Positions 1 to 64,000 of a stretch of DNA of 64,000 nt are shown here, in pieces; position 1 is the first letter of the stretch, and every line of letters starts with the position of its first letter. Under the pieces are notes generated by a model. It did no database searches and was not told where the DNA came from. It saw only the letters and a list, made by a program, of their open reading frames with translations. The position numbers and the translations under genes are program-made. The DNA is from Mucilaginibacter sp. (GTDB lineage Bacteria > Bacteroidota > Bacteroidia > Sphingobacteriales > Sphingobacteriaceae), in NCBI GenBank assembly GCA_025352225.1, contig JANXTT010000135.1, forward strand, positions 1-64,000. Direction: 5' to 3'.

Positions 1-610
1 TTGTTGAGTAGAAGTAGTAAACATAACCCCGGGCGCACTTTTAGCTTTTTACTTTTAACTTTTTTGGCTTTTGCGCTCCGTTCTTCGACAAGCTCAGAAT
101 GACAGCCTGCGCACTTTTTACTTTTAGCTTTTTACTTTTAACTTTTTTGGCTTTTGCCCACAAACCCGGCAGAACCACGGGCTGCTCATCTTTTGCCGCA
201 TTCGCGCTCATGGCCGTTGCTTCAGGCAAAATCTGAAATGCCCTTCCTGCCGCACTGGGCCTGCATGTTCTGTCGGCTTTTTGCCGAAGCTGATCTGCGC
301 CGGGGAGAAAACAAGAATGGTGTAGTTATTGGTTTAACTTTTTAATTTTGCCTTTTGCCTTTTTACTTTTTACTGGCAACTCGCAACCGACAACCCGCAA
401 CTCTAAACAATATCTTGATACTAATTAAAAATACCCATTTTTACCAATGTCCGGTTTTGTGTCCCGTCTAAAGTTACACTGCTCTACTAATTAACGAGCA
501 AACTACAACCCGGCCGGGGATTAAGATTTGGTTTGTATTAGCACTTAGTGCAGATGTTTACCGTTCTATAGTTAATTGTACAGATTTGAAGGGTGATAGG
601 CGTTAGGAAT
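1..610. other. Repeat-rich intergenic stretch, no gene
   Basis: I see no credible protein gene in these 610 bases: the possible reading frames are short and made of low-complexity T-rich or A-rich repeats. The left part carries a long direct repeat (separate entry). Around 340-410 there are further runs of CTTTTTACTTTTTAC type and CAACTCGCAACC type. The right part (430-600) is ordinary AT-rich DNA downstream of the minus-strand gene ending at 611. The region may be the edge of a repeat or insertion remnant lying further left, but nothing in the window shows it. Confidence 0.6.
38..156. repeat. 36-bp perfect direct repeat flanking a palindrome-type repeat unit
   Basis: Positions 38-73 and 121-156 are identical over 36 bases (pyrimidine-rich, built from CTTTTAGC, TTTTTAC, TTTTAAC and TTTTTTGGC blocks). 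Between them, at 81-104, lies a unit containing TTCGACAAGCTCAGAATGAC. Seen directly: two copies in tandem with the intervening unit. From memory, this unit and its complement are scattered as short intergenic repeats in many Bacteroidota genomes; that part is recall, not computed. Function unknown. Confidence 0.8.
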
Positions 611-1132
611 TTAGTGCAACGAGTTATAAAGATATGCTATCCGTTTGCATTTCAGATAATTTGATAACCCGTTAAAAGGTGAAAACATTCCTCTACCAAA
701 ACTCGTAATGTTTAAATAGGCTTGATCGTCAGTAAATATAATTGAAAGGACCCTTCCTGTTGACCATCTATCAAGATTAGTGCTCCTTACTATTGATTGA
801 TCGTTTTTACTGAAATTTATCGTTGTATAAAACTTATTTAACGATACAAATACTTTTTCCCTACTAAGTAATCTTCCGCTGTTATTCATCTTTACCATAA
901 CATTGGTTAGAATAAGGTTAATAACCATCCAAATAATCAATAGAATACCAATAAAAGTTATAAAAGAACGATTATGTATTTTATTGTTAAATAAAATACA
1001 TGTTATCATAACAATGAAAAATATTCCGACAGCATAATAACCCGTTTGATTAAATATTAGTGATTTATCAATTTTGTAGGATAGCATTTCTTTTTGAATA
1101 CTTTTATCAATATCGATAGAAGGTAAAGCCAT
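611..1132 (-). CDS. Hypothetical membrane protein, two TM segments
   Basis: A 173-residue protein I do not recognise. It opens with a charged N-terminus, then has two hydrophobic segments at about residues 33-50 and 57-77 separated by a short basic stretch (NNKIHNRS), giving a helical-hairpin anchor. The remaining 95 residues are soluble, with beta-like hydrophobic alternation and a basic end. The layout resembles small PH-like or YcxB-like membrane proteins, but no motif confirms that. It starts 38 bp after the serS stop on the same strand, so it may be read through from serS. ATG at 1132; an internal Met 17 residues in is an alternative start. Confidence 0.6.
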   Translation of the reverse strand: MALPSIDIDKSIQKEMLSYKIDKSLIFNQTGYYAVGIFFIVMITCILFNNKIHNRSFITFIGILLIIWMVINLILTNVMVKMNNSGRLLSREKVFVSLNKFYTTINFSKNDQSIVRSTNLDRWSTGRVLSIIFTDDQAYLNITSFGRGMFSPFNGLSNYLKCKRIAYLYNSLH

Positions 1133-1170
1133 TGTGTAGATTCTTAAGGTATTTGTTCACTTCGCTTTAT

Positions 1171-2442
1171 TTACTCAATCCACTCAAACTTAGTGTAAGG
1201 CACCAATACTTCTGGTATTTTAATGCCCCTTTCGGTTTGGTTGTTTTCTAATAAAGTGGCTACTATACGTGGCAGGGCCAATGCGCTGCCGTTTAAGGTA
1301 TGTGCCAGTTGAGTTTTACCTTCGGCGTTACGGAAGCGTAATTTAAGGCGGGTACTTTGAAACGTTTCAAAGTTTGAAACCGACGATACCTCGAGCCAGC
1401 GTTTTTGTGCCGCGCTCCAGGTTTCCATATCATAAGTTAAGGCCGATCCAAAGCTCATATCACCTCCGCATAAGCGCAATACGCGATAAGGGAGTTGCAG
1501 TTTTTGTAACAAGCTTTGTACATGGGTGCTCATTTGCTCTAATACCTCATAGGAGGTTTCGGGGTTTACCACTTGTACAATTTCTACCTTATCAAACTGG
1601 TGCAAACGGTTTAACCCGCGTACATGGGCACCGTATGAGCCCGCTTCCCTGCGGAAACATGGTGTGTAGCCACAGTTTTTTACCGGTAATTCATCGGCTT
1701 TCAGTATCACATCGCGGTATAGGTTAGTTATGGGTACTTCGGCGGTTGGTATCAGGTAAAGGTTATCAAGGCCCACGTAATACATCTGGCCTTCTTTATC
1801 GGGTAACTGCCCGGTACCGAAACCGGATGCTTCGTTAACTAATAAGGGCAGCATTACTTCACTGTAACCGGCTTTCTCTGCTTCGTCCAAAAAAAAGGCT
1901 ATTAAGGCCCTTTGCAGCTTGGCGCCCTTACCTTTGTAAACGGGAAAACCTGCTCCTGTTATTTTAACACCTAATTCAAAATCTATTAAATTGTATTTTG
2001 AAGCCAGTTCCCAATGTGGTAACGCTGTAGCCGGAAGCTCGGGGCGGATGCCGTTTTCCAACACTACTTCGTTTTCTTCGGGTGTAATGCCTTTGGGTAC
2101 GGATGTATGTGGCAAATTAGGCAACAGTACAAGTTTCTGTTGCAGCTCTTGCTCAATGCTTGCTAACTGGTCGCCCAGTTTTTTAATGTCCTCTTTCCAG
2201 GTATTGGAATTAGCTTTTATGGCATCTGCTTCGGTGCGTTTCCCGGTGCGCATGAGCTCGCCAATTTGCTTTGCGGCCGCGTTAGCTTCCGCCGAAACAC
2301 CATCAAGCATGTTTTGTGTTTGGCGGCGTTGCTCATCCAGTTTAATTACTTCGTCAACCAGTTCGGGTTGTTTGAAATTTTTTACTGCCAAACGGTCTAA
2401 TACATGTTCTCTGTTTTCGCGGATATAACTAACTTGCAGCAT
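1171..2442 (-). CDS. serS: Seryl-tRNA synthetase
   Basis: Class II synthetase that charges tRNA-Ser (and tRNA-Sec where present) in the cytoplasm. The N-terminal 110 residues form the antiparallel coiled-coil arm (heptad-rich, LDEQRRQTQNMLDG to LASIEQELQQKL). The catalytic core has motif 2 (CFRREAGSYG followed by HQFDKVE) and motif 3 (LNGSALALPR). Length about 423 residues is normal for the family. The frame extends six codons further upstream, but the start MLQVSYIRENRE matches the usual SerRS N-terminus, so 2442 is preferred. Divergent from rsmI across a 111-bp spacer containing an inverted repeat. Confidence 0.96.
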   Translation of the reverse strand: MLQVSYIRENREHVLDRLAVKNFKQPELVDEVIKLDEQRRQTQNMLDGVSAEANAAAKQIGELMRTGKRTEADAIKANSNTWKEDIKKLGDQLASIEQELQQKLVLLPNLPHTSVPKGITPEENEVVLENGIRPELPATALPHWELASKYNLIDFELGVKITGAGFPVYKGKGAKLQRALIAFFLDEAEKAGYSEVMLPLLVNEASGFGTGQLPDKEGQMYYVGLDNLYLIPTAEVPITNLYRDVILKADELPVKNCGYTPCFRREAGSYGAHVRGLNRLHQFDKVEIVQVVNPETSYEVLEQMSTHVQSLLQKLQLPYRVLRLCGGDMSFGSALTYDMETWSAAQKRWLEVSSVSNFETFQSTRLKLRFRNAEGKTQLAHTLNGSALALPRIVATLLENNQTERGIKIPEVLVPYTKFEWIE

Positions 2443-2467
2443 TATTTTAATTTTTGACAAAGATAGA

Positions 2468-2538
2468 ATGAGTTACCAGTTTTCTGTTGCCTGTTATGAG
2501 TTTTTTTGAATTCGGGTAACGCGCAACCAGTAACTCAT
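2468..2538. repeat. Inverted repeat in the serS-rsmI spacer
   Basis: ATGAGTTAC at 2468-2476 is the exact complement of GTAACTCAT at 2530-2538, with about 53 bases between. The spacer also holds CAACC/GTAAC words like those at 380-410. It could be a small intergenic repeat or a regulatory structure for the divergent pair; nothing decides between these. Confidence 0.45.
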
Positions 2539-2553
2539 AACCACAACCAACCA

Positions 2554-3228
2554 ATGAGCGGTAAACTATACTTAGTACCCACGCCAATAGGCAACCTGGA
2601 AGATATTACACTCCGGGCATTGCGCGTTTTAAAGGAGGCAGATCTGATACTGGCCGAAGATACTCGCACATCGGCACCGATGCTTAAACATTTTGGTATC
2701 AGTCAGAAAGTTTACGCGCACCATCAGCATAATGAGCACCAGGCCACTAACGAGATTATTAGGTTTTTAAAAGAAGGTAAAAATATTGCCTTAATATCAG
2801 ACGCGGGTACGCCCGCCATCAGCGATCCGGGATTTTTTCTGGTTCGCGAAGCTATTAAGCAGGGGCTTGATATGGAGTGCCTGCCCGGCGCAACAGCCTT
2901 TGTACCCGCCCTGGTAAACTCTGGTTTCCCTACAGATCGATTTTGCTTTGAAGGGTTTTTGCCTTTAAAAAAAGGGCGGCAAACCCGGTATAAGCTTCTA
3001 GCCGAAGAGGAACGCACCATTGTATTCTATGAATCGCCGCACAGGGTATTAAAAACGCTCGACGAGATGATTCTTTATTTTGGCGGGGACAGGCAAATTT
3101 CAGTCTCGCGCGAGCTAACTAAACTGTTCGAAGAAACGGTGCGCGGTACGGTTACCGAAGTAAAAACCTATTTTGAAACACATCCCATAAAGGGCGAATT
3201 TGTTATTTGCGTGGCAGGTAAAAGTTAA
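2554..3228 (+). CDS. rsmI: 16S rRNA (cytidine1402-2'-O)-methyltransferase
   Basis: RsmI methylates the ribose of C1402 in 16S rRNA using S-adenosylmethionine; it belongs to the tetrapyrrole-methylase fold. Visible family motifs: VPTPIGNLEDITLRA at the N-terminus, AEDTR, SDAGTPAISDPG, PGATAFVPAL and FEGFLP. Length 224 residues is typical. The frame is open further upstream through a TTG, but ATG at 2554 places the MSGKLYLVPTPIGN start exactly where the family begins. lnt follows 22 bp downstream on the same strand, so the two are probably co-transcribed. Confidence 0.95.
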   Translation: MSGKLYLVPTPIGNLEDITLRALRVLKEADLILAEDTRTSAPMLKHFGISQKVYAHHQHNEHQATNEIIRFLKEGKNIALISDAGTPAISDPGFFLVREAIKQGLDMECLPGATAFVPALVNSGFPTDRFCFEGFLPLKKGRQTRYKLLAEEERTIVFYESPHRVLKTLDEMILYFGGDRQISVSRELTKLFEETVRGTVTEVKTYFETHPIKGEFVICVAGKS

Positions 3229-3250
3229 ACAACCATTGCCGGATATAATT

Positions 3251-4867
3251 ATGAAAAACAATATACTACTATCTGCATTTTCGGGTTTATTGCTTTGGAT
3301 AGGCTGGCCGCCAACATCTTATACTACACTTTTGCTGTTTATTGGGTTGGTACCTATGCTGCTTATGATGGAGAACGTCATCCAGTCTGATGCGATTAAC
3401 AAAGGCAAAAAGATATTCAGGATAACATTTTTGGGCTTTTTTATATGGAACTTTTTAAGCATATACTGGGTTTATAACTCGCTTAAAATAATAGGCGCGG
3501 TGGTAGCCATTCCAATAGCTTTGATTCCTTATTCGCTGGGGCCATTGCTCATGTCAACCGCGTGCTGGTTATACTATAGGCTAAGATTAACAACTAACCG
3601 GAGTTTGAGCCTTGCAGCATTGGTTTGCCTATGGATAGGATACGAATACCTGCACCAGAGCTGGGATCTATCGTTCCCCTGGATGACTTTGGGCAACGGT
3701 TTTGCCGTGAGCCATCAAATAGTGCAGTGGTATGAGTATACGGGTGTTTATGGCGGCACGGTATGGATATGGCTGGTCAATATTTTAGTGTTTCTGATCT
3801 ATATTAGCTTACGCGAACAGCAACCCAACGCACAAAGGATTAAGCTGATCACGATATTAACTGTGAGCATTGTACTGCCGCTAACGTTATCTTTATACAG
3901 GTATAATACCTATCAGGAGAAGCGCAATCCGTCTAACATTGTAGTGGTGCAGCCTAATATTGACCCTTATGAAAAGGGAGGTATCATACCAGTTGCTACT
4001 CAGATCAACAGCATGATAAACCTTTCGGACTCCATAGGGCAAACCAATACCGAGTTTTTTTTATGGCCCGAAACCGCTATTTCCGAAGTGGTTGATGAGG
4101 ATAATTTTCGTACAAGTCCATATTTTAACCAGATACAGCATTTTTTGGCTAAGTTTAAAAACGGCAATGTAATTACCGGGGCCGAAACATCAAAAAGGTA
4201 CAATACCGATGCAACCCCCTCTGCCAATCCCATACCCGGTACTAATCAATATTATGATGCCTTTAATGCAGCCGTTAATATAGAAAACTCGGCGGAGTTA
4301 CAATTTTATCATAAATCCAGATTGGTACCCGGTGCCGAAAGTTTGCCCTTTGGCGCGGCTTTGGCTTTCTTAAAACCGGTTTTTGCTCATTTAGGAGGTG
4401 CTACGGGCAGCTATGGCAGCCAGAAAGAACCCTCTGTTTTTTACTCGCAAAGTGGTATAGGTGCCGCCCCGGTAATCTGTTACGAATCTATATGGGGGGG
4501 ATATGTGGCGCAGTACGTAAAAAAAGGCGCCCAATTTATCGCTATTATTACTAACGATGGATGGTGGGAGAACACTACAGGTAAAGATCAGCACCTGGAA
4601 TATGCCAAGCTGCGTGCCATTGAAACCCGCAGATGGGTTTGCCGTTCGGCAAATACAGGTATCTCGGCATTTATCAACCAGCGGGGCGATATTGTACAGC
4701 ATAGCGCATGGTGGGTAAAAACAGCCTTAAAGCAGGATATTAACCTCAACTCGGATATTACCTTCTATGTTTACTATGGCGATTATATACCCAAGGCTGC
4801 CAGTTTAATTGCCCTGCTTTGTGTGGCATGGGTTATTTTTAAAATGAGAAAAGCCCATAGTGTTTAA
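3251..4867 (+). CDS. lnt: Apolipoprotein N-acyltransferase
   Basis: Lnt adds the third acyl chain to the N-terminal cysteine of lipoproteins in the inner membrane. The first 220 residues contain about six hydrophobic segments. The rest is a nitrilase-fold periplasmic domain with the three expected catalytic residues: Glu in WPETAIS, Lys in YHKSRLVPGAESLPF and Cys in PVICYESIWGG. A final hydrophobic segment closes the protein (AASLIALLCVAWVIF). ATG at 3251 is preferred to the upstream TTG inside rsmI. The window encodes at least six putative lipoproteins that would be substrates (DUF4349, GldB, two FKBP proteins, the 47.1-kb lipoprotein, possibly the 62.7-kb cytochrome). Confidence 0.95.
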   Translation: MKNNILLSAFSGLLLWIGWPPTSYTTLLLFIGLVPMLLMMENVIQSDAINKGKKIFRITFLGFFIWNFLSIYWVYNSLKIIGAVVAIPIALIPYSLGPLLMSTACWLYYRLRLTTNRSLSLAALVCLWIGYEYLHQSWDLSFPWMTLGNGFAVSHQIVQWYEYTGVYGGTVWIWLVNILVFLIYISLREQQPNAQRIKLITILTVSIVLPLTLSLYRYNTYQEKRNPSNIVVVQPNIDPYEKGGIIPVATQINSMINLSDSIGQTNTEFFLWPETAISEVVDEDNFRTSPYFNQIQHFLAKFKNGNVITGAETSKRYNTDATPSANPIPGTNQYYDAFNAAVNIENSAELQFYHKSRLVPGAESLPFGAALAFLKPVFAHLGGATGSYGSQKEPSVFYSQSGIGAAPVICYESIWGGYVAQYVKKGAQFIAIITNDGWWENTTGKDQHLEYAKLRAIETRRWVCRSANTGISAFINQRGDIVQHSAWWVKTALKQDINLNSDITFYVYYGDYIPKAASLIALLCVAWVIFKMRKAHSV

Positions 4868-4896
4868 CTACAGGCTCTATAAATATCAAGTAGGGT

Positions 4897-5880
4897 TTAC
4901 TTATTAACGTACATTACTTCTTTAACTGCTTTGATCACCCTTTCTGGATTGGGCAAGTACTCTTGTATTAAGGTAGGTGCATAAGGCAACGGAACATCAC
5001 CACCCATAATGCGAAGGATAGGCGCATCCAAATAATCAAATGCATCTTTCTGAACCTTAAATGCCACTTCTGTAGCTATGGAACCTAAAGGCCAGCTTTC
5101 TTCAACTATTACCAAACGGTTTGTTTTTTTAACCGATGCTATTACGGTATCATAATCAATAGGGCGAACAGTACGCAGGTCAATTACCTCGGCGCTGATG
5201 CCTTCTTTGGCTAATTCTTGAGCGGCAGCTATAACAACCTTCATTATTTTACCAAAGCCAACCAAAGTAACATCTGTACCCTCGCTAACAACTTTGGCCT
5301 TGCCAATTTCAATATAGTAGGTTTCTTCGGGAACCATGCCTTTATCACCATACATCAACTCCGACTCCATGAAAATAACCGGATCAGGATCAATAATGGC
5401 CGATTTTAATAGACCTTTTGCATCGGCAGGGTTTGATGGAACAACCACTTTTAAACCCGGGCAGTTGGCATACCAGTTTTCAAAACATTGGCTATGTTGC
5501 GAGCTTAACATACCCGCGTTACCTGTTGGGCCACGAAACACGATGGGCACAGAAAACTGTCCGCCACTCATCGACATGATTTTTGCCGCGCCGTTAATTA
5601 CCTGGTCAATAGCCACTAACGAGAAATTGAAGGTCATAAACTCAACAATAGGTTTTAAGCCATTCATGGCCGAACCAATGGCGATACCCGCAAAACCCAA
5701 CTCAGATATTGGTGTATCAATAACACGTTTTGCGCCAAACTCATCTAACATACCCTGACTAACCTTGTAAGCTCCATTGTATTCGGCAACTTCTTCACCC
5801 ATCAGATATATCGTATCATCTTTGCGCATTTCTTCGTTCATCGCTTCGCGAAGTGCTTCTCTGAATTGTATTTCTCTCAT
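4897..5880 (-). CDS. pdhB: Pyruvate dehydrogenase E1 component, beta subunit
   Basis: Beta subunit of the alpha2beta2 thiamine-diphosphate E1 enzyme that decarboxylates pyruvate (or a branched-chain 2-oxo acid) in the dehydrogenase complex. It starts MREIQFREALREAMNEEM; the cofactor-binding region MGEEVAEYNGAYKVSQG contains the conserved Glu. The transketolase-type pyrimidine domain (to about residue 180) is followed by the C-terminal domain ending in the usual PLPYAPTLIQEYLP segment. At 327 residues it is full length. The E1-alpha gene is not adjacent: the upstream gene is the GH18-NodB-GT2 fusion, so the beta gene stands alone here. Convergent with lnt. Confidence 0.93.
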   Translation of the reverse strand: MREIQFREALREAMNEEMRKDDTIYLMGEEVAEYNGAYKVSQGMLDEFGAKRVIDTPISELGFAGIAIGSAMNGLKPIVEFMTFNFSLVAIDQVINGAAKIMSMSGGQFSVPIVFRGPTGNAGMLSSQHSQCFENWYANCPGLKVVVPSNPADAKGLLKSAIIDPDPVIFMESELMYGDKGMVPEETYYIEIGKAKVVSEGTDVTLVGFGKIMKVVIAAAQELAKEGISAEVIDLRTVRPIDYDTVIASVKKTNRLVIVEESWPLGSIATEVAFKVQKDAFDYLDAPILRIMGGDVPLPYAPTLIQEYLPNPERVIKAVKEVMYVNK

Positions 5881-5985
5881 TATGTATTTTAAATCAAGTG
5901 TTTTTTAACGATTGCAAATATAATGAGTAAACTTTATAATACAACTGCCGAAAACACGGCTTATATGTATAGTTTGCAATAATTT

Positions 5986-8900
5986 TTAGCCATTTACAGG
6001 TTTTTCTTTCACGGAAACGTTCCCTGTACGTTTTAATACGCCCCATCCGCTCAACTCGCCCTTAACCGCGCGCCTTATGGACTTGAATAATACATAATAC
6101 ATGAGCTGACGCCATATAAAACGTTGCGGAATAATGTATATCAATTTTTTATAGTCCTCCCGCTCTAGTCTAAAGGCAATAATGCCAACTAAAAAGTCAA
6201 CCAAAACAAAGGCTATATAATAATAGATGATCTTTTCCTGATGGTCGCCAAACAATCCGAGTATCATCATCAAATCTGCTAAGGGCGAAAACAGCGGTAA
6301 AATGATCTGGAAAATAAGGATGTTAGGCATGCCCACCATTCCAAAATACTTGTATTTTTTGTTAAATAACGCGTTCCGGTTTTTCCAAAAGCTTTGCATA
6401 ACGCCAAAGCTCCATCTAAAACGCTGCTTTAAAAGCATATTGATAGATTCCGGTGCTTCGGTATAAGCGAGGGCTTCGGCACAGTTTTTAACAATGTACC
6501 CGCGTTTTAGTATGCGCATGGTTAGGTCGCAATCTTCGGCAAGGGTATCATAAGTAAAGCCACCTGCTTGCTCAATTGCCGATTTACGGAACGCCCCAAT
6601 TGCCCCCGGAACAACGGTTATGCTATTGATCAGGTCAAATGCCCGGCGATCCATATTTTGAGCGGTAATGTATTCGATGGATTGCCAACGGGTAATCAGG
6701 TTATTTTCGTTACCAACTTTGACCGTTCCGGCTACGGCACCAATTTCATCATCCGTAAAATAGGTCATTAAATGATATACCGCGTCGTCCTTCAGTTGTG
6801 TATCCGCATCAATACAAATCACAAAATCGTAGCTTGCATGGCTGATACCAAAATTCAATGCGGTCGCTTTCCCGCCATTTGGCTTGGTTAATATCTTAAC
6901 CATTGCATTGTTCTGATAAGCAGCGCTAACTATTTCAAAAGTTTTGTCTTTTGATCCATCATCAATAAAAATGATCTCAAAATTTTCATACTTGGTTAGC
7001 AATAAGCTCTGTATTGTTTTTATAGCGGTAACCTCTTCGTTATAAGCAGGTACTATGATACTAACCGGAGGCAGATCTGTATTAGTAGCCCGTTCACCCT
7101 TTTCTTTTTTGTCTTCCGAGTATTGTTTTAAAGCTAAAATGCCAATCAGTACAATGCGGCCCATAGCCAAAAAAATAGCAGAAAAGAAAAGGTATAGCAA
7201 AAACCAGTTTCCATAAAAGAAACCCAATATAAACATGTTATACATGGTGCCTATTATGCCGCTGTCAGCATCATCCCTTATGGGGGGCATTAAATCGTTT
7301 TTTGTTTTATGCAATACATCGGCTATAGTAGTGAACTGATAACCATGGCTTTTAAAATAGTGAATAATGCCTGGCAAGGCCTTCACGGTTTCTTCCCTTG
7401 TTTCGCCTCCTGCATCATGCAATAATATCATTGAGCCGGCATCTTTTTGGGCAATTGCGCGGGCAACTATACTATAGGCCTTTACACCGGGTTCCCAGTC
7501 GTGGGGGTCAATTGATTCGCCAATGTTAATATAACGTTCCTCCCTGCTCAATGCCACTGGTATAACCTCAGCAATGGTTTGCGGTTCGGCATCGGCGTTA
7601 AAAGGGGCGCGGAACAGTATGGTACTTCGGCCGGTAATAGATTCTATTAACTTACGGGTGGCGTTTAACTCCAGACTAACCCGTTGGAGGCTGATGGTTG
7701 ATATATCCGGATGAAAAAATGTATGGTTCCCGATTTCATACCCGGCCTCGTATTCGTCCCTTAGTAAGGGAATGTTTTTTTCGACCATTGATCCTACCAC
7801 AAAAAAAGCGGCAGGCACTTTTTCGCGTTTTAAAATCTCCAGAATCTGCGGAGTATATTCCGGGTCGGGGCCATCATCAAACGTTAACACAACCTTTTTT
7901 GGCGCATAACCATATCTTCTGATCACATATTTTGTGGGAAGTTTAACATAATCCTGATTCGTAATTGTGAATGTTTTAGGATCAAGTTTAATTTTAATCT
8001 CGCCTGGCGATGGGGTAGAAACCAGGTCAAGCACTTCTCCATCACCGGCATAGGTTATCTTATTATTTAAACCTACTTTGGTGAGCCTTTTAGTATCAAC
8101 TCCGGTTTTATTCAGTGAATCAAGCGATAAGTTTTTATCAAAAAAACTCCATAAACGTGGGTCCTCCGATCCTAAACGCCAAAGGGCAATTCCGGCGGTA
8201 GACCAATCATCGGCCATCCTGATGATATTAAAATTGGTAATAGCGTCAGTAAAATATACCGAATGTGGTATACCATCCTGTGCTATATAATTATAGTGCA
8301 GGTTTGCGGATGCTGGGTTAAACGAAATTTTGCTACTATGTTCAAAAGCCGTACTTATAGCTTCCTGATAGGAAATGGTTTTACCTATGCTGCTTTCGGG
8401 CCAGTCATAGCCGTAGGCGCCTACTACTAGTATCACTTTTTCGCTTGGTATTTCGGTACAAATGTCATCCAGAATTGATTCTACCCAGTGCTGGTGCGAA
8501 ATATCGCCATCATTGCTTGATTCTGTATGCTGGTCATATGCCATTACAAACAAATAGTCGTTATACTTAGCAAGTTGCACTACGTCGTAATCGTCGTTTT
8601 GAGGCACTACATCCTGGGTAACTAAAAAACCTTTAGCGTGCAAAGCGGCATATAACTCTTTTTGGAAAATTATAAAATTAGCGCTGTTGCGGTCTTGCAT
8701 ATCTTCAAAGTCAACATTTACACCTTGAAGCTTAAATTTTGTTAGTTTACTTAAAATGCTGGCAATAAATTTAGCCCGTCTTTTTTTGCTCTTAATTATA
8801 CGTTCCACATCTTTTGTATCCCAGCCTCCCGAAATATTATTGGCATTAACGTAATTTGAGATCTGGGCTATGATGGGCTTTTTATATTTTTTATTCAGCC

Positions 8901-9357
8901 TTATTAACGCGGTATCTATTTTAACTGTCACGGTATCCGCGTTAGGCGAAATAAAGAACCATTCGCTTACAATCATATCCAGCTTATTGATATGATCTGC
9001 CAGCGAAGTAAATGATTGGGGGTCCCAGTTTACAAAAAAGCCGGCATTGATACGGTCCCTGTTGCTGGGGTGTTTTAGATGGTGAAGGTGCAGGTCATGC
9101 CTCATCTCCAATATCTCGGCTTTCTCTAATTTGAAATCTTTGTATTTGGTAGAGTGTTTTAGCGCGTCGAGCTCTTCTTTAGATATTTTTTTAGGTGCCG
9201 CGTTTAAATTTGGTAACGCCGGATACTGCTGCGATGTTATAGTAATGGCGGCTCCAACAACGCCGCAAATAAGTAAGGTAATTAATAAACGGCTGAGCCA
9301 CTTAAAGCGGGTCCATCTTCCGGGGGTATCAGCCTGAAAAATCTGTTTACTAGACAT
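5986..9357 (-). CDS. Three-domain membrane protein: GH18 - NodB polysaccharide deacetylase - GT2 synthase
   Basis: A 1123-residue fusion. Residues 21-42 form an N-terminal TM anchor. Residues ~95-420 are a GH18 (chitinase-like) domain with VNVDFED (catalytic Glu218) and the MAYDQH strand (272-277). Residues ~485-690 are a NodB carbohydrate-esterase-4 domain with LTFDDGPD (491-498), the metal-binding HTFFH (545-549), FRAPFN (582-587) and ILLHDAG. After TM segments at 703-742 comes a processive GT2 domain with VPAYNEE, FIDDGS, the DAD metal site (850-852), EDCD (941-944) and QRFRW (978-982), then C-terminal TM helices (~1008-1062). Topology inferred: GT2 in the cytoplasm, GH18 and NodB outside. 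This suggests synthesis, deacetylation and trimming of a beta-linked GlcNAc-type polymer by one chain. No exopolysaccharide operon surrounds it. Confidence 0.92.
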   Translation of the reverse strand: MSSKQIFQADTPGRWTRFKWLSRLLITLLICGVVGAAITITSQQYPALPNLNAAPKKISKEELDALKHSTKYKDFKLEKAEILEMRHDLHLHHLKHPSNRDRINAGFFVNWDPQSFTSLADHINKLDMIVSEWFFISPNADTVTVKIDTALIRLNKKYKKPIIAQISNYVNANNISGGWDTKDVERIIKSKKRRAKFIASILSKLTKFKLQGVNVDFEDMQDRNSANFIIFQKELYAALHAKGFLVTQDVVPQNDDYDVVQLAKYNDYLFVMAYDQHTESSNDGDISHQHWVESILDDICTEIPSEKVILVVGAYGYDWPESSIGKTISYQEAISTAFEHSSKISFNPASANLHYNYIAQDGIPHSVYFTDAITNFNIIRMADDWSTAGIALWRLGSEDPRLWSFFDKNLSLDSLNKTGVDTKRLTKVGLNNKITYAGDGEVLDLVSTPSPGEIKIKLDPKTFTITNQDYVKLPTKYVIRRYGYAPKKVVLTFDDGPDPEYTPQILEILKREKVPAAFFVVGSMVEKNIPLLRDEYEAGYEIGNHTFFHPDISTISLQRVSLELNATRKLIESITGRSTILFRAPFNADAEPQTIAEVIPVALSREERYINIGESIDPHDWEPGVKAYSIVARAIAQKDAGSMILLHDAGGETREETVKALPGIIHYFKSHGYQFTTIADVLHKTKNDLMPPIRDDADSGIIGTMYNMFILGFFYGNWFLLYLFFSAIFLAMGRIVLIGILALKQYSEDKKEKGERATNTDLPPVSIIVPAYNEEVTAIKTIQSLLLTKYENFEIIFIDDGSKDKTFEIVSAAYQNNAMVKILTKPNGGKATALNFGISHASYDFVICIDADTQLKDDAVYHLMTYFTDDEIGAVAGTVKVGNENNLITRWQSIEYITAQNMDRRAFDLINSITVVPGAIGAFRKSAIEQAGGFTYDTLAEDCDLTMRILKRGYIVKNCAEALAYTEAPESINMLLKQRFRWSFGVMQSFWKNRNALFNKKYKYFGMVGMPNILIFQIILPLFSPLADLMMILGLFGDHQEKIIYYYIAFVLVDFLVGIIAFRLEREDYKKLIYIIPQRFIWRQLMYYVLFKSIRRAVKGELSGWGVLKRTGNVSVKEKPVNG

Positions 9358-9419
9358 TAATTAAACGCGATTTTATCAAAATTATCAGTTAAGGGGGTAC
9401 AGGTAGCGTAACTATTTAC

Positions 9420-9581
9420 TTATTTGGCGGGCTTTGACGCATCGATATTAGTAAAATCAATACCACATTTACAGTTTGAGCCACATCCTTTTTTTGCAGA
9501 TATACTATTATATACCATACGGCCAACATAAAACAGAGCGGCTGCAAAAAGTACTGCAATAATAATGATCTGAAAATTCAT
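9420..9581 (-). CDS. FeoB-associated Cys-rich membrane micropeptide
   Basis: A 53-residue peptide. After MNFQ comes one TM helix (residues ~5-24), then a short polar segment and a Cys cluster C-G-S-N-C-K-C at 33-39. One TM followed by a CGxxCxC cluster matches the small FeoB-associated Cys-rich membrane protein family found beside ferrous-iron transporters in Bacteroidota. No feoA/feoB lies in the window, so the association here is by family resemblance only. It sits alone between the GH18-NodB-GT2 gene and the amidotransferase-like gene, all on the same strand. Confidence 0.72.
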   Translation of the reverse strand: MNFQIIIIAVLFAAALFYVGRMVYNSISAKKGCGSNCKCGIDFTNIDASKPAK

Positions 9582-9689
9582 GTCACAAATTTAATACTAA
9601 ATAATGTTACTTATATACAAAACGATTAGGATTTGACTATATTTTAACATCCAAGTCATGTAAAACACATAATTTAACCACTTAACCCA

Positions 9690-10514
9690 TTAAATATTAA
9701 CTAATGCATCATACAAAAAGTTAGGGATAATAGTATTATAGGTACATTCTATCCTTTCGGGATAGTTAAGGTTTTCTAATATTTCATTGTAAACAGCCTC
9801 ACCGTATTCGGTAATTAACTGCTTTTTTTTATCTTCAATCAGCAACTGTGATCTCATTACGTGTGGGTTAGCTTCGGGATGAAATTGTGTGCCAAAAAAA
9901 TATTCATTAAAACGAATAGCCATCATAGCACGTGGCAAAGCAGCATCTGATCGTTCTTTTTCAATAGCCACTAATTGGGCCCCTGATTTTTTAAAGTTAC
10001 ACTCATCCGGATTAACCACTTGCCACTCGCGCGAATCAACAATAAAAAAAGGATCGCTTAAACCATTAAATAAGACCTCGGCTTTTCCATAATTTGTCCG
10101 GCTAACCGGATAAATGCCAAACGACTCAGAACTGCGTAGGGTTACATCACCCAATTTATATTTGCGGCACATTAACTGGAAGGAATGGCAAACAAAAAGC
10201 ACATGTTTTTTATGTTGGTTATCCAACCTATTATGAGCGTCAAGCGCGTCAATCAAGTTAAAATAGCTGTTTTCCCAGTCTGAGCCTTCGCTATCAATGG
10301 GGCTACCTGGCCCACCGCTCGAAATGTACAGGTCAAACTCAGTCCCGGGAACCTCATTTTTACCGCGTACATCAAAAATCTGCCAGGTTAACGTTAAATT
10401 ATACTTCGCTCTAAATGCTATGAGTAGCGTTTGAAAATCATTAATTGCCTCGTTGGGATAATCCTCATACAGATCAAGTATAGCTACTTTTATTGCTGTG
10501 TTGTTTATTTGCAT
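9690..10514 (-). CDS. Class I glutamine amidotransferase-like protein
   Basis: A 274-residue protein with the flavodoxin-like class I amidotransferase fold. Visible: an oxyanion-type loop SSGGPGSP, the nucleophile elbow FVCHSFQL (Cys in the GxCxGxQ position, with the glycines replaced) and the His-Glu pair in GTQFHPEANP. All three triad residues are present, so hydrolase activity is plausible. It resembles the amidotransferase domain of GMP synthase but has no synthetase domain and no acceptor-enzyme gene next to it. Substrate unknown. It could be a standalone gamma-glutamyl hydrolase-like enzyme. ATG at 10514. Confidence 0.8.
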   Translation of the reverse strand: MQINNTAIKVAILDLYEDYPNEAINDFQTLLIAFRAKYNLTLTWQIFDVRGKNEVPGTEFDLYISSGGPGSPIDSEGSDWENSYFNLIDALDAHNRLDNQHKKHVLFVCHSFQLMCRKYKLGDVTLRSSESFGIYPVSRTNYGKAEVLFNGLSDPFFIVDSREWQVVNPDECNFKKSGAQLVAIEKERSDAALPRAMMAIRFNEYFFGTQFHPEANPHVMRSQLLIEDKKKQLITEYGEAVYNEILENLNYPERIECTYNTIIPNFLYDALVNI

Positions 10515-10623
10515 AGGATTGTTAAAGGCAAACGCGTTTTATCAAAGATAATCAAAAATAAAAGACGTTTTAAAAAACACAATGCTGTACTTGTTTGATG
10601 TATACCAAGTCAGTAAACCGATA

Positions 10624-11742
10624 TTATATCAACTTTGGGTCGTTCACTAAATTAACAACCTCATAAATCTTTTCATCAAGCTTTTTAACGGCTGTTTGTA
10701 ACATCATCAGGTATTCTTTAGATGCCTCATAATTGTTTGCTTCAATCAGGTTCATCAACCCAAGGATAGACGTTACTGGCCCCCGGTAATCATGAGATTG
10801 TATTTCGGCAATCCTCGAAAGTAATCGGTTTTGTTCAATTATCTTTCCCTCGTGCAGTTTTCTTTCATTAATGTTCCGGGCTACATACGATACGCCAATC
10901 ACTTCACGGTTCTCATTCCTGATGGGTTCAAAAACACAGTCCCACCAAACTTGCCCCCTGTGGCCATAATCAGCAAGCCGTTCCAATTGGCTTTTTTCGC
11001 CTTTTAAAGCCTTTTTAAAATTATTTTTGAAAGTGGTTTTATATGCCGGGGTTAAAAAATCAATAAAATTACGTCCATATGATAATTTGTCGCCCATCTT
11101 ATCTTGAACAAAAGTATAAGCCGCCCGGTTAAAGTCAATAACGTCGCAATTTTTATCCATTAAAAAATAAGCATCGGTAAGGCTCTCAAACATAGAGCGC
11201 AGCTTTATCTCGGTATTTATTTTATGCTCGCGCTCTTGTTTCAGCTCTGTAAATGTATTGGCCAATTGGTCAAGGCTCAATTTTAGCTCCATTACGGTTA
11301 TCGCGTGTTTGGCTAGTATTTTAAATGTCAGTTGCTGTTGCTTGGTAAACACATGGGGTTTATAATCTACTACACATAAGGTACCAATACAATAGCCATC
11401 GTGTGTAATAAGCGGGGCACCTGCATAAAACCTTACCTTTAACCCATCGGTTACCCAGGGGTGGTTTATAAACCGGGCATCGTTATGCGTATCATTAATA
11501 ACCAATAGGTTTTTGCGCTTAATGGTATACCTGCAAATAGACTCTTGGCGCGTTGTTTGACTAATATCAAGCCCTATATTTACTTTTATCCACTGGGTAT
11601 CATTATCTATCAGCGTGATTGAAGAAACAGGAGTCTTGCAAATTTTTGCCGCAAATGCTATCGTACGCTGCAACTCCTGATTATATTCCAGGTCTAATTT
11701 TTCAAATTGCTTAACAGCCTGTACGCGCAGTGCCTCGTTCAT
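10624..11742 (-). CDS. GAF-PAS sensor protein with a HisKA-like helix but no ATPase domain
   Basis: A 372-residue cytoplasmic sensor. Residues ~20-155 form a GAF domain (ITLIDNDTQWIKVNIG, SICRYTI, FYAGAPLITHDGYCIGTLCVVD); ~160-185 a helical linker; ~185-305 a PAS/PAC domain (AYFLMDKNCDVIDFNRAA, VIGVSYVARNINERK). The final ~60 residues resemble a histidine-kinase dimerisation helix: QSHDYRGPVTSILGL, with His-Asp where kinases have His-Glu-Leu-Arg. The chain then stops, so the ATP-binding domain (N, G1, G2 boxes) is absent. No frameshifted remainder is visible downstream in the 110 bp before the next gene. It probably signals through a partner rather than as a self-sufficient kinase. Confidence 0.82.
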   Translation of the reverse strand: MNEALRVQAVKQFEKLDLEYNQELQRTIAFAAKICKTPVSSITLIDNDTQWIKVNIGLDISQTTRQESICRYTIKRKNLLVINDTHNDARFINHPWVTDGLKVRFYAGAPLITHDGYCIGTLCVVDYKPHVFTKQQQLTFKILAKHAITVMELKLSLDQLANTFTELKQEREHKINTEIKLRSMFESLTDAYFLMDKNCDVIDFNRAAYTFVQDKMGDKLSYGRNFIDFLTPAYKTTFKNNFKKALKGEKSQLERLADYGHRGQVWWDCVFEPIRNENREVIGVSYVARNINERKLHEGKIIEQNRLLSRIAEIQSHDYRGPVTSILGLMNLIEANNYEASKEYLMMLQTAVKKLDEKIYEVVNLVNDPKLI

Positions 11743-12003
11743 TAGGGAATCTTTTGTGGGTCAAGTTAAATTAAAACTTTCAAAGTTAAAAAGTTAAATT
11801 TTAATGTAATGTCACAAACATGATACTGTCCTGTACTATCATGATCGCAGCTTTTCCAACAAAAATGATACATGTAATGTTAGGGGGGCTCTTTATTTTA
11901 TTTGAACTTTGAAATTAACCAATTGTAGTTATCCTTAAACAACGTTTCTGTTACTCATTACTTTAATATATGTGCGAGTATCAGAGCCTTTAAATTTTTT
12001 AAT

Positions 12004-13440
12004 ATGATAAAAATCAAACTTTTCTTATTTGTAGTTACTGCCTTGTTGATCAATCTGTCGGCATACGCGCAAATAGGAACCCGTTTTCCTTCTGAACGAA
12101 AGGTGATAAAAGATCCGGTTACAGGGGCAACGCTTATTTTTTTGACCAGTACGCCTGTAGGCGATTCAAAAATATACCAAACGCATAACCAGTGGACGGC
12201 TGATGGCCAATGGATCATATTCCGCTCGCACCGGGTTAAGAACGAGGCTATGGCAGTTAACGAGAAAACTGGAGCTATAGTACAAGTAACCGAAGGGGGC
12301 TATATGGGCATGCTTAACGTGGCTCGTAAGCAGATGAAATTGTTTTTTATGCGTAGAGTGGGCGGCGGCCCAAACGGCCAGGTGGGCGAAAGCGATCAGG
12401 CTCCTTTGGTAAATCCAGTCGGTCAAACTACCAAGGCTGGCCGGGGTGCTGCTGGCGGCTCTGTGCAAATTGTGGAGGTTGACCTGGCCAAACTCTTTGC
12501 AGATAGTGAAGCAGGGGCGTTAAAACCAGCCTCTGCATACCAACGTGTTTGCGGAACCACACCTGCAGAAATAGGTGCAGGTGGAGATATGGCACTTGAT
12601 GGTGCCGAAGATTGGGCTTATTTCCGTGTTGGCCGGGGGGAAGCGGCTAAACACCTTGCACCGGGCATTAAACTTGAAAGTAATTACGGTCCGCGCGGTA
12701 TGGGGCAAGGCCCATCCGGAATTGCGGGTATGAATATAAAGACAGGTGAAATAAAATACGTGGTTTCTGTTCCTTTCCAGGTAGGGCATATTCAAACCAA
12801 TCCCTGGGTACCTGGCGAGATAATTTTCTGTTGGGAAACCGGCGGCAAGTCGCCACAGCGTACCTGGACAGTAATGGCTGATGGTTCTGGTTTACGCCCT
12901 ATGTACCCTGAGGCCAATTATGAGTGGGTAACTCATGAAGCGGTTATAACTAAAGATGAAGTAGCAATAGCCATAATGGGTCATCGTAAAGTGGCTATCA
13001 ACACTGCCCCGGTTGATACAGCCAACAAAAAGCCAGGCGATCCAACTAACCCAGGGCAAGAAAATGGGTGGGGAAATGCCGGCACACGGGAAAAACCAAC
13101 GGGTTTGGGGATTGTAAATTTAAGAAGCCGGGAAATGACTATTATTGGGCAAACGCCCAGCGGCAGCGGACTTTGGCATGTTGGCGGATCAGCAGATGGC
13201 AAATGGGCCGTAGGTGATGATTTTTCGCGTAGTGTTTACCTCATTGACAGGCATACCCGCGAAATGATTATGCTATCAACCGGGCATAAGGCAACAGCGG
13301 GAGATCATCCTCACCCCACCTTTAAACCCGATGGTACAGAAATTGAGATCCAATCGGCCATGTTATCAGCAGATAACCATGCTATGAACATCTGCATTAT
13401 TAAATTACCCGAAGATTGGCTAAAACGGAATTATAAATAA
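12004..13440 (+). CDS. Secreted beta-propeller, oligogalacturonate-lyase (PL22)-like
   Basis: A 478-residue exported protein with a clear signal peptide (MIKIKLFLFVVTALLINLSAYA, cleavage before Q). The mature part shows TolB/PL22-like propeller blades: HNQWTADGQWIIFRS, HVGGSADGKWAVGDD and HPHPTFKPDGTEIEIQS. The opening FPSERKVIKDPVTGATLIFLT and the late HPHP motif are like oligogalacturonate lyases, where His residues bind the catalytic metal. A pectate lyase gene lies 4 kb away, which fits pectin use. It may instead be a non-catalytic propeller. It stands alone on the plus strand, convergent with the DUF4251 gene. Confidence 0.62.
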   Translation: MIKIKLFLFVVTALLINLSAYAQIGTRFPSERKVIKDPVTGATLIFLTSTPVGDSKIYQTHNQWTADGQWIIFRSHRVKNEAMAVNEKTGAIVQVTEGGYMGMLNVARKQMKLFFMRRVGGGPNGQVGESDQAPLVNPVGQTTKAGRGAAGGSVQIVEVDLAKLFADSEAGALKPASAYQRVCGTTPAEIGAGGDMALDGAEDWAYFRVGRGEAAKHLAPGIKLESNYGPRGMGQGPSGIAGMNIKTGEIKYVVSVPFQVGHIQTNPWVPGEIIFCWETGGKSPQRTWTVMADGSGLRPMYPEANYEWVTHEAVITKDEVAIAIMGHRKVAINTAPVDTANKKPGDPTNPGQENGWGNAGTREKPTGLGIVNLRSREMTIIGQTPSGSGLWHVGGSADGKWAVGDDFSRSVYLIDRHTREMIMLSTGHKATAGDHPHPTFKPDGTEIEIQSAMLSADNHAMNICIIKLPEDWLKRNYK

Positions 13441-13461
13441 AAAGTAAATGCTGCACCATTA

Positions 13462-13974
13462 TTAACTCTTCCTACCCGTAATATATCCCTGGAAAGAAAT
13501 AGCATCGCGGTCGTTATTAGTAATATATAAAGTGGCATATCCGTTTTCGCTGATAGTTAAAAACATTTGCCTAACATCCTTAGTGTCTTTAGGTTTAAAG
13601 GTAATTTCCCATCCGCCTTTTTTGAGCGGCTTAGCAATATATTCAAATTTAGTGGAAGTAAATTTTATACCTCCTTCAGTAGGGTCAATGGGTGCCACAT
13701 AGGCTCTGCCAAAAAATGGCAGATAAGCTATTAAGGTGTCCTTGCCAACTGTTAAATCGTACCCGGAGGTTAAAGATCTGTTGCCGCCACTCATTGGGTT
13801 GGCAAACTCAGCCATAAAAATATATGCCCGGGCATCTACCATCTTTTTTATATCAGCCACTTGCTTAGCCTCCCGGTCTTTTTTTGGGGTTTGAGCATGC
13901 ATGGTGTTAAATGATGCCATACCTATAAAAAACAATACCATTAACTTAGCTGTATTTTGGATAACAGGTTTCAT
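13462..13974 (-). CDS. DUF4251 family exported protein
   Basis: A 170-residue protein with a signal peptide (MKPVIQNTAKLMVLFFIGMASFNTMHAQ). The mature part matches the Bacteroidota DUF4251 pattern: an N-terminal helix (KQVADIKKMVDARAYIF), the GYDLTVGKDTLIAYLPFFGRAYVAP core, and beta strands ending in ISFQGYI. Function unknown. ATG at 13974 is used because the frame's only further upstream start is a TTG two codons earlier. Tail to tail with the PL22-like gene (21 bp apart). Confidence 0.82.
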   Translation of the reverse strand: MKPVIQNTAKLMVLFFIGMASFNTMHAQTPKKDREAKQVADIKKMVDARAYIFMAEFANPMSGGNRSLTSGYDLTVGKDTLIAYLPFFGRAYVAPIDPTEGGIKFTSTKFEYIAKPLKKGGWEITFKPKDTKDVRQMFLTISENGYATLYITNNDRDAISFQGYITGRKS

Positions 13975-14132
13975 TTTCAATGTTTTATATTAAGAACGAA
14001 ATAATTTATGTTATGTTTTATCAGGCTATAGAACAAAATATAGTCTCCTCTTCAGACGATGTATTTTAGTATAAAAGATAATGTCATTTCAGACGATAGT
14101 GCCCATATTCGGGCATCAACAACTTTTAAAAG

Positions 14133-15722
14133 TTAATTAGCCAGCATCATGGTTCTAACCTGTTGCAATGCTCCGTTTTGAAGGCGGGCATAGTATATTC
14201 CGGGTAAATATCCTTCGTTTTCGAAGGTTACCTGATGTGTCCCTACCGTGGTTTCACTATCTACCAATGTTTTAATTAAGCGCCCCTGAATGTTAAATAC
14301 CTGTATCAGGGTATGGCCTCCCATACTTTCAAATATTACGTTAGTAGTTGATTGAAACGGGTTTGGATAATTTGTGATTAATTTTTTACCAGCCTGTGCA
14401 TTCAATTTATTAATGTCTGTAGAAACACATGGGGCATTACTTTGTATAATGGGTAAATTTTGGTAATTATTGAGCAATACATTGTTTAACGTAGCATCTG
14501 GCGAACAAAACCACTGGCTTAAAAGAGATGCATATACCGATCTGAAATCGTATTGCATGGGTACATTGTCATTAGTGGTTATAACGCTGCCAATAGTTGG
14601 GCTATTGCCCAAAATGCCTTGCTGCACACTATCGCCAAAAATAAGCAAGGGAGCTGCGGCTCCATGATCTGTACCGCCGCTTGAGTTGGATTTAATGCGT
14701 CTTCCAAATTCCGAAAATGTCATACCAACTACCCGTTTAGAGGCGTTCTGGTATTTCAGGTCGTCCATAAATGCCCTTATCGCGTCTGATACTTTTCCAA
14801 GTAAATTGGCATGGGTGCCTGTTTCGGTTGCCCCCGCGTTTACTTGTAAGGAGTGGGTATCAAAGCCACCGATATTCACCATGTATACGCGGGTTTTTAA
14901 GCCCCCTGCTATTAAGCGGGCAACTATTTTTAACTGATCGGCCAGGCTATTGCCTGTAGGGTAAGTAGTTTGCTTGGTTACTGCCGCTGCCGCCGCTTTT
15001 ATAACGGCTCCGTATTGTTGTGTTTGCTGCGATACCTGCCTGATATAGGTAAGCTCTTTACCACCGCGGGTATTAGGCGCCGGATCCTGTATGCCATTAA
15101 TCAGGTTATAAAAGTTGGTAGGGTCTGTAATAGCCATACCCATGTTAACCGATGGCCCCTGCATTGCCGGCGACACAAAAGAACCAATCTGAATAGCCAG
15201 AGGGTCGGGCATAATGGTATTTGGATAACCAATAGGAAAATTGGTGTACTCTTCGTTTAAATAGCGGCCCATCCAGCCAGAGTTGAGTACCGTGCCTGAA
15301 CCTGAGGCCGTAAGCCAAATATCGGTTGCCCGGAAATGCGAGAAATTTGGTTGCGGGTAACCTACCGATTGGATGATCTGTAATTTACCTTCGTTGTACA
15401 AGCTTTGTAAGCCTGTCATAGCGGGGTGCAGGCCTGTTTTGGTTATACCGTTTAACTTTAAAATCTTATCCTGACCAATAATAATATTAGTACGGGCATT
15501 TGCCAAATTATCATACTGATCCAGTGGTATTACCATGTTTAAACCATCGTTACCACCGTTTAGTTGTATCAGAACCAAAACATGGTCGGTTTGGGTAGGG
15601 GCACTTAATATGGCCGACATCAGCGGCGATGCGCCAAATGCCTTAAATGTAAAACCATTGATAAGCGCAGGTAACATCACACCGGCAGGGATAGCTGTCC
15701 CTAAAAAATTTCTCCTTTTCAT
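14133..15722 (-). CDS. DUF1501 protein with T9SS type A sorting domain
   Basis: A 529-residue exported protein. MKRRNFLGTAIPAGVMLPAL looks like a twin-arginine signal (RRNFL). The body is DUF1501, a sulfatase/alkaline-phosphatase-fold family: VLIQLNGGNDGLNMVIP, FSHFRATDIWLTA, NIGGFDTHSLQ and MTFSEFGRRIKSNSSGGTDHG, with the Asp/His residues expected for a metal site. The last ~75 residues form a T9SS type A sorting domain (NYPNPFQSTTNVIFES ... GIYYARLQNG), so the protein is predicted to be exported and surface-attached or released by type IX secretion. Its ATG overlaps the stop of the upstream DUF1800 gene (ATGA), showing translational coupling. Substrate unknown. Confidence 0.9.
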   Translation of the reverse strand: MKRRNFLGTAIPAGVMLPALINGFTFKAFGASPLMSAILSAPTQTDHVLVLIQLNGGNDGLNMVIPLDQYDNLANARTNIIIGQDKILKLNGITKTGLHPAMTGLQSLYNEGKLQIIQSVGYPQPNFSHFRATDIWLTASGSGTVLNSGWMGRYLNEEYTNFPIGYPNTIMPDPLAIQIGSFVSPAMQGPSVNMGMAITDPTNFYNLINGIQDPAPNTRGGKELTYIRQVSQQTQQYGAVIKAAAAAVTKQTTYPTGNSLADQLKIVARLIAGGLKTRVYMVNIGGFDTHSLQVNAGATETGTHANLLGKVSDAIRAFMDDLKYQNASKRVVGMTFSEFGRRIKSNSSGGTDHGAAAPLLIFGDSVQQGILGNSPTIGSVITTNDNVPMQYDFRSVYASLLSQWFCSPDATLNNVLLNNYQNLPIIQSNAPCVSTDINKLNAQAGKKLITNYPNPFQSTTNVIFESMGGHTLIQVFNIQGRLIKTLVDSETTVGTHQVTFENEGYLPGIYYARLQNGALQQVRTMMLAN

Positions 15723-17362
15723 GACAGTTGATATTCGGATAAATTCATCATATACTTAAACATGGCCTGCAAGCGTGTTGTTACAATACCTTTGGTCATA
15801 GCATCATTTAAATTGGCTTTGTAAGCATTCCAGGCATCGGTCCAGTAATGGTCTGATATTTGTCCCGATAAAAGTATACTCTTTAAAAAGTCTTTTAACT
15901 TTTGTGATGAATCTATGGTGTATAATAGTGTAAGTACATCATTAATCAACGAGTTTGGATCGGCCGGGTTTGAGAGGCTGTTTGCAAAAGCTACGGTATC
16001 AATAACTATTTTTTTACCGTTTCGGCTATAACCTATTGCAACTAAATAGTCTGTTAATTGGTTGCGTTTAGGCAAGGTGTCAGAGTTGATCCATAGTTCG
16101 TGAAATTGAGGTACCTGATAATAGGCGGGCCATCCCGCAACGTTGGGAGGGTCACCAATGTTTTGCTCAACAAAAGCTGCTTGTATTCTTACGAAATCAA
16201 ACATTATATATTGATTTACATAATCGGTAGGCGGTGGAAAAACAATACCGAACTCACGGCATAAACCTACTGTATAATCAATAGGGCTTTTAATCATACA
16301 GCCGCGGTTTACTGAATCAAAGAAATGAGCACTGGTAAATAAAGCTTTTAAAACAGGTACAATGTCATAATTGGCAGCCCTGAATATTGCCGCCATTGGC
16401 GCAATTACATTAGCTTCAGTGGTTGCGTCAATATCGTAGTAAACAAAAAAGCGGTATAGTTTTCTGCAAATAAAAAGAGCGGTCTCATCTAATTTAAAAA
16501 ACATGTCCAACATGTCATCTAATTCTGTAGCCCCGTTGTTCCCTGTTTTTCCTGTTATAATTGTATTGTTGTAAAATGCCGAGAATTGTTTATTTCCGGT
16601 ATCATGCCTGGCTGAATTAAAGCTTGACGAAATTGTTAAAGGGTTTACAACGTATCCGGTTAAAACTTTTGCGGCAGCTTTTACATCATCCTCGGTATAT
16701 TTTGAGTTGGGGCCTTTACCAAAAACAAACAACTCTTGTAATTCGCGTCCGTAATTTTCATCCGGAGCGTTTTTATTGTTTAAGTTGCCGTTTAGGTATA
16801 CAAGCATGGCCGGGTCAAGCGTAACCTGTTTTACCAGTTGCTTAAAGTTTCCAAGGGCATAGGTACGCAACAACGCATGATGGTTGTAAATATAGCGGGC
16901 ATCATCAATGGTTGAGGTTTGTGTTGAAAAATGATTATGCCAGAATAGTACCATTTTCTCTTGTAGCGTTGCCGGTTGGTTTATCATTAAACCAGTCCAC
17001 CAGGCTTTAAATGAGCCTATTCTCCGGCCATTAGCTGTGCCATCTCCATAAGCTGCAGTTACCCATGTTTGCCCCAAAGGCACGTTAGTATCGGTATAAC
17101 CCGAGTCGTTATAATTATTAACAGGTGGAGAGGGAATAGGGTCGGTACTTAGTAAAGTGTTTACAATTACATCTAATGATTTACCACTAAAGGCCAGCAA
17201 ATCGGCCCATTTAACACCAAATAACGTTCGCTTTAAAAGGTGAATGAGGTCGGCGGTGGGTATAGTTGCACCTACTGATGACAGGCCAGATTGTGTTCGA
17301 GCCGTAACAATTGAATTTTTACTAAATGGTTCTTTGGCTGTTATAAAGCTACGGCGATCCAT
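15719..17362 (-). CDS. DUF1800 family protein
   Basis: A 547-residue protein of the DUF1800 family: HLLKRTLFGVKWADL at the N-terminus, FWHNHFSTQ, NYGRELQELFVFGKG, LTGYVV, LCRKLYRFFVY, and PPNVAGWPAYYQVPQF near the C-terminus. DUF1800 and DUF1501 genes usually occur as a pair, and here they overlap by 4 bp with DUF1800 first. No standard signal peptide is obvious at the N-terminus (MDRRSFITAKEPFSKNS), so the route out of the cytoplasm, if exported, is unclear. Biochemical role unknown. Confidence 0.9.
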   Translation of the reverse strand: MDRRSFITAKEPFSKNSIVTARTQSGLSSVGATIPTADLIHLLKRTLFGVKWADLLAFSGKSLDVIVNTLLSTDPIPSPPVNNYNDSGYTDTNVPLGQTWVTAAYGDGTANGRRIGSFKAWWTGLMINQPATLQEKMVLFWHNHFSTQTSTIDDARYIYNHHALLRTYALGNFKQLVKQVTLDPAMLVYLNGNLNNKNAPDENYGRELQELFVFGKGPNSKYTEDDVKAAAKVLTGYVVNPLTISSSFNSARHDTGNKQFSAFYNNTIITGKTGNNGATELDDMLDMFFKLDETALFICRKLYRFFVYYDIDATTEANVIAPMAAIFRAANYDIVPVLKALFTSAHFFDSVNRGCMIKSPIDYTVGLCREFGIVFPPPTDYVNQYIMFDFVRIQAAFVEQNIGDPPNVAGWPAYYQVPQFHELWINSDTLPKRNQLTDYLVAIGYSRNGKKIVIDTVAFANSLSNPADPNSLINDVLTLLYTIDSSQKLKDFLKSILLSGQISDHYWTDAWNAYKANLNDAMTKGIVTTRLQAMFKYMMNLSEYQLS

Positions 17363-17620
17363 GAGAATAAATTAGGTTATTATAAATGTACAAATTATTT
17401 CACTAGAATTTTTAACTGTAAAAAAAACTAAAAAAAATTTAAAGTATTATTAAAAGCTTTATAAACTAGGCTTAGTTATCGTGTTCAACCTTAATAAGAT
17501 ATAGGTATAAATTGGTAAATGATTTGGTCAAAATCCGCCACCCTTATTACGTAAAATAAGTAAAAAGGTTATCCTGTGTTATTACAAAATAAGGTATTAT
17601 TATAGCGTTTTTATGGGTAA

Positions 17621-18835
17621 TTATTTACTAAAAACGCTTGCATAAGGAGCCCACTTTTTTTGCCAGTTAGGGTAATGATCTAATACCATTTGGGGTTTGT
17701 ATGTGTACCAGCCATAGCCATCGCGGCGCTCTCGGTTAATCTCGGCAAGCGAATAAACTATTTTACTATCTCTGTCACAAAATATAGGTTTATGGGTGTG
17801 TAATTCGTAATAGCGAGCCCATATTGGCAAGGCGGCGGGGTCATTTACAACAACCTTATCGGATACAGAAACCCTGAATTTGGTAACCATACGTGTGGCA
17901 GGTATGGTTTTTACCCTTGTATTATAAATTTTAGAATCCTGAAACCATGCTACTGCGTTTTGTATTGCATCAACAATTTCTTTTTTAGGATTGTTAATAC
18001 GCATTAAAAAAAGCACCAGTTCCGCACTTTCGGCATTGCAAATACTTGGTGGTTCAAACTTGCGGGCCCAGACAGGTATAAGTTTAACTTCATCATACTG
18101 CTGGCACCAAGCTGTTGGCTTCCCTGTATCATTAATTTGTGTTTTTAAAATGCATGCCAGACCTTTATTGTATGCTTCAATTAATTTTTCGCGGCGTTTA
18201 GTATCAATAAAAGTATAAGGCAAGCTGCCGTCTTTTATTGCTGTTAATAATTCCATTATGCCTTCAAACACGCCATCATTAAATGTTATGCACCTGCTAT
18301 AGTTTGTTTCCAGAGGATAATATTGGGGCCATCCCCCGTTTTTATATTGAGATGCCAAAATAAAATCGAACCCTTTAAGAGCGGCAGACTTATATTTTTC
18401 AATATTGGTGGCCGTATAAACATTGGCCAAAACGGCTATTTGAGTATAGGTACTTCCATTATCGTATGTGGTATTTAAAATATGCTTTGCGCGGATAAGG
18501 CTATCTTTTTGAGCATCAGTTAAGATGGCCATGATGTCGTAATTTTTAGGCCAGCCACCATTGTTTTTTTGAAAAAGCAAAATATTATCTGCCACATTGG
18601 TTATTTCGGTCGGCTTATATTTCGGCCGGTTTGGCATAGGATTAATCACGTTATCCTTGTCAAATATATTATACCAGTGATGGGCATTATCGTCAAACGG
18701 GCGGGTGTCAATTTCGGTATATTTTGAGCACGCCTTATGCTGGCAAAACGCCTCAGAATTTACCAACAAAAAAATTGCTGTGGTTAATATTTTACTTATT
18801 AGGATTGTTTTAAATAAAAAAGTGCTTCGCTTCAT
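17621..18835 (-). CDS. Pectate lyase, family PL10
   Basis: A 404-residue secreted enzyme that cleaves polygalacturonate by beta-elimination. Signal peptide in the first ~32 residues (basic start, hydrophobic core, SEAFCQ). The (alpha/alpha) barrel pattern typical of PL10 is visible: LFQKNNGGWPKNYD, DNGSTYTQIAVLANVY, ASQYKNGGWPQYYPL, DGVFEGIMELL, TAWCQQYDE, and the Arg-rich C-terminal segment INRERRDGYGWYTYKPQ. No carbohydrate-binding or T9SS domain is fused. Transcribed away from the DUF4349 gene. With the PL22-like propeller it points to use of plant pectin. Confidence 0.92.
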   Translation of the reverse strand: MKRSTFLFKTILISKILTTAIFLLVNSEAFCQHKACSKYTEIDTRPFDDNAHHWYNIFDKDNVINPMPNRPKYKPTEITNVADNILLFQKNNGGWPKNYDIMAILTDAQKDSLIRAKHILNTTYDNGSTYTQIAVLANVYTATNIEKYKSAALKGFDFILASQYKNGGWPQYYPLETNYSRCITFNDGVFEGIMELLTAIKDGSLPYTFIDTKRREKLIEAYNKGLACILKTQINDTGKPTAWCQQYDEVKLIPVWARKFEPPSICNAESAELVLFLMRINNPKKEIVDAIQNAVAWFQDSKIYNTRVKTIPATRMVTKFRVSVSDKVVVNDPAALPIWARYYELHTHKPIFCDRDSKIVYSLAEINRERRDGYGWYTYKPQMVLDHYPNWQKKWAPYASVFSK

Positions 18836-19014
18836 GCAGAAGGGATAAATTGGTCTTCAAATTTACTATTTTTTATTCCATAGCCTCCCAGTATAACATA
18901 TTTGATACAAAAATGTACCCTAACGGGCTGGGAATAATTCGGTTAATGAAATATTATACGGTCACCTTTTTGCTTTTAAAGCATTAATAGTAAACCATTA
19001 AAACTTAAAATATC

Positions 19015-19890
19015 ATGAAAACAAAAATTGTTTGTTCGGCTTTACTATGCGCAATATTCTGGGCGGCATGCAACGGTAAAAAGTCCACTACCGCCTCCGA
19101 TTATAGAACATCGGCAGCAGATTCAACTACAGCGTCGCTAAAAAATGCGGATGCATCCCTTAATGCTTTAAAGTTGGTTAAAACAGCCGACATGAATTTT
19201 AAAGTTAAGAACGTTGAGCATGTTAGTGAAAGCATTATCGTGCTTACCGAAAAGTACAAGGGCATGATTATGCATCATTCCTTGCAATCATCAGTAAACA
19301 GAAGCGAGGAATTACCATTGAGTGAGGATTCATTAATTAAGGTATCGTCATATAATACCAATGTTGATATGGTAGTTAAGGTGCCCTCCGATAAGATAGA
19401 GGAATTTATGAACCAGGTTGGTAAAATGGCGGTGTACATAAACCACCGTGACATGGACATACAGGATAAAACACTCGATTATCTTTCGGCACAAATGAAA
19501 CTTTTAAACCGTAGCCAATTGGTAGATCAACAAAAAAAAGGGAAAGTTAGGATAGTGGATCCAGGACAAATTATAGGCTTAAAAGATGAATTTGTTGACC
19601 AGCAAATTAGTAACAGACGTATTGATGAGTCAGTGAAATATAGTACCATAGGGTTAAATTTTTACCAAAACAACACGATAGCTAAAGAGGTAATTGCTAA
19701 TGATGACCCCTCAAATTTTAGATTGCCATTTTTTAAACGTTTAATAAATGCTTTTGGTAATGGGTGGTATATATTTAACGAGTTGTTAATTACCTTAGCT
19801 AATTTATGGGTATTTATTTTGGCTGGTATAGCCGGATGGTTGCTTTACAGATACATAAAACAACGGCGCGTAGGCAATATACCTGTATAA
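19015..19890 (+). CDS. DUF4349 lipoprotein with C-terminal TM helix
   Basis: A 291-residue protein with a lipoprotein signal (IFWAACNGKK). It has a DUF4349 domain from about residue 55 (LKLVKTADMNFKVKNVEHVSESI ... VKVPSDKIEEFMNQV ... DYLSAQMKLLNR), a helical segment, and a C-terminal TM helix (ELLITLANLWVFILAGIAGWLLY) followed by basic residues. Lipidated N-terminus plus a C-terminal helix suggests that both ends are in a membrane. Function unknown for the family. Followed by its own promoter-separated small gene. Confidence 0.85.
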   Translation: MKTKIVCSALLCAIFWAACNGKKSTTASDYRTSAADSTTASLKNADASLNALKLVKTADMNFKVKNVEHVSESIIVLTEKYKGMIMHHSLQSSVNRSEELPLSEDSLIKVSSYNTNVDMVVKVPSDKIEEFMNQVGKMAVYINHRDMDIQDKTLDYLSAQMKLLNRSQLVDQQKKGKVRIVDPGQIIGLKDEFVDQQISNRRIDESVKYSTIGLNFYQNNTIAKEVIANDDPSNFRLPFFKRLINAFGNGWYIFNELLITLANLWVFILAGIAGWLLYRYIKQRRVGNIPV

Positions 19891-19957
19891 AGGTGTAAGC
19901 CTAATTGCAAGTTTAAATTTATTTAAAAACGGGTTACTTAATTTCATTAAACATTCC

Positions 19958-19965
19958 TATTTTTG
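19958..19965 (+). promoter_or_regulatory. Bacteroidota -7 box for the small membrane protein gene
   Basis: TATTTTTG at 19958-19965 fits the TAnnTTTG consensus, 24 bp before the ATG at 19990. A clear TTG -33 element is not present at the expected distance. Assigned by motif only. Confidence 0.5.
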
Positions 19966-19989
19966 GCACAACAAAAAAATAAGTAAGCA

Positions 19990-20178
19990 ATGAGTACAAA
20001 AGAACAGGCAAACGCACCAGGTCATTATATACTTTTAACAGTTGCAATAATTATAGGTATAGTAGGTGTTTACCTGCGTTTTGCCGGTGATGCGCCAATT
20101 TTTAACATACTGGCCAATATTATTTTGGTTATAGGTGTAATAATTGCCTTAAAAGCGGTTTTTGCAATAATGAAATAA
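19990..20178 (+). CDS. Small hypothetical protein, two TM helices
   Basis: A 62-residue hydrophobic protein: a short polar start (MSTKEQANAPGHY), TM1 about residues 14-28 (ILLTVAIIIGIVGVY), a short Arg/Asp turn (LRFAGDAP), and TM2 about 38-60 (ILANIILVIGVIIALKAVFAI). No recognisable motif. It has its own candidate promoter and a strong terminator just after it, which supports a real, separately transcribed gene. Confidence 0.7.
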   Translation: MSTKEQANAPGHYILLTVAIIIGIVGVYLRFAGDAPIFNILANIILVIGVIIALKAVFAIMK

Positions 20179-20194
20179 AAAAACTAATAACACT

Positions 20195-20233
20195 AAAAAA
20201 GCGCTTTAGTACAATACTAATGCGCTTTTTTTA
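20195..20233. terminator. Bidirectional intrinsic terminator
   Basis: AGCGCTTTAGTA and TACTAATGCGCT pair with one mismatch around a CAA loop (stem 20200-20227), flanked by A-run on the left and T-run on the right. It sits between the converging 62-residue gene and the patatin gene and can serve both strands. Confidence 0.85.
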
Positions 20234-20253
20234 TTGCCCTAAAGCATATCAGG

Positions 20254-21069
20254 TTATATTTTTCTCATTCTTTTTTCGGGTAATAAAATTTGCAACCTTT
20301 CGTTACCTTCAATAGTTTTTAAACCTTCCTGGTAACCTATGTTATAAATCTCTTCTGCTTTATCAGTGTCAAATATGCCATAGCTACCAAGTCCGTGCGG
20401 CTCAATAACTACATCACATAATATTTTATGATTATCAAGGCTGGCATTTATAGCCAGCATGGCCGCTCTATCAACTAACTGCCCAAATGAGTGTATCTCT
20501 GTTACCGGGGGTAAATGGTTACATGACGAACCAATTATAAAATCGCAGTTACCGACTAGTGGCTCTACCGGGAAATTATTAAGTATACCCCCATCAACAT
20601 ACATATGGTTATTAATTACAATAGGCCTGAAAATACCAGGCAAACAGCAGGATGCTAAAATAGCCAGATCAAGGTCGCCATCAGTAAAATAAACTAATTT
20701 ACCCTGCCCCAAATCAACCGACGAAATGGTGATACGGGTATTAAGTTCTTGAAAGGAGTTATGCTTGATGTATTTTTTAAACAGAAACTGAATGTTTAAA
20801 ATAGAGAGCAAGCCCGCGCTCCCAAATGCGGGGCGTAATAATCTTAATAAGTGGCTATCCTGAATAACCTTTAATATATCTTTTGGCGCATACCCTGCAG
20901 CAAAAAAAGCCGCCGCAACTGCTCCCGCACTTGTTCCGGATATATGCGAAAATTGAATGCCTTGTTCAGTAAGAGCCTGTATCACACCTAAGTGTGCTAC
21001 ACCTCGTATCCCTCCGCCGGATAATGCCAACCCTATTTTAGGATTATTTTGGTTTATATTTGGATTCAT
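20254..21069 (-). CDS. Patatin-like phospholipase
   Basis: A 271-residue patatin-family lipid acyl hydrolase. All catalytic elements are visible: oxyanion loop LSGGGIRGVAHLG, nucleophile elbow GTSAGA (Ser of the Ser-Asp dyad) and DGGILNNFPVE (the Asp). There is no signal peptide, so a cytoplasmic or inner-membrane-associated role is likely. Its ATG lies 26 bp inside the end of the upstream gldB-like gene, so the two are co-transcribed and probably translationally coupled. Substrate not deducible. Confidence 0.92.
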   Translation of the reverse strand: MNPNINQNNPKIGLALSGGGIRGVAHLGVIQALTEQGIQFSHISGTSAGAVAAAFFAAGYAPKDILKVIQDSHLLRLLRPAFGSAGLLSILNIQFLFKKYIKHNSFQELNTRITISSVDLGQGKLVYFTDGDLDLAILASCCLPGIFRPIVINNHMYVDGGILNNFPVEPLVGNCDFIIGSSCNHLPPVTEIHSFGQLVDRAAMLAINASLDNHKILCDVVIEPHGLGSYGIFDTDKAEEIYNIGYQEGLKTIEGNERLQILLPEKRMRKI

Positions 21070-22087
21070 TTAGTATTTTTTGAAAATCATTATCAATCAT
21101 TAATTGCGCTAATGTTAGTTGGGGGTGCTTATCCATATACTGTTTAACAATTTGCCAGCCTGTCCAAACAGCTAGTTTGGGCGCCGATTCGTTTTTTTCA
21201 CCTATGCCTGGTGTAAAAGGAGCCTCGTTCAAATATTTCTGTGTTTTTAAAAAATCGGTCTCGTAAAGCAGGTTTTCATCTAAAAAATAGGCCCATATCT
21301 GCGGCTTAAAGTCATTGCACCATTTTAACTGTTGCGTTGTATAGCCAATTTTTGTAGAGTCAGGTACATCTGGCAATGTTTGATCCATAAAATATAGAAT
21401 CTTTCCCTCGTATATCATTTTTGCTAATAACGATTTGTCGTTATCAGTTTCCGGAAACATATCTTCTCGTGCAAAACCCTCTATTATACGCGATGATATA
21501 TTATCAGGCGTAAATCTGCGGGAAATATAATGCGGAAAACTCTCAATAATTGCAGGATAAAATTTGGAATCGGCACCTAAAAACTGATCAAGCCCAATAG
21601 CGAAATAATTATCTCCGATTGAAGTTTGTGCCTGGAAGCCTGAAAAATAAGCATATACATGAGGCATCTGTTTTTTCGGGAAGTAGAATTTAATACGCCG
21701 GAAAGCATCTGTAATTTCGGTGTTTTGCTTGGTAAGGTTTGGATATACAGAATCAACCTCGTGCTTTAACGCCAAGTAATCGTTGCTTGCAAACATTTGG
21801 CGAAGCGTTTTAAAGTAAGCTGTATCATTAATACTGCCATATTGCAGTATGCGTTCTATAAAATCCTGGTAAAACGGGCCGTATGTTTTTTTTAAAAACG
21901 CAGCCTGTTTGGCCATAGGTTGGGTTCGCATTTTATCAAAATCGTGGTCAAAGCGTAAAATGCTTATATTAACTGAAATGTTGCTAACATCAACTTTTTT
22001 ATTCCTAGTACAACTGCTAAATAGCAGGGTAAAAGAAAAAAAAAGGTAAATTTGCTTTATGTGTTTGTATTGCAGCAATGTGTTCAT
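21044..22087 (-). CDS. gldB: GldB-like gliding motility lipoprotein
   Basis: A 347-residue lipoprotein (signal ending LLFSSCTRNKK) similar to GldB, required for gliding and for stability of the Gld/T9SS machinery in Flavobacterium. The characteristic start ISVNISILRFDHDFDKM, the middle YFPKKQMPHVYAYFSGFQAQTSIGDNYFAIGLDQFLG and FAREDMFPETDNDKSLLAKMIYEGKILYF are as in the family. It is divergent from nadE, an arrangement also seen for gldB in other Bacteroidota (from memory). Two other proteins here carry T9SS sorting domains, consistent with an active T9SS. Confidence 0.88.
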   Translation of the reverse strand: MNTLLQYKHIKQIYLFFSFTLLFSSCTRNKKVDVSNISVNISILRFDHDFDKMRTQPMAKQAAFLKKTYGPFYQDFIERILQYGSINDTAYFKTLRQMFASNDYLALKHEVDSVYPNLTKQNTEITDAFRRIKFYFPKKQMPHVYAYFSGFQAQTSIGDNYFAIGLDQFLGADSKFYPAIIESFPHYISRRFTPDNISSRIIEGFAREDMFPETDNDKSLLAKMIYEGKILYFMDQTLPDVPDSTKIGYTTQQLKWCNDFKPQIWAYFLDENLLYETDFLKTQKYLNEAPFTPGIGEKNESAPKLAVWTGWQIVKQYMDKHPQLTLAQLMIDNDFQKILNESKYKPK

Positions 22088-22147
22088 ACGTACAAAACTA
22101 CTTTAAAATTATATTTAACGGATAATATCTGTTATTAGTTATATTTC

Positions 22148-23809
22148 ATGAAAATAGCATTAGCCCAGCTTAATTACCATGTTGGTAATTTTGAATCGAA
22201 TACAAAAAAAATAATTGCAGCAATTAATGCTGCCAAAAATAACGCGGCAGATCTGATTGTGTTTTCAGAATTATGTGTATGCGGGTATCCGGCTAGAGAT
22301 TTTTTTGAGTTTAAAGAATTTATAGGCTTATGCGAACAGGCAGCTTACCAGATTGCCTCTGTATGTACTGATATTGCATGTATTGTTGGTTTACCTACCC
22401 TCAATTTAAAAGCGCATGGGAAAGAGTTATTTAATACAGCATGGTTTATTGAAAACGGCAAAGTAAAAGGTGCAGTTAATAAAGCCCTGTTACCAAACTA
22501 TGATGTTTTTGATGAATACCGCTATTTTGAGCCCGAAACAGATTTTAATTGCATTGACTTTAAGGGCCACCGCATAGCATTAACTATTTGTGAAGATTTA
22601 TGGAATACCATTGAGAATCCGTTATACATAACGCGCCCAATGGATAAACTAATTGAGCAACAACCTGATGTAATGATCAATATTGCCGCGTCGCCATTTG
22701 CGTATAACCATGATGAAGAGCGTATAGATATATTAAGCAATAACTCAAAGCAATATAAACTGCCCTTATTTTATGTTAATCAGGTTGGTGCTCAAACCGA
22801 ACTTATTTTTGATGGCGGATCATTGGTTTTTAATGATGAGGGTACAGTAATTGATGAGCTACCATATTTTAAGGAGCATATAGCATATTATAACTTAGAT
22901 AAAATTAGTGGAGGAAAATCTATTATTACATTTGATCATAGGCATACTATAAAACCAGCTCATACCAGCGATATTGAACAAATTTATCAAGGGTTGCTTT
23001 TGGGTATACGTGATTATTTTAGCAAGTCGGGTTTTAAACAAGCCATACTTGGGTTATCAGGCGGCATAGATTCGGCGGTGGTTTGCGCGCTCGCAGCAGA
23101 AGCTTTGGGGGCTCAAAACGTAATGGCTGTATTGTTGCCATCACGTTTTTCGTCAGACCATTCCATTGCAGATGCCGAAGCTCTGGTTAAAAATCTAGGT
23201 TGTAAAAGCGAAACCATTCCGATTAAAACCGTTACCGAAGCTTTTGAGCTGGCTTTAAAGCCGCAGTTTAGCAACCTTCCGTTTAATATCGCCGAAGAAA
23301 ACATTCAATCGCGCAGCCGTGCAGTGCTATTAATGGCCATGTGTAATAAGTTTGGTTATATTTTGCTTAATACATCTAACAAAAGCGAGGCTGCTGTTGG
23401 TTATGGAACTTTGTATGGTGATATGTGCGGTGGGATTTCTGTACTAGGCGATGTATATAAAACTCAGGTTTATGAGTTGGCTAACTACATTAACAGGGCA
23501 CACGAGGTTATCCCCCAAAATTCAATAATTAAACCTCCCTCTGCAGAGCTAAGGCCAGATCAAAAAGATTCGGACTCGCTTCCGGAATATGATATACTGG
23601 ATACCATACTAATGGAGTATATTGAAAATCGTAAATCATCAAGCGAAATTATAGCTATGGGATATGATGAACAGGTAGTTAAACGGATTATTAAACTTGT
23701 AAATACGGCAGAGCATAAACGTTATCAAACCCCGCCAATTTTGCGTGTTTCGCCAAAAGCATTCGGTATGGGGCGGCGTATGCCAATAGTAGGAAAATAT
23801 TTATCATAG
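22148..23809 (+). CDS. nadE: Glutamine-dependent NAD+ synthetase
   Basis: A 553-residue enzyme that converts deamido-NAD to NAD using glutamine. The N-terminal nitrilase-type glutaminase domain (1-270) has Glu in FSELCVCGYPA, Lys in NKALLPNYDVFDEYRYF and Cys in TICEDLW. The C-terminal synthetase domain (~275-553) has the ATP pyrophosphatase loop LGLSGGIDSAVV and the conserved NTSNKSEAAVGYGTLYGD. Full length. It complements the nicotinamide riboside salvage genes at 42.3-43.5 kb, which feed NAD by another route. Confidence 0.96.
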   Translation: MKIALAQLNYHVGNFESNTKKIIAAINAAKNNAADLIVFSELCVCGYPARDFFEFKEFIGLCEQAAYQIASVCTDIACIVGLPTLNLKAHGKELFNTAWFIENGKVKGAVNKALLPNYDVFDEYRYFEPETDFNCIDFKGHRIALTICEDLWNTIENPLYITRPMDKLIEQQPDVMINIAASPFAYNHDEERIDILSNNSKQYKLPLFYVNQVGAQTELIFDGGSLVFNDEGTVIDELPYFKEHIAYYNLDKISGGKSIITFDHRHTIKPAHTSDIEQIYQGLLLGIRDYFSKSGFKQAILGLSGGIDSAVVCALAAEALGAQNVMAVLLPSRFSSDHSIADAEALVKNLGCKSETIPIKTVTEAFELALKPQFSNLPFNIAEENIQSRSRAVLLMAMCNKFGYILLNTSNKSEAAVGYGTLYGDMCGGISVLGDVYKTQVYELANYINRAHEVIPQNSIIKPPSAELRPDQKDSDSLPEYDILDTILMEYIENRKSSSEIIAMGYDEQVVKRIIKLVNTAEHKRYQTPPILRVSPKAFGMGRRMPIVGKYLS

Positions 23810-23826
23810 CATAGCAAACAGGCCGA

Positions 23827-24264
23827 TTAATAAACGGCGTTGGTGCTAATTATAATATCCTTTTTACTAATGCTGTCCTTTTTTACCTCAACTGGGTTAA
23901 TGTTACCATCCCCATCAAAGGTATTTGCATATAATTGTTTATCTTCTTTAACAAAAATCGAATAACGTCCTGGAGGTAATTTAATGTAATAATCGCCATT
24001 GACGTTGCTTTGGGACTTAGCTATTAACCTGGAGTTGATATTGTTAAAAAAAGTCCCATTTTCTGTAGTTTGCCCGCGCTTAGTTAACTCATATACAAAC
24101 ACCAGCCTTATAACCGGTTTCCCGGGCGTGCTAGTACGCCCGGGCGAAGGCATGTAGTTACCGTGCCTCAGATATATCTTTCCTGTGATCCCTTGCGTAA
24201 AATGCTTTGGTGCATATGCCATAATATACATTGTGATCAAAACTGATACAAATATTTTGCCCAT
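23827..24264 (-). CDS. Exported carboxypeptidase-regulatory-like protein
   Basis: A 145-residue protein with a probable N-terminal signal or anchor (KIFVSVLITMYIMAYA). The mature part looks like one Ig-type carboxypeptidase regulatory domain: ITGKIYLRHGNYMPSPG, a middle Lys/Arg-rich region, and NGDYYIKLPPGRYSIFVKEDKQLY, the usual transthyretin-like beta sandwich motif. Role unknown. It lies between nadE and the subtilase gene, on the opposite strand to both. Confidence 0.65.
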   Translation of the reverse strand: MGKIFVSVLITMYIMAYAPKHFTQGITGKIYLRHGNYMPSPGRTSTPGKPVIRLVFVYELTKRGQTTENGTFFNNINSRLIAKSQSNVNGDYYIKLPPGRYSIFVKEDKQLYANTFDGDGNINPVEVKKDSISKKDIIISTNAVY

Positions 24265-24342
24265 TTTATACTAACGTTAAATATAAATAGTTATTCCTGT
24301 CATATCGTCCCTATCAATAAAAGATATATCTTTATTCAATTT

Positions 24343-27300
24343 ATGAAGCCATTTTACTATAAGTTTTTCTTTTCTGCACTGTTTACCCTTTGTTCATATA
24401 ATATATTTTCTCAGCAAATTTTAACCGATGCAGTTAAAAAAAAAGAGCTGGTAGATTTTGCCGAAAAATTGAATTCAACATATGATATTAATCGAAAAGT
24501 TGCATTTGAGCTGGCTAAACAAAAAGGATGGGCAACATTCTCAGTATCCAGTAATGGAACTATAAGATCATTACAGGGTGTTGATGTTTTAGGCTTTCCT
24601 ACTTATTTAACAACATACAATAACATTATCGCCGCCGCAACAACCCGAACCAATACGGTACAACCGGGTGGAAGCCTGGGCTTAAACTTATCAGGTTCAA
24701 GTAGTTTTATGGCTAATAAACTCGCCATATGGGATGGAGGGTCAGTTTTTTCAAATCACCAGGAATTTGCAGGTAAAACCATAACACTAAAAGACAATGC
24801 AAGTGTAGTTGACCATTCAACGCATGTTGCTGGCACCATGATAGCTAAGGGAGCTTACGCGCCAGCCAGGGGCATGGCGTTTGGTGCCACAACGCTTTTA
24901 TCGTACGAGTTTAATAACGATGCGGTAAAAATGGCATTAGCGGCACCTAATCTGCTTGTTTCAAATCACTCCTATGGTTATGTAGCCGGTTGGAATTATA
25001 ATGATACTCAAAGCAGGTGGGAATGGTATGGATTGCCGGGAGACACGGAAGATTATAAATTTGGTTTTTACGGAACTGACGCGCAGGCGTATGATCATAT
25101 TGCTTATAACGCACCTAAATATTTAATTGTAGAAGCTGCTGGCAATAACCGCGGTGAAACCGGCCCGCTAGTAGGCGATACCTATTATGGTTATAACTCG
25201 CGTACTGATCAAACGATGGTTAATAAAGGGCCGCGGCCGGGCAACATAAGCAGTAATAATGGATATGATATAATTAGCTTAACAGCCAATGCAAAAAACA
25301 TACTGACAGTAGGAGCGGTAAACCCCTTACCAAATGGGCCATTAAGTGCTGGCGATGTAAAAATTGCAAGTTTTAGTAGTTGGGGGCCAACAGATGATGG
25401 CCGGATTAAACCGGATATTTGTGGCGATGGTGTGAATGTTTTGTCGGCTGGAGTTACAGCCCCTGATGCTTATATCACCTTGTCTGGTACTTCTATGGCA
25501 ACACCCAATGTAAGCGCGTCTGTATTTTTATTGCAGGAATATTATGCGCAAAAAAACAGCGGGAATTTTATGCTTTCCTCAACGCTTAAAGGGTTGGTAT
25601 GCCATACAGCGTTGGATGCCGGTAATCCCGGGCCCGATTATATATATGGTTGGGGATTATTAGATATGTCTAAAGCAGCTCAGGCAATTACTGATAACGG
25701 CTTAAAAAGCATAGTTACAGAAAAGAATATTACCCAAGGTCAAATTCAAACTTATGGTGTAACAGCATCAGGCAATGGCCCATTAGTGGCAACCATAGCA
25801 TGGACAGATCCCGAAGGAACTACTACCTTGGATGGTACAATTAACGATCGTACACCTAAGTTGGTTAATGATTTGGACATTAGAGTAAGTGATGGTACAA
25901 CAACCTTTAAACCTTGGGTATTGGATCCCAATAATCCATCGGCAGCAGCTGTTAATGGTGATAACATCAGAGATAATATTGAACAAGTTTATATACCAAC
26001 TGCGGCTCCTGGTGTTAATTACACCATTACTGTATCGCACAAAGGAATATTAAAAAATAATGGACAAGCTTATTCCCTGATTGTAACTGGTATAGGGGGA
26101 GCAGTATATTGCGCCTCAGGCCCATTATCAAGTGCTGATTCCAGAATAAATAACGTTACATTTTCCGACATTAATAATACGCCGCCTACAGGCTGTACCA
26201 CCTATTCAAACTACACCAATCTAACAGCAACTTTAGAGTTAGGTAAAACATATCCCATGAGCATTACAGCAAGTACCTGTGGTGCCAATTTTAACAAAAT
26301 AGCTAAAGTATATATAGACTGGAATGGAAATGGAAGTTTTAATGATGCTGGTGAACTGGTAGCAACATCGTCCGTTATTAACGCAACAGGTTCATTTACT
26401 GCAAATGTTACCATACCAACAAATGTAATACCCGGTAATTATAGCTTAATGCGTGTAGTGTTATCAGAAACTAATGACCCTAATACAATTACTTCTTGTG
26501 GTTCTTATGGAAAAGGAGAAACTCAGGATTATAGAGTTAAATTTGTAAATGCTAGTATTGATGCCGGGGTTACTGCAATAAATAGCCCGGCAGTGAGTGG
26601 CACGTGCCCTTCTGCAAATGGCAGTATATCAATTCATATCAAAAATTTTGGTACTAGCACGTTAAGCAACATCCCGGTAAATGTAACCATTAACTCGTCG
26701 GCCGGAACTGTTACATTTAGCGAAATCTACTCTGGCACATTGCCTCCTTTAGCCGAAGATGATTTTTTACTTTCCAATACCTTTAGCGCTATAGCAGGGA
26801 CCACCTATACAATAACAGCTGCTACCGCGCTTCCAACCGATCCGGTAGTGGGTAATAACCCAACTAGCATAGTCGCTGCTATCAGTACCTCCCCTGTGCC
26901 TATTAATTTATTAGCTTTTTATTGTAATGATGCCCAATTGTACAATTTAACAGGAACAGGCGATGGCTTACTATTTTGGTATAAAAATATAAATGATGCT
27001 ATCCCATTTGCGTTTGGTTCGAGTATAGTAACTGCGCAAACACCTTCAAACAACAACTATTATGCAGGTTTAAATAATTTTAGCGGTAACGTTGGCCTGA
27101 CTACAAAAAATATATTTTCTGGCGGGGGGTATAATCAGTTTACCCCATCTGTAACAGTCACTACCAAAGTGCCGGTTACTATACAAAGCGCCAGGTTATA
27201 CGTTGGCAACTCCGGTAAAATTTTATTTACAGTAAGTAATGCAAAAAATGGACAAGTCGTTTCCAGTACAACAATTAACGTTATAGCAACGCGAGCTACC

Positions 27301-28062
27301 CCACTCCCGGGTGCACAACCCGATGACCCTGGCGATATAGGCAAAGTTTATAATTTAAATTTATCGTTACCAGCTGCTGGTACATACAACATATCAATAT
27401 CATACCCGGATAATGCAACTATTTATCGTAATAACGCAGGTGTAACAGGCTATCCTTTTACTTTGGGTGGTATTTTTAGCATAGATGGGAACAGCAACTC
27501 ATCAAGTTTTTATTATTATCTGTATGATGTTCATGTTCAAAGTTTGGGCTGCGCTTCGTCGGCACGTGTTGCAGTTGCATTAACTAAGCCAATAATTACT
27601 CAAGCAGGAATTAACCTGACTTCAAACTTTAGTTCAGGCAATCAATGGTATCTAAATGATATCGCTATTCCGGGTGCAACTAACCAACCTTATATCCCTC
27701 TTCAAAGTGGAATATATCGGGTGGACGTCAGTTCAGTTAGCGGCTGTGTTTCGAGATCGGATAATTACAGTTTTGTTTTACCAGCAAAAGATGGCGGAGA
27801 TGGTGCTGAAATATCTTTGGGTATTTTCCCGGTTCCAACCAGTGGGCAGTTAAACATCGCATTTAATGCCCTTAAAGATGAGCAGGTAACCTTCCTTTTT
27901 GTTAATACCTTGGGGGAGAATGTTTACCAGGATATACGGCAGTTAACAGCAGGCCCATTTAATGCCATTTTAAATTTATCAGCTTTCTCTTCTGGAATAT
28001 ATTTCATGCATATAACCGTTGGCAATAAATCTTATGTCAGAAAAATTTCAATTATAAAATAG
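24343..28062 (+). CDS. Large secreted subtilisin-like (S8) protease with GEVED and T9SS sorting domains
   Basis: A 1239-residue exported protease. Signal peptide in the first ~24 residues (ending SQQ). The S8 domain (~100-455) has the triad Asp in LAIWDGGSVFSNH, His in DHSTHVAGTM and Ser in SGTSMATPN. A beta-rich domain follows, then a GEVED domain (KVYIDWNGNGSFNDAGE ... GKGETQDYRV, ~645-745) and a CARDB-like repeat (GVTAINSPAVSGTCPS ...). The last ~75 residues are a T9SS type A sorting domain (FPVPTSGQLNIAF ... SGIYFMHITVGNKSYVRKISIIK). Predicted extracellular or cell-surface. Followed at once by a strong terminator, so monocistronic. Confidence 0.93.
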   Translation: MKPFYYKFFFSALFTLCSYNIFSQQILTDAVKKKELVDFAEKLNSTYDINRKVAFELAKQKGWATFSVSSNGTIRSLQGVDVLGFPTYLTTYNNIIAAATTRTNTVQPGGSLGLNLSGSSSFMANKLAIWDGGSVFSNHQEFAGKTITLKDNASVVDHSTHVAGTMIAKGAYAPARGMAFGATTLLSYEFNNDAVKMALAAPNLLVSNHSYGYVAGWNYNDTQSRWEWYGLPGDTEDYKFGFYGTDAQAYDHIAYNAPKYLIVEAAGNNRGETGPLVGDTYYGYNSRTDQTMVNKGPRPGNISSNNGYDIISLTANAKNILTVGAVNPLPNGPLSAGDVKIASFSSWGPTDDGRIKPDICGDGVNVLSAGVTAPDAYITLSGTSMATPNVSASVFLLQEYYAQKNSGNFMLSSTLKGLVCHTALDAGNPGPDYIYGWGLLDMSKAAQAITDNGLKSIVTEKNITQGQIQTYGVTASGNGPLVATIAWTDPEGTTTLDGTINDRTPKLVNDLDIRVSDGTTTFKPWVLDPNNPSAAAVNGDNIRDNIEQVYIPTAAPGVNYTITVSHKGILKNNGQAYSLIVTGIGGAVYCASGPLSSADSRINNVTFSDINNTPPTGCTTYSNYTNLTATLELGKTYPMSITASTCGANFNKIAKVYIDWNGNGSFNDAGELVATSSVINATGSFTANVTIPTNVIPGNYSLMRVVLSETNDPNTITSCGSYGKGETQDYRVKFVNASIDAGVTAINSPAVSGTCPSANGSISIHIKNFGTSTLSNIPVNVTINSSAGTVTFSEIYSGTLPPLAEDDFLLSNTFSAIAGTTYTITAATALPTDPVVGNNPTSIVAAISTSPVPINLLAFYCNDAQLYNLTGTGDGLLFWYKNINDAIPFAFGSSIVTAQTPSNNNYYAGLNNFSGNVGLTTKNIFSGGGYNQFTPSVTVTTKVPVTIQSARLYVGNSGKILFTVSNAKNGQVVSSTTINVIATRATPLPGAQPDDPGDIGKVYNLNLSLPAAGTYNISISYPDNATIYRNNAGVTGYPFTLGGIFSIDGNSNSSSFYYYLYDVHVQSLGCASSARVAVALTKPIITQAGINLTSNFSSGNQWYLNDIAIPGATNQPYIPLQSGIYRVDVSSVSGCVSRSDNYSFVLPAKDGGDGAEISLGIFPVPTSGQLNIAFNALKDEQVTFLFVNTLGENVYQDIRQLTAGPFNAILNLSAFSSGIYFMHITVGNKSYVRKISIIK

Positions 28063-28094
28063 CCGGGCAAATAATGCCCGGCTAGGTTTTTTTT
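28060..28094 (+). terminator. Intrinsic terminator of the subtilase gene
   Basis: A perfect 10-bp stem (TAGCCGGGCA at 28060-28069 with TGCCCGGCTA at 28075-28084) followed by GG and eight T residues. The stem begins with the stop codon of the protease gene. Confidence 0.93.
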
Positions 28095-28587
28095 AGAAAG
28101 TGTATTTTATCCCTACTCCTGGAGCGATATCAAAAAATGGCCCTGTGGCCAGTTCAAGCCTTGGGTTTAGGTCGATACTAACAGCAATTGGTGCTTTAGG
28201 GATAACGTACTCTAACCCTAAAACAGCATCCGCACCTAACAGCAGCTGATTACTATGATAATCCTGATCGCTTGATCCAAACCTTTCGTATTTACCGCTG
28301 CCAATAGAGCCAATATGCGCTCCTGCGCCATAATAAAACTTTAAGTCGGGCAGGCTAAATGCTGTTTGGTGTATCTCATACAACCCGGTGATAATGATGC
28401 CGTGCGATCTGAAACCTAGGATTCCCTCTAAAGCAATTGCTTTTTGGGTAAAATATTTAATAGACAACCCATTTTCATATCCGCCGAATTTGCCACCTAT
28501 GGCAGTTTGATAAGATTGCGCATCAGCTTTCTTGCCGGCAAACATAATTGCAGATAAAAGAAGGATAAATAATAGTAGCTTTTTCAT
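28093..28587 (-). CDS. Small outer-membrane beta-barrel protein
   Basis: A 164-residue protein with a signal peptide (KKLLLFILLLSAIMFAGKKADAQ). The mature sequence consists of alternating amphipathic strands (AIGGKFGGYENGLSIKYFT, YYGAGAHIGSIGSG, LLLGADAVLGLEYVIP) and ends in a Phe (GVGIKYTF), the usual beta-barrel C-terminal signature. No enzyme motif. ATG at 28587 is chosen because it gives a clean signal peptide; the frame continues upstream into non-coding sequence. Confidence 0.82.
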   Translation of the reverse strand: MKKLLLFILLLSAIMFAGKKADAQSYQTAIGGKFGGYENGLSIKYFTQKAIALEGILGFRSHGIIITGLYEIHQTAFSLPDLKFYYGAGAHIGSIGSGKYERFGSSDQDYHSNQLLLGADAVLGLEYVIPKAPIAVSIDLNPRLELATGPFFDIAPGVGIKYTF

Positions 28588-28719
28588 AGTAGTGTTTAAG
28601 TTAAAACAAGCAGCTATCAATTTTAGTGCCATAGGGTATAAAAAATGTATAACATTCAAGTATAAATACTATAATTTCTAAAGCAGATAACTAACAAGAA
28701 AATATACAGCCATAATTTA

Positions 28720-28727
28720 TATATTTG
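28720..28727 (+). promoter_or_regulatory. -7 box upstream of fadD
   Basis: TATATTTG at 28720-28727 is a perfect TAnnTTTG, about 70 bp before the fadD ATG. No TATGCNNGCATA operator is present here, unlike at marR and at the 44.2-kb acyl-CoA dehydrogenase gene. Confidence 0.5.
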
Positions 28728-28796
28728 ATTAAAGGCTTTGTCTAAACCTTAATTTACATAAACCTGAATTTTTAAATACTAACTTTATTTATTGCA

Positions 28797-30566
28797 ATGG
28801 CCATAACACGGGTATTTGATCTGTTACCGTATAATTTGGAAAAGTTTCCTAAGGCTGACATGCTGGCGTATAAGGAAGCTGGCGTATGGGCTAAATATTC
28901 GTCCCTGCAAGTTACCGAAACCATTAATTTTTTAAGTTATGGCTTGCTTGCCTTAGGGATAAAAAAAGATGATAAAGTGGCAATTATGTCGCCGAATCGA
29001 CCGGAATGGAATTTTTGTGATTTCGGTATCATGCAGATAGGGGCTACACAAGTGCCTATGTACCCAACATTAAGTGATGCTGATATTGAATTTATAATAA
29101 AGGATGCTGGAATAAAACTTGTTTTTGTAGCCGATAAAGATATATTTCACAAAATAGAAAGTGTAAAGGCGAAGTGCGCGATAGAACTGGATGTATACAG
29201 CTACGAAAAAATTGAGGGAGTTAAACAATGGTTAGACATATTGGAGTTAGGTAAAGCGAACCAACAGCACAACTTACAGTCTTATCGCGATAAAATACGG
29301 CCAGATGATCTGTTAACCCTGATCTATACTTCCGGAACAACCGGAACACCCAAGGGGGTAATGCTTACCCATGGCAACCTTGTCAGCAATTTTACACAAG
29401 CTTCTAAATTATATCCAGCGGAAATAACCAGGGCATTAAGTTTCTTACCCATGTCGCATATTTTTGAGCGAATGGTGATTTACATGTACATATATCTTGG
29501 TATATCTATTTATTACGCGCAAAGTATGGATACCATAGTAGCCGATATGCAGGAGGTAAAACCACATTGTTTTACTACCGTGCCCCGGTTGTTAGAAAAG
29601 GTTTATGACAGGATAGTGGCTAAAGGAGCCGGGCTTACAGGCGCTAAGAAAAAAATATTCGATTGGTCGTTAAAACTTGGGCTCCATTATGAAATGGATG
29701 GCGCAAATGGATGGTTATATGAGCTTAAACTAAAAGTAGCCCGTAAATTGGTTTTTAGTAAATGGAAAGAGGCGTTGGGCGGCGATATTATTGCCATCGT
29801 ATCAGGCGGTGCGGCATTGCAACCCCGGTTGGCGCGGGTTTTTTGGGCCGCGGGTATTAAAGTATTAGAAGGCTATGGATTAACAGAAACCTCCCCCGTA
29901 ATAGCCGTTAATTGCCCACAGCCAGATGGTACAAAGTTTGGAACAGTAGGCCCTGTTCTGGAAGATGTAACGGTTAAGATAGCGGCAGATGGTGAGATAA
30001 TGGTTAAAGGGCCAAATGTAATGAAAGGCTATTATAATCGTGAAGATGCTACCAAAGAGGCCTTTGATGCTGATGGCTATTTCCATACCGGCGATATTGG
30101 CGAACTGGTAGAAAACAAATACCTGCGTATAACCGACCGGAAAAAGGAGATATTTAAAACAGCTGGCGGTAAATACATTGCCCCGCAAACGCTCGAAAAT
30201 AAATTTAAGGAGTCGCCGCTTATTGAACAGATCATCGTTATTGGCGAAAATCAGCGGTTCCCGGCTGCACTTATTCTTCCCTCATTTGATGCCTTAAAAG
30301 AGTGGTGTGCCAAAAAGGATATACCCTATACCTCAAAAGAGCAGATCGTTACTAACCCACAAGTGATCAATAAATTTAAACGGGAGATCGATCGTTATAA
30401 TGTTGGATTTGGGCATTGGGAGCAAGTTAAAAAGTTTGAACTGATAGCTGATGAATGGTCAATTGCAACCGGGGAAATGACCCCCAAGCTAAGTCTTAAA
30501 CGAAAAGTGATCTTAAAAAAATATGATAAACTGGTGGAAAAGATCTACAGTAGTGTGATGGGATAA
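28797..30566 (+). CDS. fadD: Long-chain fatty acid-CoA ligase
   Basis: A 589-residue AMP-forming acyl-CoA synthetase that activates free fatty acids for beta-oxidation or lipid synthesis. Visible: the P-loop-like motif LIYTSGTTGTPKGVMLTHGN, the YGLTETSPV motif, YFHTGDIGEL and the hinge ITDRKKEIFKTAGGKYIAP. The FAA1-type insert and the C-terminal WSIATGEMTPKLSLKRK are as in long-chain family members. It lies directly upstream of the marR-fad operon on the same strand with a 137-bp gap, so it supplies the substrate for the downstream genes. Confidence 0.93.
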   Translation: MAITRVFDLLPYNLEKFPKADMLAYKEAGVWAKYSSLQVTETINFLSYGLLALGIKKDDKVAIMSPNRPEWNFCDFGIMQIGATQVPMYPTLSDADIEFIIKDAGIKLVFVADKDIFHKIESVKAKCAIELDVYSYEKIEGVKQWLDILELGKANQQHNLQSYRDKIRPDDLLTLIYTSGTTGTPKGVMLTHGNLVSNFTQASKLYPAEITRALSFLPMSHIFERMVIYMYIYLGISIYYAQSMDTIVADMQEVKPHCFTTVPRLLEKVYDRIVAKGAGLTGAKKKIFDWSLKLGLHYEMDGANGWLYELKLKVARKLVFSKWKEALGGDIIAIVSGGAALQPRLARVFWAAGIKVLEGYGLTETSPVIAVNCPQPDGTKFGTVGPVLEDVTVKIAADGEIMVKGPNVMKGYYNREDATKEAFDADGYFHTGDIGELVENKYLRITDRKKEIFKTAGGKYIAPQTLENKFKESPLIEQIIVIGENQRFPAALILPSFDALKEWCAKKDIPYTSKEQIVTNPQVINKFKREIDRYNVGFGHWEQVKKFELIADEWSIATGEMTPKLSLKRKVILKKYDKLVEKIYSSVMG

Positions 30567-30647
30567 TATTTACATATTAAAAATATCAGTCCTGCCCTCC
30601 AGGTGGGATTTTTTGTTTTAAAAAAGTACCGTTTTTTTTCAATAAAA

Positions 30648-30704
30648 TTATGCTTGCATATTAAACTTTTCCTTTATATATTTGTTATGCTTGCATAGCA
30701 AATA
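30648..30704 (+). promoter_or_regulatory. marR promoter with two TATGCNNGCATA operators
   Basis: Two identical 13-base copies of TTATGCTTGCATA lie at 30648-30660 and 30685-30697, 37 bp start to start. Each holds the palindrome TATGC-NN-GCATA. The second is extended by TATTTG on the left (30679-30684) and CAAATA on the right (30699-30704), giving a near-perfect 26-bp dyad that touches the ATG. A -7 box TATATTTG (30677-30684) overlaps the second operator; the TTG inside the first (30655-30657) lies 19 bp before it, as a -33 element should. MarR dimers bound at both sites would cover the promoter, so autorepression is the simple reading. Confidence 0.8.
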
Positions 30705-31138
30705 TGAAACCCGAAGAAACTATTGATTTTTATTTAAAAGTGGTTTGGCAAACAGTAGCAAACAGGTACAACAACCTGGCTGCCGAATTTGGCATTACAC
30801 AATCTATTGGCTACTTATTGATAAATATTGATGATAAAGAGGGTACAACGGTATCACAAGTAGCAGCCTTGCTGGGCTTAAAATCTACTAGCTTATCCAG
30901 GATGCTGTCAAATCTGGAAGGTATGGGCTTAATTTACCGGGAATCTAACAAAGGTGATAAGCGATCGGTAAAGATCCATCTTACAGACCTCGGCAAAGAA
31001 AAAAGACATAAGGCGCGTGTTGTTGTTCGCAAATTCAATGATTATTTAAATGATCATATCAGCGACGGCGAAAAGCAACAGCTAACTAACATATTAAAAA
31101 AAATAAACCAAATAACTACTGATTATAAACCCGAATAA
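30704..31138 (+). CDS. MarR family transcriptional regulator of fatty acid degradation (inferred)
   Basis: A 144-residue winged-helix regulator. Helices 1-2 form the dimer arm, then the recognition region TVSQVAALLGLKSTSLSRMLSNLEGMGLIYRES and the wing SNKGDKRSVKIHLTDLG, followed by the C-terminal dimerisation helices. It is the first gene of a same-strand run with fadN, fadA and fadE (gaps of 57, 37 and 59 bp) and has two palindromic operators in its own promoter. Inferred: a repressor released by acyl-CoA or a fatty acid; the ligand is not shown by sequence. Confidence 0.88.
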   Translation: MKPEETIDFYLKVVWQTVANRYNNLAAEFGITQSIGYLLINIDDKEGTTVSQVAALLGLKSTSLSRMLSNLEGMGLIYRESNKGDKRSVKIHLTDLGKEKRHKARVVVRKFNDYLNDHISDGEKQQLTNILKKINQITTDYKPE

Positions 31139-31141
31139 ACT

Positions 31142-31178
31142 TTCATTCAACTCTTTCAATATCAAAGATTTGAATGAA
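31142..31178 (+). promoter_or_regulatory. Inverted repeat between marR and fadN
   Basis: TTCATTCAA (31142-31150) and TTGAATGAA (31170-31178) are perfect complements, continued by TCTTT/AAAGA inside, with a 7-base loop: 14 paired bases with one internal mismatch. No T-run follows, so it is a weak terminator candidate. It may be an RNA hairpin that lowers or stabilises expression of the downstream fad genes, or a second operator. Confidence 0.6.
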
Positions 31179-31195
31179 GGTTTAACATTTACCAA

Positions 31196-33601
31196 ATGAA
31201 AAGATCGATAAAAAAAGTTGCTATTTTAGGTTCGGGAGTTATGGGGTCGAGGATAGCGTGCCATTTTGCCAATATTGGTGTTGAGGTATTGCTGCTAGAT
31301 ATTGCGCCAAAAGAACTAACGCCCGATGAACAAACTAAAGGCCTTACAGTCGAAAGCCCGAAAGTTAGAAACAGGATCGTAAATACAGCATTAGAAACCG
31401 CTATAAAGTCAAATCCATCGCCGGTATTTACTAAGGATGTGATAAGCCGCATCACTACCGGGAATTTTGATGATAACATGAAAGATATTGCCACTTGTGA
31501 TTGGACAATTGAGGTGGTGGTAGAAAACCTGAATATCAAAAAGAAAGTTTATGATCAGGTTGAAACATATCGCAAACCCGGCACATTGATCACATCAAAC
31601 ACGTCGGGTATCCCTATCCATTTAATGGCCGAAGGTAGGACTGATGATTTTAAGGCTCATTTTTGTGGAACGCATTTTTTTAACCCACCCAGGTATTTAC
31701 GCTTACTCGAAATAATTCCAACACCATTTACCAGTACCGAAGTGGTTGATTTTTTGATGCATTATGGCGATAAGTTTTTAGGTAAGACCACCGTTTTATG
31801 TAAGGATACGCCTGCATTTATTGCCAACAGGGTAGGCGTTTATTCTATTATGGCGTTGTTGCACCTGGTTGAAAAAATGGATCTCACAGTTGAGGAGGTG
31901 GACAAATTTACAGGCCCGGTATTGGGTAGGCCTAAATCGGCCACATTTCGCACAAGTGATGTGGTAGGGTTGGATACCATGATAAACGTTGCCAACGGCT
32001 TGTATAACAATTGCCCTGATGATAAAGCCCGCGAATTGTTTACACTGCCCGACTATGTGAAAAAGATGGCAGAAAACAAGTGGTTGGGCGATAAAACTAA
32101 ACAAGGCTTTTATAAAAAAATAAAGAACGCAGACGGCTCAAGTGAAATTTTGGCACTCGACCTTAAAACATTAACATATAAACCACAAATAAAAGTTAAA
32201 TCGGCTACGCTGGAAGCTACCAAACCGGTAGAAAATCTTCGTGAGCGGATGAAGGTTTACGCCAGCGGAACCGATAAAGCGGGTGAGTTTTTCCGCACTT
32301 CATTTTATGGCTTATTTGAGTATGTATCCGACAGGATTCCCGAAATATCAGACGAGCTTTACCGTATTGACGATGCTTTACGAGCAGGTTTTGGGTGGGA
32401 GCTTGGCCCGTTTGAAGTTTGGGATGCCCTGGGTGTAAGTGCCACGGCTGCTGCAATGAAAGAAAAAGGTAACCAAGCTGCTGCCTGGGTACATGAGATG
32501 TTGGATGCCGGCCATGCATCCTTTTACAAGGTGGAAGGAGGCATTAAAAAATATTATGATATTCCCTCAAAAAGCTACAAAGCACTTCCTGGAGCAGAGA
32601 GTTTTATCATTCTGGATAATATTCGCGCAAGTAAAACGATCTGGAAGAATTCCGGTACTACTATAACCGATCTGGGCGATGGTATTATTAACCTGGAATT
32701 CCATACCAAAATGAATACCATTGGGGGCGAAGTAATACAAGGTATTAACAAAGCCATTGATCTGGCCGAAAAAGATTTCAGGGGATTGGTTATCGGTAAT
32801 GATGGGGCTAATTTTTCGGCTGGGGCTAATGTAGGTATGATATTTATGGCCGCTGTTGAGCAAGAATGGGATGAAATTAATATGGCCATCCGCGCGTTCC
32901 AAAACACCTCCATGAGGATCCGCTATTCGTCTATACCTGTTATTGTGGCAGCACATAATTTAACGCTTGGCGGGGGGTGTGAGTTTAGCCTCCATGCGGA
33001 CCATGTTCAACTTAGTGCCGAAACGTATATGGGTTTGGTGGAGTTTGGTGTTGGGCTAATTCCTGGTGGAGGGGGTAGCAAAGAGTTTGCTTTAAGAGCA
33101 TCTGATGATTATCGCGATGGCCAAATTGAGCAGAACATTCTTAAAGAAAGGTTCCTAACCATTGGCATGGCCAAAGTTTCAACATCGGCCGCAGATGCTT
33201 ATGACCTGGGCTATCTATTGAAAGATAAATATGGCATCAGCATGAACCGCAGCCGTTTAATAGCAGACGCCAAGGAAAAAGCAATCGAACTGGCTGATGC
33301 CGGATATACCCAGCCCGCGCATCGTACTGATATTAAGGTGTTGGGGAAATCGGGTTTGGGGATGGTATACATTGGTGCCAACTCCATGTATTCGGGTCAT
33401 TATATATCCGAGCATGATAAAAAAATCTCTGAAAAATTAGGTTATGTATTATGTGGTGGCGATCTGTCTGCCCCTACGTTAGTAACTGAGCAATATTTGC
33501 TTGATCTGGAAAGGGAAGTCTTTTTATCGCTATGCGGCGAAAAAAAGACGTTGGAAAGAATACAATCAATTTTGACTAAAGGAAAGCCGTTAAGAAATTA
33601 A
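31196..33601 (+). CDS. fadN: 3-hydroxyacyl-CoA dehydrogenase / enoyl-CoA hydratase (FadN type)
   Basis: An 801-residue bifunctional beta-oxidation enzyme. The NAD-binding domain comes first (VAILGSGVMGSRIACHFA, GxGxxG), with the dehydrogenase domain ending in FFNPPRYLRLLEIIPT and DTPAFIANRVG. A second dehydrogenase C-domain copy follows (~360-460), then a crotonase domain at the C-terminus (FSAGANVGMIFMAA and HNLTLGGGCEFSLHADHV, whose oxyanion-hole glycines are present). Domain order (dehydrogenase first, hydratase last) and length match Bacillus FadN rather than proteobacterial FadB. It acts with the next gene, a thiolase. Confidence 0.92.
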   Translation: MKRSIKKVAILGSGVMGSRIACHFANIGVEVLLLDIAPKELTPDEQTKGLTVESPKVRNRIVNTALETAIKSNPSPVFTKDVISRITTGNFDDNMKDIATCDWTIEVVVENLNIKKKVYDQVETYRKPGTLITSNTSGIPIHLMAEGRTDDFKAHFCGTHFFNPPRYLRLLEIIPTPFTSTEVVDFLMHYGDKFLGKTTVLCKDTPAFIANRVGVYSIMALLHLVEKMDLTVEEVDKFTGPVLGRPKSATFRTSDVVGLDTMINVANGLYNNCPDDKARELFTLPDYVKKMAENKWLGDKTKQGFYKKIKNADGSSEILALDLKTLTYKPQIKVKSATLEATKPVENLRERMKVYASGTDKAGEFFRTSFYGLFEYVSDRIPEISDELYRIDDALRAGFGWELGPFEVWDALGVSATAAAMKEKGNQAAAWVHEMLDAGHASFYKVEGGIKKYYDIPSKSYKALPGAESFIILDNIRASKTIWKNSGTTITDLGDGIINLEFHTKMNTIGGEVIQGINKAIDLAEKDFRGLVIGNDGANFSAGANVGMIFMAAVEQEWDEINMAIRAFQNTSMRIRYSSIPVIVAAHNLTLGGGCEFSLHADHVQLSAETYMGLVEFGVGLIPGGGGSKEFALRASDDYRDGQIEQNILKERFLTIGMAKVSTSAADAYDLGYLLKDKYGISMNRSRLIADAKEKAIELADAGYTQPAHRTDIKVLGKSGLGMVYIGANSMYSGHYISEHDKKISEKLGYVLCGGDLSAPTLVTEQYLLDLEREVFLSLCGEKKTLERIQSILTKGKPLRN

Positions 33602-33603
33602 TC

Positions 33604-33622
33604 GGCCCCGCCTTAGGGGGGC
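33604..33622 (+). other. GC-rich hairpin in the fadN-fadA gap
   Basis: GCCCC (33605-33609) pairs with the following GGGGGC (33617-33622), three bases after the fadN stop. No T-run follows. It could protect the fadN 3' end or tune the ratio of fadN to fadA; it could also be a degenerate repeat. Confidence 0.4.
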
Positions 33623-33638
33623 TAAATATTAATAAAAC

Positions 33639-34817
33639 ATGCAAGAAGCATATATCATAGCAGGATACAGAACCGCGGTTGGCAAATCAACCCGCGGTGT
33701 ATTTCGTTTTACTCGCCCTGATGATTTGGCGGTGGATGTGATCCGTCATTTAGTAGCCTCGGTGCCTGGTTTGGATAAAGACAGGATTGATGACGTAATT
33801 GTTGGCAATGCCTCACCCGAAGCAGAGCAAGGGCTGAATGTTGCCCGCCTGATCTCGTTAATGGGTTTGGATACCGATAAGGTTCCGGGTGTGGTAATGA
33901 ACCGCTACTGCGCGTCGGGATTAGAGACCATCGCTACCGCAACCGCCAAGATCAGATCTGGAATGGCCGATTGTATTATTGCCGGAGGTGTGGAAAGCAT
34001 GTCGATGCTGCCAATGGGCGGTTGGAAAATAGTGCCTAACCCTGCAATTGCTATAACAAACCCGGACTGGTACTGGAATATGGGCCTGACTGCCGAAGCG
34101 GTTGCAAAAGAATATAAAGTTAGCCGGGAAGATCAGGATGAGTTTTCGTACCTATCGCACCAAAAAGCCATCAAAGCTATAACCGATGGCCGGATGAAGC
34201 ATGGCGTGGTACCCATCACCGTTAAGGAAACTTACCTGGATGATAACCTGAAAAAGAAAACCCGGGAATACATTGTTGATACCGACGAAGGCCCACGTGC
34301 AGATACCAGCATTGATAAACTTGCCAAATTAAAACCAGTTTTCGCTGCCGATGGCGTAATTACTGCCGGTAATTCATCTCAAACATCGGATGGTGCCGCG
34401 TTTGTACTAGTCGTATCCGAAAAAATGCTGAAGGAACTCAATGTACAACCGATAGCACGTTTGGTTAGTTATAGCGTTGCTGGTGTGCCACCAAGAATAA
34501 TGGGTATAGGCCCAATATATGCCATCCCGAAAGCATTGGAGCAAGCAGGAATGAAACTGGATCAAATTGATCTGATAGAATTGAACGAGGCCTTCGCTTC
34601 GCAATCATTAGCAGTGGTTAGAGCGTTAGGTATTGACTCTGATAAATTAAATCCAAACGGGGGTGCTATAGCATTGGGACATCCGCTGGGTTGTACAGGA
34701 GCTAAGCTAACTGTACAATTACTAAATGAACTTAAACAAAGAAAGCAGAAATACGGATTAGTAACAATGTGTGTTGGAACTGGGCAAGGCGCAGCAGGCG
34801 TATTTGAAATGTTATAA
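33639..34817 (+). CDS. fadA: Acetyl-CoA acyltransferase (3-ketoacyl-CoA thiolase)
   Basis: A 392-residue thiolase that cleaves 3-ketoacyl-CoA to acetyl-CoA and a shortened acyl-CoA. The nucleophilic Cys is in [12 protein letters not shown]. The C-terminal motifs [20 protein letters not shown] and [13 protein letters not shown] carry the active-site His and second Cys, and [13 protein letters not shown] is the loop typical of degradative thiolases. Placed 37 bp after fadN, as in other bacterial fad operons. Confidence 0.94.
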
Positions 34818-34876
34818 ATATAAAGCAGCAAATAATTCCCTCACAATTGCTTGTTGCACTTTAATTAATTAAACAA

Positions 34877-36667
34877 ATGGAAACAATACACAAAACAAAC
34901 ATCAAAGGGGGCGAGTTTATTATTCGTGAAACAGCGGCAGAGGATATTTTTATACCAGAGGAGTTTGACGAAGAATCGCAGATGATAAGGAAAACCTGTG
35001 AAGACTTTTTGGCTGTTGAGGTTTTGCCTATATTGAATCGGATTGATGCGCAGGAAGAAGGCTTAATGGCGGGTTTAATGGATAAGGCTGGCGAATTAGG
35101 TTTACTAGGTGTTTCCATCCCTGAAGAGTACGGAGGTTTTGGTAAAAACTTCAATACCTCCATGTTAGTTGCAGATGCTGTTGGTGCCGGTTTTTCGTTC
35201 GCTGTAGCCATTTCGGCGCATACGGGTATTGGCACTTTACCTATATTGTATTATGGTGATGCCGCCCAAAAGTCGAAATACATTCCCAAGTTGGCTTCGG
35301 GTGAGTGGAAAGCCGCCTATTGCTTAACCGAGCCAAATTCGGGCTCGGATGCAAACTCGGGCCGCACAAAAGCGATATTAAATGCAGAAGGCACGCATTA
35401 TTTAATCACCGGTCAGAAAATGTGGATCACCAACGGTGGCTTTGCGGATATCTTTATTGTATTTGCTAAAATTGCTGATGATGCTAACCTGAGTGCTTTT
35501 ATTGTAGAAAAGGAATTTGGCGGCATTAGTATGAATCCGGAAGAACATAAATTGGGTATCAAAGGATCATCAACCCGGCAGGTGTTTTTTAATGATTGCC
35601 CGGTGCCAGTAGAGAATATGCTGTCAGACAGGCAAAACGGGTTTAAAATAGCAGTAAATATCCTGAATATCGGGCGTATTAAATTGGGTGCCGCGGCTAT
35701 TGGTTCATCCCGCATGGCATTAAATTACGCTATAAATTACGCTAATGAGCGGATTCAGTTTAAGCTGCCTATTTCAAAATTTGGTGCCATCCGTTATAAA
35801 ATAGCCGAAATGGCTACCCGGATATATGCCGTGGAAAGTGCCGCTTACCGCGCCGGGCAGAATATAGATGATGAATATGAGACCTTGGTTGCTAGTGGAA
35901 CAGATTCTGCGAAAGCAAAATTAAAGTCGACCGAACAGTTTGCAGTAGAGTGCGCTATTTTGAAAGTATGGGGATCTGAAATGCTTGATTATGTTGTTGA
36001 CGAAGGTTTGCAGGTCTATGGGGGCATGGGCTATTCGGCAGAAGCACCAATGGAGCGCGCCTATCGGGATAGTCGGATCAACCGCATATTTGAAGGCACT
36101 AATGAGATTAACCGCATGTTAATTGTTGATATGCTTTTGAAGCGTGCCTTAAAAGGCGAACTAGATCTGATGACGCCTGCCCAGGCCATTGCCGGGGAGC
36201 TCATGTCTATTCCGGATTTTGCACCTGAAGATGATTCCTTATTTGCCTATGAGAAGAAAGTATTAAAAAATTTGAAAAAAACCGGATTGATGATAGCCGG
36301 CGCAGCGGTGCAAAAATTGATGGCCACTTTAGGTAAAGAGCAGGAGATTTTAATGAATATTGCTGATATTATAGGCTATGTTTATGTTGCTGAATCAACC
36401 ATTTTGCGAACCGAGAAGCTTGTTAAGCTACGCGGCGAGACTGCTTGTACAGGCCAATTAGACATGATGCGCATATATCTCAGCCAAACTGCCGACCATG
36501 TTTATATTGCAGGGAAGGAAGCTTTAAACTCATTTGCCGAAGGCGACGAGTTTCGCGCGATGATGGTGGGTTTGAAACGATTTACAAAAACTGAGCCCTT
36601 TAATATAAAAAATGCCAGGCAAAATGTGGCTAAACAGCTTATAGAAGCTAATAAATATTGTTATTAA
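34877..36667 (+). CDS. fadE: Long-chain acyl-CoA dehydrogenase (FadE type)
   Basis: A 596-residue flavoenzyme that makes trans-2-enoyl-CoA, the first oxidation of the beta-oxidation spiral. The core (~30-420) shows YCLTEPNSGSDA, QKMWITNGGFAD, the substrate/FAD region RMALNYAINYA, and YRDSRINRIFEGTNEINRM near the catalytic Glu. About 170 extra C-terminal helical residues are as in VLCAD and Bacillus FadE, fitting long-chain substrates and membrane or ETF contact. Last gene of the marR-fadN-fadA-fadE run; a strong hairpin follows. No etfAB genes are in the window. Confidence 0.92.
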   Translation: METIHKTNIKGGEFIIRETAAEDIFIPEEFDEESQMIRKTCEDFLAVEVLPILNRIDAQEEGLMAGLMDKAGELGLLGVSIPEEYGGFGKNFNTSMLVADAVGAGFSFAVAISAHTGIGTLPILYYGDAAQKSKYIPKLASGEWKAAYCLTEPNSGSDANSGRTKAILNAEGTHYLITGQKMWITNGGFADIFIVFAKIADDANLSAFIVEKEFGGISMNPEEHKLGIKGSSTRQVFFNDCPVPVENMLSDRQNGFKIAVNILNIGRIKLGAAAIGSSRMALNYAINYANERIQFKLPISKFGAIRYKIAEMATRIYAVESAAYRAGQNIDDEYETLVASGTDSAKAKLKSTEQFAVECAILKVWGSEMLDYVVDEGLQVYGGMGYSAEAPMERAYRDSRINRIFEGTNEINRMLIVDMLLKRALKGELDLMTPAQAIAGELMSIPDFAPEDDSLFAYEKKVLKNLKKTGLMIAGAAVQKLMATLGKEQEILMNIADIIGYVYVAESTILRTEKLVKLRGETACTGQLDMMRIYLSQTADHVYIAGKEALNSFAEGDEFRAMMVGLKRFTKTEPFNIKNARQNVAKQLIEANKYCY

Positions 36668-36690
36668 CTGACCCTTAATATAGCGTGCAA

Positions 36691-36724
36691 CGCCATTGCC
36701 CACCCGGCAATGGCGCTTGTTTTG
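36691..36724 (+). terminator. Terminator of the fad operon
   Basis: CGCCATTGCC (36691-36700) and GGCAATGGCG (36706-36715) form a perfect 10-bp stem with a 5-base loop, followed by CTTGTTTT. Located 24 bp after the fadE stop. Confidence 0.82.
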
Positions 36725-36888
36725 ACCGCTCTCCTCAACCAAATTAATTCCTGCTTTGACTAAGACTTTTAAATGCTGATATGCGTTTATTATTAAGCCT
36801 TTTTGTGCATGGCTAAGCCAGCAAACATGTTTTTTAAATTAAAATATGTTAAAAAGTGTTAAGGTTCTGTTTTTGAATTTTAAAAAGA

Positions 36889-36896
36889 TAAATTTG
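36889..36896 (+). promoter_or_regulatory. -7 box for the FKBP lipoprotein pair
   Basis: TAAATTTG is a perfect TAnnTTTG, 15 bp before the preferred ATG at 36912. Its place supports that start over the longer frame beginning at 36846, which would contain the promoter. Confidence 0.5.
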
Positions 36897-36911
36897 CCCT
36901 TTATAAATAAA

Positions 36912-37415
36912 ATGAATCGAGTAGTATTATTATGTGTGTTGATGTGCAGTTTACTGGTAGCTTGTAAAAAAGATAACGGTGAAATTCAGCAGGCACAGAT
37001 ACAGTTAACAATAGATACTAACATTATTGTAAAATACATAAAGGATAATAATTTGACCAAAGTGGTTAGAGACTCCCTGGGAAAATTTCCGACAGGTGTT
37101 TTTTATAAAATTGATACGTTAGGAACAGGGAGCGGCCTTTTTACAAGTTCAACACTCATTACTGTTGGTTATACCGGCATGTTGCTGGGCTCAACAAATG
37201 TTTTTGCAAAAATTGACAAATTTCACCCTGCATACAGTTATGGACAAATGATTACAGGCTGGCAAATGGGTGTAAAGCATATCAAAAAAGGTGGTACAAT
37301 ACGATTATTTATCCCCTCTGGTTTTGCTTATGGCCCTTACGAGCAACCTGTATTAGGCCTGCCCGCTAATGCGATACTCGATTTTAAAATAAAACTTTAC
37401 GATATAACAAACTGA
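36912..37415 (+). CDS. FKBP-type peptidyl-prolyl isomerase lipoprotein
   Basis: A 167-residue lipoprotein (signal VVLLCVLMCSLLVACKKDNG). After a helical linker comes one FKBP domain: YKIDTLGTGSGLFTSSTLITVGYTGMLLGS, then ITGWQMGVKHIKKGGTIRLFIPSGFAYGP and PANAILDFKIKLYDI, with the YTG, GWQ and FAYG landmarks of the isomerase pocket. Predicted envelope folding helper. The next gene starts four bases after its stop and encodes a double-FKBP relative, so the two form an operon. Confidence 0.85.
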   Translation: MNRVVLLCVLMCSLLVACKKDNGEIQQAQIQLTIDTNIIVKYIKDNNLTKVVRDSLGKFPTGVFYKIDTLGTGSGLFTSSTLITVGYTGMLLGSTNVFAKIDKFHPAYSYGQMITGWQMGVKHIKKGGTIRLFIPSGFAYGPYEQPVLGLPANAILDFKIKLYDITN

Positions 37416-37419
37416 TTAA

Positions 37420-38439
37420 ATGAAAAGAATTTTATTTGCCTTAATGGCATTTTGCGCTCTCGGTGTAATATCATGCAGAAAGAGTAGTATTGATGAAAGT
37501 ATCCAGAAATTTGACGCCGACCAGATACAGGCCTATATAAAACAAAGCGGCCTTACCGGGATGACGCGCGATACCTCAGGCGGAGATACAACAGGGATTT
37601 ACTATCAGGTTATTACACCCGGAACAGGTGCTATTGTAAAAGACACAAGTAGGGTATCATTTGTATACACGGCTAAAACATTTGATGGAAGTTATACGTC
37701 AACAGACACTATCCTAAATCACACCAATAATTTTTTAGCTTATATAGCACCCGCTGGTGTACGCCTGGGTATATTAAATATAATAAAACGTACTGGTGGA
37801 AAGATAAGGTTGTTGATACCATCGCGACTAGCATATGGGCTAGGTGGTAATACTTTGTATTCGTATGAAACCGATGGTAAAACAGTTACATCAACACCAC
37901 ATGCAATTGCAGGTAACCAAAGTATGGATTATACTATAGAGTTGGTTAGTAGCCGCACACCGGGCCATAACCCCAATTATCAGGCAATATATGACGACTT
38001 GAGTATTCAAAAATATTTGGCAGCTAATAACTTATCAGGGTTTATAAAAGATACAATAAAGGCAGATATTTATAAAAACACCCCAGCTTATCGTTCAGTG
38101 TTTTATTATAAAGTTACGCAAGCCGGTACCGGAACCCTAGCAATAAATAATAATTCAACTGTAAATATGACCTATACAGGTTCATTATTTGACGGGACAA
38201 CTATTGCCCAGGATAATTCAGCTGGTGTTGGAGTTACTTTTTATTCGTTGTATAACGTGCCTTTTATAGGATGGCAGCAAGCGTTAACACATGTTAACGC
38301 GGGTGGTAAAATCACTTTTATATTACCATCAGCATTGGGCGGCGGCGATTCTCCAACTACAAGCCCTTTAACCGGATATTCATTAGCACCATTTAGCTGC
38401 TTAAGATTTGACATTAACGTTTTAACGGTAATTAACTAG
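37420..38439 (+). CDS. Tandem FKBP-domain lipoprotein
   Basis: A 339-residue lipoprotein (signal ALMAFCALGVISCRKSS) with two FKBP-like repeats. Each begins with a helix of similar sequence (IQAYIKQSGLTGMTRDT; IQKYLAANNLSGFIKDT). Each has a strand-turn core (GIYYQVITPGTGAIVKD / VFYYKVTQAGTGTLAIN) and the isomerase loop (RTGGKIRLLIPSRLAYGLG / NAGGKITFILPSALGGG). The second repeat has lost the YG of the AYG loop, so it may not be catalytic. Its stop codon shares CTAG with the stop of the convergent photolyase gene. Confidence 0.84.
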   Translation: MKRILFALMAFCALGVISCRKSSIDESIQKFDADQIQAYIKQSGLTGMTRDTSGGDTTGIYYQVITPGTGAIVKDTSRVSFVYTAKTFDGSYTSTDTILNHTNNFLAYIAPAGVRLGILNIIKRTGGKIRLLIPSRLAYGLGGNTLYSYETDGKTVTSTPHAIAGNQSMDYTIELVSSRTPGHNPNYQAIYDDLSIQKYLAANNLSGFIKDTIKADIYKNTPAYRSVFYYKVTQAGTGTLAINNNSTVNMTYTGSLFDGTTIAQDNSAGVGVTFYSLYNVPFIGWQQALTHVNAGGKITFILPSALGGGDSPTTSPLTGYSLAPFSCLRFDINVLTVIN

Positions 38440-39743
38440 CTGCTAAGTGCTTCTTTAAAGATCTTTAAACAACGTTCACGTGCAAAAACGTGCGCTACAA
38501 TGGGTTTCGGATACTGGGTAAAATCAGCATACTCCGGCACCCATTTTTTTATGTACTCCAATTGGGGGTCAAATTTTTTCATTTGCGTTTCCGGATTAAA
38601 GATCCTGAAATAAGGGGCTGCATCAGTACCCGATCCGGCGGCCCATTGCCAGCCGCCTACATTACTTGCCATTTCATAGTCTAAAAGCTTCGTTGCAAAA
38701 TAGCGTTCGCCCCAGCGCCAGTCAATCAACAAGTGTTTGCTTAAAAAGCTTGCCGTTACCATGCGTACACGGTTGTGCATGTAACCTGTGGCATTGAGTT
38801 CGCGCATGCCTGCATCAACTAGCGGGTAGCCGGTTTTACCATCGCACCAAGCATTAAATTCAACCTCGTTGTTACGCCATTTTATACGGTCGTATTCTGG
38901 CCTGAAAGCATGGTTGGCCATATGCGGAAAGTGAAACAAGATCATCATATAAAAGTCGCGCCAGATCAATTCATTCAGCCAGGTTTTTTCTGTAGCGTTA
39001 TTAGCGTCACGGGCCAATTGCCTAATGCTAATAGTGCCAAATCGTAAATGTAAACCTATATGTGAGGTGCCGTTTATTCCTGGATAGTCACGCTTGTTTA
39101 CATAATCCCTAATAATAGGCTTATAGCTTTTATTCGGAAATTTAAGTGAACTTAGCTCAAAGCCAATAGCATTTAAATCCGGCACTTTTAATGGCCCTGT
39201 GTTATAGAGATTTTCAAGATACTTTTCAGTAGGATATGATTTTAAATAAAAATCATTCAGCTTTCCATACCATTTGCGTTTATATGGGGTAAATACGGTA
39301 TAAGGCTTTTGGTCATCTTTTACAACTTCGTTTTTCTCAAATATAACCTGGTCCTTATAGGTATAGTAAGGGATGTCTTTTTTATCCAGTTTATGTTCTA
39401 TGGCATTATCACGTGCCTGCGCATAGGGTTCATAATCATGGTTAGTATAAACTGCGGCCACGTTAAACTCTTGCAGAACCTCATCCCAGGCGTTAAGTGG
39501 CGAGGCGTATTTTATAAGCATCGAGGAGTTAAGACGACTTAGCTCATGATATAAAGCTTGTATGGTTTGGTAAATAAATGTTACCCGCGCATCTTTTTTA
39601 TCGTCAAGTTTATCTAATATTTCAGGATCGAAAATAAACAGTGGCAATACCGGATGGCCACCTTTTAACGCATGGAACAAACCTGCATTATCATGGAGCC
39701 TTAAATCACGTCGAAACCAAAATACACTAACGGTTTGCTGCAT
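38436..39743 (-). CDS. phrB: Deoxyribodipyrimidine photolyase
   Basis: A 435-residue class I photolyase that repairs cyclobutane pyrimidine dimers using blue light. The N-terminal Rossmann antenna domain starts VSVFWFRRDLRLHDNAGL. The FAD domain has the landmarks RLRFGTIS-type segment (HLRFGTISIRQ), ELIWRDFYMMILFHFP, CDGKTGYPLVDAGMREL, HNRVRMVTASFLSKHLLIDWRWGERYF and VGGWQWAAGSGTDAAPYFRIFNP. Full length, standalone gene. It ends in a 4-bp overlap with the FKBP gene, with both stops read from the same CTAG. Confidence 0.95.
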   Translation of the reverse strand: MQQTVSVFWFRRDLRLHDNAGLFHALKGGHPVLPLFIFDPEILDKLDDKKDARVTFIYQTIQALYHELSRLNSSMLIKYASPLNAWDEVLQEFNVAAVYTNHDYEPYAQARDNAIEHKLDKKDIPYYTYKDQVIFEKNEVVKDDQKPYTVFTPYKRKWYGKLNDFYLKSYPTEKYLENLYNTGPLKVPDLNAIGFELSSLKFPNKSYKPIIRDYVNKRDYPGINGTSHIGLHLRFGTISIRQLARDANNATEKTWLNELIWRDFYMMILFHFPHMANHAFRPEYDRIKWRNNEVEFNAWCDGKTGYPLVDAGMRELNATGYMHNRVRMVTASFLSKHLLIDWRWGERYFATKLLDYEMASNVGGWQWAAGSGTDAAPYFRIFNPETQMKKFDPQLEYIKKWVPEYADFTQYPKPIVAHVFARERCLKIFKEALSS

Positions 39744-39810
39744 TAATTAATTTAATTAGGGCAACGCATATTTAGCTAAAAGGTTTGGATATTAAAACAA
39801 CCATGCCAAT

Positions 39811-39850
39811 AAAGCTAATGAACCTGCTTGATGCCGGGTTCATTAGCTTT
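39811..39850 (-). terminator. Hairpin terminator after the DUF4097 gene
   Basis: AAAGCTAATGAACC (39811-39824) and GGTTCATTAGCTTT (39837-39850) form a perfect 14-bp stem with a 12-base loop. It lies 19 bp downstream of the DUF4097 stop on the minus strand and upstream of phrB. The T-run is short (TTT), so efficiency is uncertain. Confidence 0.75.
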
Positions 39851-39869
39851 TATGACGATAATTATATGA

Positions 39870-41186
39870 TCAGTTAAATTTCACATTGCCGTATTTAGAT
39901 GTTATAATCACCATCTTATCAGCGTTACCTTTACCTATATGGCCTCTATACGTTTTGGTTGGATTAAAACCTCGCTCATCCTCGGGCGATTTGTTATTTA
40001 TAGTTGAATGGTCTCCCGCGTGGAAGTCGCCATAATTTACGGTTACGTCAAAATCAAAATCCGGATTACCATTTATTCCTAGCAATACATTGGAATAAGC
40101 AGCGTCAATATCCAGTTTTTTTAAATTCTTATCCACTTCTGTAATCTGGAAACCGCCGGTATATCTGATTTTAACTATACCTGAAGTTTTTATTTTGCCG
40201 ATTTTGGCTGAACCATAGCTGATGTCTGCGTTTATATTATCACAAGATTCCAGATTGAGATTACCATAAGCTATTTTTAAAGTACCTCCCATTAAACTCT
40301 CAACCACAGCACTACCATAGCGGCTCGTAATATCGTTTACCTCATTGGTGAGGTTTTTGGCATTAAAGCTGCCGTACGAACTGTTGATCGTAACTTTTCC
40401 ACTAAAATCGGGCAATACTGTTGCGCCATAGCGGTTTGTGATAGATAAGGCATTTTTTGATGGCATGTAAATCATGTAGTTTACTTCAACTTTATGAGCG
40501 TGGTTTTTGATTCCACTCCAGATATTCCACGATCCATTTGCTTCATTATTGATTTTAGTGGTAAATTCAACAAGGGATCCATTTTTGTTATCAATGATGC
40601 TAACGCCATCCAGTATCTTTTGCGCGTCACCATCACCATACGCTGCAGCTTTGATTTCTACGTCAACCTTAAATTCATTTTTATTCCAGGTATTAACTAT
40701 CACCTTACCATATTTATTATCAATTTGTAATTTATCACCCGAGTTGATAGCATATGTTTTACTGTAGTTTTTAGTCAATTCTTTTGTCTGGGTGTTTTGG
40801 TTTTTATCTTCCGAGCTGCTATCCAGGTATGTGAAATTGAAATTCATGCTCTCATCCAAGCCTTTAAATGCATCATTAAGGGTTTTGTCGATACCCTCAA
40901 ATTTAAAGTTTAGGTTTTTATCAAAATTTTTAAACTGTTTTTTAAACTTCTTATTGAAATTTTTAGATGCTATTTTTAAATTCTGCAAATTGAGCTTAAT
41001 TTTTTCATCGAGTTTTAATGTGTCAAGTTTGATCTGTAAGTCTTTCATTTTCAGCTCAAATTCCTGCATTTTAAGATCAGTCTTTTTTTCTTCTTTGGAG
41101 GATATATCCTGACTAACGGCTATGCCATGGCTGCATACTATTATAATGGCAGCTAAGAGGGTTGATTTAAATATTTTTAGTTGCAT
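39870..41186 (-). CDS. DUF4097-type beta-helix (putative adhesin) exported protein
   Basis: A 438-residue exported protein, third gene of a sigma/anti-sigma operon. Signal peptide FKSTLLAAIIIVCSHGIAVSQ. Residues ~25-120 are a long Lys/Leu heptad region likely to form a coiled coil (MQEFELKMKDLQIKLDTLKL ...). The rest is a repetitive beta-helix typical of DUF4097: GDKLQIDNKYGKVIVNTW, SITNRYGATVLPDF, GKVTINSSYGSFNAKN, DITSRYGSAVV, ADISYGSAKIG. ATG at 41186 lies 20 bp inside the anti-sigma gene, giving coupling. Probably an envelope component under the ECF sigma factor. Confidence 0.82.
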   Translation of the reverse strand: MQLKIFKSTLLAAIIIVCSHGIAVSQDISSKEEKKTDLKMQEFELKMKDLQIKLDTLKLDEKIKLNLQNLKIASKNFNKKFKKQFKNFDKNLNFKFEGIDKTLNDAFKGLDESMNFNFTYLDSSSEDKNQNTQTKELTKNYSKTYAINSGDKLQIDNKYGKVIVNTWNKNEFKVDVEIKAAAYGDGDAQKILDGVSIIDNKNGSLVEFTTKINNEANGSWNIWSGIKNHAHKVEVNYMIYMPSKNALSITNRYGATVLPDFSGKVTINSSYGSFNAKNLTNEVNDITSRYGSAVVESLMGGTLKIAYGNLNLESCDNINADISYGSAKIGKIKTSGIVKIRYTGGFQITEVDKNLKKLDIDAAYSNVLLGINGNPDFDFDVTVNYGDFHAGDHSTINNKSPEDERGFNPTKTYRGHIGKGNADKMVIITSKYGNVKFN

Positions 41187-41733
41187 GATCTTGTTCTTTT
41201 TTAATTTGATTAAATTGTTCAATTACCTGTAGTTGCTGATTAAGCACCTGGGTTTGTATTTGCAAGTTCCGGATCATTGCACGTAAAACACGTTCCTGGT
41301 TAGGGCTGGTAGCTAAATCATTATTTAGTTTTTTATAAGTGGAATCCATGGCAGAAATTTCTAGGCTAAACTCATGATATAGTTGAGGGTCGCTTTGGGC
41401 CAGTGCTTTTAACTCAGTACGCTTGTTTTCAACCAGCGATGCATATTGCACTTGTTGTTTGGCGTATTCGGGGTTTATGTCAGCAAGGTTAATGGTGGTG
41501 GCGTTTGATGCTTTTTTTAAATATAACACGAAACCTACGCCCATTACTAAAATTACTATCGCGGCTACGCGCATTACAAAACCAAGTGTGAAAGATTTTT
41601 CCTTTCGCTTTTTTGGCAATTGTTCGTTCAACAGTAGTTTATGCTCAACCCTCGTCCATAAATCATTATCCAGTTCCATGTCATCAAATTCGGCACGGTT
41701 TGTTTTGATGAAATCCTCTAATCTCTTGCTCAT
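41167..41733 (-). CDS. Membrane anti-sigma factor
   Basis: A 188-residue protein. The N-terminal ~55 residues are cytoplasmic (acidic, SKRLEDFIKTNRAEFDDMELDNDLWTRVEHKL, an anti-sigma-like start), then one TM helix (~68-87, VMRVAAIVILVMGVGFVLYL), then a helical periplasmic part with QTQVLNQQLQVIEQF coiled-coil pattern. No zinc HxxxCxxC motif, so it is not a ZAS-type anti-sigma factor. Its ATG overlaps the sigma-factor stop (ATGA), which together with topology gives the call. Confidence 0.82.
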   Translation of the reverse strand: MSKRLEDFIKTNRAEFDDMELDNDLWTRVEHKLLLNEQLPKKRKEKSFTLGFVMRVAAIVILVMGVGFVLYLKKASNATTINLADINPEYAKQQVQYASLVENKRTELKALAQSDPQLYHEFSLEISAMDSTYKKLNNDLATSPNQERVLRAMIRNLQIQTQVLNQQLQVIEQFNQIKKEQDHATKNI

Positions 41734-42290
41734 GATCCTATTCCTTTTTGTTTTAACATTTCAATTAACTTTCTTTTGGCTCTTAAAAACTGCGTTCTGG
41801 ATGTGTTTTCACTGATTTTTAGTACTTGTCCAATTTCTTCATGATCATATCCTTCCAGTAAATACAGCGATAATACAATCCGGTATTGATCGGGTAATAG
41901 TTTTATAGCTGCCTTTACTTGCGCCACTTTTAATAGTATTTCCTCATTGTCGCTTTCATCTTCATCCGCAATGATTTCTAATTGTTCATCCTCAATATCA
42001 ACAAATTGCATTTTGCGTTTACGCAGCAGATTTATTGACCGATGAATAACAATTTGCTTCAGCCATAAGCCAAAGGTAGTTTCCTGCCTAAAATCTTTGA
42101 TCCTGGCAAATGCATCTAAAAAAGATTCTTGCAAAACGTCCTGAGCCTCATCCAAATTATCAACTATCCTATAGGCTGTGTTCAGCATCGCCTTGGAATA
42201 CAGTTGGTATAATTCGTAATGGGCTTTTTTGCTGCCTTGCTTGCACTCAACCACCAGGCTATAATGCTTGTCTACATAAACAGATTCCAA
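41730..42290 (-). CDS. ECF RNA polymerase sigma factor
   Basis: A 186-residue sigma-70 family ECF factor. Region 2: CKQGSKKAHYELYQLYSKAMLNTAYRI-type helix, then DEAQDVLQESFLDAFARIKDF and FGLWLKQIVIHRSINLLRKRK. An acidic linker separates it from region 4: LPDQYRIVLSLYLLEGYDHEEIGQVLKISENTSRTQFLRAKRKL, a complete helix-turn-helix. It heads a three-gene, overlapping operon with its anti-sigma factor and the DUF4097 protein; such operons are often autoregulated, but no distinct promoter was recognised upstream. Confidence 0.92.
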   Translation of the reverse strand: MESVYVDKHYSLVVECKQGSKKAHYELYQLYSKAMLNTAYRIVDNLDEAQDVLQESFLDAFARIKDFRQETTFGLWLKQIVIHRSINLLRKRKMQFVDIEDEQLEIIADEDESDNEEILLKVAQVKAAIKLLPDQYRIVLSLYLLEGYDHEEIGQVLKISENTSRTQFLRAKRKLIEMLKQKGIGS

Positions 42291-42353
42291 ATTTTAAACG
42301 GTTTTCAAATAAATGACACGCTTTTATTTAGTACGTTGCACAAAACAATAAAT

Positions 42354-42887
42354 TTATGTTGTAGCGCTTAAAAAATCATCAATAGAATTGATGGCGTTTT
42401 GATAGCGAGTACTGCCAGATCCTGAAATAACAGTGTACCGGGCATTTAAAGCTTCCAGTTCTTTATACCATATCTGCATAAAGTGTTCCCGTAGATGAGG
42501 GAAATCACGGAGGGGGTCGTCCTGCCAGGGGAGGTCAATATCTAAAAGCAGATATAAATCATAATGATGATGTGATAGTTCGTCAATTACCTGCTGTGGG
42601 GTTTGCCCAAACGTATGATCACTCCATATTTTTACGGTAATGAAAGTTGTATCGCAAATTAAAATATGATTGGCTGTATGGAGCATTTGATTTTCGAGAT
42701 CAATTTGTCCATAAAACATATTGATCTCATCTTGCCACGTTGGCGGCTCTGATAAATTATTACAATACGCCCTCGCAAACTCTGGCACCCATACCGTATT
42801 ATAATGATCGGCCAAAAATGCCGACATGGTTGATTTGCCTGTAGATTCGGGGCCAACAATTGCTATTTTAACAACAGGCTTGCTCAT
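42354..42887 (-). CDS. Nicotinamide riboside kinase-like ATPase (NadR C-domain type)
   Basis: A 177-residue P-loop kinase: VKIAIVGPESTGKSTMSAFLA (Walker A GPESTGKS), VPEFARAY, ILICDTTFITVKIWSDHTFG and a LLLDIDLPWQDDPLRDFP-type segment. These are the features of the ribosylnicotinamide kinase domain of NadR. It phosphorylates nicotinamide riboside to NMN once PnuC brings it in. The ATG at 42887 gives a 4-bp ATGA overlap with pnuC and is preferred to an ATG four codons upstream. No NMN adenylyltransferase or HTH domain is fused, unlike full NadR. Confidence 0.88.
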   Translation of the reverse strand: MSKPVVKIAIVGPESTGKSTMSAFLADHYNTVWVPEFARAYCNNLSEPPTWQDEINMFYGQIDLENQMLHTANHILICDTTFITVKIWSDHTFGQTPQQVIDELSHHHYDLYLLLDIDLPWQDDPLRDFPHLREHFMQIWYKELEALNARYTVISGSGSTRYQNAINSIDDFLSATT

Positions 42888-43516
42888 CGTGTTAAACATT
42901 GTTGCTTATAATAGTCTTTTCGCCAATCAAAATAACCAAATACGGCCAGGCCTAAATATACGCTCGATAATAAAGCGATCATTTTCATGTCTTTAACAAA
43001 ATAAACGCCAGTATAAATCAGGTTTACAAATACCCAAAGGAGCCAGTTCTGCAGTATTCTGCGCGTCAAAAAAATTTGAGCAATTAAACTGCATACGGTT
43101 AAAAAGCTGTCGAGATACGGGAACGACGCCGGGGAGTAATGTAGTATTGGAGCAAGTGATGTTAAAAAAAAGCCTAAAGCAGGAGATACTGTAATAATTA
43201 TTATAGCCGACCACCATATTTGTTTTTTTGTGATGGATTTTATGGGTACCGGTATTTTTTGAGGCGACGAACTACTCCAGAAATACCAGCCATATATGTT
43301 GCTTATAAAAAGATAAGTATATTGACCCATATCGGCATATAAATTATTTTTCGCAAAGATATAAACTAGTATGGCGGTGTTAATAAGAGCGAATGGCCAA
43401 TTCCAGATGTTGTTTAATGCAGCCAACCAAACACAAGTAATGCCGGTTATAAAGGCTATTATTTCCAATAAATTTTGCCCACTTAACCAAATAGCTATAG
43501 TTTTAATTATTCCCAT
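42884..43516 (-). CDS. pnuC: Nicotinamide riboside/mononucleotide transporter PnuC
   Basis: A 210-residue membrane protein with about seven hydrophobic segments. The family landmarks are visible: ITGITCVWLAALNNIWNWPFALINT (with the conserved WPF), FAKNNLYADMGQYTYLFISNIYGWYFW, and FLTRRILQNWLLWVFVNLIYTGVYF. PnuC is a facilitator whose uptake is driven by phosphorylation of the substrate by the kinase encoded next, with which it overlaps by 4 bp. Preceded at 12 bp by an XRE regulator gene. Confidence 0.93.
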   Translation of the reverse strand: MGIIKTIAIWLSGQNLLEIIAFITGITCVWLAALNNIWNWPFALINTAILVYIFAKNNLYADMGQYTYLFISNIYGWYFWSSSSPQKIPVPIKSITKKQIWWSAIIIITVSPALGFFLTSLAPILHYSPASFPYLDSFLTVCSLIAQIFLTRRILQNWLLWVFVNLIYTGVYFVKDMKMIALLSSVYLGLAVFGYFDWRKDYYKQQCLTR

Positions 43517-43527
43517 AGCTAAGACAG

Positions 43528-43770
43528 CTAATAAATACCCTGAAAGAAGCCAGACAACGAAACATCAAAATAATAACAGATCTTTCTAAGTGTATCCAAC
43601 CTAATATCTACTTTGCCTGATTCTAAACGGGCTATGTTAATGTTGGTTTCGCTGTAAAACTTTTCCTGACTAACCTGATTTTGCCTTCGCAGACGTTTGA
43701 TCTGAAGGGCTACCTTTTTTTTGAAGGCAATTTCGGAAGTATTAAGATATTCAAAATCAGTTAGAAGCAT
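43528..43770 (-). CDS. XRE family HTH regulator
   Basis: An 80-residue single-domain Cro/C1-type regulator: FKKKVALQIKRLRRQNQVSQEKFYSETNINIARLESGKVDIRLDTLRKICYYF. The helix 2-turn-helix 3 (VSQEKFYSETNINIARLE) is complete. It ends 12 bp before pnuC on the same strand, so it is the first gene of the NR-salvage operon and may regulate it; no ligand domain is present. It could equally be a general small repressor carried along. Confidence 0.85.
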   Translation of the reverse strand: MLLTDFEYLNTSEIAFKKKVALQIKRLRRQNQVSQEKFYSETNINIARLESGKVDIRLDTLRKICYYFDVSLSGFFQGIY

Positions 43771-43950
43771 ATGGCAGCATGAATAGATAAATATAGAAAA
43801 AAAATATTGTTTTTATAAATATTTAAAAGTAGCATAAAAGATAGCTAATTATATAAACAATTAAAATAAAGCGATAAATTTTTAACCTTTGTAAAAGTTG
43901 TAATTAAAATGATTGAAAATAAATTAAAATTCCTGACGTATTAGTATTTG

Positions 43951-44161
43951 TTTTAAACCCTCAAGGCACTTAACTTTGATATCAACAAAAGGCCCTACCA
44001 GCCCTATGAAATAAAAAGACATTCACATCTACCAATGAAAAATGTTTTTGTTTTGAATTCTCAGACGCCCATGCTGAGTGATTTTTGTTCTTTGTTTGGG
44101 TTTAATCAATAGTTTAAATTAATTAGGGGAAAGGGAGCTTCAAAAAAGCTCTCTTTTTTTT
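43951..44161 (+). ncRNA. Candidate structured small RNA (about 200 nt), possibly 6S-like
   Basis: Between two divergent genes (XRE on minus, acyl-CoA dehydrogenase on plus) a plus-strand intrinsic terminator at 44133-44161 has no gene upstream of it, so it must end a separate short transcript. The sequence folds end to end: TTAAACCC (43953-43960) pairs with GGGTTTAA (44098-44105), next inward CAAGG (43962-43966) with CTTTG (44089-44093), then CACT with AGTG. An internal CTCAG/CTGAG hairpin (44060-44077) adds structure. A near-consensus -7 box, TAGTATTTG, lies at 43942-43950. A 25-codon ORF (44035-44112) inside it is an alternative explanation. The 6S idea rests only on the closing-stem shape and size. 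Confidence 0.55.
44133..44161 (+). terminator. Intrinsic terminator of the candidate sRNA
   Basis: GAGCTT and AAGCTC form the core stem around a CAAAA-type loop, extended by G-T and G-C pairs outward, followed by eight T residues (44154-44161). It is upstream of, and does not belong to, the 44253 gene. Confidence 0.85.
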
Positions 44162-44177
44162 GTTAAAAACATTTTAC

Positions 44178-44204
44178 TATGCATGCATAATATTATTATA
44201 TTTG
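44178..44204 (+). promoter_or_regulatory. MarR-type operator and promoter of the acyl-CoA dehydrogenase gene
   Basis: TATGCATGCATA (44178-44189) matches the TATGCNNGCATA palindrome found twice in the marR promoter. A perfect -7 box, TATATTTG, follows at 44197-44204, about 49 bp before the ATG at 44253. The operator occupies the -33 position, so bound repressor would block initiation. Confidence 0.75.
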
Positions 44205-44252
44205 ATTGACTATATAGCGCATTAAAAGAATTAACACTATCCCCCTGAAATT

Positions 44253-45392
44253 ATGGACTTTAATTTATCAGAAGAACAGTTAATGATTAGGCAAGCCGCC
44301 CGCGATTTTGCCAACACCGAGCTTAAGCCCGGTGTTATTGATCGCGACGAGCATCAGCAGTTTCCGGCTGAGCAAGTTAAAAAGCTGGGAGAGCTTGGCT
44401 TTTTAGGGATGATGGTTGATCCAAAATACGGCGGCAGCGGAATGGATACCATATCATATGTGCTGGTAATGGAAGAGCTCTCAAAAATAGACGCCTCCGC
44501 GTCGGTAGTAGTATCTGTAAACAATTCCCTGGTATGTTACGGCCTTGAGCATTACGCCAACGAAGAACAGAAGCAGAAATATTTGATACCCTTAGCAAAA
44601 GGTGAAGTAATAGGAGCTTTTTGCCTTTCAGAGCCCGAAGCCGGCTCGGATGCTACATCACAGCATACAACTGCTATTGATATGGGCGATTATTATTTGC
44701 TTAACGGAACTAAAAACTGGATAACCAATGGCAACTCGGCCTCCACATACCTTGTTATGGCACAAACAGATGTATCTAAGGGGCACCATGGCATTAATAC
44801 CCTAATTGTAGAACGGGGTATGGAAGGTTTTACAATAGGCAAAAAAGAAAATAAGCTTGGGATACGCGGTTCGGATACCCACTCTCTGATGTTCACTGAC
44901 GTTAAAGTACCCAAGCAAAACAGAATAGGTGATGACGGCTTTGGATTTAAATTTGCCATGAAAACGTTGGATGGCGGCCGCATCGGCATAGCTTCACAAG
45001 CGTTGGGTATTGCATCAGGAGCTTTTGAGCTGGCTTTGCATTACAGTAAGGAGCGCAAAACGTTTGGTAAGCCCATTGCTGAGCATCAATCCGTTCAGTT
45101 TAAATTGGCAGATATGGCTACAGAGATAGAAACTGCCCGGCTGTTATGTTTTAAAGCTGCCTGGTTAAAAGATACTGGGCAGCCTTATGGGCAGGCAAGC
45201 GCTATGGCTAAGCTATATGCATCCGAGGTAGCAATGCGCACCACAATAGAGGCCGTGCAGATACACGGTGGATATGGCTTTGTAAAAGAATACCATGTGG
45301 AACGTTTAATGCGCGATGCCAAGATCACCCAGATATATGAAGGAACATCCGAAATACAGAAGATAGTTATCGCACGTGAGATTCTGAAATAA
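44253..45392 (+). CDS. Short-chain-type acyl-CoA dehydrogenase
   Basis: A 379-residue acyl-CoA dehydrogenase of the classical four-domain length (short/branched-chain or butyryl-CoA type). Motifs: MDFNLSEEQLMIRQAARDFA, FCLSEPEAGSDATSQ, NGTKNWITNGNSAS, and the C-terminal QIHGGYGFVKEYHVERLMRD with QIYEGTSEIQ carrying the catalytic Glu. It complements the long-chain FadE at 34.9 kb and appears to be under the same MarR operator. Substrate chain length is inferred from size only. Confidence 0.93.
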   Translation: MDFNLSEEQLMIRQAARDFANTELKPGVIDRDEHQQFPAEQVKKLGELGFLGMMVDPKYGGSGMDTISYVLVMEELSKIDASASVVVSVNNSLVCYGLEHYANEEQKQKYLIPLAKGEVIGAFCLSEPEAGSDATSQHTTAIDMGDYYLLNGTKNWITNGNSASTYLVMAQTDVSKGHHGINTLIVERGMEGFTIGKKENKLGIRGSDTHSLMFTDVKVPKQNRIGDDGFGFKFAMKTLDGGRIGIASQALGIASGAFELALHYSKERKTFGKPIAEHQSVQFKLADMATEIETARLLCFKAAWLKDTGQPYGQASAMAKLYASEVAMRTTIEAVQIHGGYGFVKEYHVERLMRDAKITQIYEGTSEIQKIVIAREILK

Positions 45393-45443
45393 GGTTTTAC
45401 AAACCGCAGACGCTTAGCATTAACTTTTGGGCATTAAAAGTTA

Positions 45444-45451
45444 TAAATTTG
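45444..45451 (+). promoter_or_regulatory. -7 box for the TlpA-like gene
   Basis: TAAATTTG fits TAnnTTTG exactly, 16 bp before the ATG at 45468. No terminator was seen after the preceding acyl-CoA dehydrogenase gene, so readthrough is also possible. Confidence 0.45.
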
Positions 45452-45467
45452 ATGGTATAATATTGTT

Positions 45468-46694
45468 ATGAAAACGCCGCCTTTTTATATATGCGTAATG
45501 TTATTGGTGTTTAACGCTGGTATTGGCACGGCTCAAAAAAAGCTGGTAAACGGTGTATGGCATGCTGCGCTCACCACCGCGACAGGCAAACAAATACCAT
45601 TTAACTTTGAGGTTAAGGATACTTTAGGCAAAAAACAGTTGGCCATAATTAATGGCAGCGAACGCTTTAAGGTATCTGATATCGAAACAAAAGATGATTC
45701 GATACTCATTCATATGCCTTTATTTGATTCGGAAATTAAAACCCGTGTTGAAGGCAATACCCTCAAAGGAAAATGGATAAAGCATCTGCCCCAAAAAGAT
45801 GTGGCTATGGATTTTTTTGCCCGGCCGAATGAACCTGTACGCTTTTTAGATGCGCGTACGAAACCAAGGTATAATATACAGGGCCGCTGGTCGGCAATTT
45901 TTGCCGGTGGTGAAACTACTGTCGCGGAGTTTAAGCAGCAAGGCGGAGCACTCACCGGTACATTTTTAACCACATCGGGCGATTATCGTTACCTGGAAGG
46001 CGTCGTTGCCGGCGATAGTCTTTACCTTTCGTGTTTTGATGGTGGACATGCCTATCTTTTCACAGCCAAAATAGAAGATGGACAAGCCATTAGTAACGGT
46101 AAGTTTTATGCCGGTTATTCGTCAATAAGTGACTGGGCGGCGGTAAAGAACGATGCTGCTAAACTCCCTGATGCATATTCATTAACGGCTTTAAAGCCCG
46201 GCATCAAAAAAGTTGATTTTACATTTGCCGACCTGAACGGTAAAAAGGTTTCGCTCAGTAACCCACAGTTTAAAAACAAGGTGGTTATTTTGCAACTTAT
46301 GGGGTCGTGGTGCCCTAACTGCATGGACGAAACCGCTTATATGGTTAATTTCTATAAAAAGTATCAAACACTTGGTGTTGAGGTAGTTGGATTGGCTTAT
46401 GAGCGTAGTGCTGATTTTAACCTATCCAAAGCTAGTTTATCACTGGTACAAAAACGTTTTAATGTGCCATATCCCATATTGATAACCGGCTATACTACTG
46501 CTAAAAACGAGGTTATTAAAAGCCTGCCTATGATGGCCGATTTTAGTGCTTTTCCTACAACTATAATTATTGATAAGCAAGGTACTGTACGTAAAATACA
46601 TACCGGCTTTAGCGGCCCGGGTACCGGTAATTACTATACCGAATTTATAAATGAGTTTGAAAAACTGATTGATGGCCTTGTTGCCGAAAAATAA
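45468..46694 (+). CDS. TlpA-like thioredoxin-fold protein, exported
   Basis: A 408-residue protein with a signal peptide (FYICVMLLVFNAGIGTAQ). Residues ~25-250 are beta-rich and carry no known motif (GVWHAALTTATGKQIPFNFEV ...). Residues ~255-405 form a TlpA/AhpC-type thioredoxin domain with active site GSWCPNCMDE (CPNC), then PTTIIIDKQGTVRKIHTGFSGPG. Such proteins keep periplasmic thiols reduced or isomerise disulfides in Bacteroidota. Partner and substrate unknown. Convergent with the holin-like gene. Confidence 0.88.
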   Translation: MKTPPFYICVMLLVFNAGIGTAQKKLVNGVWHAALTTATGKQIPFNFEVKDTLGKKQLAIINGSERFKVSDIETKDDSILIHMPLFDSEIKTRVEGNTLKGKWIKHLPQKDVAMDFFARPNEPVRFLDARTKPRYNIQGRWSAIFAGGETTVAEFKQQGGALTGTFLTTSGDYRYLEGVVAGDSLYLSCFDGGHAYLFTAKIEDGQAISNGKFYAGYSSISDWAAVKNDAAKLPDAYSLTALKPGIKKVDFTFADLNGKKVSLSNPQFKNKVVILQLMGSWCPNCMDETAYMVNFYKKYQTLGVEVVGLAYERSADFNLSKASLSLVQKRFNVPYPILITGYTTAKNEVIKSLPMMADFSAFPTTIIIDKQGTVRKIHTGFSGPGTGNYYTEFINEFEKLIDGLVAEK

Positions 46695-46715
46695 GCAGGC
46701 TACCAATGTTTGCAC

Positions 46716-47054
46716 TTACTTCTTCTCAATAGCGTGGAACACCATTTTAAGTATAGAAAGTACTATGGCAAATATGGCTGCATTAAAAAAGCCATGAACC
46801 TTAAACCCATCTAACAGGTTACTAACCAACATCACCATAAATACGCTGATGATAAATGACACCAAACCCAGCGTTAAAAAGTTTAATGGAAAGGTTAGTA
46901 TGCGCAGTAGTAATCCAATAGTTGCATTTACTATCGCTAGTAGTATACCTGCAATAACCGCGCTTAAAAACCCGTGAACGTATACACCGGGTATGATATG
47001 AGCTGCGATAAACACTGCAAGACCAGTAAATAATATTTCGACTATAAACTTCAT
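46716..47054 (-). CDS. Four-TM phage-holin-family (PF04020-type) membrane protein
   Basis: A 112-residue protein consisting almost wholly of four TM helices (residues ~3-21, 31-50, 57-78, 88-107): IVEILFTGLAVFIAAHIIPGVYVHGF ... VIAGILLAIVNATIGLLLRILTFPLNFLTLGLVSFIISV. The TFPLNFLTLG segment is typical of the YvlD-like family. Despite the family name there is no other phage gene nearby, so a chromosomal membrane protein of unknown role is more likely than a lysis protein. Confidence 0.85.
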   Translation of the reverse strand: MKFIVEILFTGLAVFIAAHIIPGVYVHGFLSAVIAGILLAIVNATIGLLLRILTFPLNFLTLGLVSFIISVFMVMLVSNLLDGFKVHGFFNAAIFAIVLSILKMVFHAIEKK

Positions 47055-47106
47055 AAATTCTATATTTGATAATACTACAATTTTAATAAAAAAACGTTTT
47101 AGATTT

Positions 47107-47526
47107 ATGAGGTTTATACTCCTTTGTTTTTTTCTGTTTTTGTTAACTGCATGCGGTGGAACTACCCATCAGGGTAACCCCATAAAAATCCATTTGTCTA
47201 AAGACGAGCAAGCTGTTTACATCTCTGGTTTGGATTACGCGGTTATTCAGCAACTCAAAGCCGATTCGCTTACGCGCGATAGCTGGCAACACATATTACA
47301 GGTTTACCGCTTGCCTGTGGATATCGAGATGAAAGATTTCCAGAATATTCAACCTGGTAATTATCAGCTTAATGATAGTGTTATCATTTTTAAGCCGGAT
47401 ACAGCTTTCAAAAAAAGCCAACATTACTTTGCCCGTTTTTACGCCAATGGGCCAATAAACACCCTAAATATTATTCAAGGTACCGCTGATTTGAAACGGC
47501 CGGCATACATCGAAGCTCGTTTTTAG
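47107..47526 (+). CDS. Small lipoprotein, function unknown
   Basis: A 139-residue lipoprotein with signal LLCFFLFLLTACGGTTHQ. The mature part is a mix of helix and beta (QAVYISGLDYAVIQQLKADSLTRDSWQHILQVYRLP ...) ending in strands (LNIIQGTADLKRPAYIEARF). No family recognised. Its stop lies 3 bp from the rsmA stop on the other strand. Confidence 0.75.
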   Translation: MRFILLCFFLFLLTACGGTTHQGNPIKIHLSKDEQAVYISGLDYAVIQQLKADSLTRDSWQHILQVYRLPVDIEMKDFQNIQPGNYQLNDSVIIFKPDTAFKKSQHYFARFYANGPINTLNIIQGTADLKRPAYIEARF

Positions 47527-47529
47527 TTG

Positions 47530-48309
47530 TTATCGTTCCTGCGATATTTTGTTGGTGAGCGTTACAAAATCAGCAACACTTAAACGTTCGGCACGGAGGT
47601 CCAAAAGCGGATCGTCCGTTATTTTTTCTTTGGGTATAAGCGATGATATGGCGTTGCGCAACGTTTTGCGGCGTTGGTTAAAGCCAGCCTTAACCACTTG
47701 CCAAAACAGTTTCTCATCACATTGGAGTTGTGGGGTTTCATTTCGCGTTAAGCGTATCACTGCCGACAGCACTTTTGGGGGTGGGTTAAAAACCCCTGCC
47801 TTAACTGTAAATAAATACTCTACCTTATAGTACGCTTGTAAAAACACACTTAATATCCCATACGTTTTGCTTCCGGGTTTGGCACTGCAGCGTTCGGCTA
47901 CTTCTTTTTGAAACATGCCTACTACCTCAATAACCTGCTGCCTGTTATCCAATACCTTAAATAATATTTGCGACGATATATTGTAAGGGAAGTTGCCTAT
48001 GATCGCAAACGGGCCTGTAAAAACAGTTGCAAAATCCATCTCTAAAAAGTCGGCATTGATAAGTCGGGTACCTAGTTGCGGATACTTCTTTTGTAGAAAT
48101 TGGTACGACTCTGTATCAATATCAATAAGGTAGGTTTCATAATCAGGGTTTTTTATCAAAAAATCAGACAAGATACCCATACCGGGCCCTACTTCTAACA
48201 CCTGCTTATACTTTTCTTGTAGTTTTAGGCTGTTCACAATCTTTTCGGCAATATTTTTATCAGTTAAAAAGTGCTGACCAAGATGTTTTTTTGCCCTTAC
48301 TATACTCAT
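47530..48309 (-). CDS. rsmA: 16S rRNA (adenine1518/1519-N6)-dimethyltransferase
   Basis: KsgA/RsmA dimethylates A1518 and A1519 in 16S rRNA. Family landmarks: VRAKKHLGQHFLTDKNIA at the start, SAM-binding VLEVGPGMGILSDFL, the catalytic NFPYNISSQILF (NLPY-type), FQKEVAERCSAKPGSKTYGILSV and FNQRRKTLRNAI. 259 residues, full length. Divergent from pdxA across 149 bp. Confidence 0.96.
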   Translation of the reverse strand: MSIVRAKKHLGQHFLTDKNIAEKIVNSLKLQEKYKQVLEVGPGMGILSDFLIKNPDYETYLIDIDTESYQFLQKKYPQLGTRLINADFLEMDFATVFTGPFAIIGNFPYNISSQILFKVLDNRQQVIEVVGMFQKEVAERCSAKPGSKTYGILSVFLQAYYKVEYLFTVKAGVFNPPPKVLSAVIRLTRNETPQLQCDEKLFWQVVKAGFNQRRKTLRNAISSLIPKEKITDDPLLDLRAERLSVADFVTLTNKISQER

Positions 48310-48458
48310 TAATATAAAGTTTCACGCAAATAACGTCATATTTGTGCTTTGTTCAGATAATCAGCATTAAAATCTTTTTATTTGTACCTGCTTTAATAGT
48401 TACAAACTCATTAAAGCAATCAATAACAACCACAATTTATCAGTGAAACCTTAATAAG

Positions 48459-49514
48459 ATGAGTGAGAAACTAAAGATCGGTATAAGCATAGGCGATGTA
48501 AATGGCATCGGACTTGAAGTGATTATTAAAACCCTGGCAGACAATCTTATATTAAACTACTGTACCCCTATAGTTTACGGGCATACTAAGGTTGCCTCGT
48601 TTCACCGTAAGGCTTTAAATATGAACGATTTTAGTTTCAATGTGATTAACACTCCCGATCAGGCTAATCCCAAACGGGCAAACATGATTAATTGCTGGGA
48701 AGAAGACGTGAAGATAGAGCTTGGCCTATCTACAGAAACTGGCGGTAAATATGCTTTACTGTCGTTAGAAAAAGCAGTTACCCACTTAATTGACGGCAGC
48801 ATTGACGCCCTGGTTACGGCGCCTATTAACAAGCACAACATTCAAAGCGATAGCTTTAACTTCCCCGGCCATACCGAATATTTACAAGAGCGCAGCGGCA
48901 ATAAAGACGCATTGATGTTTTTAATTAGCGAAGACCTAAAGATTGGCGTAGTTACAGGCCATATCCCGGTTAGCGAAGTTGCACAGAAACTCACCATTGA
49001 TAGCATAGTATCTAAAATTAAGCTGATGAATGATAGCCTGAAAAAGGATTTTTGGATACGCAAACCCAAAATTGCTGTTTTAGGATTAAACCCTCATGCG
49101 GGCGACAATGGCCTGATAGGCCAGGAAGAACAAAATGTTATTATACCCGCCATAGAAGAAGCAAAAGCGCATGGCATTTTAGCGGTGGGCCCTTACGCTG
49201 CCGACGGATTTTTTGCTAATGGTGCTTACCTTAAGTTTGATGCTGTTTTAGCCATGTATCATGATCAGGGTTTGATACCTTTTAAACAGATAGCATTTGA
49301 AAGCGGTGTTAACTTTACCGCGGGTCTGAACATTGTGCGCACCTCTCCGGATCATGGAACGGCTTACGATATTGCTGGTAAGAACCTGGCGTCCGAATCC
49401 TCATTCCGCGAAGCTATATTTGCCGCGATTCATATTGTAAAAAGCCGCCGCGAATCTGCCGACCTGCAAGAAAACACCCTCGTATACAGCAAACTTAGCC
49501 GGGATAGAGATTAG
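48459..49514 (+). CDS. pdxA: 4-hydroxythreonine-4-phosphate dehydrogenase
   Basis: PdxA oxidises 4-phosphohydroxythreonine in pyridoxal 5'-phosphate synthesis. Landmarks: ISIGDVNGIGLEVIIK at the N-terminus, VTAPINKHNIQ, FPGHTEYL (metal-binding His), LGLNPHAGDNGLIGQEE, MYHDQGLIPFK and SPDHGTAYDIAGK. 351 residues, slightly long but normal for Bacteroidota. rsmA-pdxA neighbourhoods are common in bacteria; here they are divergent. Confidence 0.96.
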   Translation: MSEKLKIGISIGDVNGIGLEVIIKTLADNLILNYCTPIVYGHTKVASFHRKALNMNDFSFNVINTPDQANPKRANMINCWEEDVKIELGLSTETGGKYALLSLEKAVTHLIDGSIDALVTAPINKHNIQSDSFNFPGHTEYLQERSGNKDALMFLISEDLKIGVVTGHIPVSEVAQKLTIDSIVSKIKLMNDSLKKDFWIRKPKIAVLGLNPHAGDNGLIGQEEQNVIIPAIEEAKAHGILAVGPYAADGFFANGAYLKFDAVLAMYHDQGLIPFKQIAFESGVNFTAGLNIVRTSPDHGTAYDIAGKNLASESSFREAIFAAIHIVKSRRESADLQENTLVYSKLSRDRD

Positions 49515-49886
49515 GCAATGCCTTAAATTCGTCCTGCCCATTCCTTAATCAGGGATGGAGCGAGATTGCCAATTAGTGGCCACTAGGAGGTATTTATAAG
49601 CGCGACAACCCCAATAACCAAAATAACACGTGGGTATTTATGGGTGTTTTTTAATTTGTATCAAGTCGCAAGTATCAGTTATTAAGTAATCAATATACGG
49701 AAAATTATCGATTTGAACGGGAGATACTGGTTGGTTTATTTTTTGGGGATGATGCTTAGTAATAGCCGGGATGCTGCATTTTGCGAAAAAAATATCTCCC
49801 GTTTCTATTAACTAGTAGGTAATCTGTTTAATTATTAGTCGGCTAAAAAATGGCAAATCCCTTTACCTTATCCCTCTAATATTTTC
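49515..49886. other. Intergenic region with a long inverted repeat
   Basis: No gene is visible. AACGGGAGATA (49716-49726) and TATCTCCCGTT (49793-49803) are perfect 11-bp complements separated by 66 bases, which would give a long stem-loop on either strand. A smaller imperfect CCATTCC / GGGATGG pair lies at about 49540-49560. Possibly a structured RNA or repeat relic; no T-run follows. Confidence 0.5.
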
Positions 49887-50363
49887 TTATTGATATAGCA
49901 AAATATTTTTTCTGATAGCTTTATCAACTTTTGAGATCGTCAATTTATATTCGAGCAATATTAACGCCAGATACACCATATAAATTGTTGATACCTTAAC
50001 AAAGTCTTCCAGTGGATTGCCCCCCAAAAGTGTACTAGCTAAATCTGAAAACCACAGTAAAGTAAAACCAATAAATACTGCAGTTGCTAAAGTGCTTAAT
50101 CTTATTTTATAATAGGCTTCCTGGGGTTCTATGGATAGTTTGGACACCAATTTGGGTAATGGTTTTTCAAATGAAGTCTGGATGCGTGTAAAAGTTAGTC
50201 CATTTTTTCCTCCTCGAGCTAAAAAAGACTTATCCGTACCAATATTAATAGACGAAAAATCCAAATCCAAAGGCATCGTTCTCTTAATTGATTCTTTCCG
50301 TACACAAAACTCTACCTCGCTAGGTGTATATTGGGAGATATTGACTTTCTTAAAATATAGCAT
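49887..50363 (-). CDS. Hypothetical protein with two TM helices
   Basis: A 158-residue protein with a soluble N-terminal half containing the basic/aromatic segment FLARGGKNGLTFTRIQTSFEKPLPKLVSKLS. Two TM helices follow at about 92-112 and 124-140 (LATAVFIGFTLLWFSDLASTLL; VSTIYMVYLALILLEYKL) and a basic tail. Not recognised. Visibly AT-rich relative to pdxA and efp on either side. Confidence 0.6.
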   Translation of the reverse strand: MLYFKKVNISQYTPSEVEFCVRKESIKRTMPLDLDFSSINIGTDKSFLARGGKNGLTFTRIQTSFEKPLPKLVSKLSIEPQEAYYKIRLSTLATAVFIGFTLLWFSDLASTLLGGNPLEDFVKVSTIYMVYLALILLEYKLTISKVDKAIRKNILLYQ

Positions 50364-50601
50364 GCAATAAGGTTAAAAAACAAAATTAGCATTTTCTTTA
50401 CATCCCCATCCTGGTTTAAATAAATCCCCGTATAGTTACGCTATAAAAAACTAAGAACTGAATCCAACAACTATCTTTCGAGAAGATAGCGCACTATTTA
50501 AAAACAAAAAAGTTTTATGCTCACCTATCAGGCTTTTATAGATTGATGGATCAAAATATGGTTGGATTTATTTTTTAGACCCTGTTTAACAAAACTTAAT
50601 A

Positions 50602-50609
50602 TATCTTTG
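50602..50609 (+). promoter_or_regulatory. -7 box for efp
   Basis: TATCTTTG is a perfect TAnnTTTG, 28 bp before the efp ATG. No TTG at the usual -33 distance. Confidence 0.5.
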
Positions 50610-50637
50610 AATTCAAAATTTACAAATCGTATTTTTC

Positions 50638-51198
50638 ATGGCCAAAGCATCAGAGATTAAAGTAGGAAATATTTTACGTTACAACGGCGAACTGGTAACC
50701 GTTACAGAAGTGCTACATCGTACACCAGGTAAAGGTGGAGCGTTCTATTTGGATAAATTTCGCAATATTAAAACCGGAAAAATTGTGGAGGCGCGTTTAG
50801 CCACCGACGAACAGGTTGAAATTTGCCGGGTTGAAACCAATGATTTTCAATACCTGTACGAAGAAGGTGATTCCATGGTTATTATGGATAACACAACTTA
50901 TGATCAGTTTAATATTCCAAAGTCATTGTTTGGCACCTCTGTTAGATTTCTAAAAGAAGGCATGTCCGTAATTGTGTCTTTTGAAAGTGAAGAGCCTATT
51001 ATGGCACAGGCCCCTAACAGTGTAGAATTAGAAATTACCTATGCGGAGCCCGCGGTTAAAGGTGATACATCTTCGGGCGCGCTCAAATATGCAACAACAG
51101 AAAATGGTGTAGAAATAAAAGTGCCACTATTTGTTAACCAGGGCGATAAAGTAAAAGTAGATACCCGCACCGGCGAATATCTTGAGCGTGTTAAATAG
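50638..51198 (+). CDS. efp: Elongation factor P
   Basis: EF-P rescues ribosomes stalled at polyproline. Three beta-barrel domains over 186 residues: the KOW-like domain I (ASEIKVGNILRYNGELVTVTEVLHRTPGKGGAFY), OB domain II (EEGDSMVIMDNTTYDQFNIP) and domain III (GDTSSGALKYATTENGVEIKVPLFVNQGDKVKVDTRTGEYLERVK). The loop-tip Lys in TPGKGG is at the position modified in other bacteria; no modifying enzyme (epmA or ymfI type) is in the window. A perfect 14-bp terminator follows. Confidence 0.96.
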   Translation: MAKASEIKVGNILRYNGELVTVTEVLHRTPGKGGAFYLDKFRNIKTGKIVEARLATDEQVEICRVETNDFQYLYEEGDSMVIMDNTTYDQFNIPKSLFGTSVRFLKEGMSVIVSFESEEPIMAQAPNSVELEITYAEPAVKGDTSSGALKYATTENGVEIKVPLFVNQGDKVKVDTRTGEYLERVK

Positions 51199-51210
51199 GT
51201 GATAATATCT

Positions 51211-51243
51211 TTTAACCGGCTCAAGTAATTTGAGCCGGTTAAA
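51211..51243 (+). terminator. efp terminator
   Basis: TTTAACCGGCTCAA (51211-51224) pairs perfectly with TTGAGCCGGTTAAA (51230-51243) around a 5-base loop, 12 bp after the efp stop. The flanking T-run is short. Confidence 0.85.
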
Positions 51244-51477
51244 TTTAACTTAGGTTATATTTTTAATATAGTTGTGGGCTGTTCTATAACGTGCGTCTTC
51301 TTCTGGATTTTAAGTTTTCCATCTTCCAATTACAGTATCATAGATGCCTTGTCATAAGGGGGTGAATTAATCTGCATATTTTCCGATAAAATATCTTCTG
51401 TTTTTTTAATTTTTTTTGAAGCTTTCTTGTTATTGTGGATACTATTTAATAATTGCACAACATTGGGACACCAATAA

Positions 51478-52203
51478 TTAAGCTGGATTGATAATGTTTC
51501 TTATTTCCATCCAATCTGAATATTGGATATTTCTAGCACGAGTACTACAACCTAAGCCTGAGCAGTGTTGAACTACGAATAAGATTCTATCATCGGAAAG
51601 TTCTATTGGCTTACCTATCGCTTCAAACATAGTTTCTTTCGGGATGATATTATAAATCTTACAAATGGCTTTGTATGCTTTCTTACCCATCGCAATTATA
51701 TATTTAGGCTCTATTATACCAATCAACTCTTTCAAATAAGGAAGAGTTTCGAGATACCACCTATCTTTAACAGAATTTGCCATCCCTTCTTTCTCTTTAT
51801 TATCTTTATCTAACTTACTTTGCTTAATACCTAAAATTGCGTTGGTAAAAAATAAACGTTGTTTGCTTTTGACGGTATAGTTAACTTCATGAAGAGAAAA
51901 TGGTGGTCCTAATCTCTTGAAGAACTCGAGAATAGTTTGATTAGTGTCTAAATCTTTCTCTTTCTCCCAATTTTCTTTAAGGTTCTTACGCAAAGAAGCA
52001 GTATCGCTAAAATCTTGACCGATAAACATGATTTCGGCGTCGAGGTTATTATGCCAAATCTCCCAAGGATTTATAACATCATACTCAAGATCAAATTCTT
52101 TAAAAATTTGATGAGGGTTTAAAAGTTGTTCTTTATCGGAAAATTCGTAAGTTTTGAATTGCGCTACTAATTCACTATAGCGTTGAGTTTTGGTCTTTTG
52201 CAT
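51478..52203 (-). CDS. Uracil-DNA glycosylase superfamily-like protein
   Basis: A 241-residue cytoplasmic protein with the order of UDG-superfamily motifs: motif A-like IMFIGQDFSD (Asp in the GQD position), FTNAILGIKQ, IIAMGKKAYKAI, and motif B-like VVQHCSGLGCS where classic enzymes have HPSPL. The HPS to HCS change leaves catalytic activity open. It lies in an AT-rich stretch, visibly lower in GC than efp and the cluster that follows, and its neighbours are hypothetical, which together hint at acquisition. It could act in repair or in defence against modified DNA; the sequence does not decide. Confidence 0.65.
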   Translation of the reverse strand: MQKTKTQRYSELVAQFKTYEFSDKEQLLNPHQIFKEFDLEYDVINPWEIWHNNLDAEIMFIGQDFSDTASLRKNLKENWEKEKDLDTNQTILEFFKRLGPPFSLHEVNYTVKSKQRLFFTNAILGIKQSKLDKDNKEKEGMANSVKDRWYLETLPYLKELIGIIEPKYIIAMGKKAYKAICKIYNIIPKETMFEAIGKPIELSDDRILFVVQHCSGLGCSTRARNIQYSDWMEIRNIINPA

Positions 52204-52291
52204 AAATGTGGTGTTTAGAACATAATAACAGAAGGTGACTATATATTATTCTTCATCAGTGTTGGTTTATACTTATAACTAATATAGTCAC

Positions 52292-52888
52292 CTATAAACG
52301 AGTTGAGCAATCAGGCGTTTTTAAGCTAATTCGCCTTTTTTTATTAAAAAACGGCGAATTGCCAATAAGCATGGTTAGAACCCCCAAAAAAATGCCCCGT
52401 ATTAATATAAGTACTTCTCCACTAAAGGGAAGATAAGCTTTAAAACTGGCAACATTCTCGGAATATCCCATTTCCATACTGGTGATATGGATTATAAATG
52501 ACTCAAAAAGCCACCCCGAGCTCATTAAAATAGTTACTGCCAATATAAAATAGATATTATTATCCGCTTTTTTGAATAACAAAATAAGTGGGAGAATAGA
52601 GATCAACGTCATAATCCAAAATATAATATTATAGGCCCCTGTAGCGCGTTCCCGAAAAGATGTAGTATAGACATTTGAATTTTCTGGTAAGAAAAATAAG
52701 AGCAGGAACAATACTGTAATTAAAATAGAATAAGACAGCAATACCCACCTGATAATACTAACAGCATTTTGTGTTTGGAAATTCTTCTTAAATAGTTTCC
52801 GGCTGAAAATTATGACAAGAATACTTATAGAAATCCCCCTGATAAAATAAGTACCGATTAACTCAGTAATTTCAATAAATGTTCCCAT
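52292..52888 (-). CDS. Hypothetical integral membrane protein, five to six TM
   Basis: A 198-residue protein dominated by hydrophobic helices: ELIGTYFIRGISISILVIIFS, IIRWVLLSYSILITVLFLLLFFLP, YNIIFWIMTLISILPLILLF, NIYFILAVTILMSSGWLFESFI and VLILIRGIFLGVLTMLIG. The loop between helices 2 and 3 is polar. No family recognised; the pattern loosely resembles quinol-oxidising anchor subunits but no haem ligands can be assigned. AT-rich like its neighbour. Confidence 0.6.
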   Translation of the reverse strand: MGTFIEITELIGTYFIRGISISILVIIFSRKLFKKNFQTQNAVSIIRWVLLSYSILITVLFLLLFFLPENSNVYTTSFRERATGAYNIIFWIMTLISILPLILLFKKADNNIYFILAVTILMSSGWLFESFIIHITSMEMGYSENVASFKAYLPFSGEVLILIRGIFLGVLTMLIGNSPFFNKKRRISLKTPDCSTRL

Positions 52889-53123
52889 TACATTTCTTTA
52901 AGAATGTGTTCCATTTTACAATTATAACTTAAAATACCAAATTATACTATGAATTGCTCTTAAGGATAGTAGTAAGCAAAAAAATCCTGAAGAATAAATC
53001 ACTGAATATCAGAAGCAGGAATAATTTTCTTCATTTTCTCACTTTTATTTAGCGTTATAAAATACACTATAAAAATATTATATTTATGGGGAATAACACT
53101 TATTAATCTAAAACATAAACCGT

Positions 53124-54185
53124 ATGGAAATGGACATGTGCCTGCCCGCGATACCCGCTATTGCAGGCTCTTCAACAATTGCTAATATTACCGAGTTTAG
53201 TTTAAACTGGCCTGTAGATAATCCTAAACAACTAGGGTCAACGCATGAATTGGTTATAAGCGATGAATTTATTTTTGTTACCGGGCAAAAAATGCATAAG
53301 CTGGCCAAGTTTAATTACAAAGGCGAATTGCTGGAGTATTATAACATGCCTGATGGCAGTGGCCCTCATGGCATTCTGATCGATAAAAAAGGCCAGCTTT
53401 GGGTGTCTCTGGAATTTAACGGCGAAGTGGTTCGGCTTGATGAAAATGGTTACATTGTACAATGTATTGATGTAAAAATGTATCCCAATAAGGATAAAAC
53501 ACAACCAATTAATACGGCCCCACACGGCATAGGTTTGGATGCCGACGGCGAAACCATATGGTTTACCGGAAAGCGCACCAGTACTATTGGTAAAATTTCT
53601 CCGGAAGGTATGGTAGAACATTTTCAATTACAAACGCTGGCCTCGTTACCTATCTTTCTTTTTGCAGGCAAAAGCAGCGGTATGTGGGGAACTGAACTAT
53701 TTGGTAACTGCATTTTAAATATTTCGCCGGATGGCAAGGTGAATGAATACCCCATCCCCACAACAGGGAGTAGGCCAATTGCTGTTATTAGCGACCCTGT
53801 TGAAAACTGCATGTGGTTTACCGAAGAAGCAGGCGTTAAGATTGGGAAAATAGATGCCGATGGTAGCATTAGTGAATACCCGGTTCCGGCTCTTCAAAAA
53901 AATGATATCCTTGCTTCTCTGAGTTTTGATGCCGAAATGAACTTATGGGTACAGGTATATGTAGATAGCAATAACCCGCAACCCAAGGGCAACGATTATA
54001 TACTTAAATTTGACAAATCTATCAGGCAGGCATGTGGTAAAACATTAACAGGCGTGCCCTATGAAACACATATTATTCCGAGTCGTATGTCAATGATGCA
54101 CCGAATCAGGAAGGATGGTGCCGATAATTTATGGTTTACCGAGATGATGACAGATAAGTTAGGCAAAATTACTTTAAAGGCATAA
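53124..54185 (+). CDS. Virginiamycin-B-lyase-like beta-propeller
   Basis: A 353-residue seven-bladed propeller of the Vgb/streptogramin lyase type. Blade repeats are evident: GSGPHGILIDKKGQLWVSLEFNGEVVRLDENG, NTAPHGIGLDADGETIWFTGKRTSTIGKISPEG, TGSRPIAVISDPVENCMWFTEEAGVKIGKIDADG, and the last HRIRKDGADNLWFTEMMTDKLGKI. No convincing signal peptide. Vgb linearises cyclic streptogramin B, but the family is wide and many members have no antibiotic substrate, so resistance should not be assumed. It converges on the quinone-oxidase cluster and shares a bidirectional terminator with it. Confidence 0.82.
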   Translation: MEMDMCLPAIPAIAGSSTIANITEFSLNWPVDNPKQLGSTHELVISDEFIFVTGQKMHKLAKFNYKGELLEYYNMPDGSGPHGILIDKKGQLWVSLEFNGEVVRLDENGYIVQCIDVKMYPNKDKTQPINTAPHGIGLDADGETIWFTGKRTSTIGKISPEGMVEHFQLQTLASLPIFLFAGKSSGMWGTELFGNCILNISPDGKVNEYPIPTTGSRPIAVISDPVENCMWFTEEAGVKIGKIDADGSISEYPVPALQKNDILASLSFDAEMNLWVQVYVDSNNPQPKGNDYILKFDKSIRQACGKTLTGVPYETHIIPSRMSMMHRIRKDGADNLWFTEMMTDKLGKITLKA

Positions 54186-54203
54186 CCAATTAGTAAGGAT
54201 ATA

Positions 54204-54238
54204 ATAAACTCCCCGGATGCCTTTTCCGGAGAGTTTAT
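54204..54238. terminator. Bidirectional terminator between Vgb-like gene and the redox cluster
   Basis: A 14-position stem with 13 pairs (54204-54217 with 54225-54238; arms contain ATAAACTC and GAGTTTAT, inner CCGGA/TCCGG) around a 7-base loop, directly between two convergent genes. Confidence 0.85.
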
Positions 54239-54251
54239 GCAATTTGTTTAC

Positions 54252-55457
54252 CTATTCCGCTACTGGTTTTTCAAACTCAAATGTAGGCCCTGCCATCATG
54301 CCGGAGCCCTTTATCGGGATATTCATTAATTCTATGGCCAGGTATTTCAATTTATACATCAGGCCCATGCCTTTCATCAATTGTTCGGGGGCACCGTTAC
54401 AGGCCATGTGTATCTGGTCAAGCAATTGCGTATAAGCCATATTAAAAGCTCTGGCCTTCGCTAATAAATCGGGTTGGTGCCGATAGTCATCAAGTTTAGG
54501 GTTCGTTTTCATATTATGTACCTCGCCCCAGTCAACTATAATTGGCTCTCCTGTTGGGCCACTTTTTGGCGTGTCGGTAGGGGCGTACATCCTTTTCTGC
54601 AAAATTTCATTAAATCTGAAATAGTGCGCGTATTCGGTAGTTTGTCCAAATAGTTTTTTGTCAGAATCTTCAATTGTATCGTCAATGCCTTCGCCCTGGC
54701 CTACAATCTCCTGTATGGCTTCGCGGGCGTTTTCTATAGAATATACCGGAACAATCATTCCACCGCTACCATAATAATGCTCCTGTGTGAGTTGTCTTTT
54801 TTTCCTTTCCGGATCGTTGGTAAAAATACCGCCTTTGGTATGCTTATTTACATATTCAATACCCAGCATAATAGCCATGTAAAACTGGCCGATGGTTTGG
54901 TAGCCCGGGTCGGCAAACAAAAGGTTTCCCGTTTCGTTTTTTTCGTGTTTAGGTAAGGGAGGCGCGGGTTTCTCTATCTTTAAAAAAACATTGACACTAT
55001 CTTCCGAAAATTTTTCGAGGCCCACAATAAAAGCTTTGTCGCTGCCGGGCAGGTAGCCGGGATATTCGGGGATAAAATCTTTTTTATTGATAACCGGTTC
55101 GCCCCCAATAGCGTTCAATATATTAGCGGCAAGTACCATATGCAACATCTCTTCTACCACAACACTCCTGATGATGGTTGACGCGACCGCATTAGTGCCC
55201 TCTTTAATAGAATAAAGCGCGCAAAGGTATGGTGGAATGGTGGAGTGCTCCAGCTCAATAGCAATTTGAAGGTTTCGCTTCAAATCATCCAGCGTCTTTA
55301 TCATCGGTTCGGACGATACATCATCTGCAATTCCGCCACTTTTTGTCAGCAAAGTAATTTCCGGAACGGCCGGTAGATCCTTAATCAGCATTTGGCGTTT
55401 GGGATTATTAGGCTGAGTATCGGTTTGGGTATAGGTTTTGTTCAGTAGGTCGCTCAT
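54252..55457 (-). CDS. VioB-type ferritin-like protein (iminophenyl-pyruvate dimer synthase domain)
   Basis: A 401-residue protein with the ferritin-like domain found in VioB. Candidate di-iron ligands: AIELEHSTIPPYL (Glu70/His71 from the ATG at 55457), VEEMLHMVLAANILNAIGG (Glu102, Glu103, His106), and a late TEYAHYFRFNE. The C-terminal part has QLLDQIHMACNGAP. VioB is much larger and dimerises indole-3-pyruvate imine; this protein carries only the ferritin-like part, so oxidative chemistry on an imine or amine is the closest parallel, by inference. The frame extends to a TTG at 55472 that overlaps the GMC gene; ATG at 55457 gives a 4-bp gap. Last gene of the cluster. Confidence 0.82.
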   Translation of the reverse strand: MSDLLNKTYTQTDTQPNNPKRQMLIKDLPAVPEITLLTKSGGIADDVSSEPMIKTLDDLKRNLQIAIELEHSTIPPYLCALYSIKEGTNAVASTIIRSVVVEEMLHMVLAANILNAIGGEPVINKKDFIPEYPGYLPGSDKAFIVGLEKFSEDSVNVFLKIEKPAPPLPKHEKNETGNLLFADPGYQTIGQFYMAIMLGIEYVNKHTKGGIFTNDPERKKRQLTQEHYYGSGGMIVPVYSIENAREAIQEIVGQGEGIDDTIEDSDKKLFGQTTEYAHYFRFNEILQKRMYAPTDTPKSGPTGEPIIVDWGEVHNMKTNPKLDDYRHQPDLLAKARAFNMAYTQLLDQIHMACNGAPEQLMKGMGLMYKLKYLAIELMNIPIKGSGMMAGPTFEFEKPVAE

Positions 55458-55461
55458 GATT

Positions 55462-57336
55462 TCAATGTTCAAGTTGTTTAAGAATATTTTCTGCCGCGCT
55501 AAACGCTAAAGCAGTCATTGTTAATGTTGGGTTGGATGTACCCAGTGTAGGCATATTTCCGCATCCGGCCAGAAACAGGTTTGAATGATCCCAGCAACGC
55601 TGCTCCTTATTAACCACAGAGTCTTGCTTGGTAAATCCCATCCGATGCGTTCCAACAATGTGCCCTGCCCCGCGGAAGGTATACCCCTGCCCTTTATATA
55701 CAACATAATCCGGATCAGTTACCGGGTTATACACCGTATGATCTTCGAGATCATTGGCCGCGAATATTTGATCAGATACAATTTTAGCGGCCTCAAATGC
55801 CTTGAGCATATAGTCGCCCACGTTGTAATTTATAACCGGTTTATAATTGCCAAGTGGATCCACATATTCGGGGTCAATGGTTACCCTGTTATCAGGATCA
55901 GGCGTTTGTTCAACCTCAAAATGCAAAAGTACCTGCCGGGTTACAACCTCGTTAATGTGCGTACGTAAGGCTTTGCCGAAGAGCCCGTTAGCAATAGCGG
56001 TACTCACATCCGAGCCTGGCGAGAATACAGGCCAGCTCCATCCCCAGTTATCTATAGGTGATATCCATGCAGCATGCTCGCTCCTGAAATCACCATCACG
56101 AAAAGTAGGGATATTGGTAGTTGAGCCTGGCCCCCTGTATGGGTATACTTTTTCTTTAGATAAGCCCCAGGTTAACATAACCAGGTGACCCATCAGGTTA
56201 CGGCCCACCTGGTCGCTGGAGTTTGCTGCATCAGATGCTAATAATATTTTAGCGTTTTCAATGGCGCTGGCAGCAAGTACATAAACATGTGCTGTGGCCA
56301 AACCGGTTGTGTGCTCTGGTTCGCCGGGGTTAGTATACCGTTTATATGCTATCCCGGTAACCTGTTGGGTTTTATCGTCAATAATAACCTTTGACACTAC
56401 CGCTTTTGTCAGGATATTCAGGTTTTTCTGATCTGCTTTTTTTAATGTTTTTAAGGCATTGTACTTTGCTTGTACAGGGCAAATGGGTACACAACTGGCA
56501 TTGCCTTCGCACCTTTCGCCGGTATAGGGGTCCCATAATGATGGAAGGTTACTGTAAGGATCGGCGTGTTCAATCTTTAATTTCTTTTCGCGGTTATTCC
56601 ATACAATTTTACTGTAAGGATAGTCTGTATCAGGAACTGAATTTCGGCCCTGAGGGGTACTGATACAGCTAAGCTGGTAAGTTTTACCATGCAAATTCAC
56701 TTTTAATTTATTTGTTTTTTTGCTGATCACCGCGTCCAGATAGCTTTGTGGGATCTTTTTCATCGGAAAAACATATTGCTGCCCAAAAAAGTCGGGGGTT
56801 ATGCCCGGATAGTTTTGATCGTGCACATCACCCGAAACACCAATCTCCAGTTCGGCCATTTGGTAATAGGGTTTCAAATCGTCATAACTAATTGGCCAAT
56901 CTATACTTTGCCCATAAACAGATTTCATTTTAAAATCATTAGGAAGCATGCGGAGCGTAGTTCCTAACCAATGCAGGGTAGTGCCACCGGGCCCTCTCAC
57001 GCAATCGCTGGCAAAGGGTAAGGGTCCCTTTTGCACCAGGTAACCCTTAGTGGATGTTTTACCGGGTTGTAGTTTTACAATATCAAGCACATCAATTGAT
57101 GGCGCGTCTTTCAAGTCGGGATAGGGAGAGTTGGGCGCCTTAGCAGGAGCCTTATAAAAGGTTTCCAGGTAGTTTTGGTAAGCATTGTAAGCAGCTTCGC
57201 CCTCCAGGGCAATACCCGCTTCTAGTCCGGCTTCGAGTATCAATACTCTTTTACCTGCAAGTGTTAATGTTTTTGCAATAACCGCTCCCGAAATACCGGA
57301 GCCTACAATTACTACATCATATTGAATTGATTCCAT
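55462..57336 (-). CDS. GMC-family FAD dehydrogenase with a probable 3Fe-4S motif
   Basis: A 624-residue glucose-methanol-choline family flavoprotein. N-terminal FAD site VVIVGSGISGAVIAK; GPGGTTLHWLG; C-terminal GHIVGTHRMGF (catalytic His) and NLFLAGCGNMPTLGTSNPTLT. Residues 276-286 hold Cys276-x5-Cys282-x3-Cys286 (ERCEGNASCVPICP). The same spacing ligates a 3Fe-4S cluster in the Burkholderia FAD glucose dehydrogenase catalytic subunit (from memory), which passes electrons to a cytochrome instead of oxygen. The adjacent FAD-SLDH-like small subunit and a CxxCH protein in the cluster fit that reading. No signal peptide is seen. Substrate unknown. Confidence 0.88.
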   Translation of the reverse strand: MESIQYDVVIVGSGISGAVIAKTLTLAGKRVLILEAGLEAGIALEGEAAYNAYQNYLETFYKAPAKAPNSPYPDLKDAPSIDVLDIVKLQPGKTSTKGYLVQKGPLPFASDCVRGPGGTTLHWLGTTLRMLPNDFKMKSVYGQSIDWPISYDDLKPYYQMAELEIGVSGDVHDQNYPGITPDFFGQQYVFPMKKIPQSYLDAVISKKTNKLKVNLHGKTYQLSCISTPQGRNSVPDTDYPYSKIVWNNREKKLKIEHADPYSNLPSLWDPYTGERCEGNASCVPICPVQAKYNALKTLKKADQKNLNILTKAVVSKVIIDDKTQQVTGIAYKRYTNPGEPEHTTGLATAHVYVLAASAIENAKILLASDAANSSDQVGRNLMGHLVMLTWGLSKEKVYPYRGPGSTTNIPTFRDGDFRSEHAAWISPIDNWGWSWPVFSPGSDVSTAIANGLFGKALRTHINEVVTRQVLLHFEVEQTPDPDNRVTIDPEYVDPLGNYKPVINYNVGDYMLKAFEAAKIVSDQIFAANDLEDHTVYNPVTDPDYVVYKGQGYTFRGAGHIVGTHRMGFTKQDSVVNKEQRCWDHSNLFLAGCGNMPTLGTSNPTLTMTALAFSAAENILKQLEH

Positions 57337-57363
57337 AATTTTAAGAGATATTTAAGATGATAA

Positions 57364-57780
57364 TTATAGCGGAGGCATGTTCCAGGAGCCAAAACCGGGC
57401 TGTTTTGCGCCCGGCGGATGTGTTTGGGCAGCATCCCAAACCAACCCTTGTATGTACGCCTGTCCCGAAATTACTGTATTTCCCCAGTTGCCTGTATACC
57501 ACATTGTTATAATTGACCCCGCTATGCCATTGTATGCCGAGACTGGCATAAGCATAGAAGCTATTGCCTTTTCTGTTGATGCGATATCATTTCTGTTTTG
57601 GTGTAAAATTATTTCAACGGCTTTAAAAAAATAGCTAAAATCATCCTGACTGCTATTTGCCTGTAAGGCCTGATAATAGGTATCCAGCATGCCGGTTGCC
57701 AGCAGTTCGGCTTCGTTAAAGCCAGTTAGCCAAACTGATATTTCAGTGAATAAGGTAATGTGATCTGTAGGTGTTTTCAT
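57364..57780 (-). CDS. FAD-SLDH-type dehydrogenase small subunit
   Basis: A 138-residue helical protein resembling the small subunit of membrane sorbitol/fructose dehydrogenases: TMWYTGNWGN ... YIQGLVWDAAQTHPPGAKQPGFGSWNMPPL, with the WYTG and PPG...W..PP landmarks. In the known complexes this subunit carries the Tat signal that exports the folded GMC subunit; here no twin-arginine or other signal is visible (MKTPTDHITLFTEISVWLTGF). Either the complex is cytoplasmic or export uses another route. It lies 27 bp upstream of the GMC gene on the same strand. Confidence 0.75.
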   Translation of the reverse strand: MKTPTDHITLFTEISVWLTGFNEAELLATGMLDTYYQALQANSSQDDFSYFFKAVEIILHQNRNDIASTEKAIASMLMPVSAYNGIAGSIITMWYTGNWGNTVISGQAYIQGLVWDAAQTHPPGAKQPGFGSWNMPPL

Positions 57781-57853
57781 TGGTTAACGATACGGTTAAT
57801 GTTGCTTTTTTTGAATAGAAATTATTGTTATCTGTGATTTCGGTTTTGGTTGA

Positions 57854-58948
57854 TCAGGCAGATTTTAAAATGTTTGCTGTTTGCCTTCTCTGCCAATAAG
57901 GATGCGCGGGCCACCTGTTTTCTTGCAGGTATATGTTGTTCCGTTGGGATTGGTAAATCTGTATGGCCAAGCCTATTTTTTTATCATATTCCGCAACGGC
58001 AGATGTGGAGCCAGCCAGGCTTTGGCTGGCTGTAAGGGCGGCGTCAATACCGCTGCGTAAAGCAAAGGCTATTCCATGAGCCGCAAGGGGGTCCATGGTG
58101 CATGCGGCGTCACCCGTAGCGAGCCAGCCCGGGCCCGAAAACTGGGTAAGGCTACTGCCGCCGGCCGGAGTTAATTGCAATGGCATAGCTAGCTTATAGC
58201 ATTGATTGGGTACGCGGTGCTTTATAAATAGTGTTTCTTCCTTTTTTAAATTCCAATAAGCTACATCTTGCAGATCAGCGCGTTGGTGAAGGTCAGGGTC
58301 TGTAAAGAAAACACATACGGTTTTGTCGCCCGCTGCGGCTACATACCACCAACCATCGTTAACGGCTTCAACTGTGCTGTGCACACTTTTTAGAGGCTTG
58401 TTGGTATCTAATAGCATCATCACGGCTACCTGCTGATCATCAACCGTGCGCTTAATGCCCAACTGCCTGCTAAACCAACTGTTACGTCCACCGGCATCAA
58501 TAATGATGGGGGCCGTAATATCAAGGATCCCGTTGTGATAGTGCCAGTTGCCTTGCTGGTTTCTATGCAAGCTTACTGTTCTGGCAGCATTGATAAACGC
58601 CACCCCGGCATGTTTAGCTTTACTATACAACATGTGGTTGAACTTAGGCCGGTTAATATACCATCCATTACCCATCGCCGATTGTATAAAATCATAATAA
58701 GAAAGTTTGTTATTACCCCAGCTTGAGCAGTTGCCATAGCAGGGGCTATGCTCATCGGCAATAAACTCATTTAAAAGGCCCAGTTCTTTTATGGAAAGCA
58801 AAGCCGAGGAAGTTAAACTTTCCCCGGCCCGCATAGGTTGCTGATTTGGCTGACGCTGCATAACCGTTACGGCTTTGCCCAGCCGCTTTAAAGTAATAGC
58901 AGCCGCAAGCCCCGACGGCCCATCGCCTATGATCACCACATCGGCCAT
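57854..58948 (-). CDS. LodB-like FAD-dependent maturase
   Basis: A 364-residue flavoprotein of the tryptophan-halogenase/LodB group. FAD site GDGPSGLAAAITLKRLG, the MRAGESLTSSALLSIKELGLL segment, DAGGRNSWFSRQLG, and TGDAACTMDPLAAHGIAFAL. The halogenase Lys-containing active-site motif WxWxIP is not seen, so halogenation is unlikely. LodB is needed to build the cysteine tryptophylquinone of LodA, and here the gene starts within the stop codon of the LodA-like gene (TAATG), a 1-bp overlap, which supports that pairing strongly. Confidence 0.87.
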   Translation of the reverse strand: MADVVIIGDGPSGLAAAITLKRLGKAVTVMQRQPNQQPMRAGESLTSSALLSIKELGLLNEFIADEHSPCYGNCSSWGNNKLSYYDFIQSAMGNGWYINRPKFNHMLYSKAKHAGVAFINAARTVSLHRNQQGNWHYHNGILDITAPIIIDAGGRNSWFSRQLGIKRTVDDQQVAVMMLLDTNKPLKSVHSTVEAVNDGWWYVAAAGDKTVCVFFTDPDLHQRADLQDVAYWNLKKEETLFIKHRVPNQCYKLAMPLQLTPAGGSSLTQFSGPGWLATGDAACTMDPLAAHGIAFALRSGIDAALTASQSLAGSTSAVAEYDKKIGLAIQIYQSQRNNIYLQENRWPAHPYWQRRQTANILKSA

Positions 58949-60912
58949 TAACTGTTCCTCCTGTTTTTGGCCCTTTGTACCATCCAGAGATAACCTTTAT
59001 CTGTAATACTTGGCTCAGACTCGGACAGTGCAGTCGCTTTAAGCAATTGCTCGCCGGCAGCAATTTCCAGATTGTCATCACCAATTGTACGACCGTTTTC
59101 AACCCATATTTTTTCCGGGAAGTTTAAGCCTTCGGGGCCCTCTCTTTGAACCAGTATGCCAACCTGCGGCCACTCTGTTATAAATTCGTTAATACCTTTG
59201 GTGTATGGGGATACATTTTTTGGTGGATAACCATATTTATAAACAATACCACGAAGCCATTTAACGCGGTTGCCAAAAGCGGCATTTTTTTCATCCAGGC
59301 TTTTATCCGGATCCATCATAACCTGATAATCTTCTTCCGACAGCACATCATTAGGCACCCTAACAGGCCAAAAAGTGGGCACATACTGGCCCATTATAGG
59401 CACATAGCCGCTGAGGCAACTGGAAGTATCCGTTTGCCACGGAACCGCCATCCATTTGGTGATATCACCCGGGGCCGACCCGTCAAGAGGGCCCCCAACA
59501 GCCAGCGCGTTTTCTGAGTTAAGCGTTGGGCCATAATCCAACGGGGCAATTAACCGGCGCTTTATTCGGAATGGTTCGGCATATAGCAGGGTTACCCGCA
59601 TGGGCCAGGTAAACTCACACCCCGGGTGGAAAGGGCCTCCAATGGTTTCGTCCAATACGGTGCGATCAAGCTGCATGGCCTGTTGAGTAGGGGTAAGCAT
59701 GTCCCATTTAACGGTTCCGGGTTTATGGCCGGATGTAAAATTACCGTCGGCCCATTTTTTTAGATAAATGTATTGGAAAGGCAATACAGCCATGAAATTG
59801 CGGGGGTCGGTATCGGAACTAAGAAAACCCTGCAGGCCATCGCCATACACAGGCGGAAAAAGCTCTGCCTGCATGGTTACATAATCAGGATTGCGGAATT
59901 GGCGGAAGATAGCCTGCCGCAGTTCGAAATGATTATCAGTTGGATGGGCCAGTTTGGCTATCATTGCCGGCGATGACAGGTCTGCCGGGCTCCCCCATCC
60001 ATATTGCTTAAAAATGCCAGCATTAACCCAGCCATTTAACGGCATCCTTTCCAACAAAGGAAAAATATGCTCCCAAAAAACAGGTTGGTCTGGCAATACA
60101 GGTTGCCCCATATCTGCAGCCGCCTGTGCAAGTAAATCAAAACCTGTTACAAAAGCCTGTATTCCGGGCGAGTAATCTGGTGGAGCAGTGAGCACCCATG
60201 ACCCTTTAGCGGTAAGCACCTCGCCCGTATTTAGTGTTATAGAAGCGTCTACCGGGCCGTCGGATGTGTCGTCATGCCAGGTATCATTATTGGCGAAGGT
60301 GATGGCAGGCACATCTGAATAGGAGGCGGAATGCCCCCGGCCCCCAAGAAATAACAGGTTGCCGTTAGCCTCGGTACGTAACTCACCCAGGTATACGGGA
60401 GTGTCTATACCAGACGGCGAATAAAAGGTTCCTTTATTAAAGGCATACGCCTCGTCAGTTCCAGCTGTATTAACGTTAGGGCCACTGATGCTAAGCGGGC
60501 CGCCGTTTATAACCAGGCGTTCGCGGTAAGCATCACCAATAGTTGCATTACGCAGGGTACTTTCTACAGCGGGATAACCGGGAAATGCGCCTTTGGCCTG
60601 TGGAATGTCAAGTGCGAGATCAAAGTTATACCAGGCCGCTTTTTTATTGGCTACATGCACGGTCCAGGTAATGTCACCATCGTTAGGCGTTAGTTCTTTG
60701 ATAATGTTTCCCTCCTCATCGGCTCCAAATAGTCTGAAACGCGCCGCCTGTCTTTTAATCCGGCCTTCGCTATCACGAAAATTGCCTGGGTCGGTAATGG
60801 GTTCATTAATCAAATCTGGTAAAAGAAAATATTCCTCCGGGCTGTTGCCAACCCTCGCTACGCCAATAGCGGGATGTATGATAACCTGTTTAATGGTTGA
60901 TGAATATGTCAT
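58948..60912 (-). CDS. LodA/GoxA-type CTQ-dependent amino acid oxidase
   Basis: A 654-residue quinoprotein oxidase. The N-terminus IIHPAIGVARVGNSPEEYFL and RIKRQAARFRLFG are diagnostic of the family. The cofactor residues can be placed: Cys499 in PWQTDTSSC and Trp581 in ITEWPQVGILV, with Asp495 four residues before the Cys, the spacing reported in LodA (D512/C516) and GoxA (D547/C551). Known members oxidise L-lysine at the epsilon amine or glycine, releasing H2O2 and ammonia. Fourteen residues after the Cys, where LodA has Lys530, an ungapped count gives Thr513, so the substrate may differ from lysine. No signal peptide; LodA itself also lacks one. Confidence 0.9.
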   Translation of the reverse strand: MTYSSTIKQVIIHPAIGVARVGNSPEEYFLLPDLINEPITDPGNFRDSEGRIKRQAARFRLFGADEEGNIIKELTPNDGDITWTVHVANKKAAWYNFDLALDIPQAKGAFPGYPAVESTLRNATIGDAYRERLVINGGPLSISGPNVNTAGTDEAYAFNKGTFYSPSGIDTPVYLGELRTEANGNLLFLGGRGHSASYSDVPAITFANNDTWHDDTSDGPVDASITLNTGEVLTAKGSWVLTAPPDYSPGIQAFVTGFDLLAQAAADMGQPVLPDQPVFWEHIFPLLERMPLNGWVNAGIFKQYGWGSPADLSSPAMIAKLAHPTDNHFELRQAIFRQFRNPDYVTMQAELFPPVYGDGLQGFLSSDTDPRNFMAVLPFQYIYLKKWADGNFTSGHKPGTVKWDMLTPTQQAMQLDRTVLDETIGGPFHPGCEFTWPMRVTLLYAEPFRIKRRLIAPLDYGPTLNSENALAVGGPLDGSAPGDITKWMAVPWQTDTSSCLSGYVPIMGQYVPTFWPVRVPNDVLSEEDYQVMMDPDKSLDEKNAAFGNRVKWLRGIVYKYGYPPKNVSPYTKGINEFITEWPQVGILVQREGPEGLNFPEKIWVENGRTIGDDNLEIAAGEQLLKATALSESEPSITDKGYLWMVQRAKNRRNS

Positions 60913-60948
60913 TTGATATGGTCTTTTTATTAAATAAGATAAGCGGCA

Positions 60949-62727
60949 TTACTTTTTCTGGCCTTTTTTCTTTAAGTTGTAATTATTGATGAGCGGTTGC
61001 AATGCTGCAAATACATGGCTTATGGTATCGGGGAGCAAGGTTTGGGTTACAAAACCACTATGGCAGGTAAAACAAGAGTTAGAAGGGCTTTGAAAGTACG
61101 TTTCCATTGTACTATTGGCTAATACATTTGTACCTATAGCCACACCGGGCGTTTTGTCTGAACCATAGGAAATTCCGTTTGGAGGTGCGCCGCCTTGAGT
61201 CCAGGTGGCACCAATAAAGAGATAGTTTTTCCTGATATCATTTCCGGCCAATAAATGTTGTACGGAGTTGTTAATGGAAATAATTTCGCTGTTTGACGCT
61301 GCCGAACTACCGTCTTGCGGGTTGGTTAAAGAGTCTGTAGCGCTACCCCATGGCATTGTACGCAGCGTATTGCTGGCTGTGATGCTGAAATTTGGCTTTG
61401 CATAAATAGTATCAGTGCTTTTACCGCTTTTGAGTAATGTATCAACACTACCCATATGCGAAACATTAAAAGCGGTATCAGCGGCATTTGTGCTAAATAA
61501 CCATCCGCTACCCGTATCCTGTGGCACGGTTTGGGTTTTACTGTTTTGATCAAGATAGGTGTAGGCGGCATTGGGGGTATTATTTTGGTGCTCAAATGTT
61601 GACCAAATCATTTCGGGGTGATTGGCAACACTACCTACTACATGTATGCCCACTAAAGCCATTTTAACAGTTTTTTCGCCGTTAGGAACCCATTGTTTTG
61701 GGTTTGTAGTATTATAGGTAGGTATAGTAGCTGTAATGGTAACATAGTTGCCGATATCGGCAATGGTGCTTGCTTCCACCCATGATGATTTAATTTCCAT
61801 AGCTAACGCGTTAGCATCGGGCAGTGTAATATGATGAGCCAGCGCGTATTTAACGATAATGTCTCTTTCCGCGGCCGTAGTAGGGAACTTATTGCTGAGC
61901 AGATGGGTGGTTTTAGCGAGGGTAAGGTAATAGGCATAAACATCATTAACCATAGTGAGGTAATACACCAATGAACCTTTTTTACTCATGAGTACATCGC
62001 CTGTAGCCTGCCCTTCTTCGGATCCGATGAGGTTGCCTGTGCCATCAAGAAATATAAATCTATGGCCTACCGCAAAGCGGTGTACGATATGCTGTTGATT
62101 AATTTTATGTTGAATAATAGCGCGGGGATGGTCGATAGTTTTACCTGCGCGGTCAACAAAAAGGAAGGTATTGTTTGACGAAGCCTGAATATGGTCTACT
62201 TCTACCACACTACCGCTACCATTTTTTACCATTTCTTTGGCACCGGGCTTAGCTTCTGTAACCTCCATTTCAAAAAGCCTCCCTTTATTGTCTTTAATAA
62301 CAGGTAGCCTGTTAGCTCCAAGTTTTGCAATATGGCCGCTCATGTGTAAGGTAGTGTTTAAGGTATTTTGGGTTAATATCCTATTACCGGCAGAATCTTC
62401 GGGAGATACATTATAAAATACAGGAGATTCTAAAATGGTTTTCCCGTTCCAGGGCGAAGTAACCCATAAGAACATCCGTTCGGACCATTGGTAGAAGTCG
62501 CAATTGTTTTGATGGGGAAATGCGACACTGTTGGCAGGAGTAACCGCCCCATTTGGAGTTATCTGCTTGTTTGCAAACCAGGTTTTGAAGGTGTCCTGAC
62601 TTACGGTGCAAGAAGTGAGCACATCCTGTGGTAAGGTGGTTGTTTTGGCGGAATGAGGTGTGCTGCATTTCCAAAGGAGGAGGCCCAGTAAAGCCATACA
62701 AGCGGTGAATTTGATGAAGTTTTTCAT
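60949..62727 (-). CDS. Exported single-haem cytochrome c-like protein
   Basis: A 592-residue protein, first gene of the cluster. The N-terminal hydrophobic segment (FTACMALLGLLLWKC) is a signal; the Cys after Lys is an atypical lipobox, so lipidation is doubtful. The body is unrecognised (CDFYQWSERMFLWVTSPWNGK ..., HRFAVGHRFIFLDGTG ..., AALHIVGSVANHPEMIWSTFEHQ-like segments). Near the C-terminus Cys552-F-T-Cys-His (SNSCFTCHSGF) is a c-type haem-binding site. It ends in a Lys-rich tail. The rest of the protein is much larger than a cytochrome domain and may bind the substrate or the partner dehydrogenase. Followed by the LodA-like gene 36 bp downstream. Confidence 0.8.
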   Translation of the reverse strand: MKNFIKFTACMALLGLLLWKCSTPHSAKTTTLPQDVLTSCTVSQDTFKTWFANKQITPNGAVTPANSVAFPHQNNCDFYQWSERMFLWVTSPWNGKTILESPVFYNVSPEDSAGNRILTQNTLNTTLHMSGHIAKLGANRLPVIKDNKGRLFEMEVTEAKPGAKEMVKNGSGSVVEVDHIQASSNNTFLFVDRAGKTIDHPRAIIQHKINQQHIVHRFAVGHRFIFLDGTGNLIGSEEGQATGDVLMSKKGSLVYYLTMVNDVYAYYLTLAKTTHLLSNKFPTTAAERDIIVKYALAHHITLPDANALAMEIKSSWVEASTIADIGNYVTITATIPTYNTTNPKQWVPNGEKTVKMALVGIHVVGSVANHPEMIWSTFEHQNNTPNAAYTYLDQNSKTQTVPQDTGSGWLFSTNAADTAFNVSHMGSVDTLLKSGKSTDTIYAKPNFSITASNTLRTMPWGSATDSLTNPQDGSSAASNSEIISINNSVQHLLAGNDIRKNYLFIGATWTQGGAPPNGISYGSDKTPGVAIGTNVLANSTMETYFQSPSNSCFTCHSGFVTQTLLPDTISHVFAALQPLINNYNLKKKGQKK

Positions 62728-63182
62728 TGTGAAATTGTGATTTAGGGTGGGTTATGATGATTATAGTTATAAGGCAAATTAATATCTGGAATAGAGCGAA
62801 ACCGGCGTTTAGGCATCAGGTTGCCGGGTAACCTGGCCTGTAAAAATTGGCTGTTGTATTTTACGGGCTAAAAATGATTTGATTTACTGCCGATACAGGA
62901 ATTGCTATAATGGGCAAATTAAATTGACGGAAAGATCCGTAATTGTGGGATTGATTTTGTGGCATAGGATAAGGTGTATACGAATATAAATATATTTTTT
63001 AATTTATATTATATTATTTGTCAATATCCCGGTAAGGATTATAAACAGCCATAAATAGTATAACCACACTATATTGCAGGCTGTGTTACCTGCAACTACC
63101 CGTATTAAATATTCACATGGTGTGGCTAGCTCTGGTAAAGTGCGTATCGCTTTGACAGGGTTTCTTTTTTACATTTGCATCC
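62728..63182. other. Divergent intergenic region of the redox cluster
   Basis: A 455-bp spacer with no gene. It contains a short dyad, CAGGTT and AACCTG around 7 bases (62817-62835), and ACGGA/TCCGT around 4 bases near 62930-62943, either of which could be an operator or hairpin for the minus-strand cluster. On the plus strand TACATTTG at 63170-63177 fits TAnnTTTG with a TTG 15 bp upstream, but it would put the start site at about the ATG of the next gene, implying a leaderless or mis-assigned promoter. AT-rich around 62980-63020. Confidence 0.5.
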
Positions 63183-64000
63183 ATGAATAGAATAGCCCTG
63201 GTTGTGCATACCTGCGACAGGTACAAACTTTTGTACGGCGGCTTTACCTACTTTTTTAAAAAGTATTGGCCCGTTGGGGATATTAACATCAGCTATTATT
63301 TTTTTACAGAAGAGGAAGGTTTTGATTCGGATAGCTTCACCAATATAAAAACAGGGAAAGGCGAATGGTCCGACCGTTTACTAAACGGGTTAAGGCAAAT
63401 TCCCGAAGATTATATCCTATATTTTCAGGAAGATATGTGGTTAAGTAAACCTGTTAATGCAGATATAGTGCGGCAGCTTATTGACTTCAGTATCAGCCAG
63501 GATGTTAAGTTGTTTAAACTTTCGAGCAATAGCGTTTACCATAACATACCAATCGGTATGTATATTAATGGCTTGGCGGTTGCTACGCTTGATAATGAAA
63601 AAAGCCAGTATTTAATGTCGCATCAGGTATCTATTTGGAATAAAGGTTTCTTAATGGATCAGCTTAAACATAAAGAGCATCCCTGGCGAAACGAACGCAG
63701 AGGTACCAAACGGTTGAAGGCATTAAACCCCCGGATTTATCATGTTGATCTTTTTAGCGAGAATGAGCAACAGCCTTGTAATAATAACCAAGATACATTG
63801 AGCATAAGTGGTTATTATACGGTATCGCAAAACGCGCAGCTTAACAAATATGCGCAACCATTTATAGAGGAGCTGGCAGCATCGGCTGATGTTACCATAA
63901 AAAATTATGCTTTAAAGCTGGCCCATAACTTAGAAAACAACCTCACCCACGATGGAAAAAGCCAACCCCGTAAAGAGGATTGGATCAAAAAAATAAAGAA
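63183..64000 (+). CDS. Glycosyltransferase-like protein, 5' part (runs off the window)
   Basis: An open frame of 272 codons from ATG 63183 to the window end, with no stop. The start MNRIALVVHTCDRYKLLYGG and EEDYILYFQEDMWL-like segment (PEDYILYFQEDMWLSKP, an ED/DxD-type metal site after beta strands) resemble nucleotide-sugar transferases acting on surface glycans. Further on come LFKLSSNSVYHNIP and VSIWNKGFLMDQLKHKEHPW, typical of such proteins. No TM helix in the visible part. Family assignment is by motif only; the C-terminal part is missing here. Confidence 0.7.
   Translation, partial: MNRIALVVHTCDRYKLLYGGFTYFFKKYWPVGDINISYYFFTEEEGFDSDSFTNIKTGKGEWSDRLLNGLRQIPEDYILYFQEDMWLSKPVNADIVRQLIDFSISQDVKLFKLSSNSVYHNIPIGMYINGLAVATLDNEKSQYLMSHQVSIWNKGFLMDQLKHKEHPWRNERRGTKRLKALNPRIYHVDLFSENEQQPCNNNQDTLSISGYYTVSQNAQLNKYAQPFIEELAASADVTIKNYALKLAHNLENNLTHDGKSQPRKEDWIKKIK

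Follow-up and report, generated by a model that had tools for sequence, protein, structure and literature searches.

The window, i.e., the whole stretch of 64,000 nt of Mucilaginibacter DNA analysed here, comes from a genome of 4.56 Mb. At the locus under study a divergent gene for an 80-aa XRE/HTH_3 regulator lies on the minus strand at 43528-43770 (PF01381, 25.3 bits, cut-off 23), and an acyl-CoA dehydrogenase gene, identified by Pfam and the usual downstream neighbour, lies on the plus strand at 44253-45392. The intergenic region carries a plus-strand hairpin, AAAGGGAGCTTC...AAGCTCTCTTT, followed by eight T residues at 44154-44161, and by its fold this is an intrinsic terminator (44130-44161). 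Because it sits between a minus-strand HTH gene and the plus-strand acyl-CoA dehydrogenase gene, it ends neither neighbour. A first-pass annotation had described such an orphan hairpin between genes on divergent strands, and both sequence and fold confirm it. The terminator stem, compared by eye, differs on both sides among copies (GGGAGC/GCTCTC, GAGAAC/GTTCTC and, in a paralogue, GAGGGTGC/GTACCCTC). A simple terminator scan misses the hairpin and returns a single match, on the minus strand at 44005-43989. The orphan terminator is real and very probably ends a small RNA. A palindrome, TATGCATGCATA, is located at 44178-44189 between the terminator and the acyl-CoA dehydrogenase gene and is retained in many of 30 aligned copies; it is probably an operator of that gene, and a TetR-type site would be our guess.

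The predicted small RNA is about 178 nt long and extends from 43984 to 44161 on the plus strand, a unit that is conserved in 110 aligned copies and whose 5′ end is deduced from the -7 box of its promoter. The -33 box TTTG (43947-43950) is found 20 nt before a -7 box, TAACTTTG (TAnnTTTG), at 43971-43978. The latter stands out in the alignment of the 110 copies, which was built without regard to promoters, as part of a conserved upstream block TGGC..TAnnTTTGT; here TGGC displays 96-100% and TTTG 94-100% conservation per column, the TA part is less conserved, and the -33 box region is variable (40-70% per column). The -33/-7 consensus is that of Bacteroidota sigma-ABfr promoters (available text of PMC7366714). 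As the -7 box sits at -12 to -5 relative to the start (available text of PMC9723704), transcription should begin near 43983-43984.

The first-pass annotation had reported a near-consensus promoter; the promoter is of the Bacteroidota type, and a sigma-70 scan shows no excess in the window (5 sites vs 4.2 expected). The 5′ end had been placed at 43951-43957, with a closing arm TTAAACCC at 43953-43960. That arm is not conserved and is found between the -33 and -7 boxes, in the spacer of a conserved promoter, and thus the proposed 5′ end is wrong by about 30 nt. The claim that the preceding 200 bases fold end to end is not confirmed either, the fold being near chance (z -1.4, with 14 of 200 shuffles equally good). 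With such an unremarkable single-sequence fold, the case for an RNA rests on comparison.

In a blastn search with 43930-44170, 34 of 37 genus genomes matched strongly (E at most 1.3e-28), the exceptions being G003, G014 and G017, and the 23 genomes from other families had no match below E 0.005. The complement of the RNA's most conserved part, termed the core, was searched for with up to 3 mismatches and has matches in 144 of 149 genus genomes, not each of which was checked to be the RNA itself. The core pattern also identified 113 stretches in named genomes; the best 80 of these 113 are from Mucilaginibacter (74) and from Bacteroidetes/Sphingobacteriaceae bacteria (6), with Bacteroides absent among these 80 matches. 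It was not found in viral contigs. With a covariance model of the 3′ part of the RNA, all 19 genus genomes searched score 115-146 bits, and the best score in 132 genomes of other genera is 35 bits; 7 of the latter match at E <=0.01, these E-values being rough. By these searches the RNA is not recognised outside the genus Mucilaginibacter. Within this genus of soil bacteria it appears to have been retained almost unchanged, and the genus-wide conservation of promoter, RNA and terminator backs the small RNA gene that had been proposed from the window.

Several elements of the RNA are conserved. A block, CATCTACC, at 44026-44033 shows 86-99% conservation per column in the 110 copies, with CTACC missing from the searched stretch in 6 of them. 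Downstream, a hairpin with the stem CUCAG/CUGAG and the loop ACGCCCA(A/U)G at 44060-44078 displays covariation in 33 sequences: 98.2% of cells are paired and two-sided changes are found at three of the five pairs. Of the five cells with such changes, four belong to the three paralogue rows and the fifth to a copy of the main locus. Covariance across Mucilaginibacter copies, proposed as a check in the earlier work, is seen in this 5-bp hairpin. The loop CCCA (44068-44071) could form a pseudoknot with TGGG (44097-44100), with 97.6% of cells paired; four of the five pairs involved are invariant, so that covariation neither proves nor refutes it. The long-range pairing in the consensus fold is limited to a short one of 5 bp.

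The core, GGGTTTAATCAATAGTTTAAATTAATTAGGGG, comprises the 32 nt at 44098-44129, just before the terminator in the 3′ third of the RNA. It is conserved at 100% per column (rounded) in the 110 copies, with one change in a paralogue. The invariance in the alignment is partly by construction, as copies were collected by a pattern over 29 core positions (five contig-end copies were dropped from the collected set); the blastn search with 43930-44170, which is free of this bias, shows the same conserved block. In predicted ensembles the probability of being unpaired is 0.3-0.8 for the core's AU part, and the G runs are mainly paired; in 14 of the 110 rows a TTTG downstream of the conserved box was chosen, and the RNAs in these rows were shortened in the accessibility estimate.

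Second copies of the RNA are found beside a DNA polymerase IV (DinB/IMS) gene in three genomes, at L035 (G000:C80:5864-5958, the window's own genome, where Pfam was run), L037 (G023:C12:206231-206336) and L038 (G029:C47:114374-114423). All three have the hairpin stem altered on both sides and retain the loop GCCCA and the core. L289 in G177 resembles these DNA polymerase IV-linked copies.

Additional short blastn matches cluster on the core and many of them, read on the other strand, directly precede a start codon. When the core 23-mer was searched with up to 3 mismatches, 27 extra sites were detected in the 37 genus genomes vs 8 with a backward control, whereas 132 other-genus genomes gave 30 sites vs 31 with the control (difference in extra-site excess, p 0.009; the counts of 23-mer and 22-mer matches were made by hand from tables). 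A core 22-mer gave 220 matches in 144 genomes, 76 of them beyond one per genome, with at least five of the 76 being second RNA copies; the backward control gave 45 matches in 149 genomes, which leaves a modest excess. With 3 mismatches allowed, many sites must be due to chance (76 extra vs 45 control).

The sites were classified by the presence, within 40 nt, of an ATG that opens an open reading frame of at least 60 codons. Of 70 genus sites, 26 have such an ATG on the antisense strand and 3 have one on the sense strand, L045 counting on both (binomial p 1.5e-5). These 70 are the 27 sites of the 23-mer search and 43 of 47 extra sites among the 22-mer matches listed; L044 was already in the first set, and G015:C18, G241:C263 and G269:C5 were left out, as were second small RNA copies, contig-end copies and DNA polymerase IV paralogues throughout. 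In other genera, 20 of the 30 sites were classified, with 4 antisense and 4 sense ATGs (between groups, Fisher p 0.027); the share of sites at antisense ATGs, 26/70 vs 4/20, is not significant when taken alone (p 0.19). In the window's own genome, the 17 short matches that lie outside both RNA loci include 7 with an antisense and none with a sense ATG under a looser rule. The ATGs at two of these seven antisense sites (L401, L405) have the look of internal Met codons. Of the 17 matches, L389 and L391 are also in the set of 70. On these counts the placing of near-complements at start codons is both strand- and genus-specific.

It should be noted that other tests gave no such signal. In 0.8 Mb of the genus genome G010, the 631 start regions show no general excess of complementarity over shuffles, and what stands out is single strong sites; thus strong targets must be few, and by the same measure this speaks against a broad regulon. 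The start-codon sites show no enrichment of wobble-keeping changes, with 11 keeping and 9 breaking transitions among 66 mismatches. The motif TAnnTTTG is present upstream of 7 of 30 targets on the gene strand and of 7 of 30 on the other strand, and being equal on both strands these boxes lend no support to a transcript at every site. A general start-region consensus of the clade was considered as the source of the sites and rejected, since no excess is seen in the 631 regions of G010 or in 325 regions of the outgroup genome G183, and since sites are not in excess in other genera. What the comparison does point to is an accessible, conserved seed that is complementary to start regions of unlinked mRNAs, with global-enrichment and wobble tests that do not support it.

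The recurrent candidate targets include genes for lipoproteins that we take to be LruC-like, found with a complement of the core in four genomes (L307, L308, L309 and L292). Three of the four encode DUF4842 and DUF4114 domains, and L292, which is cut, has no Pfam match. Duplex energies at LruC-like sites are -34, -42 and -48 kcal/mol, whereas shuffles lie at about -18 to -20 and none of 300 reaches such a low value. Protein similarity, rather than the pattern, led to L309; its start region gives -48.1 kcal/mol vs -19.4 +/- 3.8 for shuffles, and by eye its four departures from a perfect complement each retain a G-U pair. Four LruC-like relatives without the site, three of them from the same genomes, form duplexes at shuffle level, and among the other LruC-like start regions listed, the highest score, 14.5, belongs to a 17-nt partial match at L311, the remaining ones reaching at most 11.

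Seven further targets beat 300 of 300 shuffles, as is to be expected of sites picked by complementarity. A target lipoprotein with a dioxygenase domain recurs in G023 and G177. Strong targets mostly differ between species. The window's own genome has targets that encode an FKBP-type prolyl isomerase lipoprotein, an LTXXQ-family protein (presumably of the Spy/CpxP type), an M3 peptidase whose start resembles that of a lipoprotein, and a small lipoprotein-like protein that lacks a Pfam match. Other targets are a TonB-dependent receptor, an L,D-transpeptidase, beta-helix, MBG- and PKD-domain proteins, an alpha-L-fucosidase, MFS and potassium transporters, an ECF sigma factor and an RRM protein. 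By a hydropathy rule, an N-terminal signal or transmembrane stretch is present in 20 of 30 target proteins (from 25 of the 26 antisense sites and 5 of the 7 own-genome ones) vs 239 of 633 background open reading frames (p 0.002), which suggests an envelope theme among the targets.

Two single sites should also be mentioned. At L080 (G022:C15:43993-44015) a complement is located 33 nt before the start of a gene for a 118-aa RRM_1 RNA-binding protein. A resemblance of this protein to RbpB of Bacteroides would be a guess, and the site could possibly represent feedback on an RNA chaperone. Within the window, the start region of a minus-strand DNA photolyase gene (PF00875/PF03441; start codon at 39743) has the complement TTGCCCTAATTAAATTAA at 39747-39764. 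It is a weak candidate: its score of 13 is the best among the window's start regions, and the duplex of this 18-nt site, at -21.0 kcal/mol, is near the -15 to -20 shuffle means for other targets.

We consider it likely that the locus encodes a trans-acting RNA of about 178 nt that acts by base-pairing and blocks translation initiation of a few genes, largely of the envelope. A housekeeping-type Bacteroidota promoter would transcribe the RNA and its own terminator would end it. The invariant, largely unpaired core, UUUAAUCAAUAGUUUAAAUUAAUUAGGGG, may then anneal to complements 0-40 nt upstream of start codons, and this pairing would keep ribosomes from starting on a small number of mRNAs, many of them for lipoproteins and for secreted, outer-membrane or membrane proteins. 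The RNA is presumably transcribed and paired in the cell, and from the position of the sites we infer repression of the targets rather than activation. With sequence signals for an independent promoter and terminator in an intergenic region, the locus would fall among the trans-encoded base-pairing small RNAs of the Bacteroidota, its function being deduced from sequence.

A conserved RNA that mainly binds a protein, be it a chaperone, RNA polymerase or a sequestered regulator, with start-codon complements that are minor or accidental, is a good deal less probable but should be considered. The 32-nt core is nearly invariant despite the turnover of targets and exceeds what seed pairing usually needs, and the missing general enrichment in start regions and missing wobble signal also speak for a protein ligand. 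However, such a role would not account for near-complements that lie at start codons in a strand- and genus-specific manner, nor for the recurrence of LruC-like and dioxygenase-domain targets.

An improbable alternative is that the conserved sequence is a leader or cis-acting element, such as an attenuator, of the acyl-CoA dehydrogenase gene, without a free RNA. That gene does lie downstream in the same orientation in 118 of 151 rows, a total that includes redundant rows and cut contigs. It is absent, however, from several rows with about 1.5 kb or more of downstream sequence (e.g., L014, L022, L023, L025 and L027), the three second copies adjoin a DNA polymerase IV gene instead, and the conserved TATGCATGCATA, situated past the terminator but before the gene, points to a separate control region for the latter. 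On the strength of the second copies and the other contexts, a cis leader was rejected as the main role.

Still less probable is that the RNA serves as 6S RNA in this genus, sequestering RNA polymerase by imitating an open promoter, as its size and supposed closing stem had suggested. The RNA is similar to 6S (RF00013) in length and, like both RF00013 and 6S-Flavo (RF01685), has one main copy in nearly every genome; 6S occurs in Bacteroides (available text of PMC7366714), and no other 6S was detected, neither RF00013 nor RF01685 giving a match above cut-off in 37 genus genomes including the window's own. But neither model matches the RNA. An Rfam search of the window gave no match at gathering score, and at E up to 10 the region of the locus gave five matches at chance level, with neither 6S family among them. 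A 6S-type closing stem around a large central bulge is not found either: the arm in question is unconserved promoter DNA, and the conserved structure comprises a 5-bp hairpin, a possible pseudoknot, short long-range pairings and the terminator, not a long bulged rod. The 6S identity was rejected on the Rfam searches at two thresholds, the family search of the 37 genomes and the promoter position. As a separate observation, L031 (G017:C2:29665-29830) shows a weak RF00013 match of 31.4 bits, below the cut-off of 46.4; its DNA has matches in 8 of 61 genus genomes, itself counted. Genome G017 is 61% complete, and the RNA described here was not found in it.

A short gene of 25 codons at 44035-44112, which had been offered as the alternative to a 6S-like RNA, has next to nothing in its favour, for the frame is open in the window, yet a frame with the same stop is intact in only 3 of 110 copies, the start being replaced or the frame shifted or stopped elsewhere; by the comparison of this frame among copies, the RNA is non-coding.

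Of 108 copies with sufficient upstream DNA, 46 have the XRE/HTH_3 gene next to the RNA. A degenerate palindrome, whose family form is TGACGNNNNCGTCA, is located at the -33 box (43934-43947) and co-occurs with this gene: with up to 2 mismatches and 130-260 nt before the core, TGACGNNNNCGTCA is present in 28 of the 46 copies with the XRE gene and in 3 of the 62 without it (p 1e-10), a co-occurrence that is in part accounted for by the shared ancestry of the clade. The window's own palindrome has 3 mismatches relative to TGACGNNNNCGTCA. By this association the palindrome is probably a regulator site and the XRE protein a candidate regulator of the RNA; the divergent XRE-type regulator would probably set the RNA level via the palindrome at the -33 box in some members of the genus. 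A similar palindrome is seen by eye upstream of the DNA polymerase IV-linked paralogues L035 and L037. A search for Hfq (PF17209) gave no match in 21 genomes (13 of the genus, including the window's own, and 8 others) and matches in 5 of 14 control genomes. Thus the encoded Hfq that marks an Hfq-dependent small RNA was not found in the 21 genomes examined.

The core is also found in other settings. The sequence AGTTTAAATTAATTAGGG, or a close form of it, is present on the sense strand near or before a terminator at L287, L103/L340 and L296/L342, and in a shorter form at L111. These small-RNA-like loci are otherwise different, with nothing but this motif in common, and may represent a family of seeds. 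In antisense orientation, the core is found directly before terminators at L043 (G000:C139:5501-5530, the window's own genome), L293, L297 and L304, and are candidates for 3′ UTR sites or sponge RNAs. The G000:C139 copy was rejected as a conserved sponge RNA: at E <=0.001, 8 of 149 genomes match, its own counted, and the other seven matches are pieces of less than 50 nt, some of them the RNA's own core.

A wider idea can be put forward tentatively, and as a whole we hold it to be possible rather than likely: a genus-wide guide RNA, in which a frozen 30-nt guide is shared wholly or partly by several small-RNA-like loci of otherwise different sequence, beside DNA polymerase IV and elsewhere, and a fluid set of mRNA targets, many of them for surface proteins, acquires long near-perfect complements at start codons. 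This would take place in a clade without a recognisable Hfq, with a dedicated XRE regulator that sets the RNA level and with antisense sponges, such as the G000:C139 copy, that perhaps buffer it in some genomes.

Regulatory RNAs seem to have received far less study in the Bacteroidota than in Proteobacteria, and our literature search, judged by titles, found no paper on a small RNA of Mucilaginibacter. In bacteria in which no Hfq was detected, the locus provides candidate targets along with a promoter and a seed, and makes it possible to test how a near-invariant seed is reconciled with targets that change between species.

The closest known systems, as given in the available text of the papers cited, are from Bacteroides and Flavobacterium. 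FopS is a multicopy small RNA family of Bacteroides thetaiotaomicron with a shared seed and canonical sigma-ABfr promoters; by pairing close to the start codons of SusC-like outer-membrane mRNAs, the seed prevents their translation (PMC11697453). The Mucilaginibacter RNA would resemble FopS in the pairing of a seed at the translation start and in having outer-membrane targets, and GibS of Bacteroides in seed pairing at the translation start (PMC7366714), the likeness to both being one of proposed mode of action. The seed of FopS, however, is at the 5′ end (consensus positions 1-21), with 14 paralogues in one genome (PMC11697453), and GibS has its seed in the 5′ portion and metabolic targets (PMC7366714). 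In contrast, the Mucilaginibacter seed is not at the 5′ end but in the 3′ third beside the terminator, and the RNA has one main copy and few relatives. Rfp18 of Flavobacterium psychrophilum is likewise a genus-conserved intergenic small RNA, predicted to target metalloproteases and a secreted adhesin by means of a single pairing region; it differs in that this region is a stem-loop and in belonging to another bacterial family, and since a target mRNA is reduced in its deletion mutant it may activate (PMC9723704). With a locus now in hand, it can be tested whether small RNA control of surface proteins, known from FopS, has arisen again with a different RNA.
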